From assembly GCA_029569495.1 (NCBI GenBank), contig JAKQTB010000047.1, positions 1 to 53,603 on the forward strand: 53,603 nucleotides of DNA, read 5' to 3'. Source of the DNA: Pseudomonadota bacterium (GTDB lineage: Bacteria; Pseudomonadota; Gammaproteobacteria; Burkholderiales; Methylophilaceae). The notes beneath the pieces are model-generated. The model saw only the letters and a program-made list of their open reading frames with translations, searched no databases and was not told the origin of the DNA. Made by a program: the position numbers and the translations under genes. Positions 1-53,603 of this stretch are shown piece by piece; positions within the stretch are counted from its first letter, which is position 1, and every line of letters starts with the position of its first letter.

Positions 1-676
1 CTTGCTCGCCAAAGCCAGGGGTGATATTCAACACGCCTGCGGGAATGCCTGCCTCTAATGCCAAATCTCCTAGCCTCAGCGCGGTGAGCGGAGATTTTTC
101 TGAAGGTTTCAACACGACGCTGTTACCTGACGCTAAAGCAGGCGCAATTTTCCAACACGCCATTAAAATCGGGTAATTCCAAGGCACAATCGCCCCCACC
201 ACACCCATCGGTTCGCGCGTAATCATGCCTAACGTGTTATCTGCCGTGGGTGCAATTTCATCGTACACTTTGTCAATTGCCTCGCCAAACCAGCGTAGCG
301 AATTCGCGGCTGAATTCACATCCACACTCAAACTGGCTCTGATGGGTTTACCCATATCGAGCGTTTCTAACAAGGCCAATTCTTCTCTATTGGTAATGAG
401 TAAATCTGCAAAGCGAATCATGGCTTGCTTACGTTCACGCGGGCTCAAACCAGCCCATCGGCGGTCATTAAACGCCGTGCGCGCGCAGGCCACGGCTAAA
501 TTCACATCAATTTCTTGGCAACTGGCTACATCGGCTAATTTGCGATTATCAATTGGCGAAAAACATTCAAATGTTTGGCCGCCTGTAGCGGGCATACGCA
601 CACCGCCAATAAAAGCACGGCCGTCAATTTTTAGGGATTTAGCACGTGCATGCCAGTCTGTTGTTGTATCAGCCAT
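1..676 (-). CDS. puuC: Aldehyde dehydrogenase, PuuC-like (gamma-glutamyl-gamma-aminobutyraldehyde dehydrogenase type); C-terminus lies beyond window edge
   Basis: Hand translation of the minus strand from ATG at 676 gives MADTTTDWHARAKSLKIDGRAFIGGVRMPATGGQTFECFSPIDNRK...GVVGAIVPWNYPILMACWKIAPALASGNSVVLKPSEKSPLTALRL..., with ALDH motifs (PWNYP, VLKPSE). Absent from the ORF track because no stop lies inside the window. Confidence 0.85.
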   Translation of the reverse strand, partial: MADTTTDWHARAKSLKIDGRAFIGGVRMPATGGQTFECFSPIDNRKLADVASCQEIDVNLAVACARTAFNDRRWAGLSPRERKQAMIRFADLLITNREELALLETLDMGKPIRASLSVDVNSAANSLRWFGEAIDKVYDEIAPTADNTLGMITREPMGVVGAIVPWNYPILMACWKIAPALASGNSVVLKPSEKSPLTALRLGDLALEAGIPAGVLNITPGFGEQ

Positions 677-681
677 ATTGT

Positions 682-2142
682 TTAAAGCCCCGCCATTGCA
701 ATATATTTAATTTCTAAATATTCATCTATACCGTGATGCGAACCTTCGCGCCCCAAGCCAGATTGCTTCACGCCGCCAAACGGCGCCACTTCGTTGGAAA
801 TCATGCCCGTATTCACACCCACCATGCCATATTCCAACGCTTCTGCCACGCGCCAAATGCGGCCAATATCGCGGCTATAAAAGTATGAGGCCAAGCCAAA
901 TTCAGTATTATTGGCCATTGCAATCACATCTTCATCCGTTTTAAAGCGGAATAATGGCGCAACTGGGCCAAAGGTTTCTTCTTTAAAAATTAAGGCATTC
1001 GGGCTCACGTCTGCAAGTACAGTGGGTTCATAAAACGTGCCCCCGCTTGCATGACGTTTGCCGCCTTGCAATAAAGTTGCGCCCTTGGCCACCGCATCTG
1101 CCACATGACTTTCCACTTTTTCAACTGCCGCATTATCAATCAGCGGGCCTTGCGTCACACCTTCTGCCGTGCCATCACCTACTTTTAATGTGGCCACCTT
1201 TGCCGCAAGCTTAGCTGCAAACGCATCAAACACGCCATCTTGTACAAACAAGCGGTTAGCGCATACGCAAGTTTGCCCGGCGTTTCTGAACTTGCTCACC
1301 ATCGCGCCTTCAACCGCCGCATCTAAATCAGCATCGTCAAACACAATAAAAGGTGCGTTACCGCCTAATTCGAGTGATAATTTTTTAATCGTATCCGCAC
1401 ATTGACGCATTAAAATGCGCCCAACTTCGGTTGAGCCTGTGAATGACAACTTGGTTACAATCGGGCTTTCACACAGCACTGCGCCAATTTCACGCGCCTT
1501 ACCCGTGAGCACTTGCAACACGCCTGCAGGCACGCCAGCTTCTTCTGCCAACACGGCTAATGCGATTGCAGATAACGGCGTATTTTCTGCGGGCTTGATA
1601 ATCATGCTGCAGCCTGCGGCCAAAGCAGGTGCGGCTTTACGGGTTATCATCGCCACAGGAAAATTCCACGGTGTAATCGCAGCGGTTACACCAATGGGTT
1701 GCTTTATTACGAGCAATTTACGGTCAGCTGTGGGTGCTGGAATCACTTCACCATATACACGCTTAGCTTCTTCAGCAAACCACTCCACAAAGCTTGCGCC
1801 ATAAGTAATTTCGCCACGCGCCTCTGCCAGCGGCTTACCTTGTTCGGCAGTTAAAATTTGGGCTAAATCTTCATGATGTTCCACCATTAAATCAAACCAG
1901 CGTTTAAGAATAGCAGCGCGCGCTTTGGCTGTAAGCATTTTCCACTGTTTTTGGGCGGTTTGACTGTCAATAATCGCACGCTCAGTTTCGGCTTTACCCA
2001 TGCGAGGTACATTGGCGATGGCTTGCCCATTAGCAGGATTAGTCACAGTGAAAGTTTCGCCAGAATCTGCACCTACCCAATTGCCAGCGAGTAAGGTTTG
2101 GTTATTTTTGATTAAAGACTTGTGTTTAATTTGAAGCGTCAT
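682..2142 (-). CDS. gabD: NAD(P)-dependent succinate-semialdehyde dehydrogenase
   Basis: 486 aa; ITPWNFPVAMITRK, LELGGNAPFIVFDDADLD, GQTCVCANR catalytic Cys; GabD-type sequence. Confidence 0.9.
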   Translation of the reverse strand: MTLQIKHKSLIKNNQTLLAGNWVGADSGETFTVTNPANGQAIANVPRMGKAETERAIIDSQTAQKQWKMLTAKARAAILKRWFDLMVEHHEDLAQILTAEQGKPLAEARGEITYGASFVEWFAEEAKRVYGEVIPAPTADRKLLVIKQPIGVTAAITPWNFPVAMITRKAAPALAAGCSMIIKPAENTPLSAIALAVLAEEAGVPAGVLQVLTGKAREIGAVLCESPIVTKLSFTGSTEVGRILMRQCADTIKKLSLELGGNAPFIVFDDADLDAAVEGAMVSKFRNAGQTCVCANRLFVQDGVFDAFAAKLAAKVATLKVGDGTAEGVTQGPLIDNAAVEKVESHVADAVAKGATLLQGGKRHASGGTFYEPTVLADVSPNALIFKEETFGPVAPLFRFKTDEDVIAMANNTEFGLASYFYSRDIGRIWRVAEALEYGMVGVNTGMISNEVAPFGGVKQSGLGREGSHHGIDEYLEIKYIAMAGL

Positions 2143-2191
2143 GATGCTCTCTAATTCGCGGTGTAGGGGCGAAAATCATTGCACCCCAATG

Positions 2192-3040
2192 TTATTTATT
2201 ACTATCGCTATACGCCTGCGCTTCTTCACGTTTACGTTTGCGCGCTTGGTGCGAGGTATAAAAGCTTGAAGCAATCACCGCAAAAGTCACCACCACAATC
2301 GTCACCGTCGCCACCGCGTTAATGGTTGGGTTTAAGCCTAAACGTGCGCGTGAAAAAATCACCATCGGCATGGTGGAATATCCTGGGCCGGATAAGAACG
2401 ATGACAGCACCACATCATCAAAAGACAGTGTAAACGTTAATAAAAAGGCAGAAATTAACGCTGGCAACAGCAATGGCAAGGTGACCAAATAAAACACTTG
2501 CCAAGGTTTACAGCCTAAATCCATGGCGGCTTCATCTAATTTACTATCCATTTCGCGCAAACGCGAAGTGACCACCACCGCTGCATAAGCGGTGCCCAAC
2601 AAGGCATGGCCTAATAAAATGGTAAATAAACCTTTTTCAGGAAAACCCAGCCAATGTTGCACTGAAATAATCATCAATAATAACGATAAACCCACAATCA
2701 CATCAGGCATCACCAATGGCATACTCGACATAGACGACAGCAATGTACGCCCTTTAAAACGTTTATAGCGGTTCAGGGCGAACGCAGTAAATGTGCCAAA
2801 AAACACCGACATCAATGCAGAAATGCCAGCAATTTTAAGGGATAACAACACGGCTGAAATTAAATCATCGTCTTTAATTAAAGCTTCGTACCAGCGCAAA
2901 CTGGCGTGCGTCCATGTTGAAATGAGTTTTGAATCATTAAACGAGTACACTACCAGCGTAAAAATAGGCAAATACAAAAACAAATAAACCGCAATCATCC
3001 ACAGGTTAGAAAATATCTTGTTATTGGTCGCTTGGCTCAT
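2192..3040 (-). CDS. potI: Polyamine ABC transporter permease (PotI/PotC type)
   Basis: Multi-TM permease with EAAMDLGCKPWQVF EAA-loop; adjacent to PotH-, PotG- and PotF-like genes. Confidence 0.88.
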   Translation of the reverse strand: MSQATNNKIFSNLWMIAVYLFLYLPIFTLVVYSFNDSKLISTWTHASLRWYEALIKDDDLISAVLLSLKIAGISALMSVFFGTFTAFALNRYKRFKGRTLLSSMSSMPLVMPDVIVGLSLLLMIISVQHWLGFPEKGLFTILLGHALLGTAYAAVVVTSRLREMDSKLDEAAMDLGCKPWQVFYLVTLPLLLPALISAFLLTFTLSFDDVVLSSFLSGPGYSTMPMVIFSRARLGLNPTINAVATVTIVVVTFAVIASSFYTSHQARKRKREEAQAYSDSNK

Positions 3041-3939
3041 TATTTCATCTCCGCTTCTGCTTGAGATTTATTGTATATTGCCATTGGCACTAATATGAGC
3101 AATATCATCACCACCGCCACAGCGGAGGCCATTGGCCAGTCGTTATTACTGAAAAATTCATTCCATAACACGCGGCCTATCATCAAGGTGCTTGAGCCGC
3201 CCAATAACTCCGGAATCACGTATTCACCAATCGTTGGGATGAATACCAGCATAGAACCCGCAATGATGCCTGCTTTTGAAAGCGGCACAGTAATGAGCCA
3301 AAACGCCTTAAACGGGCTTGTGCCAAGGTCAGCGGCAGCTTCTAAGTAACGCATATCAAGCTTAGATAAATTTGCATACAAAGGCAAAATCATAAAAGGC
3401 AGGTATGAGTACACCATGCCAATCATCAGTGAAAATGGGGTATTCATCATCTGTAATGGCGCATCGATCACGCCTAAACTCATCAGTACATTGTTGATAA
3501 TGCCGTTGTTTTCAAGCAAAGTTTTCCACGCATAAATACGTAGTAAAAATGATGTCCAAAAAGGCAACATGATGAGCATCAACAGCGTAGGTTGCATGTG
3601 CTTGGGTGAGCGCGCCATAAAGTAGGCAAATGGGTAGCCAATCACTAAGCAAATCAGCGTGGTGAGTAGCGCATACTTAATGGATGATAAATAGGTTTTA
3701 AGGTAGAGAGAGTCGCTAAAAATAAACTGATAACTTGAAAAGTTAAGTGTAAGTTTTGGCCAGCCATTACTCCAGTCAATCATGTTTGAAACTGAAGTGC
3801 CTTGCATTTCAGATAAGCTGATTTTTAATATAATCAGAATAGGCACAGCCGCAAGCAAAATAAACCATAGATATGGAATGCCAATAACAGCATGCTTTCC
3901 ATCTAACAGGCGCGTGAAAAAACCTTGCTTAGTCGCCAT
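3040..3939 (-). CDS. potH: Polyamine ABC transporter permease (PotH/PotB type)
   Basis: Multi-TM permease, EAAADLGTSPFKAF loop; abuts potI. Confidence 0.88.
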   Translation of the reverse strand: MATKQGFFTRLLDGKHAVIGIPYLWFILLAAVPILIILKISLSEMQGTSVSNMIDWSNGWPKLTLNFSSYQFIFSDSLYLKTYLSSIKYALLTTLICLVIGYPFAYFMARSPKHMQPTLLMLIMLPFWTSFLLRIYAWKTLLENNGIINNVLMSLGVIDAPLQMMNTPFSLMIGMVYSYLPFMILPLYANLSKLDMRYLEAAADLGTSPFKAFWLITVPLSKAGIIAGSMLVFIPTIGEYVIPELLGGSSTLMIGRVLWNEFFSNNDWPMASAVAVVMILLILVPMAIYNKSQAEAEMK

Positions 3940-3951
3940 TTCTCGCTCCTT

Positions 3952-5073
3952 TTATTGTGCTAATACAACCATCGCCAAATCATTCCAGTGCGCATAAGCG
4001 CGATCACCCCATGTAAGACCGCAGCTTAAATCACGCGTATTGTTGAGCTCTTGGGCTTTAATCACTTTGCCTGAATCAAGCTTGAGGTGATATGTCGTAT
4101 GTGCGCCAAAATAAACAATTTCGATGACCTCACCCTCACACCAGTTATATTCACCTTTAGGTTTTTTATCTGAAAGCATGATTTTTTCAGGGCGTAACGC
4201 CACGCCCACCGCCATACCTGTATGCCCGCTTACACCGTGCCCTACATAATGCACACATTCTGGGCAACGTACCGTCACATGATCTGCTTCGTCTTCTTCA
4301 ATCACACCATCAAATAAATTTACATTGCCAATGAAGTCAGCCACTTTGCGGCTGTTGGGCATTTCATACACGGCGTCTGGCGCACCCACTTGTAAGAAAT
4401 ACCCCTCAGACATCACGGCAATACGCGATGCCATCGTCATCGCCTCCTCTTGGTCATGCGTTACCAACACACAGGTTACACCAACTTCTTCAATAATATT
4501 CACTAACTCCAGTTGCGTGGTTTCGCGCAATTTTTTATCAAGCGCGCCCAGTGGTTCATCTAAGAGCAGCAATTGTGGGCGTTTAGCCAAACTACGCACC
4601 AAGGCCACGCGCTGTTGTTGCCCACCAGAAAGTTGATGTGGCTTACGTTGTGCAAATTTACCCAATTGTGCAAGGTTGAGCATTTTTTCTACGCGCTCTG
4701 CGATTTGGTCTTTTGGCATGCCATCGCGCTTTAAGCCAAAGGCTATGTTTTCCCATACACTCAAGTGTGGAAACAACGCATAAGACTGAAACATCATATT
4801 GATAGGACGCTGGTAAGGAGGCAAATTGGTTATATCTTGCCCTGCTAAGAAAATTTTGCCTTTTGTGGGCATTTCAAAGCCTGCCATCATGCGCAACAGT
4901 GTTGATTTTCCGCAGCCTGAACCACCCAGCAAAGCAAAAATTTCACCTTTATTCACGGTGAGTGACACATCATCTACCGCTTTCACCGTGCCATCGTAAA
5001 TTTTGGTGACATTTTCAACGCGCAACAATACCTCTGGCGCTGGCTGGTTGATTTCTTTAGGTGCGGTTGCCAT
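3952..5073 (-). CDS. potG: Polyamine ABC transporter ATP-binding protein
   Basis: Walker A GGSGCGKST, signature LSGGQQQRVALVRSLAKRP, Walker B LLLLDEPLGALD, C-terminal TOBE-like region. Confidence 0.93.
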   Translation of the reverse strand: MATAPKEINQPAPEVLLRVENVTKIYDGTVKAVDDVSLTVNKGEIFALLGGSGCGKSTLLRMMAGFEMPTKGKIFLAGQDITNLPPYQRPINMMFQSYALFPHLSVWENIAFGLKRDGMPKDQIAERVEKMLNLAQLGKFAQRKPHQLSGGQQQRVALVRSLAKRPQLLLLDEPLGALDKKLRETTQLELVNIIEEVGVTCVLVTHDQEEAMTMASRIAVMSEGYFLQVGAPDAVYEMPNSRKVADFIGNVNLFDGVIEEDEADHVTVRCPECVHYVGHGVSGHTGMAVGVALRPEKIMLSDKKPKGEYNWCEGEVIEIVYFGAHTTYHLKLDSGKVIKAQELNNTRDLSCGLTWGDRAYAHWNDLAMVVLAQ

Positions 5074-5118
5074 AAAAAACCCTTAGTAAATGATGATGGT
5101 GTAAACGAGAAATCAGCT

Positions 5119-5147
5119 AAGTGTGGGCGTATGATACGCCCACACTT
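5119..5147. terminator. Strong 13-bp stem hairpin between potF and potG
   Basis: aagtgtgggcgta-tga-tacgcccacactt, perfect inverted repeat immediately 3' of the potF stop (5153, minus strand); no clear U-tract, so it may be an mRNA stabiliser or attenuator rather than a terminator. Confidence 0.6.
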
Positions 5148-5152
5148 GTTAG

Positions 5153-6325
5153 CTAAACGCCAGATTTAAACTTGGTGTAAAAGCGCGTTAAAGTCCGTTT
5201 GGCTTCTTGGCTTTCAACACCTGGTGGCACTAGTTTTGCAATATCTTCATCAGATAAGTAGATGGACTTATTATTTTTAATTTCTTCATCAACAAACTCT
5301 GTAGCCGCTTTATTAGGGTTTGCATAGGTCACCTCATTGGTAATAGATGCCGCCACTTCAGGACGCATGACATAATTGATGAATAAATGTGCGTTATTAG
5401 GATGTTTTGCATCCGCAGGAATCGCCATGGTATCCATAAAAATCAAGCCACCAGTTTTTGGTACAAGGGCTACAATATTTTGCTCGGCTTTATTTTCTAT
5501 TGAACGCTTGCGTGCCAAGTTGATATCACCTGCCCATCCATAGGTTACACAGACGTTACCACCTGCCAAATCTTCAATTTGGCCGCCTGAATTAAACTTT
5601 TTAATGTGTGGGCGCACTTTCATGAGCATATCAAATGCTGCCTGATAATCATCATTTGATGCGGTGAATACCGGCTTGCCTAAATAATGCAATGCCGCCT
5701 GAAACACGTCCGTTGGCGTATCCAGAAACGTGATGCCACATGACTTTAGCTTACTGGTATAAGTTGGATTAAACACGAGATCCCATGCATTTTCAGGCAT
5801 CGGGGTGTCGCCCAATGCGGCTTTTACTTTATCTTCATTAATACCCACGGTGTTATAACTCCACATCCAGTCCACTAAGTATTGGTTACCGGGGTCAACA
5901 CCTTCCATTTGTTTTAAAATGCCCTCATCTAAATTTTTCCAGTTAGTGAGTTTAGTTTTATCTAACTTTTGAAACAAACCGCCCTCAATTTGCTGTTTGG
6001 CCCAATTGGATGAAGGTACAACGATGTCGTAACCTGTGTTCTTGGCGATTAATTTGGCATGTAAAATTTCATTACTATCAAATACATCGTAACGTACTTT
6101 GATGCCGGTTTCTTTTTCAAAATTTTCTATGGTATCGGGCGCAATGTAGTCAGACCAGTTGTAAATATTAAGAATTTTTTCTTCCTCGCTGGCAACCGTT
6201 GATTGCGCAACTTTTGCATCGCTGGTGGTTTCCTTATTACTGTCAGTACATGATACTGAACCAAAGCCAACAATCGCCAAGCTCACCATCGTACATAAAA
6301 GACGTTTGTTCAATAAAATTTGCAT
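5153..6325 (-). CDS. potF: Polyamine-binding periplasmic protein, PotF family
   Basis: ILNIYNWSDYIAPDTIENFEKETGIKVRYDVFDSNE... typical PotF/PotD; likely start at internal ATG 6325 (MQILLNKRLLCTMVSLAIVGFGSVSC, signal peptide or lipoprotein-like) rather than ORF-track start 6391. Confidence 0.92.
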   Translation of the reverse strand: MQILLNKRLLCTMVSLAIVGFGSVSCTDSNKETTSDAKVAQSTVASEEEKILNIYNWSDYIAPDTIENFEKETGIKVRYDVFDSNEILHAKLIAKNTGYDIVVPSSNWAKQQIEGGLFQKLDKTKLTNWKNLDEGILKQMEGVDPGNQYLVDWMWSYNTVGINEDKVKAALGDTPMPENAWDLVFNPTYTSKLKSCGITFLDTPTDVFQAALHYLGKPVFTASNDDYQAAFDMLMKVRPHIKKFNSGGQIEDLAGGNVCVTYGWAGDINLARKRSIENKAEQNIVALVPKTGGLIFMDTMAIPADAKHPNNAHLFINYVMRPEVAASITNEVTYANPNKAATEFVDEEIKNNKSIYLSDEDIAKLVPPGVESQEAKRTLTRFYTKFKSGV

Positions 6326-6397
6326 CGAATGTCTCCCAAGAAAAAGTAAAAAATCTGAATCAATTTTAACAGCCAAATTTACTTGTTGCACTAACCA

Positions 6398-6428
6398 AAT
6401 GATTAAGTTGCCTTAACTTTTAATCATT
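6398..6428. promoter_or_regulatory. Inverted repeat upstream of potF (candidate operator)
   Basis: AATGATTAAGTT-gcctt-AACTTttAATCATT: 12-nt arms with a 2-nt insertion, ~73 nt upstream of the proposed potF ATG. Confidence 0.35.
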
Positions 6429-6500
6429 CAAAAATACACCGGCCTTAGAATCTAAAGCAAGTTATGTGCCCTACCCTCAACTTAAACTTAATATTATTCA

Positions 6501-7868
6501 TTACATCACACCCAGCCTTTTCAAATCAGCCAGCGTAGCGTCTAAGCATAAATAAATGAGCCCTATCATTTCATCAATTTGCGCTTTGGTCGTGACCAAT
6601 GGTGGTGCAATAATCATGCGGTCGCCCACGGCGCGCATAATTAAACCGTTAGCAAAGCAATGCCCGCGACATATCATACCTACTTCTAAACTCTCATCAA
6701 AGTGAACATGCTCTTCTTTGTTTTTCATGAGAACAAACCCAGCGACTAAGCCAAATGTTTCAGCGCCACCTACCAATGGATGTTTAGCTAACTCAGCATA
6801 TTTTTGAGCCAGATACGGCCCTGTTTCATAGCGTACTTGGTTAACCAAATCTTCACGCTCGATGATTTCAAGATTCGCTAACGCCACAGCACATGCAGTT
6901 GGGTGCCCAGAATACGTGTAACCATGATTAAACTCCCCACCCTGCTCAATCAGCACTTGTGCAACGCGTTTACCGACCACCACGCCCCCTAGCGGAATAT
7001 AGCCTGAGCTGACACCTTTGGCGAAGGTCATCAAATCAGGTTTTGCGCCCATGCGTTGCGAGCCAAACCACGCGCCTAGGCGACCAAAGCCACAAATCAC
7101 TTCATCACAAATAAGCAATATGCCGTATTTGTCACATATCCGCTGAATTTCTGGCCAATAGGTTTGAGGGGGAATAATCACGCCACCCGCGCCCTGCACA
7201 GGTTCACCAATAAAAGCCGCAACCTTTTCTGCACCAACTTCTAAAATCTTTTCTTCAAGCCAAGATGCCGCACGCAGGCCAAAAGCATCCCGATCTTCAT
7301 CAGGCGCCAAACCATAATGATACGGTTGTTCAATATGCTCAATACCTGGAATCACGCCCCCCTGTGCGTGCATGCCGCCCATGCCGCCAAGTGATGACCC
7401 CACCATTGTTGAGCCATGATAAGCATTTTTACGGCTGATAATAAATGTGCGTTCTGGCTGGCCTAGGGTGGCCCAGTAATGACGTACCATACGCACATTG
7501 GTGTCGTTTGACTCAGACCCTGAGCTGCCAAAAAATACATGCGAATAATTATCTCCTGCAAGCGAGATAATTTTCTCGGCCAACTTAACCGCTGGCACGT
7601 TGGTCGTTTGAAAAAAGCTGTTATAAAAAGGTAGCTCAGTCATTTGTTTGCAGGCAGCATCCACCAGCTCTTTGCGACCATAACCTACATTCACACACCA
7701 CAAGCCTGACATGGCATCAAATATTTTGTGGCCTTCAGAATCCCAAATGTAGACATTGTCGGCTTTGGTGATAATACGCGACCCCTTTGCCGCTAGGCTT
7801 TTATGGTCGGTAAATGGGTGCATGTAATGCGCGGAATCTATCGCCTGAATCTCTTTAGTATTTGTCAT
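6501..7868 (-). CDS. spuC: Class III aminotransferase, putrescine--pyruvate aminotransferase (SpuC)-like
   Basis: LLICDEVICGFGRLGAWFG and TFAKGVSSGYIPLGGV PLP-lysine region; located between puuA and potF. Confidence 0.8.
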   Translation of the reverse strand: MTNTKEIQAIDSAHYMHPFTDHKSLAAKGSRIITKADNVYIWDSEGHKIFDAMSGLWCVNVGYGRKELVDAACKQMTELPFYNSFFQTTNVPAVKLAEKIISLAGDNYSHVFFGSSGSESNDTNVRMVRHYWATLGQPERTFIISRKNAYHGSTMVGSSLGGMGGMHAQGGVIPGIEHIEQPYHYGLAPDEDRDAFGLRAASWLEEKILEVGAEKVAAFIGEPVQGAGGVIIPPQTYWPEIQRICDKYGILLICDEVICGFGRLGAWFGSQRMGAKPDLMTFAKGVSSGYIPLGGVVVGKRVAQVLIEQGGEFNHGYTYSGHPTACAVALANLEIIEREDLVNQVRYETGPYLAQKYAELAKHPLVGGAETFGLVAGFVLMKNKEEHVHFDESLEVGMICRGHCFANGLIMRAVGDRMIIAPPLVTTKAQIDEMIGLIYLCLDATLADLKRLGVM

Positions 7869-7891
7869 GTTATTCTCGATGATTGATTCAC

Positions 7892-9262
7892 TTAAACATG
7901 CATGAGCAGATGTTCACGCTCCCAAGGGCTAATCACGCGCATAAATTCATCATGTTCTGCATCTTTAACCGCTAAATAAACATCAACGAAATCTTTACCT
8001 AACACCTCATGTAAAGCGGTCGCAACTTCTAATTCACGGATAGCCTCTGAAAGCCCACGCGGCAATTGATAGTCAGAAGCATATGCACTACCAGTAGTTT
8101 CAGCCGTGGGTTGTAGCTTTTCTTTAATGCCCAAATAACCACAAGCCAGCGTGACTGCCATCGCTAAATATGGATTAGCATCGGCACCCACTACGCGATT
8201 TTCTACGCGTCGCCCTGCAGGTTCAGAAATAGGCACACGAATACCCACAGTACGATTATCGTAACCCCATTCAATATTGATAGGCGCGGCACCGTTACGC
8301 ACAATGCGGCGATACGAGTTCACATAGGGTGCAAGCAACACCATGGCAGCGGGCAAATATTTTTGTAGCCCCGCAATATAGTGAAAGAAAAGTGGCGAAG
8401 CAGAACCATCTGCTTTGCTGAAAATATTATTGCCTGATTTGCAATCTATCACGCTTTGGTGAATGTGCATGGCCGAGCCTGGCTCATTTTGCATGGGTTT
8501 TGCCATAAAGGTCGCGTACATGCCGTGACGCATAGCCACTTCTCGCAAGGTGCGTTTAAAAAAGAAGGTTTTATCCGCCAAAATCATCGGCTCATCGTGC
8601 AAAAAGTTAATTTCCATCTGCCCTGCGCCAAATTCGTGAATGAGCGTGTCTAACTCTAGCCCCATCAAATCGCAATAGTCGTAAATATCTTCAAATAACG
8701 GGTCAAATTCATTCACTGCATCAATACTATAAAGCTGACGGCTGGTTTCTTTACGCCCACTTCGTCCTACCGGTGGACTTAGTGCTACGTCCGGGTCGGT
8801 ATTGCGTTCTAGCAAATAAAACTCTAGCTCAGGGGCCACAATCGGCGTAAAACCAAGTTCTTTATATAAGTTAGTCACGCGACGCAATACATTTCTAGGT
8901 GAAAAATTAACCGGCCGGCCTTGGTGGTCAAAGCAATCCATGATAACTTGTGCAGTCGGGTCTTGCGCCCAAGGCACCACGCGCAAAGTGCTGGGGTCAG
9001 GAATCAACACCATGTCTTTATCAGTAAACCCAAAAACACGATCGTAACCCTCGTTGTCTTCAGGTGATTCGCCTGTTACCGTCATGCCAAACACGGCTTC
9101 TGGCAGGCGCATGGCGCGTTCGGTTGAAAACTTTTCACGTGGAAGAATTTTGCCGCGCGCCACTCCCGTTAAATCGGGCACCAAACATTCCACCTCGGTA
9201 ATGTTGTTATCCGTCAGCCATTTATCCATATCAATATGATTTTTTGCGCTTGCTTCTGTCAT
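7892..9262 (-). CDS. puuA: Glutamine synthetase family, gamma-glutamylputrescine synthetase-like
   Basis: PELEFYLLER, GAGQMEINF, MHIHQS, RIVRNGAAPINIEWGYDNRTVGIRVP; context with puuD and spuC. Confidence 0.85.
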   Translation of the reverse strand: MTEASAKNHIDMDKWLTDNNITEVECLVPDLTGVARGKILPREKFSTERAMRLPEAVFGMTVTGESPEDNEGYDRVFGFTDKDMVLIPDPSTLRVVPWAQDPTAQVIMDCFDHQGRPVNFSPRNVLRRVTNLYKELGFTPIVAPELEFYLLERNTDPDVALSPPVGRSGRKETSRQLYSIDAVNEFDPLFEDIYDYCDLMGLELDTLIHEFGAGQMEINFLHDEPMILADKTFFFKRTLREVAMRHGMYATFMAKPMQNEPGSAMHIHQSVIDCKSGNNIFSKADGSASPLFFHYIAGLQKYLPAAMVLLAPYVNSYRRIVRNGAAPINIEWGYDNRTVGIRVPISEPAGRRVENRVVGADANPYLAMAVTLACGYLGIKEKLQPTAETTGSAYASDYQLPRGLSEAIRELEVATALHEVLGKDFVDVYLAVKDAEHDEFMRVISPWEREHLLMHV

Positions 9263-9320
9263 GTTTTGCTCCTGATTTTACTAATTTACGCCGAATGATT
9301 TAAGATTAAAACAATCAGAG

Positions 9321-10094
9321 TTAATCGGGTGGCTCGTGACGGCGCATTCTTAGCCTGCAAGCAGCACCAAAAGCGCTAAAAATGGCTAAATATTGTGGAT
9401 TTTGCATGACTTGCCATTCTGGATGCCACTGCACGCCCAGCGCAAATGTTTGCGCAGCATCCACAGAAACCGCCTCGGCTAAGCCATCCGGCGCAGTTGC
9501 TTCAATGGTTAACCCTGCGCCCAAACGTTGAATCCCTTGCCCGTGTAGTGAGTTCACGAACATTTCATTCGACTGTGTGATATTGGCTAGTTTTCCACCC
9601 TCAGTTAAACGTACGCTGTGGACTGGTGCATATTGCAACGCTAAATCGACAGTCTTGGCTTCTCTGTGGTCATGCAACCCATCAACATCATGCACAGCCT
9701 GATGCAAACTGCCCCCAAAAGCCACATTTAACTCTTGAAAGCCACGACAAATCGCAAGCAAGGGCACGCCTTTTTGTATGGCGGTACGAATCAAATTCAA
9801 CGTGAGCGCGTCTCTTGCAGGGTCTAGCGGCAGGGAGGGATCAAGCACATCTTGATTAAAATGCGAAGGGTGTACATTTGAAACTGACCCGGTGAGCAAA
9901 ATACCATCGGCCATTTCAAGCAGCGCTTCCAAATCAAGCGCATCTGCTACGGCAGGAATCAGTAAAGGTGTGGCTTCCGCCGCGTCAGCCACGGCCAAAA
10001 TATACTTCTGCCCCACCGCATGAAAAAGATGGTCGCCCAGCGGTTTTACATCCGCCGGCAAGAGAACTACTGGTTTTTTTTGCTTGTTTTTCAT
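9321..10094 (-). CDS. puuD: Class I glutamine amidotransferase-like, gamma-glutamyl-GABA hydrolase
   Basis: PLLAICRGFQELNVAFGGSLHQ (nucleophile Cys), GVQWHPEW. Confidence 0.88.
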   Translation of the reverse strand: MKNKQKKPVVLLPADVKPLGDHLFHAVGQKYILAVADAAEATPLLIPAVADALDLEALLEMADGILLTGSVSNVHPSHFNQDVLDPSLPLDPARDALTLNLIRTAIQKGVPLLAICRGFQELNVAFGGSLHQAVHDVDGLHDHREAKTVDLALQYAPVHSVRLTEGGKLANITQSNEMFVNSLHGQGIQRLGAGLTIEATAPDGLAEAVSVDAAQTFALGVQWHPEWQVMQNPQYLAIFSAFGAACRLRMRRHEPPD

Positions 10095-10350
10095 AGTAAA
10101 ACGTATTTACCGTCACTGTTATAAAAACCACAACAGCACAATAAACTGTTTCTATAATTTCAAGTTTCTGTAATTGTATGTTTGAAGTAATCCACCACTT
10201 TGAACACATACTACGCCTTAGGCAACGCGCCTAGCAAGTAGTTTATGTAAATTATTGTGGTCAATTTTAAAAAGCGTCTTCGTTAAAATACCGATTGCAA
10301 ACGACTTTAAATTTATTAAAAATTAACGTAATTTTGCATGTAATTTTAAC

Positions 10351-10416
10351 CAAACCTTTTTCGATGCCCTGGAAGCCTTATAAATAAAGGCTCGCAGAGC
10401 ATAATTTTATTCTCGG
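10351..10416 (+). repeat. Dispersed hairpin repeat, copy 1 (T-tail)
   Basis: caaacctttttcgatgccctggaagccttataaataaaggctcgcagagcataattttattctcgg; aligned by eye to eight other copies. Confidence 0.9.
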
Positions 10417-10585
10417 ACAAAATTGGTGATATTTTTGACTTTAATATATCAACACTAAACTTTGACGAACAGTCAGCACAAGACCCGAACGGGTGATTGC
10501 TACATCCACGCACAAGGCTATAGTTTTACTTACAATAATTAACAATTCTGTGTACTTAAGCGAACTGAAAGTTAGGTTAAAAGTA

Positions 10586-11263
10586 ATGAACAAAATTAGT
10601 CAATTGACCTCAATGTTATTTGTAGCCTCTGGCTTGTTCTTTGGGTTAAACCCTTCAGCAATGGCAGCACCTGTGGTGTGGACATTTAATTTACCCTCTA
10701 CGGCAGTCGCTTCACAAAGCCCGCCCTATGCATCAGTAGCGACGCTGTCACTGACGCAAATTGGATCAGACGTGCAATTTTTTCTTGATCCGAATGAATT
10801 GAATGCCGGTGCAAGTCCAGCGACAAGCACCTTTGTTCATTCTATCGATTTCGTTTATTCAGGCGCAGTATTAACTGCGGCAAATTTTGCCTATAACGCA
10901 GGTGCTTCGGTTGATACTTTTTCTTACGAGGTAAATCAAAACAACTTGGACGCTGGCTATACTACGCAAGACCAGCACGTAAAAGTTGATTTTTTCTCAA
11001 AAAACAGTGATGGCGGTGTCCGTTTTGATTTTACTGAAACAAGTACCTGGACAATAAAAGATGTTTCATTAACAAACTTCACAACAACTTATGCAACGAG
11101 TGGTCCTAAACCCAGCCCAATTTATGGGGTTATATCTTTAGGTGGCTTTAGTGGCGGCACATCGAACTGGGTTGCAGCAGTACCAGAACCAGAAACCTAT
11201 GGCATGATGCTCGTGGGATTGGCTTTGGTAGGTTTTGCAGCGCGCCGGCGCAAAAACGGTTAA
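10586..11263 (+). CDS. PEP-CTERM sorting domain-containing secreted protein
   Basis: N-terminal signal peptide (MNKISQLTSMLFVASGLFFGLNPSAMAA) and C-terminal VPEPETYGMMLVGLALVGFAARRRKNG; start chosen at 10586 rather than 10493. Confidence 0.92.
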   Translation: MNKISQLTSMLFVASGLFFGLNPSAMAAPVVWTFNLPSTAVASQSPPYASVATLSLTQIGSDVQFFLDPNELNAGASPATSTFVHSIDFVYSGAVLTAANFAYNAGASVDTFSYEVNQNNLDAGYTTQDQHVKVDFFSKNSDGGVRFDFTETSTWTIKDVSLTNFTTTYATSGPKPSPIYGVISLGGFSGGTSNWVAAVPEPETYGMMLVGLALVGFAARRRKNG

Positions 11264-11292
11264 ATTAAACTTTGCGCAAATGAGCTATCAAT

Positions 11293-11320
11293 AAGAAAGG
11301 GGGCATCAGCCCCCTTTCTT
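11293..11320. terminator. Bidirectional Rho-independent-type terminator
   Basis: aagaaagggggc-atca-gccccctttctt, perfect 12-bp stem between the convergent PEP-CTERM and cfa genes. Confidence 0.85.
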
Positions 11321-11395
11321 ATGTTATGACCCTAAACAATACTTTTTAATTTTAATCGTACTGTATTGAATGAGTAATTAAACGTGAGTTAATCC

Positions 11396-11460
11396 CAATC
11401 TTTTTAGATGCCCTGTGAGCCTTATAAATAAAGGCTCGCAGAGGCATAAAAAATCCTCGG
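11396..11460 (+). repeat. Dispersed hairpin repeat, copy 2 (A-tail)
   Basis: caatctttttagatgccctgtgagccttataaataaaggctcgcagaggcataaaaaatcctcgg. Confidence 0.9.
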
Positions 11461-11477
11461 CGAATTGATAGGCCGAT

Positions 11478-12749
11478 TTAAGCATTTAAAGCAACGCGTC
11501 GATTGTCTGGTTTTGCTAGCAATAAATGCACGTCGCCCAGTGCGCGTTCTGCAAAACCGCCTTCGCAATAACAAAGATAAAACTCCCACATCTTGATGAA
11601 CTCTTCAGAGTAGCCAAGCTTTCGTACGGCTTCAATCTTGTCAAAAAAATTTTCTCGCCAGCGTTTTAACGTTGTGGCGTAATGCGGGCCAATATCTTCC
11701 AAATCGAACAAACGCAAATCACTGTTTCGGGTAATACTGTTGAGCATGGCGGTGTTGGATGGAATGCACGAGCCAGGAAAAATGTAGCGCTGAATGAAAT
11801 CGACTGATTTTTTTGCGCTTTCATAACGCTGGTCTTGAATGGTAATGGCTTGAATGAGCGCCAAACCGTCTGGTTTAAGTAGTGCGCTGATTTTTGCAAA
11901 ATAGGTGTCATAAAAGCGATGGCCGACTGCTTCAATCATTTCGATTGAAACGAGCTTATCAAACTGGCCACTCAAATGCCTATAATCGTCCAACAGCAAA
12001 GTGATTTTGTCTTGTAAGCCAGCAGCCGTCACCCTACTTTTAGCCAGCGCATATTGCTGCTGTGAAATAGTAGTGGTGGTAACTTTACATCCATAATGCA
12101 TAGCCGCGTAAATTGCAAAACCACCCCAACCTGTGCCAATTTCAATGACATGGTCAGTGGCTTGCAAGTCTAGTTTTTCACAAATGGTTTTGAGTTTCAG
12201 TTCGGAAGCGTCTTTTAATGTGCTGGTGTGTTGATTAAATATAGCGCTGGAATACATCAGCGTTTCGTCTAAAAATAAAGCAAAAAAATCATTGCCTAAG
12301 TCATAATGCGCGGCGATATTTTTGCGGCTTCCTTCTGTGGTATTGCTATTAAGCCAATGCAGTAGCTGCATCAATGGCTTGGTGAACCACTGGTAACCGC
12401 CCTCAATGGTATCCATCACTGCCTGATTCAGGCACATCATGCGAATCACATTGGTGAGGTTATCTGTTGTCCAATATCCCAGCATATAAGCCTCACCCGC
12501 ACCAATGCTACCGCCAAAAGCAATTTCGCCATAAAAACGCGTATCATGTACATAGATTGTTGCGCGAATGTCTTCTGTGTGACCAAATTTGTGCTGAACT
12601 GCACCATCAACAATGGTTAAATTGCCCTTTAGCAAAAATTCCAAGCGTTTGAGTATTTGCGCCTTGGCAAAATTTGCCACCCATTTTGAGCGACTTTTTT
12701 GCCTAAGACTGGCAGTCAAGGTTTCTTGTATCTGAACAGGATTCGACAT
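11478..12749 (-). CDS. cfa: Cyclopropane-fatty-acyl-phospholipid synthase family methyltransferase
   Basis: AAHYDLGNDFFALFLDETLMYSSAIF, VIEIGTGWGGFAIYAA SAM motif, VSIEMIEAVG, YIFPGSCIPS: canonical CFA synthase motifs. Confidence 0.93.
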   Translation of the reverse strand: MSNPVQIQETLTASLRQKSRSKWVANFAKAQILKRLEFLLKGNLTIVDGAVQHKFGHTEDIRATIYVHDTRFYGEIAFGGSIGAGEAYMLGYWTTDNLTNVIRMMCLNQAVMDTIEGGYQWFTKPLMQLLHWLNSNTTEGSRKNIAAHYDLGNDFFALFLDETLMYSSAIFNQHTSTLKDASELKLKTICEKLDLQATDHVIEIGTGWGGFAIYAAMHYGCKVTTTTISQQQYALAKSRVTAAGLQDKITLLLDDYRHLSGQFDKLVSIEMIEAVGHRFYDTYFAKISALLKPDGLALIQAITIQDQRYESAKKSVDFIQRYIFPGSCIPSNTAMLNSITRNSDLRLFDLEDIGPHYATTLKRWRENFFDKIEAVRKLGYSEEFIKMWEFYLCYCEGGFAERALGDVHLLLAKPDNRRVALNA

Positions 12750-12751
12750 AT

Positions 12752-13528
12752 TTATTTAGAGACTTGTGCTGGGTGAGAATAAAAAGGCACGCGTTTACAC
12801 CACAGCAAAAAAGCATTCCAATAAATGGCGGCAACGACTTTGATGGTCATCAACGGATAACTTAGCAAAAGTTTATTCAATGATGACGCTGTCATCTCTT
12901 TTTTTTCTAAGGCTAGCGTAGCGTTAAACACTTGCTTACCTTCTTCAAAATTTTTCATGTGTACAAGCAATTGATTCCCCTCCATTTTAAACGCCCAGTC
13001 ATATTCAATATCCATAGGCATAAAGGGCGAGACGTGAAAATTTTTATCTAACTTAAACACTGCAATATCACCCTGCTTAGTTTTTTTGATGGTTTTTTCT
13101 GATTTAAAATCATGCACATAAGCATAATCTTCACCCCAAGGCGTGTTGGTAATATGACTCACAATCGCCTGCAGTGTTGTGCCATCTGGCTCAAAACAAT
13201 AATAAAACGTCACGGGATTAAAACAATGTCCAAAGTAGCGCATGTTGGTGAGCATCGTTATTGCACCGCGTGGCGCATGGCCTGTCGCTTGGTAAACCAA
13301 ATTAGCAATTTCTTCTTTTAGCGGGATATCTGGGTTGCCATAGTAGTCCGCGCGCTTAAAACATGCCAAATTTTTACTTTCATACGACCAAAAACGCATG
13401 CCACGAAATAATTGCGGAAGCTCATCTAAATCTAAGTACATCATAAACACTAGGTAGCGAAAGCCATGCGGTTTTGGGCTAAAGCGCTGATGCGTAACAA
13501 CCCCCTCATAGATTGCACTATTGGGCAT
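12752..13528 (-). CDS. DUF1365 family protein
   Basis: IYEGVVTHQRFSPKPHGFRYLVFMMYLDLDEL...MLTNMRYFGHCFNPVTFYYCFE typical DUF1365; start at MPNSAIYEG (13528) preferred. Confidence 0.9.
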   Translation of the reverse strand: MPNSAIYEGVVTHQRFSPKPHGFRYLVFMMYLDLDELPQLFRGMRFWSYESKNLACFKRADYYGNPDIPLKEEIANLVYQATGHAPRGAITMLTNMRYFGHCFNPVTFYYCFEPDGTTLQAIVSHITNTPWGEDYAYVHDFKSEKTIKKTKQGDIAVFKLDKNFHVSPFMPMDIEYDWAFKMEGNQLLVHMKNFEEGKQVFNATLALEKKEMTASSLNKLLLSYPLMTIKVVAAIYWNAFLLWCKRVPFYSHPAQVSK

Positions 13529-14804
13529 TGTGTAGGCCTGATTTAATAGCATTCTCAAAGTGCTTCAACGCTTCTAATGCGCTCACTACCCCATCTTCAT
13601 GAAAGCCGTTGCGCCAATAGGCGCCTGCATACCCTGTTCTATTTTTACCACTGATTTCCGCATGTCTGGCCTGGGCAGCAGCTCCTGCCAATGTATATAC
13701 TGGGTGCGTATAAGTGAGGCGTTTAATGACTTTAGCTGGGTTAATTCCCCCAACGTGATTCAGCGTGGCCAGCAGAGGTTCCCTACTTTGCAAGTTCTGC
13801 AAAATGTTCATGTTGTAAGTGACCGCAACGCGATTCAAAGGTTGTTTGGTGACATGGTAATTCCACGCCGCCCATGCTAATGAACGCTTAGGCATCAGCG
13901 TTGCATCGTGGTGCAAATAAATACTGTTTTCTTGAAAAGGGATGGCACTTAGAATTTCAGTCTCCGAAGAAGTTTGATCGCTTAATATCTTCAGTGCTTG
14001 GTCGCTATGGCAGGCAAAAAATACATAATCATAGGCTATTTCTTCCCCATGTTTAGGCTTCACGTAGACGCTATTTTCAGTGCGCCGCACACTTTCAATC
14101 GGGGTTTTAAGCTGAATACGATGTTTAAACGGTTCAGTCAGCGCATTTACATAACTCGCCGAGCCATTGGTAATGGTTCGCCATTGCGGCCTATTGTTGA
14201 CAGTAAGCATGCCATGATGATGAAAAAACCGTACAAAAAAGCGTGCTGGGAAATCTAACATCTGCACAGCATCGGTTGACCAAATCGCTGAGCCCATTGG
14301 AATAATGTAGTAATCAATAAACTTTTGGCAATAGCGACCAGCGCGTAAATAATCCCCCAGCTTAATCTCACTACCTGCCTCTAACAGTTCAAGGGCGCTT
14401 TTGTTAAAGCGCAGAATGTCACGAATCATTTGATAGAAATACGGCTTAAATAGATTACTGCGCTGCGCAAATAAACTATTTAATGTTGTGCCGTTGTACT
14501 CTAAACCAGTTTTTTCACAGTGCACGCTAAAACTCATGGCACTCGGCTGCCAAGCCACTTTTAACTCATCTAACAAGGCAATAAAGTTTGGGTAAGTGCG
14601 GTCATTAAACACAATAAACCCCGTATCTACCTGATAATCTTTACCTTCATGATGAATTGTGTGAGTGTGAGTGTGGCCGCCAATGTGATTTTCGGCCTCA
14701 TACACCGTAATGTCATGATGCCGATGCAAGTGATAGGCAATGGTATTACCCGCAATACCGCTACCAATAATGGCAATTTTCAATGGGTTATTTTTTATGG
14801 TCAT
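13518..14804 (-). CDS. NAD/FAD-binding amine-oxidase-like oxidoreductase (Cfa-cluster type)
   Basis: KIAIIGSGIAGNTIAYHLHRHHDITVYEAENHIGGHTHT Rossmann GxGxxG; C-terminal YAGAYWRNGFHEDGVVSALEAL; start at MTIKNNPLK preferred. Confidence 0.9.
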   Translation of the reverse strand: MTIKNNPLKIAIIGSGIAGNTIAYHLHRHHDITVYEAENHIGGHTHTHTIHHEGKDYQVDTGFIVFNDRTYPNFIALLDELKVAWQPSAMSFSVHCEKTGLEYNGTTLNSLFAQRSNLFKPYFYQMIRDILRFNKSALELLEAGSEIKLGDYLRAGRYCQKFIDYYIIPMGSAIWSTDAVQMLDFPARFFVRFFHHHGMLTVNNRPQWRTITNGSASYVNALTEPFKHRIQLKTPIESVRRTENSVYVKPKHGEEIAYDYVFFACHSDQALKILSDQTSSETEILSAIPFQENSIYLHHDATLMPKRSLAWAAWNYHVTKQPLNRVAVTYNMNILQNLQSREPLLATLNHVGGINPAKVIKRLTYTHPVYTLAGAAAQARHAEISGKNRTGYAGAYWRNGFHEDGVVSALEALKHFENAIKSGLHNAQ

Positions 14805-15732
14805 GTGACTGAATTTTTCTTGATTCACGCACTTCTTTTGGTATGGTTCGTAAATCCCAAATCAAACCGCAAGTTGAAAGTAATTTGAGAATGTAATAGG
14901 TTAAATCGATTTCCCACCAGTAAAAACCTTGCCTGGCTGACCCTGGAAAATGATGATGATTGTTATGCCAACCCTCGCCCAGTGTCAAAAATGCAATCCA
15001 GCCGTTATTTCGACTGTGATCACGCGTCGCATAGCGCCGCTTGCCCCACACATGGGCCAGTGAATTGACGGTAAAGGTGGCGTGATACAAGGCCACCGTT
15101 GAAATAGCAAAACCCCACACCAGCAATTGCAGGCCGTTAGTTTGTAAACTGGGATATTTCACTTCAAGCCAGAACCCAAATAAATAAATGCACACAGCAA
15201 ACACAAGGGGCACAAGCACATCAAATCGATCTAAAAAACGTAGCTCGGCAAACCGCACCAACTCTTTAACGCGCTCTGTGCGGGTTGCGAAATGCTGATT
15301 GGATAAGAACCAGCCCAAATGACTCCATAAAAAGCCGTGCTGCACGGGTGAATGGGCATCTTCTAATTCATCTGCATTTACATGGTGATTTCGATGATGT
15401 GATGCCCACCATAACGGCCCGCGCTGTACAGCAGTAGCCCCCGCAATAGCGCCTAATAACTGAAATAGGCGCGAAGTGCGAAAGGTTTTATGTGAAAAAT
15501 AGCGATGATAAAAACCTGTGATTGCAAACATTCTTAATGCATAAAGTGCAATGGCAAAGCCAACGGCAAACCAGCTAAAGCCCACCCAAAACACTGCAAA
15601 GCAGGCAAGGTGTATTAACACAAACGGAATCACGCGCCACAAATCAATTTGTCGCCAATCTGCCTGCTGTGACGGTGTGTCTGCAATTTGCACCGCATGA
15701 TTGTCTAGCCATTTAATGAGTTTTTTAATCAT
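14788..15732 (-). CDS. Acyl-CoA/fatty acid desaturase
   Basis: Histidine boxes HRYFSH, HHRNHH and HNNHHHF; multi-TM. Confidence 0.92.
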   Translation of the reverse strand: MIKKLIKWLDNHAVQIADTPSQQADWRQIDLWRVIPFVLIHLACFAVFWVGFSWFAVGFAIALYALRMFAITGFYHRYFSHKTFRTSRLFQLLGAIAGATAVQRGPLWWASHHRNHHVNADELEDAHSPVQHGFLWSHLGWFLSNQHFATRTERVKELVRFAELRFLDRFDVLVPLVFAVCIYLFGFWLEVKYPSLQTNGLQLLVWGFAISTVALYHATFTVNSLAHVWGKRRYATRDHSRNNGWIAFLTLGEGWHNNHHHFPGSARQGFYWWEIDLTYYILKLLSTCGLIWDLRTIPKEVRESRKIQSHDHKK

Positions 15733-15773
15733 CTTTAAAAATGATGCTACATAAATTGAGTCGCGTTAAACGG

Positions 15774-16325
15774 TTACGGTTTAGATATGTCACTGTGTGG
15801 AACCTTACGCAACTTGCTTAAATCATAGCCAAATGATGCGATTAAAGCCGTCAGTGCTTGATAGTCGTCCTCACTAATTGTAGGCGTACGCGCCATAATC
15901 CACACGTAGTCACGGGCATTACGCGCAATAATCGTCTGCGTATAATCCGCATTCAAATAAGCGATTCTGTACTCGGCCTTAATGGGCCAGATAAACTGCA
16001 TCCCCCACAACGCATTACCGCTATCCTCCACCACAAAGCCGCGTGGTTGGTAGGTTTTGAATTCTCCATCTAGCGCACCTTTGTTAAAGGTAAACGTGGT
16101 CGCAATGGTGCCGTCTTGGTTCAATTCATAGCGTTCAATTGCGTTATAAGATTGCTTTTCTATCAAGGTTGGAATTGCAGCAATCACATACCAATCACCC
16201 ATAAATTTTGGCAGATCCACCTGCGCCACGGTTGGAATAGCGGCGAGTTTTTGTGTTGCACAAGCACTTAAAAAACTGGCTAAAAATGTCATTAGAAATA
16301 CGCTCTTTAAAATATTAAGTTTCAT
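15774..16325 (-). CDS. Lipocalin family lipoprotein (Blc-like)
   Basis: Lipobox-like SFLSAC, MGDWYVIAAIPT lipocalin motif, NARDYVWIMARTPTIS. Confidence 0.9.
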   Translation of the reverse strand: MKLNILKSVFLMTFLASFLSACATQKLAAIPTVAQVDLPKFMGDWYVIAAIPTLIEKQSYNAIERYELNQDGTIATTFTFNKGALDGEFKTYQPRGFVVEDSGNALWGMQFIWPIKAEYRIAYLNADYTQTIIARNARDYVWIMARTPTISEDDYQALTALIASFGYDLSKLRKVPHSDISKP

Positions 16326-16337
16326 TGTGAAGTCATC

Positions 16338-16985
16338 CTAACGTAGCTGATAACGAATGGTATAACCTTCTGGGGTTATTGATTTAAGCGCTACCCAATC
16401 GCTACCGCCCTTGTACCAAAGCTCAATATTGAGTTTAGGCTTACCTGCAAATCGGCCTTCTAATTTGTATCGTTCAGCATTTATTTTTTCATTCTTTACC
16501 GTGATATTTTCAGTGCCTAGCGGAATAAACTGCGTTTCAAGCCATTCTGCATTTTGTGGATTGAGCAACTTGGACTGTTCAATAATCTTCGGGTTCCAAT
16601 AGGCAAACGTCATACTACAACGCGGTAACGTCTGCTGTTTTTTACCGTCATCCACCAATAAATGCTGTTCCGTCAACTGTGCCTTAACGCTTGTTTTTAC
16701 CTTATCTTCCACCGTCCGTGCTTCTAGTTTTTCTAAACAATCGCCCCGCCACTGCTCTACTGCTTGATGATCATATTGATAAGCATTGATAAATAACACT
16801 TTCACATTAAATTTTGCAGTGCTGGTCAGCACACCCGCATCACTTAACTTAAACTGATGCTGACCAATTTTGGATTGGTCTAAATAAACATCAAACAGCC
16901 ATTCTCTTGCCATAGAATTTGCTGAAAACAGCGCACTGATTAATACGCAGCTCAACGTGTAGCATTGTTGTTTCAGACTTGTCAT
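16338..16985 (-). CDS. Secreted protein of unknown function (DUF6134-like)
   Basis: Signal peptide, MAREWLFDVYLDQSKIGQHQFKLSDAG...; DUF assignment from memory. Confidence 0.65.
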   Translation of the reverse strand: MTSLKQQCYTLSCVLISALFSANSMAREWLFDVYLDQSKIGQHQFKLSDAGVLTSTAKFNVKVLFINAYQYDHQAVEQWRGDCLEKLEARTVEDKVKTSVKAQLTEQHLLVDDGKKQQTLPRCSMTFAYWNPKIIEQSKLLNPQNAEWLETQFIPLGTENITVKNEKINAERYKLEGRFAGKPKLNIELWYKGGSDWVALKSITPEGYTIRYQLR

Positions 16986-17755
16986 TTTTTAGGCCACCAA
17001 GGTAGAAATGCGTTCGTCTGTTGGCGATAGTTGGCGTAGTCAGGCCGACGTTCAGCAATATCTTTTTCTAACAACGCTACACCGCTTACCTTGAGTAAAA
17101 GTAAGGTCATAAGTATTGGCGATACCACACTCCACCATGCACCAGCGGCCAGTGCGATTAAATAAAAACCCCACCAAATACAGCTTTCACCAAAGTAATT
17201 GGGGTGTCTGCTGTAGCGCCACAGCCCACTACGCAATACCTGGCCGCGATGGCTAGGGTCTGCCTTAAAAAGACTTAACTGCCAGTCTGCAACTGTTTGC
17301 CAAACAAAGCCAAACGTAAATAACAAAGCGCCTGATACGTCTAATAATGTGAGCGTTCCATGTGCACTGGTTGCAACACCCAGCAGAGGCAGCGAAATAA
17401 TCCAAGCCAGCAGAGCTTGCAGACCAAATACAATATATAAACTTTTTAGCCAAAATTGCGGCGCATTATTTTTACGAATTGCAGCATAGCGATGGTCTTC
17501 ATGTGGCCCCCAATTTCGCCATGTTAAATAAGCACTTAAGCGAATGGCCCATAAGGTTACTAAGAAAAGCATTAAGTAAATACGTGCGTTAAACACTTCA
17601 GCATTCAAAGCGTAACTGTAAGCCGCCACCGCTAAAAACAAACTCCAAAGACTATCCACATGGGTGACATTCTTCCTTACTAAACTCATCAGCCAGCCAG
17701 CAAAGGACAGTGTGCTGATTGCTGCCAGACCATAAAAATACAGTTGCCAATTCAT
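16982..17755 (-). CDS. DUF1295 family membrane protein (steroid 5-alpha-reductase-like fold)
   Basis: SGLWRYSRHPNYFGESCIWWGFYL signature, multi-TM. Confidence 0.9.
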   Translation of the reverse strand: MNWQLYFYGLAAISTLSFAGWLMSLVRKNVTHVDSLWSLFLAVAAYSYALNAEVFNARIYLMLFLVTLWAIRLSAYLTWRNWGPHEDHRYAAIRKNNAPQFWLKSLYIVFGLQALLAWIISLPLLGVATSAHGTLTLLDVSGALLFTFGFVWQTVADWQLSLFKADPSHRGQVLRSGLWRYSRHPNYFGESCIWWGFYLIALAAGAWWSVVSPILMTLLLLKVSGVALLEKDIAERRPDYANYRQQTNAFLPWWPKK

Positions 17756-18300
17756 GATGCCCTACCTTGAGAAGCTAATACGACATGCGGTTCGACAAAT
17801 CCATCAAAACGTTTCGCAAGCAATAATAATATCGGCGTAATAACTGCCCAGCCAAGTGATAGCGCCAACATGGCATCTAAGCTATGTAGCGTTACTGCAC
17901 CTAATTTTTCTGCGCCTAAATATGCCAGCGGGCCACCGATTGCACCAAACAACACTCCCAAAAGATATTTTTCGCGCATCCAACGCAGGCTCACATTGAG
18001 TACGCTGGCAAACGCTAGCCATAAGGCTAAAATCCACACCGGCACCAATGCGCTATTCCAGCCATGATGGGCATAATCAAGCAAACCTGTTGATAACAAG
18101 GCTTGGTCAAATAAGCCACCTATCACCAACACGGTGAGCATGAGTGTTATTTCTGGCCGCATCATCTTGGCCCGAAAAAGGTGCCAAAATACCACCACCA
18201 AAGTCACCAGCACGCCCAACCAAGGCAGGCTATTAGCGGCCCCCAGCACGCAGGCAAACCACGAAACTTGAAATAAAATAAAATTAAGCAATGGCTTCAT
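17752..18300 (-). CDS. DUF2878 family membrane protein
   Basis: Multi-TM protein with GGLFDQALLSTGLLDY...PVWILALWLAFASVLNVSLRWM; next to DUF1295 and CFA genes. Confidence 0.8.
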   Translation of the reverse strand: MKPLLNFILFQVSWFACVLGAANSLPWLGVLVTLVVVFWHLFRAKMMRPEITLMLTVLVIGGLFDQALLSTGLLDYAHHGWNSALVPVWILALWLAFASVLNVSLRWMREKYLLGVLFGAIGGPLAYLGAEKLGAVTLHSLDAMLALSLGWAVITPILLLLAKRFDGFVEPHVVLASQGRAS

Positions 18301-18308
18301 GGTGCAAT

Positions 18309-19373
18309 TTAGCCTTCAATAGGCCGTTCAAATTGATAGTGTGAAACCCACCATTCTTGACCCTGGTTGTAGCCAAATAATTCAGCGCACGCCATAAAAA
18401 ATATGCGCCAGCGATTGCGCCAGCGCGTTGCCTCAGTTACCCCATAAGTCGCTTCCAAAATTGGTGTAATCAATGCCTGCTGCTTATCCATATTAACAAG
18501 CCAAGCATTGGCCGTTTTTTCATAATGTGTACCATCCCAGCGCCAGCGTTGCTTCAATTTAAGTTTATCCTGAAAATAAAGCGGTAAATCATCACTTGGC
18601 ATCATGCCGCCAGAGAAGAAAAATTCGCTCATCCAGTCATCTCTACCTTGCACTTCAAACGCGTAAGGGGTTAATCGATGCACAAAAATGTGCATTAAAA
18701 ACTTGCCTCCTGGCACTAACCAATCGTAAATTTTCCCGTACAGCACTGGGTGGTTGCGCATGTGCTCAAACATTTCAACAGATACAACGCGGTCAAACAT
18801 TACATCAATACCAAAAGTACTCGGGCTAAACGTATTCATATCGCAAGTGATGACCTGAATATTGTTTAAGCCTCGCGCCAGTGCCGTTTGCGTGATGTAT
18901 TCGCGCTGGGAATTTGAATTTGACACTGCGGTAATGCGACTTTGTGGAAAGCGCTCCGCCATCCATAGCGTGAGCGACCCCCAGCCGCAACCTAACTCCA
19001 AAATTTGTTGGCCGTTTTGCAACTCGGCATGTTCACAAGTCAGTTGCAGGGCAAAGGCTTCAGCTTCATCTAATTTTTTGGTTTCTGGCAACCAAAAACA
19101 GCTGCTGTATTTACGATGTTGTCCTAGGCACAATGCAAAAAATTCCGTGGGAAGTTCATAGTGCTGGGCGTTTGCTAAATCAGGCAGCAGGGCAATGGGC
19201 GATTGACGCATGGCTGCAATAAAATCTGCCTCAATTTGCGCACTGGCTTCACAATTGGCTGCTGAAATTTCATCTAGCCGTGTTTTGCAAAGTTGGCGTA
19301 TGCCTAACCGAATCGCTGAATCTGGAATTAAGCCTTTTTCGGCCAACTTAATGGCCTCGCTTGTAAACTGCAT
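18309..19373 (-). CDS. Second CFA-type SAM-dependent methyltransferase
   Basis: QQILELGCGWGSLTLWMAERFPQSRITAVSNSNSQREYI, VEMFEHMRN; distinct from the 11478-12749 paralogue. Confidence 0.88.
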   Translation of the reverse strand: MQFTSEAIKLAEKGLIPDSAIRLGIRQLCKTRLDEISAANCEASAQIEADFIAAMRQSPIALLPDLANAQHYELPTEFFALCLGQHRKYSSCFWLPETKKLDEAEAFALQLTCEHAELQNGQQILELGCGWGSLTLWMAERFPQSRITAVSNSNSQREYITQTALARGLNNIQVITCDMNTFSPSTFGIDVMFDRVVSVEMFEHMRNHPVLYGKIYDWLVPGGKFLMHIFVHRLTPYAFEVQGRDDWMSEFFFSGGMMPSDDLPLYFQDKLKLKQRWRWDGTHYEKTANAWLVNMDKQQALITPILEATYGVTEATRWRNRWRIFFMACAELFGYNQGQEWWVSHYQFERPIEG

Positions 19374-19481
19374 CGCTTTCCTTGTTTCATATTATGATTG
19401 AACTCAATACAAGACAATAAGAGCGGCTTCTGGTTCTACTCAGGGTTAAAGATAATTGTGAAATAGCATGAAAATTAAATG

Positions 19482-19546
19482 AAACCTTTTTCGATGCTCT
19501 GGAAGCCTTGTAAATAAAAGCTTGCAGAGGCATAAAAAATCCTCGG
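19482..19546 (+). repeat. Dispersed hairpin repeat, copy 3 (A-tail)
   Basis: aaacctttttcgatgctctggaagccttgtaaataaaagcttgcagaggcataaaaaatcctcgg. Confidence 0.9.
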
Positions 19547-19594
19547 AGGAAAATAACCGGAAATAAATCGATTTACTGTATTGTCAGATAAACG

Positions 19595-21220
19595 CTATTC
19601 AGCCACACGTATCTGCTGAAGTTGGTCAATGACATTCTCTTTACCCATTTGCCCAGTAATGCCTGACAATTGGAGTTTATTAAGCACATTCGGGCGCGCC
19701 TGGCACAACACCAATCGCGTTTGATGACGCTTGCAGGCATCATACAAATCCCACAACGCTTGAATACCTGTAGCATCGATAAAAGGTACTTTGTCGAGCC
19801 TTAACACTAGGACGTCTGCATGCTTGTGTGCGCTTTCTAAAGCACTTTCTAAATGCTGGGCGGCCCCGAAAAAGAATGGACCTTCCATGCCAAACACCAC
19901 GGTATTTTCTGGCAACTTAAAATCAACATCGGCTACTTCCTGAAATAAAGTTTCTTGCGATTGTTGTGTAATCACCACCGCTTCGGACATGCGCTTCATA
20001 AAAAGTAGACAAGCCAGTAATACACCAATATTCACAGCAATCACTAAATCACCAAACACCGTCAGCAAGAAGGTAATCAGCAGCACGGCCACGTCAGCTT
20101 TGGGTGCTGTAAGTACCATGTGTGTAAATCGGTGTAGCTCACTCATGTTATAAGCCACCACAAACAATATCGCTGAAAGTGCGCACAACGGAATATGCGA
20201 AGCCAGTGGCGCCAACAAAAGTACGATTACTACCAGTGTTGCCACATGTACCAAACCCGCTAACGGGCTGTTACCACCATTGCGAATATTGGTAGCGGTA
20301 CGTGCAATGGCGCCAGTAGAGGCAAATCCACCAAATAACGGTGAGAAAATATTCGCAATCCCTTGCCCCACCAACTCCTGATTAGAGTCATGCTTTGTGC
20401 CACTCATGCCATCTGCCACGACAGCCGATAACAGCGACTCAATTGCCCCTAAAAGTGCAATGGTAAACGCTGGCCCAATCAGCTTTAACACCTCAGAAAA
20501 AGTGATGGAAGGTACCTGAAAATGTGGCAAAGTCTGTGGAATGCCGCCAAAAGCGCTGCCGATGGTGGCAACTTGTTCAAACTGAAAAAACCATTGAACA
20601 AGCGTCGCGACCACCATCGCCACTAAAGGGGATGGAATACGTTTTAAGACGCGCGGTGAAGCTAATAACACGATTACAGTCAGTAATGCCAGCAAAGTGG
20701 TTTCAAGCTGAAACGTTGGAAATGCCTGAACGAGATGCCAAAACTTTTCATGAAAATGCTCAACGCCGATAATGGCTGTCAAGCCAAAAAAGTCTTTCCA
20801 CTGCCCAACAAAAATGATCAGCCCTATCCCGCTGGTAAAACCAACAATCACAGGATCTGGAATGTACTTGATGACGCCGCCTAAGCGCGTCAACCCCATT
20901 ACAATCAGCATTACGCCTGCCATTAGCGTAGCCACTTGCAAACCTTCAATGCCATATTTAGCAGTGATGCCCGCTAAAATCACAATAAACGCCCCTGTTG
21001 GACCTGCGATTTGTAAACGACTACCACCACATAATGAAGTTAAACCGCCAGCAACGATTGCGGTATAAAGCCCTTGCTCAGGCTTTGCCCCTGATGCAAT
21101 GGCAAAAGCCATTGCCAAAGGCAAGGCAACCACACCAACAATGACGCCTGCCAATATATTATTCAACCAATGCGCTTTTGATAGCAGGCCCGCATGTTTG
21201 GCTTCGAGAATGGCGATCAT
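19595..21220 (-). CDS. SulP family inorganic anion transporter with C-terminal STAS domain
   Basis: LYTAIVAGGLTSLCGGSRLQIAGPTGAFIVI; STAS region VLVLRLDKVPFIDATGIQALWDL. Confidence 0.93.
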   Translation of the reverse strand: MIAILEAKHAGLLSKAHWLNNILAGVIVGVVALPLAMAFAIASGAKPEQGLYTAIVAGGLTSLCGGSRLQIAGPTGAFIVILAGITAKYGIEGLQVATLMAGVMLIVMGLTRLGGVIKYIPDPVIVGFTSGIGLIIFVGQWKDFFGLTAIIGVEHFHEKFWHLVQAFPTFQLETTLLALLTVIVLLASPRVLKRIPSPLVAMVVATLVQWFFQFEQVATIGSAFGGIPQTLPHFQVPSITFSEVLKLIGPAFTIALLGAIESLLSAVVADGMSGTKHDSNQELVGQGIANIFSPLFGGFASTGAIARTATNIRNGGNSPLAGLVHVATLVVIVLLLAPLASHIPLCALSAILFVVAYNMSELHRFTHMVLTAPKADVAVLLITFLLTVFGDLVIAVNIGVLLACLLFMKRMSEAVVITQQSQETLFQEVADVDFKLPENTVVFGMEGPFFFGAAQHLESALESAHKHADVLVLRLDKVPFIDATGIQALWDLYDACKRHQTRLVLCQARPNVLNKLQLSGITGQMGKENVIDQLQQIRVAE

Positions 21221-21328
21221 GGTGTTCAGATTTTACAAAATTGAAGTCACAAGTATAACGCTTGATGACCTAGCTGATGCACTTAATACTTTCAAAAAAA
21301 ACTAAGAAAAATGCAAGAATTTTTCAAG

Positions 21329-21393
21329 CAACCTTTTTCGATGCCCTGCGAGCCTTATAAATAAAGGCTCGCAGAGGCAAAAAAAATCCTCGG
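21329..21393 (+). repeat. Dispersed hairpin repeat, copy 4 (A-tail)
   Basis: caacctttttcgatgccctgcgagccttataaataaaggctcgcagaggcaaaaaaaatcctcgg; near-perfect stem. Confidence 0.93.
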
Positions 21394-21436
21394 AGGAAAA
21401 CAGACGTTTTAAATTCGGTTTTGGATGCTGAAAAAA

Positions 21437-22744
21437 TCAGCCTAAGGCATCGCGTAATTTGTACCACGCCATGCCGAGCACGAGTGCCGGCATACGTAAT
21501 AATTTTCCACCTGGAAAGACATGATGCTGAATTTTGGAAAAAATATCGAAGCGCTCTGCTTGACCTGAAATGGCTTCTGCCACTAATTTACCTGCCAGCC
21601 CGGTGAGCGCAACACCGTGGCCAGAAAAACCTTGCAGATAAAACACATTCGGCGACAATCTTCCAAAGTCTGGCGCACGACTCATGGTGATGTCCACAAA
21701 GCCGCCCCAGGTAAATTGCACTGGCGTAGATTTAAGTTGCGGAAAAGTCTCCACCATCCGCGCTTGCATGCTTTGCGTTAAATTAGGCGGCGTGAGTGCG
21801 CTGTAGCTAACGCGTCCGCCGTAAATCATTCGATGGTCAGCAGAAAATCTAAAGTAATCCAATATAAAATTGGTGTCACACACGGCCGCATTGCTGGGGA
21901 TAAGCGTTTTGGTGATTGTTGCGTCAATCGGCTCGGTGCCAATAATATAAGTACCTACCGGCATAATGCGTTTGCCCAAACTTGGCGCTAATTGTGGCGA
22001 CACTTCTGGCAAATACATGTTACCCGCCAGCACCACAAACTGAGCTTTGATGCTGCCAATTTTGGTGTTAAGTTGCACTGTTTCACCCTGTTGCATGTGC
22101 GTAACAGCAGAATGCTGAAAAATACGCACACCCAAACTGGCGGCAGCTTTTGCCAAACCAAGGCAATAATTAAGGGGATGCACATGCCCACCAGTTTTAT
22201 CATAATAGCCGTTGAAATAGCGCGGGCTGTCTATCCAACGGCCAATTTCTTGCGGTGCTATCCATTCAGCAATAGCATCATACTGGTAACGCGTTGCCAT
22301 GTTGTCGTACCACTGGCGTAGAGATGCACCTTTTTTTGGGTTGACTGAAACGCCCAAAAAGCCATCGGTTAAATCGCAATCAATGTTAAAGCGTTGAACG
22401 CGCTCGCGCACCAAGTTGAGCGCCTCTAACGACATATTCCAGACTTGTTTGGCGGCATCAAAGCCCAGCGCGCTTTCAATGACTGCTTGCTCACAGGCCA
22501 AACCGGCAATGAGTTGCCCGCCATTGCGGCCGCTTGCGCCAAAGCCAATGGTGTTGGCCTCTACCACCACGACCGAGTAACCACGGTCAGCCAATTCAAT
22601 CGCGGCTGATAGCCCGGCAAAACCACCGCCCACCACGCATACATCTGCCTGCATTTCACCCTGTAAAACGGGGTAATCTGGCTGCGCATTTGCGCTGGCA
22701 ACGTAATAAGAATGTTGCGTGAGTTTTAAATCATTGGCCAGCAT
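21437..22744 (-). CDS. puuB: FAD-dependent oxidoreductase, PuuB-like (gamma-glutamylputrescine oxidoreductase)
   Basis: ADVCVVGGGFAGLSAAIELADRGYSVVVVEANTIGFGASGRNGGQLIAG; FAD/DAO family typical of PuuB. Confidence 0.82.
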   Translation of the reverse strand: MLANDLKLTQHSYYVASANAQPDYPVLQGEMQADVCVVGGGFAGLSAAIELADRGYSVVVVEANTIGFGASGRNGGQLIAGLACEQAVIESALGFDAAKQVWNMSLEALNLVRERVQRFNIDCDLTDGFLGVSVNPKKGASLRQWYDNMATRYQYDAIAEWIAPQEIGRWIDSPRYFNGYYDKTGGHVHPLNYCLGLAKAAASLGVRIFQHSAVTHMQQGETVQLNTKIGSIKAQFVVLAGNMYLPEVSPQLAPSLGKRIMPVGTYIIGTEPIDATITKTLIPSNAAVCDTNFILDYFRFSADHRMIYGGRVSYSALTPPNLTQSMQARMVETFPQLKSTPVQFTWGGFVDITMSRAPDFGRLSPNVFYLQGFSGHGVALTGLAGKLVAEAISGQAERFDIFSKIQHHVFPGGKLLRMPALVLGMAWYKLRDALG

Positions 22745-22762
22745 AGGTTTGGTGGCTGGCCG

Positions 22763-23302
22763 TTAATGCTGCGCAGATGAATGCGACATCAATTTATCAA
22801 TATAGGCAATTGCCACCGCTGAAAATACAAAGGTCATGTGGATAATGGTTTGCCAAATAAGCACTTTATCCGTCAAATTTTCTGCATTGATAAAAGTTTT
22901 GAGTAAATGGATGGATGAAATGCCGATAATAGCTGTGGCCAGTTTCACTTTCAGCAAATTGGCATTCACATGTGAAAGCCAATCCGGCTCATCAGGGTGG
23001 CCTTCCAGATTCAGACGCGACACAAACGTTTCATACCCCCCCACAATCACCATAATCAGCAAGTTTGAAATCATCACCACATCAATTAAACCTAATACAA
23101 TCAACATGATATCGGCTTCTTTAATTTTGTGTGCAGTAGACACCAAGTGAACAAGTTCCACACCAAAAAAGAACACATACACCGCCTGCGCAACGATTAA
23201 GCCTAAATATAGCGGCAGTTGCAGCCAGCGGCTACCAAACAAAATATTGGTCATGATGCTGCCTTGCTTGTATTGTGTGGCGGTTGTTGTTTTTTCACTC
23301 AT
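22763..23302 (-). CDS. YqhA/TIGR00645 family membrane protein
   Basis: FGSRWLQLPLYLGLIVAQAVYVFFFGVELVHL...LGLIDVVMISNLLIMVIVGGYETFVSRL. Confidence 0.88.
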   Translation of the reverse strand: MSEKTTTATQYKQGSIMTNILFGSRWLQLPLYLGLIVAQAVYVFFFGVELVHLVSTAHKIKEADIMLIVLGLIDVVMISNLLIMVIVGGYETFVSRLNLEGHPDEPDWLSHVNANLLKVKLATAIIGISSIHLLKTFINAENLTDKVLIWQTIIHMTFVFSAVAIAYIDKLMSHSSAQH

Positions 23303-23421
23303 ATTTCCTAGTCCCTATCTATAGTATGTTGAGGTTACTGCCCAAATTTTAGCTTGAGCTTGCATGATAACTTAACTTGTACGAATTTATTCACTCAAAA
23401 AAATTGCCAACTTAATCTTTT

Positions 23422-24357
23422 TTAATTCCCTTCATGATTTGCCATTTTTCCGCAAATCCAAGTCCACACCAGCGTTGCTGCGGCATTTGAAGTTAATTCA
23501 GCATGGTCATAAGGTGGCGAAACTTCGCATAAATCCATGCCTACCCAATTCAAGTCATGCCAAGCTTCCAATAGCGTCATGGCTTGTGCCGTCGTTAAGC
23601 CGCCCACTTCAGGCGTGCCGGTGCCGGGCGCAAACGCTGGGTCTAGCGCATCAATATCAAAAGTTAAATACAAGGGCGGATTGCCGGCTTTACGCATACG
23701 CGCACGCACTTCATCAATCACTGTATTAAGCGCGTCACCATCTTTTCCGCGTAATTCGCGCGCGGTATAGATTTTTCCGCCTTGGTCGCTGACAAACTCG
23801 CGCGCAGTGCGCTCTCCTGCTGAGCGAATGCCAATCTGCACAAAGCAATTAGGGTCAACCAAGCCTTCGGTAATGGCCTCATACACCCACGTGCCATGCC
23901 CTGAAGGTTCGCCAAAATGATCTGTCCACGTATCGCAATGCGCATCAAAATGAATACAGGCTAAGGGTTGCTGATAATGGGCATGATAGGCGCGCAGTAA
24001 CGGCAGCGTGATTGAATGGTCACCTCCCAGCCAGATGCATGTTTGCTTTTTGATGAGGTCAACGACTTGCGGCATCAATGCACTGCGCATCGCGTCTAGG
24101 TTCGTGTTTGGTAAAGCTAAATCGCCCACATCTTGCAAATTCTCAATTGGAGATATTTCAAACAAAGGATGTGTTGCATCACACAGCATTTGGCTGGCAT
24201 GGCGGATGGCACTGGGGCCAAAACGCGCCCCTGGCCGATTGGTGCAACTGCCATCCCAATTCACCCCCGCAATCGCATAGCGCTTGTGGGCGGGCGTTTT
24301 GTCAATGGGTAACCCAAGAAAGCCACTGGTTGATAAATAAGCAAATGCGTGGTCCAT
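23422..24357 (-). CDS. speB: Agmatinase (ureohydrolase family)
   Basis: WLGGDHSITLPLL, CIHFDAHCDTW, LYLTFDIDALDPAFAPGTGTPEVGG; start at MDHAFAYLS (24357) preferred. Confidence 0.92.
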   Translation of the reverse strand: MDHAFAYLSTSGFLGLPIDKTPAHKRYAIAGVNWDGSCTNRPGARFGPSAIRHASQMLCDATHPLFEISPIENLQDVGDLALPNTNLDAMRSALMPQVVDLIKKQTCIWLGGDHSITLPLLRAYHAHYQQPLACIHFDAHCDTWTDHFGEPSGHGTWVYEAITEGLVDPNCFVQIGIRSAGERTAREFVSDQGGKIYTARELRGKDGDALNTVIDEVRARMRKAGNPPLYLTFDIDALDPAFAPGTGTPEVGGLTTAQAMTLLEAWHDLNWVGMDLCEVSPPYDHAELTSNAAATLVWTWICGKMANHEGN

Positions 24358-24443
24358 GTTCAGTTCCAAAACAACAATGTCAACTGACAACATTATAGGT
24401 AGAATATCTCATACATCCAACTTTTAACCACTGCAACTTTGAT

Positions 24444-25796
24444 ATGCACGCACTCAATTCACAAGCAAAACGACTGTTAGTTGCAGAGCAGGCGCGTTTT
24501 TCACGGTTGCATCCACAATCACTGGCCCTTGCTAAACGCACGCAATCACATTTTCTATATGGTGTGCCAATGCACTGGATGAACGATTGGAGTACGCCTG
24601 CACCACTTTTTATTAAAAGTGCGCAAGGTGTACATTTAACCTGTGCTGATGACATTGACTACACCGATTTTTGTTTGGGTGATACAGGGGCGATGTTTGG
24701 CCACAGTCCTGTAGCCGTGGCGCAAGCCATTGCTAAGCAGGCAAATCATGGCTTAACTGCCATGTTACCCTCAACCTTGGCACCTGCCACAGGTGATGCG
24801 CTATCTGACTTTTTTGGTCTTCCTTTCTGGCAGCTGGCCACAACCGCAACGGATGCTAATCGTTTTGTTTTACGTTGGGCGCGTGCGGTCACAAAACGGA
24901 ATAAGCTATTGGTTTTTGATGGATGCTACCACGGCACGGTGGACGACACGATGGTGGATGTAGTGAATACTAAAACCATTAATCGACCGAGCTTGCTTGG
25001 CCAAGTATACGATTTAGGTCTGCATACGATTTCTGTACCTTTTAACGACCTTGCGGCAGTTGAACAAGCGTTATCGAAAGGTGACATTGCTTGCGTGCTG
25101 ACTGAACCCGTGCTCACCAACTGCGGCATGGTGCTGCCAAAAACTGGCTTTATCGAGGGCTTACGTGCCCTTACCAACCAATATAATAGCCTATTGGTGC
25201 TCGATGAAACACACACCATATCTACCGACCGAGGTGGCTGGGCAAAGGCGCATCAGGTTGTGCCTGATTTTTTAGTGGTAGGCAAGCCAATTGCGGGCGG
25301 CTTACCTGCTGCGGCATATGGTTTTAGTCACGACATGGCAAAACGCATGCAAGCAGAAAAAGATCAGGCACCTGCTGGTCATTCAGGTATTGGTACTACA
25401 TTATCAGGCAATATGATGACGCTTGCTGCCATTCACGCCACGTTAACTGAAGTGGCTACTGAAGTTGCCTATCAGCACATGTTGGCGCTGGCAGAAACGC
25501 TTGCGCTGCAACTCAGCACCATGATCAAAACTCGCAAATTGCCTTGGAATATCACCCGCCTTGGTGCGCGTCTAGAACTGCAATTTTGCGCAACCTCACC
25601 AACAAATGCAGTAGAAGCGCGCCGTGCGCAAAACGATATTTTAGAAAGTGCTATACATCTTTATTTACTTAATCGCGGCGTACTGCTCACGCCTTTTCAT
25701 AACATGATGCTTATTAGCCCCGCGACCAGCCAAGATGATATTGCGCGCCTAATAAAGCATTTTGATGCCTGCCTTGACGCGATTTTAGCCGCTTAA
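24444..25796 (+). CDS. Class III aminotransferase of uncertain substrate (glutamate-1-semialdehyde-aminotransferase-like)
   Basis: LVLDETHTISTDRGG and VVGKPIAGGLPAAAYG PLP-lysine region; divergent from speB. Confidence 0.85.
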   Translation: MHALNSQAKRLLVAEQARFSRLHPQSLALAKRTQSHFLYGVPMHWMNDWSTPAPLFIKSAQGVHLTCADDIDYTDFCLGDTGAMFGHSPVAVAQAIAKQANHGLTAMLPSTLAPATGDALSDFFGLPFWQLATTATDANRFVLRWARAVTKRNKLLVFDGCYHGTVDDTMVDVVNTKTINRPSLLGQVYDLGLHTISVPFNDLAAVEQALSKGDIACVLTEPVLTNCGMVLPKTGFIEGLRALTNQYNSLLVLDETHTISTDRGGWAKAHQVVPDFLVVGKPIAGGLPAAAYGFSHDMAKRMQAEKDQAPAGHSGIGTTLSGNMMTLAAIHATLTEVATEVAYQHMLALAETLALQLSTMIKTRKLPWNITRLGARLELQFCATSPTNAVEARRAQNDILESAIHLYLLNRGVLLTPFHNMMLISPATSQDDIARLIKHFDACLDAILAA

Positions 25797-25805
25797 ACTA
25801 AAAAA

Positions 25806-26180
25806 TTAAGCGAGCGAGACAATCGCCTCAATTTCCACCAATACATCACGTGGTAATTTAGCCACTTGCACGGTGGAGCGTGCTGGTGTGTGATTGCCAA
25901 ACACTTCGCCATAGACTTTATTCATTTGCACAAAGTCATCTAAATTTTTGAGAAAAACCGTCGTTTTCACCACTTTGTTTAAATTAGCGCCCGCTGCTTC
26001 AATCACCGCTTTGAGATTACTCAACACCTGCGTGGTTTGCACCGTAATATCGCCATCATTGAGTGTGCCATCAGGGCGAAGCGGAATTTGACCTGAGGTA
26101 AATAATAAATCCCCCACCACCATGGCTTGTGAATAAGGGCCAATAGCGGCAGGTGCGTTAGGTGTTTGAATAACGTGCAT
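25806..26180 (-). CDS. ridA: RidA family (2-iminobutanoate/2-iminopropanoate deaminase)
   Basis: IGPYSQAMVVGDLLFTSGQIPL, NHTPARSTVQVAKLPRDVLVEIEAI. Confidence 0.95.
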   Translation of the reverse strand: MHVIQTPNAPAAIGPYSQAMVVGDLLFTSGQIPLRPDGTLNDGDITVQTTQVLSNLKAVIEAAGANLNKVVKTTVFLKNLDDFVQMNKVYGEVFGNHTPARSTVQVAKLPRDVLVEIEAIVSLA

Positions 26181-26272
26181 AAAAATTCGCTTTCTTATTT
26201 AAAATATATGAGTGCTAACATACTAATTCAACCAATCGTCGTGGTCACATTATAAAGGCTATTTAGCCAATT

Positions 26273-26290
26273 GCACTTACCGGTAAATGC
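26273..26290. promoter_or_regulatory. Short palindrome in the dadA-ridA gap
   Basis: gcacTTACCGGTAAatgc: perfect 10-bp palindrome with extended outer gca/tgc pairing. Confidence 0.3.
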
Positions 26291-26311
26291 ATTAAACACG
26301 CAGTTTTGTGC

Positions 26312-27583
26312 CTAACTGTAGCGGCTTAAATTGAGGTCATCAATACGAATGCCCGTATCGTCATTCACCATCATATTGGCCAGCACTTGGCCTGAACCAC
26401 AGGCCATGGTCCAGCCTAGGGTGCCGTGGCCGGTGTTGAGCCACACATTGGGGTACGCGGCCGATGCTTGGCCAATAATCGGTGTGCCATCGGGAGTCAT
26501 TGGGCGCAGACCCGTCCAAAATAGGGCTTGCGAAGTATCCCCCGCATTAGGATACAAGCCTTTCAACACCATCTCCAATGTCTCACGCCGGCGAGGGTTC
26601 AAGCCTAAATCAAACCCGGCTAATTCTGCCATACCACCTACGCGAATTCTGTGATCAAAACGGGTGATGGCCACTTTATAGGTTTCATCCATCACGGTTG
26701 AAACAGGCGCCGCTTCAGCGTTAATAATGGGGACAGTTAGCGAGTAACCTTTGACCGGATACACCGGAATCTGCAAGCCAAAGCCTTGCATCAATGCACG
26801 TGTGTAACTGCCTAAGGCCACCACATATTGGTCCGCTTGCAGGGTTTCGCGATGTTCTGCCGTACTGATTTCTACACCGTTTATTTTACCGTTGGATTCT
26901 AGCAGGCGCTCTATCACCACACCATTACGGAATTTCACACCGAGCTTTTCAGCTTCAATCGCCAATTGAGTGGTAAAAAGCTGGCAATCACCGGTTTCAT
27001 CACCCGGCAAGCGTAATCCACCCAGTAACTGATTTTTTACCAATGCCAAAGCAGGCTCGGCACGCACACAGCCATCTGGGTCAAGGTGCTCAAACGGCAC
27101 GCCCATACGCGTTAGCACGGCAATATCTTTTGCTTCAGCGTTGAGTTGTTGTTGCGTGCGAAACACCTGCAAAGTGCCCTGCGCACGGCCTTCATACTGA
27201 ATGTCTAACTCTGCACGAAGCTGAATTAAGCAATCACGGCTATATTCAGCCAAGCGCACCATGCGCTCTTTATTGCGGGCATAACTTTTGGCGTTGCAAT
27301 TTTGTAAAAGTTGAAACACCCATTGCAGTTGCCATAACGTGCCATCTGGCTTAATGGCCAAGGGTGAATGGCGCTGAAACAGCCATTTTAAGGCTTTGGC
27401 TGGCACACCGGGCGCCGCCCATGGCGCTGAATAACCGGGTGAAATCTGTCCGGCATTGGCAAAACTGGTTTCTAATGCGACGGCTGGCTGGCGGTCAATG
27501 ACCGTGACCTCAAACCCTTTTTTGGCTAAATAATATGCACTAGTAACACCCACCACACCCGAACCTAATACCAGCACTTTCAT
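26312..27583 (-). CDS. dadA: D-amino acid dehydrogenase
   Basis: [32 protein letters not shown]...[17 protein letters not shown]...[18 protein letters not shown]. Confidence 0.95.
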
Positions 27584-27673
27584 CGCAAATACTCAGTTTA
27601 TGACAATGATTCTAGTGTAGAACGAATTAAAATTTAATCAAGGCAAAAAGCAAGAAATCATGTCAAATTTCGC

Positions 27674-27738
27674 CCGAGAAAAAAATAATGCTCTGAGAGC
27701 CTTTATTTATAAGGCTCTCAGAGCATCGAAAAAGGTTG
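27674..27738 (-). repeat. Dispersed hairpin repeat, copy 5 (T-tail, inverted orientation)
   Basis: On + strand: ccgagaaaaaaataatgctctgagagcctttatttataaggctctcagagcatcgaaaaaggttg; perfect long stem. Confidence 0.93.
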
Positions 27739-27771
27739 GTGCAGATTTTATGCTGTTAATTTGCTAATAAA

Positions 27772-28881
27772 TCATTTTGCCGCTTTAAATTTTTCAAACG
27801 CTTCCGCCCTCACGTTGATGAGATTGCCATCGAGCGTTTCTGGCGCAGTGAGGCGACTAAAGTCTTCAGGGGCTAAAAATAGCGAACGATCATTGCGCAT
27901 TTCACCATTGACTAAAGGTGTTGAAGCCTTGTTCGGGTTGGCATATTTTGTGGCATTGGTAATGCCCGCGTGCACTTCTGGACGAAGAATATAATTAATA
28001 TATTGATGGGCATTATTGGGATGTTTGGCATCTTTAGGAATCGCCATGCTATCTAAAAACAACAATGCGCCTTTTTCAGGAAACACTGGCGCAATGTTTA
28101 AGCCATTGCCTTTTTTGATGGCTTCGCTGCGTGCGCGATAAAAATCACCACCCCAGCCAATCGCCACGCAAATGGATTGATCCCCAAGTTTTTCCGCTTG
28201 ACCTTCTGATGTAATGGTTTTGATATCAGCGCGCACTTTTTTTAACATAGCCGTTGCCGCTGCGTAATCTGCGGGGTTATTACTAAAGGCTGGCTTTCCA
28301 ATATAGTTAAGTGCAATTGGCATAATGTCAGTGGGCGAATCCAAATACATAATGCCGCAGCTTTTTAGTTTAGTGGTGTAAGTTGGATTAAAAACGAGCT
28401 CCCATAGATTTTTCGGCATTGGCGTTTTACCCAAAGCTTGAATCACTTTATCCACGTCCAGACCTATGGTCGTGTAACCCCATAACCAGCCTGCCAGATA
28501 AGCATTGCCAGGGTCAGCTTTATTCAGCTTCACTAAAACATCCGGGTCAAGATTTTTAAAATTTGGAATTTTACTTTTATCTAGCTTTTGTAGTAAACCG
28601 CTGTTAATTTGCGCTTTAGCCCAATCTGATGATGGAACAACAATATCATAGCCGGATTTTTTAGAACGTAATTTTTCATCGAGCACTTCATTGCCATCGT
28701 AAGTGTCATAACGCACTTGAATGCCGGTTTCTTTCTCAAAGTTTTTAATGGTTTCTGGCGCAATGTAATCAATCCAGTTATACACATACAATACTTTCTC
28801 TTCCTCTTTTGCCACGCTGATACCGGCAAAACTCATACTTAATAGCGCACCTAGCAATGCAATAACCAGACTATTTTTCAC
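27772..28881 (-). CDS. Polyamine-binding periplasmic protein, PotF family (second, orphan copy)
   Basis: VLYVYNWIDYIAPETIKNFEKETGIQVRYDTYDGNEVLDEKL; Sec signal peptide. GTG start at 28881 preferred (preceded by GAAGGA); ORF-track start 28896 is TTG. Confidence 0.92.
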   Translation of the reverse strand: MKNSLVIALLGALLSMSFAGISVAKEEEKVLYVYNWIDYIAPETIKNFEKETGIQVRYDTYDGNEVLDEKLRSKKSGYDIVVPSSDWAKAQINSGLLQKLDKSKIPNFKNLDPDVLVKLNKADPGNAYLAGWLWGYTTIGLDVDKVIQALGKTPMPKNLWELVFNPTYTTKLKSCGIMYLDSPTDIMPIALNYIGKPAFSNNPADYAAATAMLKKVRADIKTITSEGQAEKLGDQSICVAIGWGGDFYRARSEAIKKGNGLNIAPVFPEKGALLFLDSMAIPKDAKHPNNAHQYINYILRPEVHAGITNATKYANPNKASTPLVNGEMRNDRSLFLAPEDFSRLTAPETLDGNLINVRAEAFEKFKAAK

Positions 28882-28934
28882 GTTTGTTTCCTTCAATTAT
28901 TTTTGATATTTTTTTGCTTTCCATGGCTGATGTT

Positions 28935-28951
28935 ATGCAAGTGTTATGCCA
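28935..28951 (-). promoter_or_regulatory. Candidate sigma-54 promoter upstream of orphan potF
   Basis: Minus strand TGGCATAACACTTGCAT: GG-N10-GC spacing and TGGCA/TTGCA elements fit the -24/-12 consensus; ~55 nt upstream of the proposed GTG. Confidence 0.6.
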
Positions 28952-29133
28952 TTGTGTTGGATTTTTTATACTGAATCATGGTCAGCCGGCAAAAAACCCG
29001 ATTCATGGGCAATTTTTAAATTGCAGTTTCAAAAAATAATGGTAAGTCCATTGCGAGTGAATGTTTAAAAAGTGACACTGTTTGTCATAAATTTGTCATT
29101 AAACTTAAAATGCAAAGTCGTTTTCATTACAAA

Positions 29134-29691
29134 TTAAAACGTCGGCGGGCTGCACGAACTCACTAAAACGCAAGGCGTTTTCCCCACGTTGCGAAAGCGG
29201 TGCGGTGTTTGGCTATTAAAATAATAAGCATCTCCCGCGCCCAGCACGCGCGTGAGATTACCCACCGTGACTTCTAACTTACCTGATAGGATCACTGCGC
29301 CCTCTTCGCCCTCATGCTGCAACATCACCAAGCCCGTATCGGCGCCCACTGCGTAGGTTTCATATAAAATCTGCAACACATGCCCAGCTTTGGCTGAACC
29401 TATTTGCCGATATGAAATACCTGCTCCAGCGCTAATTTCAGTGAGTTCTTCAGCGCGGTAAAACACTTCACTTTTAACCTGTGGCAATTCATCTGAAAAA
29501 AACTCCGCCAAAGTCATTGGCACTCCAGCGAGAATGCGTTTAAGCGCACTGACCGATGGACTGGTCTGACCTGACTCAATCAGTGAAATCGTTGCATTGG
29601 CCACCCCTGCTTTTTTGGCAAGGGCGCGCTGCGAAAGCTGATGCCGCAGCCGTACCATGCGTAATCTTGCCCCTAAATCTTGCTCAATCAC
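29134..29691 (-). CDS. XRE-family HTH regulator with C-terminal cupin domain (PuuR-like)
   Basis: LGARLRMVRLRHQLSQRALAKKAGVANATISLIESGQTSPSVSALKRIL HTH; C-terminal cupin GAGDAYYFNSQTPHRFRN. Confidence 0.9.
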   Translation of the reverse strand: MIEQDLGARLRMVRLRHQLSQRALAKKAGVANATISLIESGQTSPSVSALKRILAGVPMTLAEFFSDELPQVKSEVFYRAEELTEISAGAGISYRQIGSAKAGHVLQILYETYAVGADTGLVMLQHEGEEGAVILSGKLEVTVGNLTRVLGAGDAYYFNSQTPHRFRNVGKTPCVLVSSCSPPTF

Positions 29692-29708
29692 TTTTCACCT
29701 CAATTCTT

Positions 29709-29727
29709 GTGTTAATAGTGTTTAATA
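29709..29727. promoter_or_regulatory. Adjacent direct repeats in divergent regulator/transaminase intergenic region (candidate operator)
   Basis: gtgttaata|gtgtttaata; AACAC-type half-sites recur at 29751-29755 and ~29808. Confidence 0.3.
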
Positions 29728-29863
29728 TACAATAACAGACAAATAAATAAAACACATTAAAACAATCACTTAATATTTTAATTAACCATACTTGACATCG
29801 TAAGATAAACACTTAACTATGCACATGTTAAAGCCATTTACAAAGTAAGATTCAGGAATTTCA

Positions 29864-31285
29864 ATGTCAAAAGCCAGCACTAATTGTTTGCCAGATTTAT
29901 CGCACTACTGGGTGCCATTTACCGCCAATCGGCAATTTAAAACGATGCCGAGACTATTTAAGGCTGCGCGCGGCAATTATTACACCACCATGGATGACCG
30001 GCAGGTGCTAGATGGCACAGCAGGGCTTTGGTGCGTGCCTGCGGGGCATGGTCGCGAAGAAATTGCCAGTGCTGTTGGCAAACAATTACTCACGCTTGAT
30101 TACGCCCCAGCTTTTCAATCAAGCCATCCGTTAGCGTTTGAAGCCGCCAGCCGCGTGGCAGACTATATGCCCAGCGGCTTAGATCGTATATTCTTTACTA
30201 ACTCCGGCTCAGAATCAGCCGATACGGCATTAAAAATTGCCTTGGCGTATCATCGCGCCTGCGGCAACCCGTTAAGAAACAAGCTGATTGGTCGTGAACG
30301 TGGCTATCACGGGGTTAATTTTGGCGGCATTGCAGTGGGCGGTATTGCCGGTAACCGAAAAGCATTTGGCAACGCTTTAAGCGGTGTTGACCATATTCGC
30401 CACCCGCTCGACATTGCCAAAAATGCGTTTACGAAAGGCGTGCCGCAAGACGGCGGCATTGCGCTGGCCAATGAATTTGAGCAGCGCATTTTGACCTTAC
30501 ATGACCCAGCCACCATCGCCACGCTGATTGTTGAACCGATGCAAGGTTCGGCAGGCGTGATTGTGCCGCCGGCAGCTTATTTAAAACGCCTGCGCGAAAT
30601 TTGTACCAAATACGGCATTTTGCTGATATTTGATGAAGTCATTACCGGTTTTGGCAGGCTAGGCACAAAATTTGGCGCGGACTATTTTGATGTGATTCCT
30701 GATATGCTCACTTGCGCAAAAGGCCTTACCAATGGTGTGGTGCCAATGGGTGCTGTGGCTGTTAAGCGCGAGATTTATGATGCATTTATGGAAAACACGC
30801 CAACTGGCGCAATTGAATTGCCGCATGGTTACACGTATAGCGCCATTCCCATTGCCTGCGCGGCAGCCATTGCCACCTTAAATATTTTTCAACAAGAAAA
30901 ATTAGAAGACCGCGCGGCCAGTTTAAGCCCACACCTCGAAGCCGCTGTGCATCACCTAAAAGGCCTGCCCATGGTAAAAGACATTCGCAACATTGGTTTA
31001 GTGGCAGGCATTGAGTTTGAGGCAATTACCGGCAAAATGGGCGCGTTTGCCTTTGCGGTTTATCTCAAATGTTTTGAGCTAGGTCTGCATGTACGCTACA
31101 CCGGCGATATTATTGCAATATCGCCTCCGCTCACCATCGAAAAACACGAAATTGATCGTATTTTTAACATACTTTCAGAAGCCATTCGATTTGTAGCAAG
31201 CCAAGGTGTGGCGGGATTGGATGCAAATAATTACCTTAAAAATGAGCAGGCTTGGGCATTGCATCAACAAACAACCAATGCTTAA
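29864..31285 (+). CDS. Beta-alanine/omega-amino acid--pyruvate transaminase
   Basis: HYWVPFTANRQFKTMPRLFKAARGNYYTTMDDRQVLDGTAGLWCVPAGHGREEI, LLIFDEVITGFGRLGTKFG. Confidence 0.9.
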   Translation: MSKASTNCLPDLSHYWVPFTANRQFKTMPRLFKAARGNYYTTMDDRQVLDGTAGLWCVPAGHGREEIASAVGKQLLTLDYAPAFQSSHPLAFEAASRVADYMPSGLDRIFFTNSGSESADTALKIALAYHRACGNPLRNKLIGRERGYHGVNFGGIAVGGIAGNRKAFGNALSGVDHIRHPLDIAKNAFTKGVPQDGGIALANEFEQRILTLHDPATIATLIVEPMQGSAGVIVPPAAYLKRLREICTKYGILLIFDEVITGFGRLGTKFGADYFDVIPDMLTCAKGLTNGVVPMGAVAVKREIYDAFMENTPTGAIELPHGYTYSAIPIACAAAIATLNIFQQEKLEDRAASLSPHLEAAVHHLKGLPMVKDIRNIGLVAGIEFEAITGKMGAFAFAVYLKCFELGLHVRYTGDIIAISPPLTIEKHEIDRIFNILSEAIRFVASQGVAGLDANNYLKNEQAWALHQQTTNA

Positions 31286-31373
31286 CACCTTTATGTAGGC
31301 TCGCAATATATCGCCAACCTACTATAACCCTATGAAATTAAAAAACAATGCGTAAAATTACGGAGCATTCAAC

Positions 31374-32870
31374 ATGAACACAATCGGACACTACGTCAAT
31401 GGTCAGCACCTTACAGGCACTAGCAACAGATTCAGTGACGTTTACAACCCAGCCACAGGTGAAGTCTCTGCCAAACTATGTAATGCTACGGCCACTGAAA
31501 CTGAAGCAGCAATCGCCGCAGCACTTGCTGCCTTCCCCGCTTGGGCAGCCACGCCCGCCTTACGCCGTGCGCGCATTATGTTTAAATTTAAAGCCTTACT
31601 CGATGAACACGCCAATGATTTAGCCAAAGCCATTTCACTCGAGCACGGCAAAACTATTTCCGATGCACGCGGTGAAGTTACACGCGGCATTGAAGTGGTT
31701 GAGTTCGCTTGTGGTATGCCGCATTTACTTAAAGGTGACTATAACGAACAAGTCGGCACAGGCATTGACACATACAGCATGCATCAGCCGCTTGGCGTAG
31801 TGGCTGGCATCACGCCCTTTAATTTTCCGGTCATGGTACCGCTATGGATGATTCCGATGGCGATGGCTACCGGCAACACCTTTGTGCTGAAACCTTCTGA
31901 AAAAACACCAAGCGCCAGCCTAATGTTGGCCGATTTACTGGCAGAAGCTGGCTTGCCTGCTGGCGTATTCAACATCATCAATGGCGATAAAGAAGCCGTG
32001 GATGTGCTGCTAACCGATAAACGCGTACAAGCCATCAGCTTTGTTGGCTCAACGCCAATCGCCGAACACATTTATAGCACTGGCACTAAAAATGGCAAAC
32101 GCGTACAAGCGCTGGGTGGCGCCAAAAACCACTTAGTGGTGATGCCCGATGCAGATTTAGACCAAGTCGCCGATGCGCTAATTGGCGCAGGCTACGGCTC
32201 TGCGGGCGAGCGCTGCATGGCCATTTCTGTAGCCGTCACCGTGGGCGATATTGCTGACCAACTCGTTGAAAAACTCAAAGAAAAAGTCAGCACCATCGTC
32301 ATTGACCAAGGTTTAAATGAAAAAGCAGACATGGGCCCGCTAGTAACACCGCAACACTTTGCTAAAGTACGCGAATATGTTGATTTAGGCATTGCTGAAG
32401 GTGCAAAACTGGTGATTGATGGCCGCGATTTCACCAAACAAGGCTTTGAAAAAGGCTTCTTTTTAGCACCCTGCTTGTTTGACAATGTCAGCAAAAATAT
32501 GCGCATCTATAAAGAAGAAATTTTTGGCCCGGTGTTAGCAATCGTGCGGGCAAAAACCTTTGAAGAGGCACTTGAGTTGGTAAACGAACACGAATTTGGC
32601 AACGGCACAGCGATATTCACCCGCGATGGCGAAGCCGCGCGCGAATTCACTAGCCGCGTGCAAGCGGGCATGGTGGGCGTCAATGTGGCCATTCCGGTGC
32701 CGATTGCCTTCCACAGCTTTGGCGGCTGGAAACGCTCTCTCTTTGGTGACCACCACATTTATGGCACGGAAGGCATTCGTTTTTACACGCGCTTAAAAAC
32801 CACCACCTCGCGTTGGCCCTCGCCAAGCAAAAATAGCGGTGCTGAATTTGTGATGCCGACCATGAAGTAA
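31374..32870 (+). CDS. mmsA: CoA-acylating (methyl)malonate-semialdehyde dehydrogenase
   Basis: [72 protein letters not shown]. Confidence 0.93.
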
Positions 32871-32963
32871 GGTTGCATGAATAGAAATTTGGCTGGGGAA
32901 ATTGGCAGATTGTTAGGCGTAAAACTGGGGTTTAAAAGCGTATAAAACTGCTGTTTAAACACA

Positions 32964-33028
32964 CAACCTTTTTCGATGCTCTGCGAGCCTTTATTTACAA
33001 GGCTTCCAGAGCATATTTTTTCTCTCGA
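32964..33028 (+). repeat. Dispersed hairpin repeat, copy 6 (T-tail; inverted core)
   Basis: caacctttttcgatgctctgcgagcctttatttacaaggcttccagagcatattttttctctcga; core reads as the reverse complement of the copy 1/3 cores while flanks keep + orientation. Confidence 0.9.
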
Positions 33029-33096
33029 GTGAATTTAGTGAATTTAGTGACTTTACTACTTGCATCATTGTGCAATTAATCATGCGCGCCTGATGG

Positions 33097-34314
33097 TTAC
33101 TTCAACACTTCGTTGATTTCAATTTCCACATTTTCACCAACCGGTTTCATCACGGCAGACATGCCCTGCAAATCGCCAGATATCGGTTTGGCATCTCCAC
33201 TTTTTGAAATGCGCGCCACTACTACCACTGCATCCGCTTGTGAGAGCTTATTGCTGGGCATAATCGCGGATGTGTCATCTAACTGAAACTGATAAGGCAA
33301 ATCTTTTGCACTAGCGCGCACAATCGCAATTGGCATGGGTGCGCCCTGCGCCGCACGGGCAAATACAAATAGGGTAGCATTGGCATCTAACGCTTTGGTC
33401 AAGGCGGGAGACAAACGCACAGTGCCACGAATACCAGCATTCACTGCCACTTTTTGTACTGAAGTGGATTTTGTTTCACCAGCAAGCGATTGCGCTTTGG
33501 CGATTGCCGCTTTGATATCTGGGATAATTTCGGCCTCTTTAGGTAACTCTGTGATAATTTTCTCCCACAGCGCAATGGCCTCTTTATAATCTTGACGATC
33601 ATACGCGGCGGTGGCCAGCAACATTTTTGCTTTTATGTTGCGTGCATCTATTTTTAGGGCTTGGTTGGCCAACTCAACAGGCAAGCCTTCTAACTTATAG
33701 TCATTGGTTGCCGCCAGTGCATCTGCATAATCAGCATAGAGTTGTGCGTTATCGGTGATTTTTTTGGTGGCTTGTTCGTAGGCTTTTACGGCCTCCGCAT
33801 ATTTGCCAATTTTGACATATGAATTTGCCAATAAAGCCCAGCCGGCGCCATCATCAGGATTTTTTTCAAGCTTTGCCGCTAATGATGCCAGCAAACCTTC
33901 CACATCGGCCTGCGTCATCGGCTTGCCATCCATCATGGCAGCCCCCGTTGGGTTCACAATGGCTTCTGGGTTGCCAATTTTAACGTACAGCCAAAAAGCT
34001 GTCAGTGGCACCAAAAAAACCAGTATTACAGCGAGTCGGCGGTCTGGTTTCGCAACCGTGGCTGCGAGCGGGCTACTTGTGACTTCATCCAGCATTCGCC
34101 GTTCTAGCTCGGTTTTGGCAAGCTCATACTGCGCTGCATCTAACACGCCGCTGGCTAAATCCTGTTCAATCTCGGCAAACTGCGCGCGAAAAATCTCGCG
34201 CCTTTGTGCGTTATCATCGCGATTCAAAGTCGATTGCGGACGCAATAATGCTGGAATGAGCATGACCAACACCATGCCAATCAACAAAAGTGCTGCTGTT
34301 AGAAAACCCCACAT
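33097..34314 (-). CDS. ccmI: Cytochrome c biogenesis protein CcmI (TPR)
   Basis: Two N-terminal TM segments, TPR region NPDDGAGWALLANSYVKIGKYAEAVKAYEQA. Confidence 0.92.
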   Translation of the reverse strand: MWGFLTAALLLIGMVLVMLIPALLRPQSTLNRDDNAQRREIFRAQFAEIEQDLASGVLDAAQYELAKTELERRMLDEVTSSPLAATVAKPDRRLAVILVFLVPLTAFWLYVKIGNPEAIVNPTGAAMMDGKPMTQADVEGLLASLAAKLEKNPDDGAGWALLANSYVKIGKYAEAVKAYEQATKKITDNAQLYADYADALAATNDYKLEGLPVELANQALKIDARNIKAKMLLATAAYDRQDYKEAIALWEKIITELPKEAEIIPDIKAAIAKAQSLAGETKSTSVQKVAVNAGIRGTVRLSPALTKALDANATLFVFARAAQGAPMPIAIVRASAKDLPYQFQLDDTSAIMPSNKLSQADAVVVVARISKSGDAKPISGDLQGMSAVMKPVGENVEIEINEVLK

Positions 34315-34790
34315 TATGCTTTCCTATCTAAATCTAATAATTCTTTTACACGGCGCGCTTCGTCATTGCTAAGTGGTTGATCAGTGCTTATTTTTTGACG
34401 CCTCCGTAACATAAAAATAAGCCCAATCCCGCCCGCCAATAAAAGCACAAATGGCCCAAGCCAAAGAATCAGCGTTGTAGAATTAAGGGCTGGGCGATAC
34501 CGCACAAAGTCGCCATAACGCGCCACTAGATAATCAATAATCGCTTGATCTGTCATGCCTTTGTTGGCCATGTCGCGAATTTCTTGTTTTAGGTCTTCTG
34601 CAAGGCCCGCGTGTGAATCAGCCAGTGTTTGGTTTTGGCAAACCAAACAGCGCAACTCTTCTGAAAGACGCTGCACTTGCGCTTCAACCGCACTGTTGGT
34701 TTGCAATGGTTGCGCCTCTTGTGCATGAACAAGCGTCCATTGCATTAAAAATGCGATGATTGCTGAGCGATAAAAATTTGAAATTTTCAT
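34314..34790 (-). CDS. ccmH: Cytochrome c maturation protein CcmH
   Basis: LRCLVCQNQTLADSHAGLAEDLKQEIRDM. Confidence 0.96.
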   Translation of the reverse strand: MKISNFYRSAIIAFLMQWTLVHAQEAQPLQTNSAVEAQVQRLSEELRCLVCQNQTLADSHAGLAEDLKQEIRDMANKGMTDQAIIDYLVARYGDFVRYRPALNSTTLILWLGPFVLLLAGGIGLIFMLRRRQKISTDQPLSNDEARRVKELLDLDRKA

Positions 34791-35323
34791 TGTGCTTGTA
34801 ACTTTTCAACTAAAGGCAAAATTGTCTCATTCAGATTTCTTGCGTTGAGCGGCCCAGTTTGCTTATAGGCAATCAGCCCTGATTTATCAATTACATAGGT
34901 CTCAGGAACACCATACACCCCATAATCAATACCGACGCGTCCATCGGCATCAACGGCCACGGCCACATAAGGATTACCGCCTTTTTCTAACCATTGCAAA
35001 GCCTCTGGTCGTGTATCTTTATAGTCCAAGCCCACAATAGGCACAATGCCAGTTTTTGCTAATTCCACCAACACAGGATGCTCTTCCACACACGATGGGC
35101 ACCAAGATGCCCAAGCGTTTAACATCCATACTTTGCCCAGCATTTCTTTGGGTGAAAACGTAGCTTCTGGATTATCTAAACGTGGTAAATCAAACTGTGG
35201 CGCAGGCTTGCCCACCAGTGGCGATGGAATCTCTTTAGGATTAAGAAATAAGCCTTTAAATAGAAAACCAACTAATGCCAAAAATATAGCTAACGGAATT
35301 AAAGCGCGCAATACGGATTTCAT
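34787..35323 (-). CDS. ccmG: Thiol:disulfide interchange protein CcmG/DsbE
   Basis: NAWASWCPSCVEEHPVL thioredoxin-like CxxC, YGVYGVPETYVID. Confidence 0.96.
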   Translation of the reverse strand: MKSVLRALIPLAIFLALVGFLFKGLFLNPKEIPSPLVGKPAPQFDLPRLDNPEATFSPKEMLGKVWMLNAWASWCPSCVEEHPVLVELAKTGIVPIVGLDYKDTRPEALQWLEKGGNPYVAVAVDADGRVGIDYGVYGVPETYVIDKSGLIAYKQTGPLNARNLNETILPLVEKLQAQ

Positions 35324-37353
35324 ACAGCGGCCCCGCTTGTGTTAGATGGCGTGTCATTTTTGGAGCGATTTCTGAGTCGATACCGTTTATCGGCAATCGC
35401 TAATATGCCGCCAAAACCCATCATCAGGCAGCCAAACCAAATCCACTCTACCATCGGTTTATGGTAAATCCGCACACTCCAAGCGCCATCGCCCAAAGGC
35501 TCGCCTAATGATGCATACAAATCATGAATAAAATGCGGGCTGATACCAGCCTCGGTCATCGGCATGCCAGAGACTGTGTATATGCGTTTTTGCGGCTCAA
35601 GCACGGTACGCAATTTCCCGTTTTTACTTACATGAATTTGCCCAACACTTGCCTCAAAGTTTGGTCCTTGCACGGCTTTTACACCATCAAAAGTAAAGTC
35701 ATAACCCGCCAAATGCGCCACTTCACCCGGCGCCATTTTTACAGCAATTTCAGACTCATAGCCTTTTACGATGGTGACCCCCAGCGTAAATACCGCAATG
35801 CCAAGATGCGCAATCACCATGCCCCACCATGACCTTGAATTGGCCTGAATACGTGCCATCAATGACCCGGTAGACTTGGCTAAGCGCTTATAGATTAATT
35901 CGAAACTCGTTACAAACACCCAAAAAGCCAAGAACAAACCAAAGCCAATCCAAGCAGTAAAGTTACCCAGCGCAAAAGGTAAAGCAATGGCCAATATAAG
36001 GCTAATAGCTAAGGCCCAGCGTAAACGGGTCGCCAATTCTGGCAATGAAGATTCTTTCCAGCGGGCTATTGGCCCAACGCCCATTAAAAACAACGCTGGC
36101 GCCATAAGCGGCGCAAAAACGGCATCAAAATACGGCGGGCCAACGGAAATTTTGCCGTAGCCTAGCGCATCAACAAATAACGGGTACAACGTGCCAAGTA
36201 ACACCGCCATGGCCGCAACCGCCAGCAATACATTATTTGCCAAAAGAAAGCTCTCGCGCGAAACTACATCAAACTGACCACCACGACCAATCTTTGGGGC
36301 ACGCCAAGCATATAGCGCTAACGAACCGCCAATCACAACCACTAAAAACGCCAGAATAAACACGCCGCGTCGCGGGTCAGTTGCAAAAGCATGCACGGAA
36401 GTGATCACGCCGGAGCGCACTAAAAAAGTACCCAACAAGCTGAGAGAAAAAGCACAAATCGCCAGCAAGACCGTCCACGCTTTAAAGCTGCCGCGTTTTT
36501 CTGTCACAGCTAACGAGTGTATGAGCGCTGTGCCAACTAACCACGGCATAAATGAAGCATTTTCAACGGCATCCCAAAACCACCAGCCGCCCCAACCTAA
36601 CTCATAATACGCCCAGTTACTGCCGAGCATAATGCCGATGGTTAGAAAAACCCAAGCCAACGTTGTCCAAGGGCGAGACCACCGCGCCCACGCGGCATCT
36701 AACTGGCCGCCAAGCAATGCCGCAATTGAAAAGGCAAATGCCACTGAAAAACCAACATAACCCATATACAACATTGGCGGATGAAAAATCATGCCCGGGT
36801 CTTGCAATAACGGGTTGAGGTCACTGCCATCCAATGCGGCTGGTATCATCCGCTCAAATGGGTTTGATGCGATTAGCATAAATAACAAAAAGCCAACGCT
36901 CACCAAGCCCATCACACCTAAAATACGCGCCCGCATATTGTCTGGAATATGTTTTGAAAACAAACCAACGGCCACAGTCCACATACTTAAAATTAAAGCC
37001 CACAACAACAATGAGCCTTCATGGCCGCCCCAAACGGCAGCAATACGAAATTGCAGGGGTAATTTTGAGTTTGAATTCTTCGCCACATAGGCGACAGAAA
37101 AATCATTGGTAGCAAACGCGTAGGCCAAACAAATAAATGCAAAGGCAATCAACAAAAATTGTACGTTCACCAAAGGTTTGGCTAGCCCTATCCACACTGC
37201 GTTACCGCGCGCAGCGCCAATTAAAGGAATACTGCCTAACAACACCGCTGTTAGTAACGCGAGTATTAAAGAAAAATGACCAATTTCGGGAATCACATCT
37301 ACATCCTTATCACAATTTTGTCGGTTGCTTTGCGATTGCTCATTCGCAACCAA
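35320..37353 (-). CDS. ccmF: Heme lyase CcmF
   Basis: WGGHEGSLLLWAL and WGGWWFWDAVENASFMPWL motifs. Confidence 0.96.
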   Translation of the reverse strand: MVANEQSQSNRQNCDKDVDVIPEIGHFSLILALLTAVLLGSIPLIGAARGNAVWIGLAKPLVNVQFLLIAFAFICLAYAFATNDFSVAYVAKNSNSKLPLQFRIAAVWGGHEGSLLLWALILSMWTVAVGLFSKHIPDNMRARILGVMGLVSVGFLLFMLIASNPFERMIPAALDGSDLNPLLQDPGMIFHPPMLYMGYVGFSVAFAFSIAALLGGQLDAAWARWSRPWTTLAWVFLTIGIMLGSNWAYYELGWGGWWFWDAVENASFMPWLVGTALIHSLAVTEKRGSFKAWTVLLAICAFSLSLLGTFLVRSGVITSVHAFATDPRRGVFILAFLVVVIGGSLALYAWRAPKIGRGGQFDVVSRESFLLANNVLLAVAAMAVLLGTLYPLFVDALGYGKISVGPPYFDAVFAPLMAPALFLMGVGPIARWKESSLPELATRLRWALAISLILAIALPFALGNFTAWIGFGLFLAFWVFVTSFELIYKRLAKSTGSLMARIQANSRSWWGMVIAHLGIAVFTLGVTIVKGYESEIAVKMAPGEVAHLAGYDFTFDGVKAVQGPNFEASVGQIHVSKNGKLRTVLEPQKRIYTVSGMPMTEAGISPHFIHDLYASLGEPLGDGAWSVRIYHKPMVEWIWFGCLMMGFGGILAIADKRYRLRNRSKNDTPSNTSGAAV

Positions 37354-37406
37354 AAAGTACTACTTTATATGTTTTAAAAAAACAAAAAAAACTGAAGCAA
37401 AACACG

Positions 37407-37472
37407 TCGAGAAAATTTTACGGTTCTGTGAGCCTTTATTTATAAGGCTTACAGAGCAGCTAAAAAGGGTTG
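37407..37472 (-). repeat. Dispersed hairpin repeat, copy 7 (T-tail, inverted orientation, divergent)
   Basis: + strand: tcgagaaaattttacggttctgtgagcctttatttataaggcttacagagcagctaaaaagggttg. Confidence 0.88.
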
Positions 37473-37514
37473 TGCTTTTTTTGACAATTTTTGAGTGTTG
37501 TTTAAACGCCAAAA

Positions 37515-37973
37515 TTACTTTGGCATCACCACGGTATTGCTTTGCGTTTGAGCTTGCTTTAATGCTTCCGCAGCCTCTGGCGGCATATAGTTTTCATCAT
37601 GCTTGGCCAACACTTCGCTGGCGGTAAACATGCCGTCTTCACCAAGTTTACCCTGCGCGACAACACCCTTGCCTTCTTTAAACAAATCAGGCAACACGCC
37701 TTTATAAAGTACCGGCACCGTTTTGGCCGTGTCTGTAATAACAAAGCGCACGCTCAAACCGTCTTCGCCACGTTTAAAGCTGTTTTCTTCTACCAATCCG
37801 CCTATTCGAAAACTGGTATTTTTTGGTACATCACCTTGTGCCGCTTGTGTTGGCGTATAAAAAAACACCATATTACTTTGAAACGCATTTAAAATCAGCA
37901 TTGCAGCTAGCCCAATTAAGCCTAAGCCAATACCGATAAGTATGAACCGTTTATGTCGTGCTTTTAATGCCAT
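37515..37973 (-). CDS. ccmE: Heme chaperone CcmE
   Basis: FRIGGLVEENSFKRG; heme-binding HxxxY in AKHDENYMPPE. Confidence 0.95.
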   Translation of the reverse strand: MALKARHKRFILIGIGLGLIGLAAMLILNAFQSNMVFFYTPTQAAQGDVPKNTSFRIGGLVEENSFKRGEDGLSVRFVITDTAKTVPVLYKGVLPDLFKEGKGVVAQGKLGEDGMFTASEVLAKHDENYMPPEAAEALKQAQTQSNTVVMPK

Positions 37974-37999
37974 TATTTTTACACCTATATGTATGCTTG

Positions 38000-38167
38000 T
38001 TAATCATTCTGAGAAAGTAATCGCGTTAAACGCAAGGCTTCACTGCTCCGTTTACGCAAGGCTATGACTTCCCAAACCACACAAAGTGCCGTTAATCCAA
38101 AAGAAAACCACACATAAAATGCGTAACCGCCCATGTTAAAAAAAACAGACCAACTTTCCCACTGCAT
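38000..38167 (-). CDS. ccmD: Heme exporter protein CcmD (55 aa, absent from ORF track)
   Basis: Hand translation MQWESWSVFFNMGGYAFYVWFSFGLTALCVVWEVIALRKRSSEALRLTRLLSQND; ATG overlaps the ccmC stop (TAATG); sits between ccmC and ccmE. Confidence 0.92.
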   Translation of the reverse strand: MQWESWSVFFNMGGYAFYVWFSFGLTALCVVWEVIALRKRSSEALRLTRLLSQND

Positions 38168-39060
38168 TATGCGTGATCCTTTAGTGACAATTCTTTAACC
38201 CAGCCAGAATTACGCTCGCGTTCTAAAATAATGCAACGCACACGAATGAGTGCCACAGCAATGGTGTACATCCAAAACGCAAGCGCCATTAAAATCATGC
38301 CTTCAAACATCGTAGCGGCCATTTTGGGTGCGGCGCCCATGTTAATGCTGGACCCTTGATGCAAAGTATTCCACCACTTAACTGAAAAATAAATAATCGG
38401 GATATTCACTGCACCGACGAGCGCTAATAACGCACCCGCGCGGTCAGCTTTGCGCGGTTCATCAATAGAAGCTTGCAATGCCATAAAGCCTAAATATAGA
38501 AATAGTAAAATCAGCTCAGAAGTTAAACGTGCATCCCACACCCAATAAGTGCCCCACATCGGCTTGCCCCAGAGTGACCCCGTTACCAGCGCCAGCAAGG
38601 TGAATATTGCACCCGTGGGCGCGAGCGCCTGCGCCATCATGGCTGAAAGTTTTGAATTTAGCGCCAATCCTACACCCGCCCAAAAAGCCATGGCTAAGTA
38701 AATCACCATCGACATCCAGGCCGCTGGCACATGCACAAAAATAATGCGGTAGGCTTCGCCTTGCTGGAAATCGGTCGGGGCAATCGCAAAGCTGATATAG
38801 AGGCCATAAATAACAAATACTACCGCCAACCAAGCAAACCACGGAATCATTCGCCCAGCAGTAGGGTAAAAGGTTTGCGGTGAGGCATGTTGATAAAAAT
38901 TATCTGAAAAGTAGGCAGATTGGCGCATCAGCACCGCCCCTAAGGCTAACAAGGCAACGTTCACACTGATGTATTTAAGACCGTGCGCAAAAAAAATCAG
39001 CGCAGCGGCACTTACCGCAATGATTAAGCCTAAGGCAAATATAATTTTCTTTAAACTCAT
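38167..39060 (-). CDS. ccmC: Heme exporter protein CcmC
   Basis: WGKPMWGTYWVWDARLTSELILLFLYLGF tryptophan-rich motif. Confidence 0.96.
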   Translation of the reverse strand: MSLKKIIFALGLIIAVSAAALIFFAHGLKYISVNVALLALGAVLMRQSAYFSDNFYQHASPQTFYPTAGRMIPWFAWLAVVFVIYGLYISFAIAPTDFQQGEAYRIIFVHVPAAWMSMVIYLAMAFWAGVGLALNSKLSAMMAQALAPTGAIFTLLALVTGSLWGKPMWGTYWVWDARLTSELILLFLYLGFMALQASIDEPRKADRAGALLALVGAVNIPIIYFSVKWWNTLHQGSSINMGAAPKMAATMFEGMILMALAFWMYTIAVALIRVRCIILERERNSGWVKELSLKDHA

Positions 39061-39069
39061 AGGTTTTTA

Positions 39070-39738
39070 TTACTCTACAGAAATGCGTAAGGCCGCAGCC
39101 GTTGCCAGTGGCGCAAGCACCACAGCCAAGAGCGAAATTGCTGCCAACAAAGATAAATGCGCTTGTGGACTCATCCCATGCTGGCTGGCAGACACTGCCA
39201 GCGAGCCAAATATCAGCACAGGAATATACAGCGGCAACACCAACAATGCAACCAATAAACCACTGCCGCGTGCGCCCAAAGTCAGCGCGGCGCCAATAGC
39301 GCCTATCAGGCTAAGTGCGGGTGTACCCAGCAAGAGTGAAACCACCAAAATGCCAATCGCTTCGCTTGGCAATGCATATTGCAAACCAATCATCGGCGCA
39401 AGCAACACCACTGGCAAACCGCACACCAGCCAATGCGCCAAAATTTTGGCCGATACCAACAATGATAAAGGCTGAGGTGATAATAACATCTGCTCTAAAG
39501 CGCCGTCGGCAAAATCTGCCGCAAACAGCCTCGATAATGAAATCATGCCTGCTAGCAAGGCCGCTACCCAAAGCACTCCAGGTGCAATCGTACTTAAAAT
39601 GGCTGAATCCGAACCAACACCCAACGGAAACAAGCTAGACACAATGACAAAGAAAAACAAAGTCGTCGCAATGTCTGACCGCCTGCGGTACGCCTGCAGT
39701 AAGTCCCGCGTTAAAACAGTCAACCACGCGCCATTCAT
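39070..39738 (-). CDS. ccmB: Heme exporter permease CcmB
   Basis: LFADDFADGALEQMLLSPQPL-like CcmB sequence (read here as LFAADFADGALEQMLLSPQPL), 6 TM. Confidence 0.94.
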   Translation of the reverse strand: MNGAWLTVLTRDLLQAYRRRSDIATTLFFFVIVSSLFPLGVGSDSAILSTIAPGVLWVAALLAGMISLSRLFAADFADGALEQMLLSPQPLSLLVSAKILAHWLVCGLPVVLLAPMIGLQYALPSEAIGILVVSLLLGTPALSLIGAIGAALTLGARGSGLLVALLVLPLYIPVLIFGSLAVSASQHGMSPQAHLSLLAAISLLAVVLAPLATAAALRISVE

Positions 39739-40352
39739 TTGCTTAACCTCAACGTTTGCGTATGTTTTGCGTTAACAGTAACATCTTGATGGGTGGTGAG
39801 TATGGCCATGCCACCTTCGGCAATATGCTCGCCTAACCTTGTGGCCAACACTTCAACGGATGCCACATCCAATGCGGCAAATGGCTCATCTAAAATCCAC
39901 AATGAAGTGTTAGCCAGCCATAAACCGGCTAACGCAACGCGACGCTTTTGGCCTTGTGAAAGCACACGTGCGGGCAAATAGGCGCAACGCGCAATGCCTA
40001 TCGCCGTAAGTGCTGCCATTGCGGCTTGCTCACTTGCTTCAACACCTGCTAACCGTGCATTGGTCTGCAAATTTTCCAGCGCGGTGAGGTCGTCCTTTAA
40101 GCCATTTAAATGGCCAAGGTAGGTGAGATTGGATAAATACTGCTCAGCATCTTCTTTAATTTTCTTGCCATTCCAAAACACTGCGCCTTCTTCGGGAGTC
40201 AGCAAACCGCATAGCATGCGCAATAAACTACTTTTTCCACTGCCGTTTTCACCTAATACATACAACAAACCACCCGCATTAAGTTCAAACCCAACATTTT
40301 TGAACAGCAAGCGATCCCCGCGTAAACAGGCTAAACCCTGCGCAACTAACAT
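39735..40352 (-). CDS. ccmA: Heme exporter ATP-binding protein CcmA
   Basis: GENGSGKSSLLRMLCGLL, LSQGQKRRVALAGLWL, LWILDEPFAALD. Confidence 0.95.
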   Translation of the reverse strand: MLVAQGLACLRGDRLLFKNVGFELNAGGLLYVLGENGSGKSSLLRMLCGLLTPEEGAVFWNGKKIKEDAEQYLSNLTYLGHLNGLKDDLTALENLQTNARLAGVEASEQAAMAALTAIGIARCAYLPARVLSQGQKRRVALAGLWLANTSLWILDEPFAALDVASVEVLATRLGEHIAEGGMAILTTHQDVTVNAKHTQTLRLSK

Positions 40353-40422
40353 GGTTTAAAGAACCCTGCGCAGGATAATAAATTTAAATTAAGCAAGGAC
40401 GAAATCATGAAGGGTAATTGTA

Positions 40423-41220
40423 TCATTCTCGATATTGACCACCAACTAAGGCAATCGCTTGAAGTAGTAATCCAGCTGCTGCAAAGCCAAATGGCGCGGT
40501 AACGCATACACTTGAGCCATAGCCCGCACAATTTAAGCCGGTGATGCCAACGTCCTCTGTATCACAAACACCTTCAGGTTTAATCACAGACTCATCGGAA
40601 TACACACACAACACGCCAAATTTTGAGGTTTTACCTGAAGTCGCTTTGGCAAAGCCATACTCGCGGCGTAGCAAGTTGCGCACTTTTGCCAGCAATTTAT
40701 CGTGGCTCACCACACTTAAATCGGCTTGTTTGATATGCGTGGCGTTTAATCGCCCACCTGCCGCCCCTGTCATCACCAAAGGAATGGCATTTTTTTTGCA
40801 AAAATCCGCAATGGCTGCTTTGGCTTTGGCGTCATCAATGCAATCGATAACCCCGCTATAAGGCTGATTCAATAGTGTCGCGATATTCTCAGGGCTGACG
40901 AAATCTTCAATTTGAATCACCGTTGCATGCGGGTTTATCTGCTTGATGCGCTCAGCCATCGCAGTAACTTTTGCTTTGCCAAACGCGCCATCCAACGCGT
41001 GTAATTGACGATTCACATTAGACTCCGCAATATTATCCAAATCAATCAAAGTAATCGTGCCAACCGCATTGCGCGCCACGGCTTCTGCTGCCCATGAACC
41101 CACGCCGCCGATACCAATAACGCAAATATGTGCAGCTTGCAAGTTGGCCAAGCCATCTGCGCCATAAAGCCGCGCAACGCCGCCAAAACGGCGGCCAATA
41201 TCAATGGTCAAAGCTGTCAT
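40423..41220 (-). CDS. tcdA: tRNA threonylcarbamoyladenosine dehydratase
   Basis: ThiF/E1-like GIGGVGSWAAEAVARNAVGTITLIDLDNIAESNVNRQLHAL. Confidence 0.93.
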   Translation of the reverse strand: MTALTIDIGRRFGGVARLYGADGLANLQAAHICVIGIGGVGSWAAEAVARNAVGTITLIDLDNIAESNVNRQLHALDGAFGKAKVTAMAERIKQINPHATVIQIEDFVSPENIATLLNQPYSGVIDCIDDAKAKAAIADFCKKNAIPLVMTGAAGGRLNATHIKQADLSVVSHDKLLAKVRNLLRREYGFAKATSGKTSKFGVLCVYSDESVIKPEGVCDTEDVGITGLNCAGYGSSVCVTAPFGFAAAGLLLQAIALVGGQYRE

Positions 41221-41262
41221 TTTTGAATAATAAAAGTCTTAAAAAGTAACGTATTTTTAATA

Positions 41263-41328
41263 CAAACCTTTTCATCACCTCTGCAAGCCTCTTAAAGTAA
41301 GGCTCGCAGAGGCATTGTTTTCTCTCGG
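41263..41328 (+). repeat. Dispersed hairpin repeat, copy 8 (T-tail, divergent)
   Basis: caaaccttttcatcacctctgcaagcctcttaaagtaaggctcgcagaggcattgttttctctcggg. Confidence 0.85.
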
Positions 41329-41376
41329 GCGTTTTTTGCTGCTTTTAAAATGAATATTTAAGGCAAAATTTGTAGT

Positions 41377-41760
41377 TCAATTTGTGCTTTCTAACACCAC
41401 AAACGCAGCGGCTAAATTTTTTTCATCACTGATACTGATGTGCGTTTTTGTGATGTCTTTAGCTTGCAAAAAAGCTTGCAATTCATTCGCCAACACCAAA
41501 ATGGGCTTGCCTAAATCATCGTGCGAAACTGCAATATTTTGCATGGTGGCTGGTGAACGCAAACCTGTGCCTAACGCTTTAGAAAAAGCTTCTTTTGCAG
41601 CAAAACGTTTGGCTAAAAAACGTGGTTTAATATTTGAATCCATATAACTTTTAAACTCACTTTCAGCCAAGATGCGTTTCGCTAAGTCATCGCCAAATTG
41701 GTTGATCGAGGCTTCTATTCGCGCCACTTCTACAATATCCGTGCCAATGCCGTAAATCAT
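41377..41760 (-). CDS. acpS: Holo-ACP synthase
   Basis: MIYGIGTDIVEVARIEASI, KRFAAKEAFSKALGTG. Confidence 0.96.
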   Translation of the reverse strand: MIYGIGTDIVEVARIEASINQFGDDLAKRILAESEFKSYMDSNIKPRFLAKRFAAKEAFSKALGTGLRSPATMQNIAVSHDDLGKPILVLANELQAFLQAKDITKTHISISDEKNLAAAFVVLESTN

Positions 41761-41763
41761 GGC

Positions 41764-42492
41764 TTAATTAGGAGAAAACTCTTTAATTAACGCTTTCATC
41801 TCGCGCACCGCATTATCCCAACCCACAAATAATGCATGCGCAATAATGGCATGGCCGATATTCAGTTCTTCAAATCCGTACATCTTAGCAATGTGGTGCA
41901 CGTTGTGATAATGCAAACCATGCCCAGCATTCACCACCAAATGCGCATCTTTAGCGTGATGTAGTGCAATTTCAATACGCTTACGTTCTGCATCCTGCAG
42001 AGCATCGGTGTGCGCATCTGCAAAAGTACCTGTATGCAGTTCAACGACTGGTGCGCCTGTTTTTACCGCTGCATCAATTTGTGCCAAATCGGGCGCAATA
42101 AATAGCGATGTACGAATACCTGCATCACCTAATCTTTGCACGGCCTTTTTTACTTTATCAAAGTGACCGATGACATCCAAGCCACCTTCCGTCGTACGCT
42201 CCTCGCGGCGTTCTGGTACTAAGCAAACATCTTGCGGTGCAACCTTTAGGGCAATTTCAATCATCTCGTCCGTCACCGCGCATTCGAGATTCATTTTAGT
42301 TTGCAGCAATGGCCGCAAGGCAAAAATGTCTGCATCTTGCATGTGGCGGCGGTCTTCACGTAAATGTAGGGTAATGCTATCCGCGCCAGATTGCTCAGCG
42401 CGAAGCGCGGCCTGAACTACACTGGGATATTTCGTTCCGCGCGCCTGACGTATAGTGGCTACGTGGTCTATATTGACACCTAATTTAATCAT
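41764..42492 (-). CDS. pdxJ: Pyridoxine 5'-phosphate synthase
   Basis: [20 protein letters not shown]...[12 protein letters not shown]; start at 42492 preferred. Confidence 0.97.
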
Positions 42493-42493
42493 C

Positions 42494-43216
42494 TTAAAAA
42501 CCCTGTAAATCAATTAAAAGTTGCCGCGTGTGTAAGGGTTTATCACCCAAGTAATGGGCTAATAAATAGCGCATGAGCTGCTTACTTTGCGCTTGCGTCA
42601 GGCTATTCTGGTAATTATCTTTCGCCATATCCAATAACGTACTTCCACTTAACTGTACGCCATTATGATTTTCATGTGGCGCTCTCGCACCAAATTCAGC
42701 TTCATAGCGATATTGCTTACTGGCTGAAATCACTTCCCCATGTTCATCTGCAATTAGCGGCACGGCATAGCCCAACTCTTGCAATAGTTTAAGCTCAAAG
42801 CGGCGTAGATGTGTAGCCAAATCAGTTGATTTACTTAACGTACTTAGTGTTGTTTGATAATAATCAAACAGCGCTTCGTGCGCATCTTCACGGGGGAGTA
42901 AACGCAACAAAAGCTCATTCATGTAGAAACCGCACATCAGGGCTTCACCTTGTAAATTAACTAGGCCATGCGCCCAATCCAAACTATGCAGTGTTTTTAA
43001 CTCATTCTTACCTGACCATGTGCCAGATAAAAGCTGAAATGATTGCAACATGCCGCGCATTGCAGACCGTGGCCGGCGCGCACCTTTTGCAACTGCTGCA
43101 ACACGGCCAAACTGCTGGCTAAAGAGCTCTACAACTAAACTGGTTTCTTTAAACGGATAGCTGTGCAACACATACACGGATTGATTATCTTGACGAAGGT
43201 TGCTTGCTAACGCCAT
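42494..43216 (-). CDS. recO: DNA repair protein RecO
   Basis: [40 protein letters not shown]. Confidence 0.95.
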
Positions 43217-43234
43217 GCTTTCACTTATTGCGAA

Positions 43235-44128
43235 TTAGTAACCCAAGCTTTTCAGCGCACGTGCATTATCAGCCCAGCCGCCTTGTACTTTTACCCATGT
43301 TTCCAAGTAAACCTTACCACCAAAAAGCTTTTCCATATCTTGGCGGGCTTCGGTGGATATTTGCTTCATTTTTTCGCCATTTTTTCCAATCAACATGGGT
43401 TTTTGACTGTCTTTATCCACAATAATCGCAGCAAAAATTCGGCGCAATTTACCTACCACTTCAAACTTTTCAATTTCAACTGCTACTGCATAAGGTACTT
43501 CATCGCCTAGCAATCTAAAAATCTTTTCACGAATCAGCTCCGCGGCTAAGAACCGTTCGTTTTTATCGGTAAGTTCATCTTCACCATACACCGCTGGCTG
43601 TTCAGGCAAGTATTTGCGGGTAGTTTCAAGCAGCTCTTCTAAATGCAATGATTTTTTTGCACTTACCGGCACAATGCCGACAAATGGATGCAACAAATCA
43701 AAGTCTTGAATCAATGGTAGCAAATTATTTTTGTCGCCCATCAAATCCGCTTTATTCACCACCAAGATCACGGGTTTATCTTTAGGTAGCAGTGCTAACA
43801 CCTTTTCATCCGCTTCACCCAATTTCATGGGTTCAATCACAAACAGCACGACATCGACTTCGGTCAACACTTGTGTCACTGTTTTATTTAAACCTTTATT
43901 TAAGGTGTTAAGATGTTTTTGCTGAAAGCCAGGGGTATCTACAAACAAAAACTGCGTGTCATCCGTTGTATGAATACCAAGTAAGCGATGTCGGGTAGTT
44001 TGCGCCTTACGCGAGGTAATGGCTAATTTCATCCCTAAAATATGATTAAGCAAAGTCGATTTTCCCACGTTGGGACGACCGACAATGGCTACGGTACCGC
44101 ATTTAAATCCAACTGTGGTTTGAGTCAT
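43235..44128 (-). CDS. era: GTPase Era
   Basis: GRPNVGKSTLLNHILG, DTPGFQ, NKADLM, KH domain IGKNGEKMKQIS. Confidence 0.97.
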   Translation of the reverse strand: MTQTTVGFKCGTVAIVGRPNVGKSTLLNHILGMKLAITSRKAQTTRHRLLGIHTTDDTQFLFVDTPGFQQKHLNTLNKGLNKTVTQVLTEVDVVLFVIEPMKLGEADEKVLALLPKDKPVILVVNKADLMGDKNNLLPLIQDFDLLHPFVGIVPVSAKKSLHLEELLETTRKYLPEQPAVYGEDELTDKNERFLAAELIREKIFRLLGDEVPYAVAVEIEKFEVVGKLRRIFAAIIVDKDSQKPMLIGKNGEKMKQISTEARQDMEKLFGGKVYLETWVKVQGGWADNARALKSLGY

Positions 44129-44155
44129 TTTTAACGTTTTCTCATCTCTAATGTT

Positions 44156-44872
44156 TTATTTCTTAGGTTTTCTAATACTCAGTTGTTCTACTTGCTGCAT
44201 GGCTAGCTGAGCAGCTTTTTGCTCAGCGATACGACGGCTCGTGCCTTCGCCTACGGTACGAATATCTAACTTTTGAATAAAACACTCCACCACAAATATT
44301 TGTGCATGCGCTTCACCACTCGTCTGCACAACGGCATATTCTGGCACCGCAATTTTTTTACTTTGCAAAAACTCTTGCAGTAAAGACTTAGGATCTTTAT
44401 CAATGACTTTTGGGTCAATGGTGCTGAGCTTTTCAGCATACAGGTCAAGTACTAGCGCTTCTGCCGCCACAAAGCCGCCATCAAGATAGGTAGCACCGAT
44501 GATAGCCTCTAACGCATCCGCTAAAATTGAAGGCCTGCGCCAGCCAGCGCTTTTGAGTTCGCCTTCGCCCAGTTTGAGTGCATCACCTAACCCTAGTGAT
44601 AGGGCAATTTCACAAAGAGTGGCCTCTTTCACAAGTTGTGCACGTAAACGACTTAAATCGCCTTCATCCAGGGTCTGAAAGCGCTGATAAAGCTGGTTGG
44701 CGATAATAAAATTAAGTGCGCCATCGCCTAAAAACTCTAATCGCTCGTTATTTTTACCGCTATAACTACGGTGCGTGAGTGCCTGACTTAACAGATTTTC
44801 ATCTTCAAATTGATGTTTTAGGCGTTTGGCTAACAACTGTAGAGTCATGCGGGGTATATCAGGTGCTTGCAT
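44156..44872 (-). CDS. rnc: Ribonuclease III
   Basis: NERLEFLGDGALNFIIANQLY, C-terminal dsRBD. Confidence 0.97.
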   Translation of the reverse strand: MQAPDIPRMTLQLLAKRLKHQFEDENLLSQALTHRSYSGKNNERLEFLGDGALNFIIANQLYQRFQTLDEGDLSRLRAQLVKEATLCEIALSLGLGDALKLGEGELKSAGWRRPSILADALEAIIGATYLDGGFVAAEALVLDLYAEKLSTIDPKVIDKDPKSLLQEFLQSKKIAVPEYAVVQTSGEAHAQIFVVECFIQKLDIRTVGEGTSRRIAEQKAAQLAMQQVEQLSIRKPKK

Positions 44873-45279
44873 TAAAGCTTGCTGTCGGTGGATGTCTCAA
44901 AATCCATAAGCACACTGACATTGCCAAAGAGTGGTGTCACCACACGATACCTCGCAGTAACCGTTGTATCACCACTCGCATTTTTACCGATTTCTAAATC
45001 TTTACCCCTAATTACAGTGACATAGCCAGTATCAGCACGGCGATCAAAAGAAGCGGCGATTTCATTTTTGCTCATATTGCCCACTTCTTGCTTCATCGCG
45101 CGAATAATCGTTTTAACTGAAAAATACTCCTGATAGGCAGGAAACATCTTCATGGCAATCAGCGCCACAAAAACAATCATACCTCCTACAAACATCATGC
45201 CTAGGAGCGTTGCACCTGCCTGTTTTTTTACTGGTAACGATTGTAAAAACTGTTTCTGAGTATTGATTTTATTTAACAT
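44872..45279 (-). CDS. DUF4845 family protein
   Basis: GATLLGMMFVGGMIVFVALIAMKMFPAYQEYFSVK; classic position between lepB and rnc. Confidence 0.88.
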   Translation of the reverse strand: MLNKINTQKQFLQSLPVKKQAGATLLGMMFVGGMIVFVALIAMKMFPAYQEYFSVKTIIRAMKQEVGNMSKNEIAASFDRRADTGYVTVIRGKDLEIGKNASGDTTVTARYRVVTPLFGNVSVLMDFETSTDSKL

Positions 45280-45324
45280 AAAGCCTCCCTGAAGATGAAG
45301 TTATCCATTTAAACACTAAAGAAA

Positions 45325-46236
45325 TTACTGCACTGATTTTCCGATTCTAGAACCTTGGTCGAAATTCATCCAAATAAAAAATGCCTTACCCACTAAATTA
45401 TGCTCTGGTACAAATCCCCAGACACGACTATCTGAACTATTGTCGCGATTATCACCCATCGCTAAATAATGTCCAGCAGGCACAGTAATCTCTTCATCGT
45501 TGGCAAACTTTGCACCGATAGAATCATGTTCGTAATTTCCAACCCAGTCATTATTGAGAATCTCATGGCTCACCTCCCCCAATTTTTCTCGATATTGTGT
45601 TGCTGTGACCATATTTAACCCTGCGCTCACATAATTGTATTGACCAACCTCATTGAGTTCAAGCAACTGACCGTTAATGGTGAGCCTTTTGTTTTGATAC
45701 CGAATTTTATCCCCCGGCAGCCCCACCACTCGCTTAATATAGTCAATAGAAGGGTCTGGTGGATAATGAAACACGAACACATCTCCACGTTTTGGATGAT
45801 TCACCTCAATAAAGGTATTGTTCAAGACTGGTACACGCAAACCATAGTGAAATTTATTCACCAGAATAAAATCACCTGCCAAAAGCGTTGGCATCATCGA
45901 CCCTGATGGAATTTTAAAAGGCTCCACGATAAAAGACCTTACAAAAAATACCACCAAGATCACGGGGAAAAAACTTCTGGCATACTCTACCACTTCAGGG
46001 TATTCACCGGCATTTTCTCGTTTTGCCTTAAAGAACAAACTGTCCACCAGCCAAATGACCCCGGTTAACACCAACATCAACAGCATGAATAAGGCAAACG
46101 GGATGATACTGGTTGCCGTAAGCAACAGCCCCAACAAACCTGCCACAGAAAACAAAAATAAGCCTACGGTGAGCTTGCGCTGTATCAACAAGATTAAGCA
46201 AAAAAGCATTAACCCTAGAACCAAATAAACAATCAT
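45325..46236 (-). CDS. lepB: Signal peptidase I
   Basis: PFKIPSGSMMPTLLAGDFILVNKF, GDVFVFHYP, MGDNRDNSSDSRVWGFVP. Confidence 0.96.
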   Translation of the reverse strand: MIVYLVLGLMLFCLILLIQRKLTVGLFLFSVAGLLGLLLTATSIIPFALFMLLMLVLTGVIWLVDSLFFKAKRENAGEYPEVVEYARSFFPVILVVFFVRSFIVEPFKIPSGSMMPTLLAGDFILVNKFHYGLRVPVLNNTFIEVNHPKRGDVFVFHYPPDPSIDYIKRVVGLPGDKIRYQNKRLTINGQLLELNEVGQYNYVSAGLNMVTATQYREKLGEVSHEILNNDWVGNYEHDSIGAKFANDEEITVPAGHYLAMGDNRDNSSDSRVWGFVPEHNLVGKAFFIWMNFDQGSRIGKSVQ

Positions 46237-46261
46237 TTGTGTTTAATCCTTACTTTCTAAA

Positions 46262-48055
46262 TTATTTATCTTCAACACGTAAAATCGCTAAAAATGCTTC
46301 TTGTGGAATTTCTACATTACCCACTTGCTTCATGCGTTTTTTACCTTCTTTTTGTTTATCTAGCAGTTTACGTTTACGTGAAACATCACCGCCATAACAT
46401 TTGGCAATCACATTTTTGCGCATGGCTTTTACTGTTTCACGGGCAATAATATTTGCACCAATTGATGCCTGAATCGCCACATCAAACATTTGCCGTGGAA
46501 TCAGCTCGCGCATTTTAGCGGCCACTTCACGACCACGATGCACGCTGTTTGACCTATGTACAATCATGCTCAATGCGTCCACACGCTCACCATTGACCAT
46601 AATATCAAGCTTCACCAAATCTGCGGCACGGAATTCCAAAAACTCATAATCCATGGACGCATAGCCACGCGATACGGATTTTAATTTATCAAAAAAATCG
46701 AGAACCACTTCGTTGAGCGGTATTTCATAGCTCAACATCACCTGACGCCCCATATATTGCATGTTTTTTTGTATGCCGCGTTTGTTGTTACACAGCGTCA
46801 TCACCGGCCCAACGTAATCTTGCGGCATCAGCAAATTCACCACAATAATCGGTTCGCGCGTTTCTTCCACACGGGACGGCTCAGGCAAGCGGGATGGATT
46901 TTCAATTTGCACCACCGAACCATCTTTGAGCAATAATTCATACACCACGGTCGGCGCGGTAGTAATTAAATCCATGTCATATTCGCGCTCTAGGCGCTCT
47001 TGCACAATTTCCATGTGCAACAAGCCTAAAAAGCCGCATCTAAATCCAAAGCCCAACGCCGTTGAATTTTCAGCTTCAAACAAAAGCGAAGCATCATTCA
47101 GACTCAACTTTTCAAGCGCAGTTCTCAATGCTTCAAATTGATTAGATTCCACAGGGTACAAACCCGCAAACACTTGCGGCTTTACTTCTTTAAAACCTGC
47201 CAATGGCGCTGCGGCTGGCTTATTCGCCAAAGTAACGGTATCACCCACTTTTGCACTTGATAACTCTTTAATGCCAGCAATCACAAATCCCACTTCGCCG
47301 GCCGACAGCGAAGTTTTTTGCAATGATTTTGGTGTAAACACACCGACTTGCTCGCACAAAAAGTCACTATGCGTCGCCATTAAACGGATTTTATCTTTGG
47401 GCTTGAGCACGCCGTCAACCACACGCACCAACATCACCACACCCACGTAATTATCAAACCATGCATCAATCACCAAGGCCTTCAGCGGCGCATCAATATT
47501 GCCTTGTGGCGGCGGCACCTTTTTAATGACGGCTTCCAACACATCACGCACACCTAAGCCCGTTTTTGCTGAACACAATACGGCGTCACTCGCATCCACG
47601 CCTATCACATCCTCAATTTCTTGCTTAACGCGCTCTGGGTCGGCTGATGGCAAATCAATTTTATTGAGTACCGCTGTGACTTCTACGCCTAAATCCAGTG
47701 CGGTATAGCAATTGGCCACACTTTGCGCTTCAACACCTTGCGATGCATCCACCACCAACAACGCACCCTCACAGGCTGAAAGTGAGCGCGAAACCTCATA
47801 ACTAAAATCCACATGACCGGGCGTATCAATCAGATTTAATTGGTAGATTTGGCCATCATCGGCTTTATATTGCAAAGCCGCCGTCTGCGCTTTAATGGTA
47901 ATACCTCGCTCGCGCTCAATATCCATTGAATCAAGCACTTGCGCCTCCATTTCACGGTCTGCCAAGCCACCACACAAATGAATAATGCGGTCAGCTAAAG
48001 TAGATTTACCATGGTCAATATGCGCGATGATAGAAAAATTACGAATGTTTTTCAT
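46262..48055 (-). CDS. lepA: Elongation factor 4
   Basis: [30 protein letters not shown]; LepA C-terminus [20 protein letters not shown]. Confidence 0.98.
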
Positions 48056-48262
48056 GAGGTCTTTTTTAAGCTTTTACAAACAAATAAGGCGCAATTAAGC
48101 GCCCTTCACAATAGCTGTGATTTTACTACAACCGCTTGATTTTTTATCAATTATTTAGCAAATTATCAAGATAAACAAAATAGACTGAAGCGTCAGAAAA
48201 ATGCGTGTCGCATACACCACCAACTTGGCAAATAAAATTGCATTTTATTGCAAAAAAATCAC

Positions 48263-48326
48263 CAACCTTTTACGCATGGCTGCGAGCCTTATAAAAAAGG
48301 CTTCCAGAGCATCTTTTTTTGCTCGG
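48263..48326 (+). repeat. Dispersed hairpin repeat, copy 9 (T-tail)
   Basis: caaccttttacgcatggctgcgagccttataaaaaaggcttccagagcatctttttttgctcgg. Confidence 0.88.
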
Positions 48327-48383
48327 CACACTTTAAATGAACTAAAAGACTAAAAATGCAGCAGTACAACGAGGAAAATACAC

Positions 48384-48460
48384 TGGTAGGCAGTACCAGA
48401 TTCGAACTGGTGACCTCTTGGATGTCGACCAAGCGCTCTAACCAACTGAGCTAACCGCCT
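48384..48460 (-). tRNA. tRNA-Val (anticodon GAC), with encoded CCA
   Basis: Minus strand AGGCGGTTAGCTCAGTTGGTTAGAGCGCTTGGTCGACATCCAAGAGGTCACCAGTTCGAATCTGGTACTGCCTACCA folds as a cloverleaf; anticodon loop TC-GAC-AT. Confidence 0.96.
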
Positions 48461-48567
48461 ATTTTTGAACGAGGCCGAATTCTAGCGCATTCGCTTTCTC
48501 TAAGCAAACAGAATCCTATTCGATGAGCTTTTATATACGTTACAATTTGGTTTTACTGAGAAAAAAT

Positions 48568-49209
48568 ATGTCGCATCGCGTGCCTTTAGAACAATACGAA
48601 TTTCTCGTCGACCAGCTAGCTTTGCAAGGTTACGCAATACTACCAAATTTTATGCCAAATGATTTTGTGTTTCAATTAGCCCAGCGGGCCAAACAAATTC
48701 AAAAGACTGGTGCCCTGCGCGTAGCCAATGTCGGCAAACACATGCAGTTGAATGACGCCATACGGAGTGACAGCACTTATTGGCTTGATGATAATAGCCC
48801 AAATGTAGTTGAACAGGATTACTTTGCCATCATGAATACCGTGAAAAGCCAAGTTAACCGAGCACTCTATCTTGGGCTTGATACGCTCGAAAGTCATTTT
48901 GCAATATATTCAATAGGCAGCTTTTACAAAACGCATTTGGATCAATTTAAAACCGATATTTACAAAAACGATGACTTACGTAAACTGAGCTGCATTATTT
49001 ATTTAAATGAAGATTGGCGTCCAGACGACGGTGGTGAACTGAGATTTTATTCAGATTTCGAACGCGGACAGTTTGTTGACATCTGTCCTCAAGGTGGCAC
49101 GTTAGTCGCTTTTTTGTCTGAGCAGTTTTATCACGAAGTGCTACCAGCTAAACGTGAGCGCATCAGCCTTACAGGCTGGTTTAAAACGCGCGCTAATTCT
49201 TCATTGTAA
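48568..49209 (+). CDS. 2OG-Fe(II) oxygenase, prolyl-4-hydroxylase/EGLN-like
   Basis: HLDQF (HxD), YHEVLPAKRERISLTGWF (distal His and Arg); start at MSHRVPLEQ (48568) preferred. Confidence 0.88.
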   Translation: MSHRVPLEQYEFLVDQLALQGYAILPNFMPNDFVFQLAQRAKQIQKTGALRVANVGKHMQLNDAIRSDSTYWLDDNSPNVVEQDYFAIMNTVKSQVNRALYLGLDTLESHFAIYSIGSFYKTHLDQFKTDIYKNDDLRKLSCIIYLNEDWRPDDGGELRFYSDFERGQFVDICPQGGTLVAFLSEQFYHEVLPAKRERISLTGWFKTRANSSL

Positions 49210-49227
49210 TTTTAAACCGAGTGTGTC

Positions 49228-50451
49228 TCAATGCTGTTTCATGAGTCTATTGTATAAACTGGGGCCAGCAAACCCATCTTGCGGTAACTCTTGCGTTGCT
49301 TGATAAGCCCTAATCGCCGCCTGCGTTTTCAGTCCAGGAAAACCATCCGGTTCGCCACAATCAAATCCCAAATTATTTAATTTGGTTTGTAGCGCCCAAA
49401 GCTGATTGTAACTCAGTACCGATTTTTCAGCCGCCTCACCACCCAGAACAGGTAAATCATCTTTTAGTTGGTTCGCCAAATGATTCACTGAAAGTGCGTA
49501 ATTAACCGACTTATTCCAATCCATGATTGCATCAAAATTACTAAACACCATAAACGCAGGGCCTTGCCATCCTTGAGGTAGCAAAATTGCGGCATTTTCT
49601 TGCTTAGGTAGTTGGCTATTATCAATAGCAACAACACCGAGTTGCGTCCATTCATCAGATGTTTTTCGTGTATTAAGCTGTGCTAATTGATACTGAAAGC
49701 CTTGCGGCAATTTAACCTCTAACGCCGAGATTTCATTCTTACGCCATCCCACCTGAGATAGGTAATTGGCGGCCGAAGCAAAGGCATCCTCCAACGAAGT
49801 CCAAATATTGATGCGGCCATCTTGGTCAGCATCTACCCCATACAACATAAACGTGGATGGCATAAATTGCATATGCCCCATGGCGCCCGCCCATGACCCG
49901 CGCATGGCCGAAACGTGATTATGTCCAGCATCAACAATACGCATTACATCTAGCAACTGTGATCTAAAAAAATCACTACGTCTTCCTTCATAGGCAAGCG
50001 TCATAAGGGCGGAAGGAAGACCAAAGTTACCTTTATTTTTCCCGTAATTTGTTTCCATTCCCCAAAACGCGACCAGTATTTCTTTAGGGACGCCATACTG
50101 CGCCTCAACTTTTACGAATAATGATTCATTGAGTTGCAGCATCTGTCTGCCTTGAGATATTTGCTGTGTATTCACACGCGTATCAAGGTAAGTCAAAAAT
50201 GGTGAGATAAACTCTGGCTGAGAACGATCAAGCACAATCACCCTCGGCAAAAATTTTGCATGCTGAAGCGTGGCCTCTATCGTTTTTTCTGAAATTTGAC
50301 TCACGCGCGCTTCATTTTTAAACGCAACCAGCCAATCATTGGATACAGCGTTACGATCTTCAGCAGATGCATTAACACTATAAAGTGTCAGTGAAATAGC
50401 AAGCAAGAGTTTGATGCAAGATTCGATAAGTTTGCGGATTAAATGAAGCAT
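49228..50451 (-). CDS. mltB: Lytic murein transglycosylase B with C-terminal peptidoglycan-binding domain
   Basis: AFWGMETNYGKNKGNF, GSWAGAMGHMQFMPSTF; PGB domain GFDCGEPDGFPGLKTQAAIRAYQ; start at 50451 preferred. Confidence 0.92.
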   Translation of the reverse strand: MLHLIRKLIESCIKLLLAISLTLYSVNASAEDRNAVSNDWLVAFKNEARVSQISEKTIEATLQHAKFLPRVIVLDRSQPEFISPFLTYLDTRVNTQQISQGRQMLQLNESLFVKVEAQYGVPKEILVAFWGMETNYGKNKGNFGLPSALMTLAYEGRRSDFFRSQLLDVMRIVDAGHNHVSAMRGSWAGAMGHMQFMPSTFMLYGVDADQDGRINIWTSLEDAFASAANYLSQVGWRKNEISALEVKLPQGFQYQLAQLNTRKTSDEWTQLGVVAIDNSQLPKQENAAILLPQGWQGPAFMVFSNFDAIMDWNKSVNYALSVNHLANQLKDDLPVLGGEAAEKSVLSYNQLWALQTKLNNLGFDCGEPDGFPGLKTQAAIRAYQATQELPQDGFAGPSLYNRLMKQH

Positions 50452-50506
50452 ACTGCCTGCAATGAATATTAAGTAAATAAATGACGCGTTATGGTCTACC
50501 GAAAAA

Positions 50507-51064
50507 TTAAGCCGTATTCGCCAAATATTTTTCTGCAAAATAGAGCGCCACAATCGATTTTCCATCTGTGATTTCACCGCTAAGAATCATCGAAATACAT
50601 TCATCAAAAGGCACATTAAATACTTCTAGCATTTCATCCTCATCTCGACGATGTTGACCTGCCGTTAATCCTTGCGCCAAATACATATGAATCACTTCGT
50701 TTGAATAGCCAATGCATGGATGTTGGCAACCTAAGCGAACCCATTCACTTGCTGTGTAGCCGGTTTCTTCCAGCAATTCACGTTGACCAGTCGTCAGAAC
50801 GGTCTCATTTGCATCTATTTTACCTGCGGGTAGCTCAATAAATACTTGATGAAGCGGGTAACGAAATTGTTTTTCAAGTATGACGTTGCCATTGGGTAAA
50901 ATTGGCACTACCACTACTGCACCTGGGTGAATGACATATTCACGCTGGCTTGTGTGGCCGTTCGGAAGCTTGACCTGATCGCGCTTAACGGTCAGCATGC
51001 CACCAGAGGCAATCGTTTCAGAACTGATTTGATGCTCAGTTAAATCTACAGATTTTGACATCAT
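50507..51064 (-). CDS. NUDIX hydrolase (ADP-ribose pyrophosphatase-like)
   Basis: ELPAGKIDANETVLTTGQRELLEETGYTA Nudix box. Confidence 0.92.
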   Translation of the reverse strand: MMSKSVDLTEHQISSETIASGGMLTVKRDQVKLPNGHTSQREYVIHPGAVVVVPILPNGNVILEKQFRYPLHQVFIELPAGKIDANETVLTTGQRELLEETGYTASEWVRLGCQHPCIGYSNEVIHMYLAQGLTAGQHRRDEDEMLEVFNVPFDECISMILSGEITDGKSIVALYFAEKYLANTA

Positions 51065-51086
51065 TCAAACCAGCAAAAGGGAGCAA

Positions 51087-51941
51087 CTAAATTGTAGCGA
51101 CGCTAAATGTGTCGCACTTTCTAATATCACCTGTGGTTAATCCCTGATTAAACCAGCGCATGCGCTGTTGAGATGTTCCATGCGTAAAGCTGTCTGGCAC
51201 GGCATAACCTTGCGCCTGTTTTTGCAAAGCATCATCGCCAATAGCGGCTGCCGCTCGCATGGCTTCTTCAACATCACCGGGTTCCAAAATACGGTTTGCA
51301 CCATCCGCATGGTGCGCCCAAACCCCTGCATAACAATCAGCTTGCAACTCTAATCGTACGGAATATTGGTTTGCTTGCGCCTCTGAACGTGCACTTTGGC
51401 GTGCTTGTTGCACCTTATCTGATACCCCAGTAAGGTGCTGAATGTGATGTCCGACTTCATGCGCAATGACATAGGCTTGTGCAAAGTCACCTGGCGCATT
51501 AAATCTGTTTTTCATTTCATCATAAAAGGCTAAATCAATATAAACCTTTTGATCACCTGGACAATAAAAAGGACCCATTGCCGACTGGCCCGTGCCGCAA
51601 GCAGTCGGCGTAGCGCCTCTAAAAAGCACTAATGTTGGCGCAGGATATTGCTGCCCAGCATTTTGAAAAATCTTACTCCAAGTACTCTCGGTACTACCAA
51701 GTACTTTAGCTACAAACTTAGCTTCCACATCATCATTTGGTATTGGTTGAGATTCTACTTGACTGTTTTGCTGTAATCCCTGCCCCATATTTAGCACCAC
51801 TGCTGGATCAACACCAAAATACATAGCCACTAAAGCCAATGCAATTGTTCCTAGCCCAATGCCTCCAGCGCGACCGCCCGTCATGCGTGATCCACGACGG
51901 TCTTCTACATTAGTACTTTCGCGTTCATCTTCTAGGCGCAT
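51087..51941 (-). CDS. Neutral zinc metallopeptidase, YpfJ family
   Basis: MRLEDERESTNVEDRRG, VIAHEVGHHIQHLTG. Confidence 0.93.
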   Translation of the reverse strand: MRLEDERESTNVEDRRGSRMTGGRAGGIGLGTIALALVAMYFGVDPAVVLNMGQGLQQNSQVESQPIPNDDVEAKFVAKVLGSTESTWSKIFQNAGQQYPAPTLVLFRGATPTACGTGQSAMGPFYCPGDQKVYIDLAFYDEMKNRFNAPGDFAQAYVIAHEVGHHIQHLTGVSDKVQQARQSARSEAQANQYSVRLELQADCYAGVWAHHADGANRILEPGDVEEAMRAAAAIGDDALQKQAQGYAVPDSFTHGTSQQRMRWFNQGLTTGDIRKCDTFSVATI

Positions 51942-52003
51942 TTTTTGAATTCCTTGAATGGGTTAAGTGTTCGAACACATAATTACAGAATTAAGCTTTG
52001 TAT

Positions 52004-53464
52004 TTAGCTTAAACTTCTAAATATGGCGTACGCACATATTTCCATCATTTTTTGTGGCATTAAACCCAATACCAAAAGTGCCATTGCGTTTACACCAAGC
52101 ACAATACGCATATCAAGAGCAGCTACAATCGGTGAATAGTCTAACGGCTCATCAAAATACATAAGTTTAATGACTCTTAAATAATAAAACGCACCTACAA
52201 CCGCCATCAGCACCGCAAATACAACTAGCCATAAGTAGCCTGCCTGTAAAGCCGCTTGTAGTACAGCAAACTTAGCATAAAACCCTAACGTCGGCGGCAC
52301 GCCAGCCATACTGAACATCACTATTAACATCAAAAATGCATGCCATGGGCTACGATGATTGAGGCCTTTTAAATCGCTTAATTGCTCTGCCTCGAATCCT
52401 TTGCGAGAAAGCAAAATAATCATGCCAAAACCAGCCAGGGCCATTAACACGTAACTGGAAATGTAGAACAGGGATGAAATATAGCCATTTTGACTCGCAC
52501 TCATTAAGCCAAATAGCATAAAACCAATATGCGAGATGGTTGAGTAAGCCAGCATGCGTTTGAGATTGGTTTGTGCAATGGCAGTAACATTACCCACCAC
52601 AATGGATAATACCGCCATAATCATCAGCATTTGCTGCCAATCGATTGCCATGGTCTGTAAACCTTGCGCTAGCATACGAATTACAAATGCAAACGCAGCA
52701 AGTTTTGGTACTGAACCAATCAACATTGTGACTGCTGTAGGTGATCCTTCGTAAACATCCGGCACCCACATTTGAAAAGGTACTGCGCCCAATTTAAAAG
52801 CCAACCCTGCCACAATAAAAACCAAGCCCAAAATTAACACTGCATATAATTCTTTATGGGGTGCTGGGGCATTCATGAGTGCGTGACTAATGTCTGAAAT
52901 ATTCAAACTGGCAGTCATGCCGTAAATCATACTCATACCATAGAGCAGCATGCCTGAAGCTAAAGCGCCCAGTACAAAGTATTTCATTGCGGCCTCGGTG
53001 GCTCTGGCATTATCACGATCTAGCGCAACAAGCGCATACAAACTTAGTGACAATAACTCTAGACCAATATATAAAGTCAGCATATTCTGGCCAGAAACCA
53101 TCACCATCATACCAACCATTGCAAACAGGACGAGCGCATAGAACTCACCGCGATACATATTGCGGTCAACAATATACTGCCGGCTATAAACGAAGATAAG
53201 TGAGGTGCCAAGATAAATCATGAGCTTCAGCACATCTGCTAAAGAGTCATCCACGAACATGCCATTAAAAGCATAGCCAACACTTGATGTGTGCGTGCTT
53301 GCTGTTAAATAAGCCGCAACAAACAAAGTGGCTTGCGCTAACCAGTAAATAACGATGCGGTTACTTTTGTTTAAAAATAAATCTGCCAGCAATATCAGCA
53401 TCGCCATACTCAACACTACTATCTCAGGTAATGTTGTGATTAAATCGTAACGAATATTTTCCAT
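52004..53464 (-). CDS. nuoN: NADH-quinone oxidoreductase subunit N
   Basis: KYFVLGALASGMLLYGMSMIYG, FKLGAVPFQMWVPDVYEGSPT. Confidence 0.97.
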   Translation of the reverse strand: MENIRYDLITTLPEIVVLSMAMLILLADLFLNKSNRIVIYWLAQATLFVAAYLTASTHTSSVGYAFNGMFVDDSLADVLKLMIYLGTSLIFVYSRQYIVDRNMYRGEFYALVLFAMVGMMVMVSGQNMLTLYIGLELLSLSLYALVALDRDNARATEAAMKYFVLGALASGMLLYGMSMIYGMTASLNISDISHALMNAPAPHKELYAVLILGLVFIVAGLAFKLGAVPFQMWVPDVYEGSPTAVTMLIGSVPKLAAFAFVIRMLAQGLQTMAIDWQQMLMIMAVLSIVVGNVTAIAQTNLKRMLAYSTISHIGFMLFGLMSASQNGYISSLFYISSYVLMALAGFGMIILLSRKGFEAEQLSDLKGLNHRSPWHAFLMLIVMFSMAGVPPTLGFYAKFAVLQAALQAGYLWLVVFAVLMAVVGAFYYLRVIKLMYFDEPLDYSPIVAALDMRIVLGVNAMALLVLGLMPQKMMEICAYAIFRSLS

Positions 53465-53467
53465 AAC

Positions 53468-53603
53468 TTATAGCCCTGCTGACAAACCAATGGGCAGCTT
53501 GCTTTGCGATAGATGAGAAAGAAGTTGTGTCACAGTAGCATTAGTGAGTTCAGTCAATGGTTGTGGGTAAATACCAAGTGCTAGCACCAAAATGGCTAAA
53601 ATA
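53468..53603 (-). CDS. nuoM: NADH-quinone oxidoreductase subunit M, C-terminal fragment
   Basis: Hand translation ...ILAILVLALGIYPQPLTELTNATVTQLLSHLSQSKLPIGLSAGL*; position upstream of nuoN. Confidence 0.85.
   Translation of the reverse strand, partial: ILAILVLALGIYPQPLTELTNATVTQLLSHLSQSKLPIGLSAGL

Follow-up and report, generated by a model that had tools for sequence, protein, structure and literature searches.

How could a hairpin come to carry its core in reverse between flanks that have kept their orientation? The question is raised by positions 32964–33028 of a 53,603-nucleotide stretch of DNA (the window), which is the whole of contig C126 in a MAG of 239 contigs belonging to the genus of Methylotenera sp. 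P-RSF-NP-04. This source genome (G000; 2.25 Mb) is 94% complete, and the base-level analysis covered ~1.0 Mb of it; both it and the sister-species genome discussed below are draft metagenome bins, with gene calls made as simple ORFs. The site is copy 6 of nine copies in the window of a repeated element that runs from a left flank, CAACCTTTTTCGATG, through the hairpin CTCTG NN AGCCTT (7-base loop) AAGGCT NN CAGAG to CAT, a T-tract and CTCG. The conserved sequence spans only ~60 bp, with conservation gone past ±34 bp from the hairpin centre, and its conserved ends, CAACC and CTCG, each lie outside the stem.

Copy 6 lies between convergent genes, an aldehyde dehydrogenase gene upstream (PF00171; 31374–32870, plus strand) and a gene for a CcmH/CycH-type TPR protein of cytochrome c biogenesis downstream (33097–34314, minus strand). 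From 32964 it reads CAACCTTTTTCGATGCT CTGCGAGCCTTTATTTACAAGGCTTCCAG AGCATATTTTTTCTCTCG, as the first-pass annotation had quoted it. Its left flank (32964–32978) and its right flank, the T-tract and CTCG (33013–33028), have normal polarity on the plus strand. Between them, the hairpin ATGCTCTG NN AGCCTT loop AAGGCT NN CAGAGCAT (32976–33014, plus strand), with its symmetry centre at 32995, carries the inverted loop TATTTAC (32992–32998, plus strand), of which the forward-type equivalent is GTAAATA. The folding energy of this hairpin as DNA was −11.8 kcal/mol (z = −4.9). Searching for the core of copies 1 and 3 recovered it here on the minus strand with one mismatch, bearing out the annotated inversion of the core between unchanged flanks; the window held seven core matches, and 100 shuffles of it held none.

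Six of the other copies have forward loops: copies 1 (10352–10416), 2 (11396–11460), 3 (19482–19546; loop GTAAATA) and 4 (21329–21393) on the plus strand, and copies 5 (27672–27738) and 7 (37408–37472) on the minus strand. The loop of copy 8 (41264–41326, plus strand), TTAAAGT, is divergent and its polarity not assignable, and the A/T-rich arms that flank this copy are in phase. Copy 9 (48263–48326, plus strand) has the inverted-type hairpin arms reported for it (CG..TC), and its loop, earlier called ambiguous, reads as forward-type with one base missing. Because copy 9 pairs inverted-type arms with a forward-type loop, arms alone are not diagnostic of inversion. This copy occupies one of the few copy-bearing divergent regions and adjoins a minus-strand tRNA gene (48387–48460), a tRNA being the sole match in an Rfam search of the window. 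Elsewhere in the window, a 282-nt direct repeat (5915–6196 and 28534–28815, 70% identity) lies within two large ORFs, which are probably paralogous genes.

The family is abundant in two species. At ≤3 mismatches, we found 230 copies in the source genome, against 0 for a reversed-pattern control, and 169 copies in the bin USOA134_metabat.83 (G041), a sister species with 81–89% nucleotide identity at most matched loci; 24 congeners had 0–5 copies each. When 84,980 species were scanned, the exact core turned up only in two Pseudomonadota bins and in Methylotenera sp. P-RSF-NP-04, the latter being congener G001 (the common match lies on the same contig and coordinates), and viral contigs yielded no match to the core. 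G001 is a distant congener with very few copies; one of them, of the forward type (L119:10526), appears to have persisted at the site orthologous to L006, so the family seems to predate its expansion in the two species. At ~1414–1494 of L077 (G000:C127), a second palindromic stretch has apparently been inserted in the loop, splitting the element. Two other descriptions of the element were considered and set aside. Outer terminal inverted repeats matched their own partners no better than swapped ones, their similarity being that of common A/T phasing, and for DNA uptake sequence pairs, half-sites outside hairpins were few and many of them were partial copies.

To classify polarity, we oriented copies by their flanks alone and scored the loop afterwards. 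Loops fell into two states, forward RTAAAYA and inverted TRTTTAY, with all seven bases switching together. Among 120 flank-oriented copies of the source genome, 100 were forward, 19 inverted and one other; the enlarged set (n = 159) gave 125, 33 and one unassigned. The sister species set, still including up to five copies from G010, the bin of another species, gave 67, 35 and two other. Copies from G010 were dropped from later comparisons owing to a 3190-bp contig (L126, G010:C161) that is 99.9% identical to L244 (G000:C185), a pair that points to cross-binning between MAGs. Partial loop states were nearly absent and one-step intermediates were absent, so the outcome that would have explained copy 6 by point changes, with arm and loop variants assorting independently, was not what we obtained. 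Loop position 1 varies in forward copies of the source genome (18% non-A) and position 7 never does; in its inverted copies, position 7 varies (42%) and position 1 almost never does. The variant bases mirror each other in both species, as reverse complements must. The loop is thus firmly established as inverted. Forward loops outnumber inverted ones in both species (79:21 and 66:34), so the forward and inverted states may be unequal.

Comparison of orthologous loci in the two species revealed that loops flip at fixed sites. Matching by 1.7-kb flanks left 59 pairs once a cross-binned pair and a doubtful one (L079/L153, apparent orthologues with opposite flanks) had been removed. Flank orientation agreed at all 59, and loop polarity was discordant at 18 (11 forward/inverted and 7 inverted/forward) and concordant at the remainder (33 forward/forward and 8 inverted/inverted). 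Since 18 loops differ while every flank is kept, separate insertion of pre-inverted copies is excluded as a general explanation. Flips occur in both directions with the flanks fixed, and therefore inversion in place is recurrent and reversible, a statement about the set of loci whose single events were not polarised by an outgroup. Independence between the species predicts ~41% discordance, and the observed 31% is about three quarters of this, while the flanking arms of these orthologous copies are ~70–79% identical; flipping thus appears to be rapid relative to base substitution. The orthologue of copy 6 (L216:3159) is also inverted, with TATTTAC in both species, so the inverted state of copy 6 is probably old and predates the species split. 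There is no sign of active switching at copy 6, and this shared state makes active inversion within one culture less likely there.

The first-pass annotation had proposed that the loop and both arm asymmetries of the hairpin all flip; this holds for the loop, and for the arms it holds statistically, in the source genome only. There, the asymmetry (GA in the left arm only versus TC in the right arm only) reverses with the loop (Fisher P = 0.0013; 25:9 versus 3:11); the sister species by itself shows no such reversal (P = 0.64; 7:8 versus 4:2), and pooling the two gives P = 0.03. Flipped arms were preferred to unflipped ones in the source genome with a log10 likelihood ratio of +8.2, compared with a mean of −6.3 (sd 2.8) for random forward sets. 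Among the 18 discordant orthologous pairs, three favoured flipped arms, none favoured unflipped arms and 15 were uninformative. An inversion reaching into the arms is therefore probable, and the arms are weaker evidence than the loop because the sister species, taken by itself, gives no significant reversal.

These observations favour inversion of the core in place by template switching within a REP-like family, a reading to which we assign a probability of about 0.8; its physical route, a template switch during replication, is the inferred part. At the hairpin, the nascent strand would anneal to the opposite strand at its complementary arm, the loop would then be copied from that strand, and a switch back would leave the loop and inner arms reverse-complemented and the flanks unchanged. 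Template switching between the arms of short inverted repeats is reported to yield homogenised arms and inverted spacers and to be reversible and recurrent (PMC8604942; PMC8794818). Both products are present here: inverted loops, and arm dinucleotides that are complementary in 41% of copies versus 22% with shuffled partners, a difference that selection for pairing would also give. Reverse-complement loops sit between unchanged flanks, and they recur and revert within fixed sites. The earlier suggestion that the pattern is what template switching or inversion would leave is supported by the seven loop bases changing together, the 18 of 59 discordant orthologues and the unmoved flanks. Cruciform breakage and repair is a possible alternative route to the same inversion. 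In a recombinase-driven invertible element an invertase would act on long inverted repeats; the inverted part here, a 7-bp loop plus inner arms, appears too short for known invertases.

What the element does is suggested by its surroundings. A/T runs recur on either side of the hairpin centre at ±39, 50, 61, 73, 85, 96 and 108, more weakly at 119 and 130, with a best period of 11.3 bp and flanking arms reaching about ±130 bp. At copy 6, the left flanking arm (32884–32959) has A/T runs near −39, −50, −61, −73, −85, −96 and −108 from the centre, and the runs of the right one (33031–33106) mirror them, becoming weaker past +85. Across the source genome, the two arms mirror each other with r = 0.87 (109 copies) or 0.90 (146 copies). 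All 146 copies examined there and all 98 in the sister species were in phase at the mirror centre; since part of the source-genome set had served to fit the period, the sister species is the fairer test, albeit one in which many copies are orthologous. Such phasing was almost absent from coding DNA and from the rest of the intergenic DNA. Between orthologues, W-to-S changes occurred at 0.098 per W site in the tracts and 0.195 in the spacers, whereas A–T interchange was about equal (0.084 and 0.075). Tract W-to-S change is thus half that of spacers while A–T interchange is equal, and therefore A/T content rather than sequence is held, as a role in DNA shape or wrapping would demand. Two other detectors of phasing were discarded: a matched filter for phased arms lacking a hairpin was non-specific, firing widely even in a congener almost devoid of copies, and Fourier power over whole intergenic regions diluted the signal too far to serve.

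Copies are concentrated at gene ends. According to the simple ORF caller on which occupancy is based, copies were borne by 48 of 63 convergent intergenic regions in the source genome (76%), 65 of 185 tandem ones and 6 of 68 divergent ones, and the sister species gave 37 of 49, 43 of 128 and 4 of 52; divergent regions were thus 8–9% occupied. Having many intergenic copies and a preference for gene 3′ ends, the element is a REP-like extragenic palindrome in the wide sense.

Position, symmetry and phasing together suggest a bent or wrapped gene-end site. The element may work by bending or wrapping DNA, with gyrase or a nucleoid protein as candidate binder, a proposal drawn from sequence patterns to which we give slightly less than even odds. 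It would serve as a topological marker at the 3′ ends of genes, where positive supercoils accumulate through transcription. A right-handed wrap favours a period above 10.5 bp, and the 11.3-bp arms might reflect this preference. More tentatively, the family could represent a new kind of bacterial chromosomal element, in which a palindrome occupies the dyad of ~260 bp of A/T runs, mirror-symmetric and phased at 11.3 bp, and lies between most convergent genes, where DNA would be wrapped or a supercoil apex pinned, and repeated extrusion or stalling would flip the centre far more often than happens in ordinary hairpins.

On the main rival reading, the element acts above all as an intrinsic terminator of transcription or a stabiliser of mRNA 3′ ends, the hairpin and T-tract acting as RNA and the loop sequence being irrelevant. 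Its location agrees with this, since in tandem pairs the element centre lies ~82–86 bp beyond the upstream stop, as do the above-chance complementarity of the hairpin arms, the best copies, such as copy 5 with its 17-pair stem followed by T7, and a mild preference of the sister-species copies for the sense strand (30:13, P = 0.014). The source genome has no strand preference (34 sense, 31 antisense), although the T-tract follows the stem on one strand only; in 47% of forward copies the arm dinucleotides pair by half or not at all, and an RNA role leaves the mirrored A/T runs out to ~±130 bp unexplained. We therefore regard this as rather unlikely to be the chief role, while an RNA role could coexist with one in DNA.

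We also consider it unlikely that the family is a selfish MITE or RAYT-mobilised REP that spread recently, with the two polarities derived from two master copies and bent flanks serving as the preferred target. The jump from at most five copies in each of the 24 congeners to 230 in the source genome and 169 in its sister species is what such spread would produce, and the confinement of sequence conservation to ~60 bp also fits. Against this, no Y1_Tnp (PF01797)/RAYT transposase was matched at E ≤ 0.01 in the 94%-complete genome, where controls were detected; orthologous copies occupy the same sites in both species and flip within them; the A/T content of the flanking arms is constrained after insertion; and there is no terminal inverted repeat past the conserved part. 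Assembly artefacts at palindromes are a very improbable source of the inverted loops, even with two draft bins and the cross-binned G010 contig, since hairpin arms of ~14–17 bp should fall below usual assembly k-mers and far below read lengths, two separately assembled species both have copy 6 inverted, and both show mirrored loop variants.

If the core is inverted by template switching and the element acts through DNA shape, a flip would be tolerated because the element would be used as a near-symmetric double-stranded object, and flipping would be a mutational by-product. Template-switch loop inversion is usually encountered one isolated case at a time; each of these genomes records it in bulk, in several hundred near-identical hairpins with fixed flanks and asymmetric loops, making its rate, direction and context dependence measurable. 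What REP and BIME elements do is a long-standing question; for this REP-like repeat, the mirror-phased arms point to a physical role through DNA shape and predict binding of gyrase or a nucleoid protein at convergent gene ends.

Compared with known systems, the inversions resemble those at hairpins in yeast genes, RNA genes and chloroplasts, in which a loop is flipped between near-perfect arms, recurrently and reversibly, and the arms are homogenised. Loop-only inversions in bacterial RNA genes are rare, and have been called very rare (PMC8794818), whereas here they distinguish 18 of 59 orthologous loci of one bacterial repeat family. As in REP/BIME of E. coli and other bacteria, there are hundreds of short imperfect intergenic palindromes; REPs lie mainly between convergent or co-directional genes and are defined by a GTAG/CGTC tag (PMC3733652). 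Here the foot of the palindrome lacks this tetranucleotide, the conserved ends CAACC and CTCG lying outside the stem, no RAYT was found, and the window has no BIME-type clusters. Mirror-phased A/T flanking arms also set the element apart from 83 sampled E. coli REPs, which had no phasing, with an amplitude of 0.001–0.004 versus 0.105 here. Gyrase binds the BIME-2 palindromes of E. coli, and its motif there comprises a symmetric centre and two 10.75-bp-periodic GC arms, 130 bp in all (PMC6379681). By analogy, gyrase is a candidate binder here, if a doubtful one. Like that motif and strong sites such as Mu SGS, the element has a symmetric centre flanked by two wings in which A/T and G/C are phased with the helix; unlike the E. 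coli motif, its period is 11.3 rather than 10.75 bp, its arms extend to ~±130 rather than ±66 bp, and its centre is a conserved palindrome.
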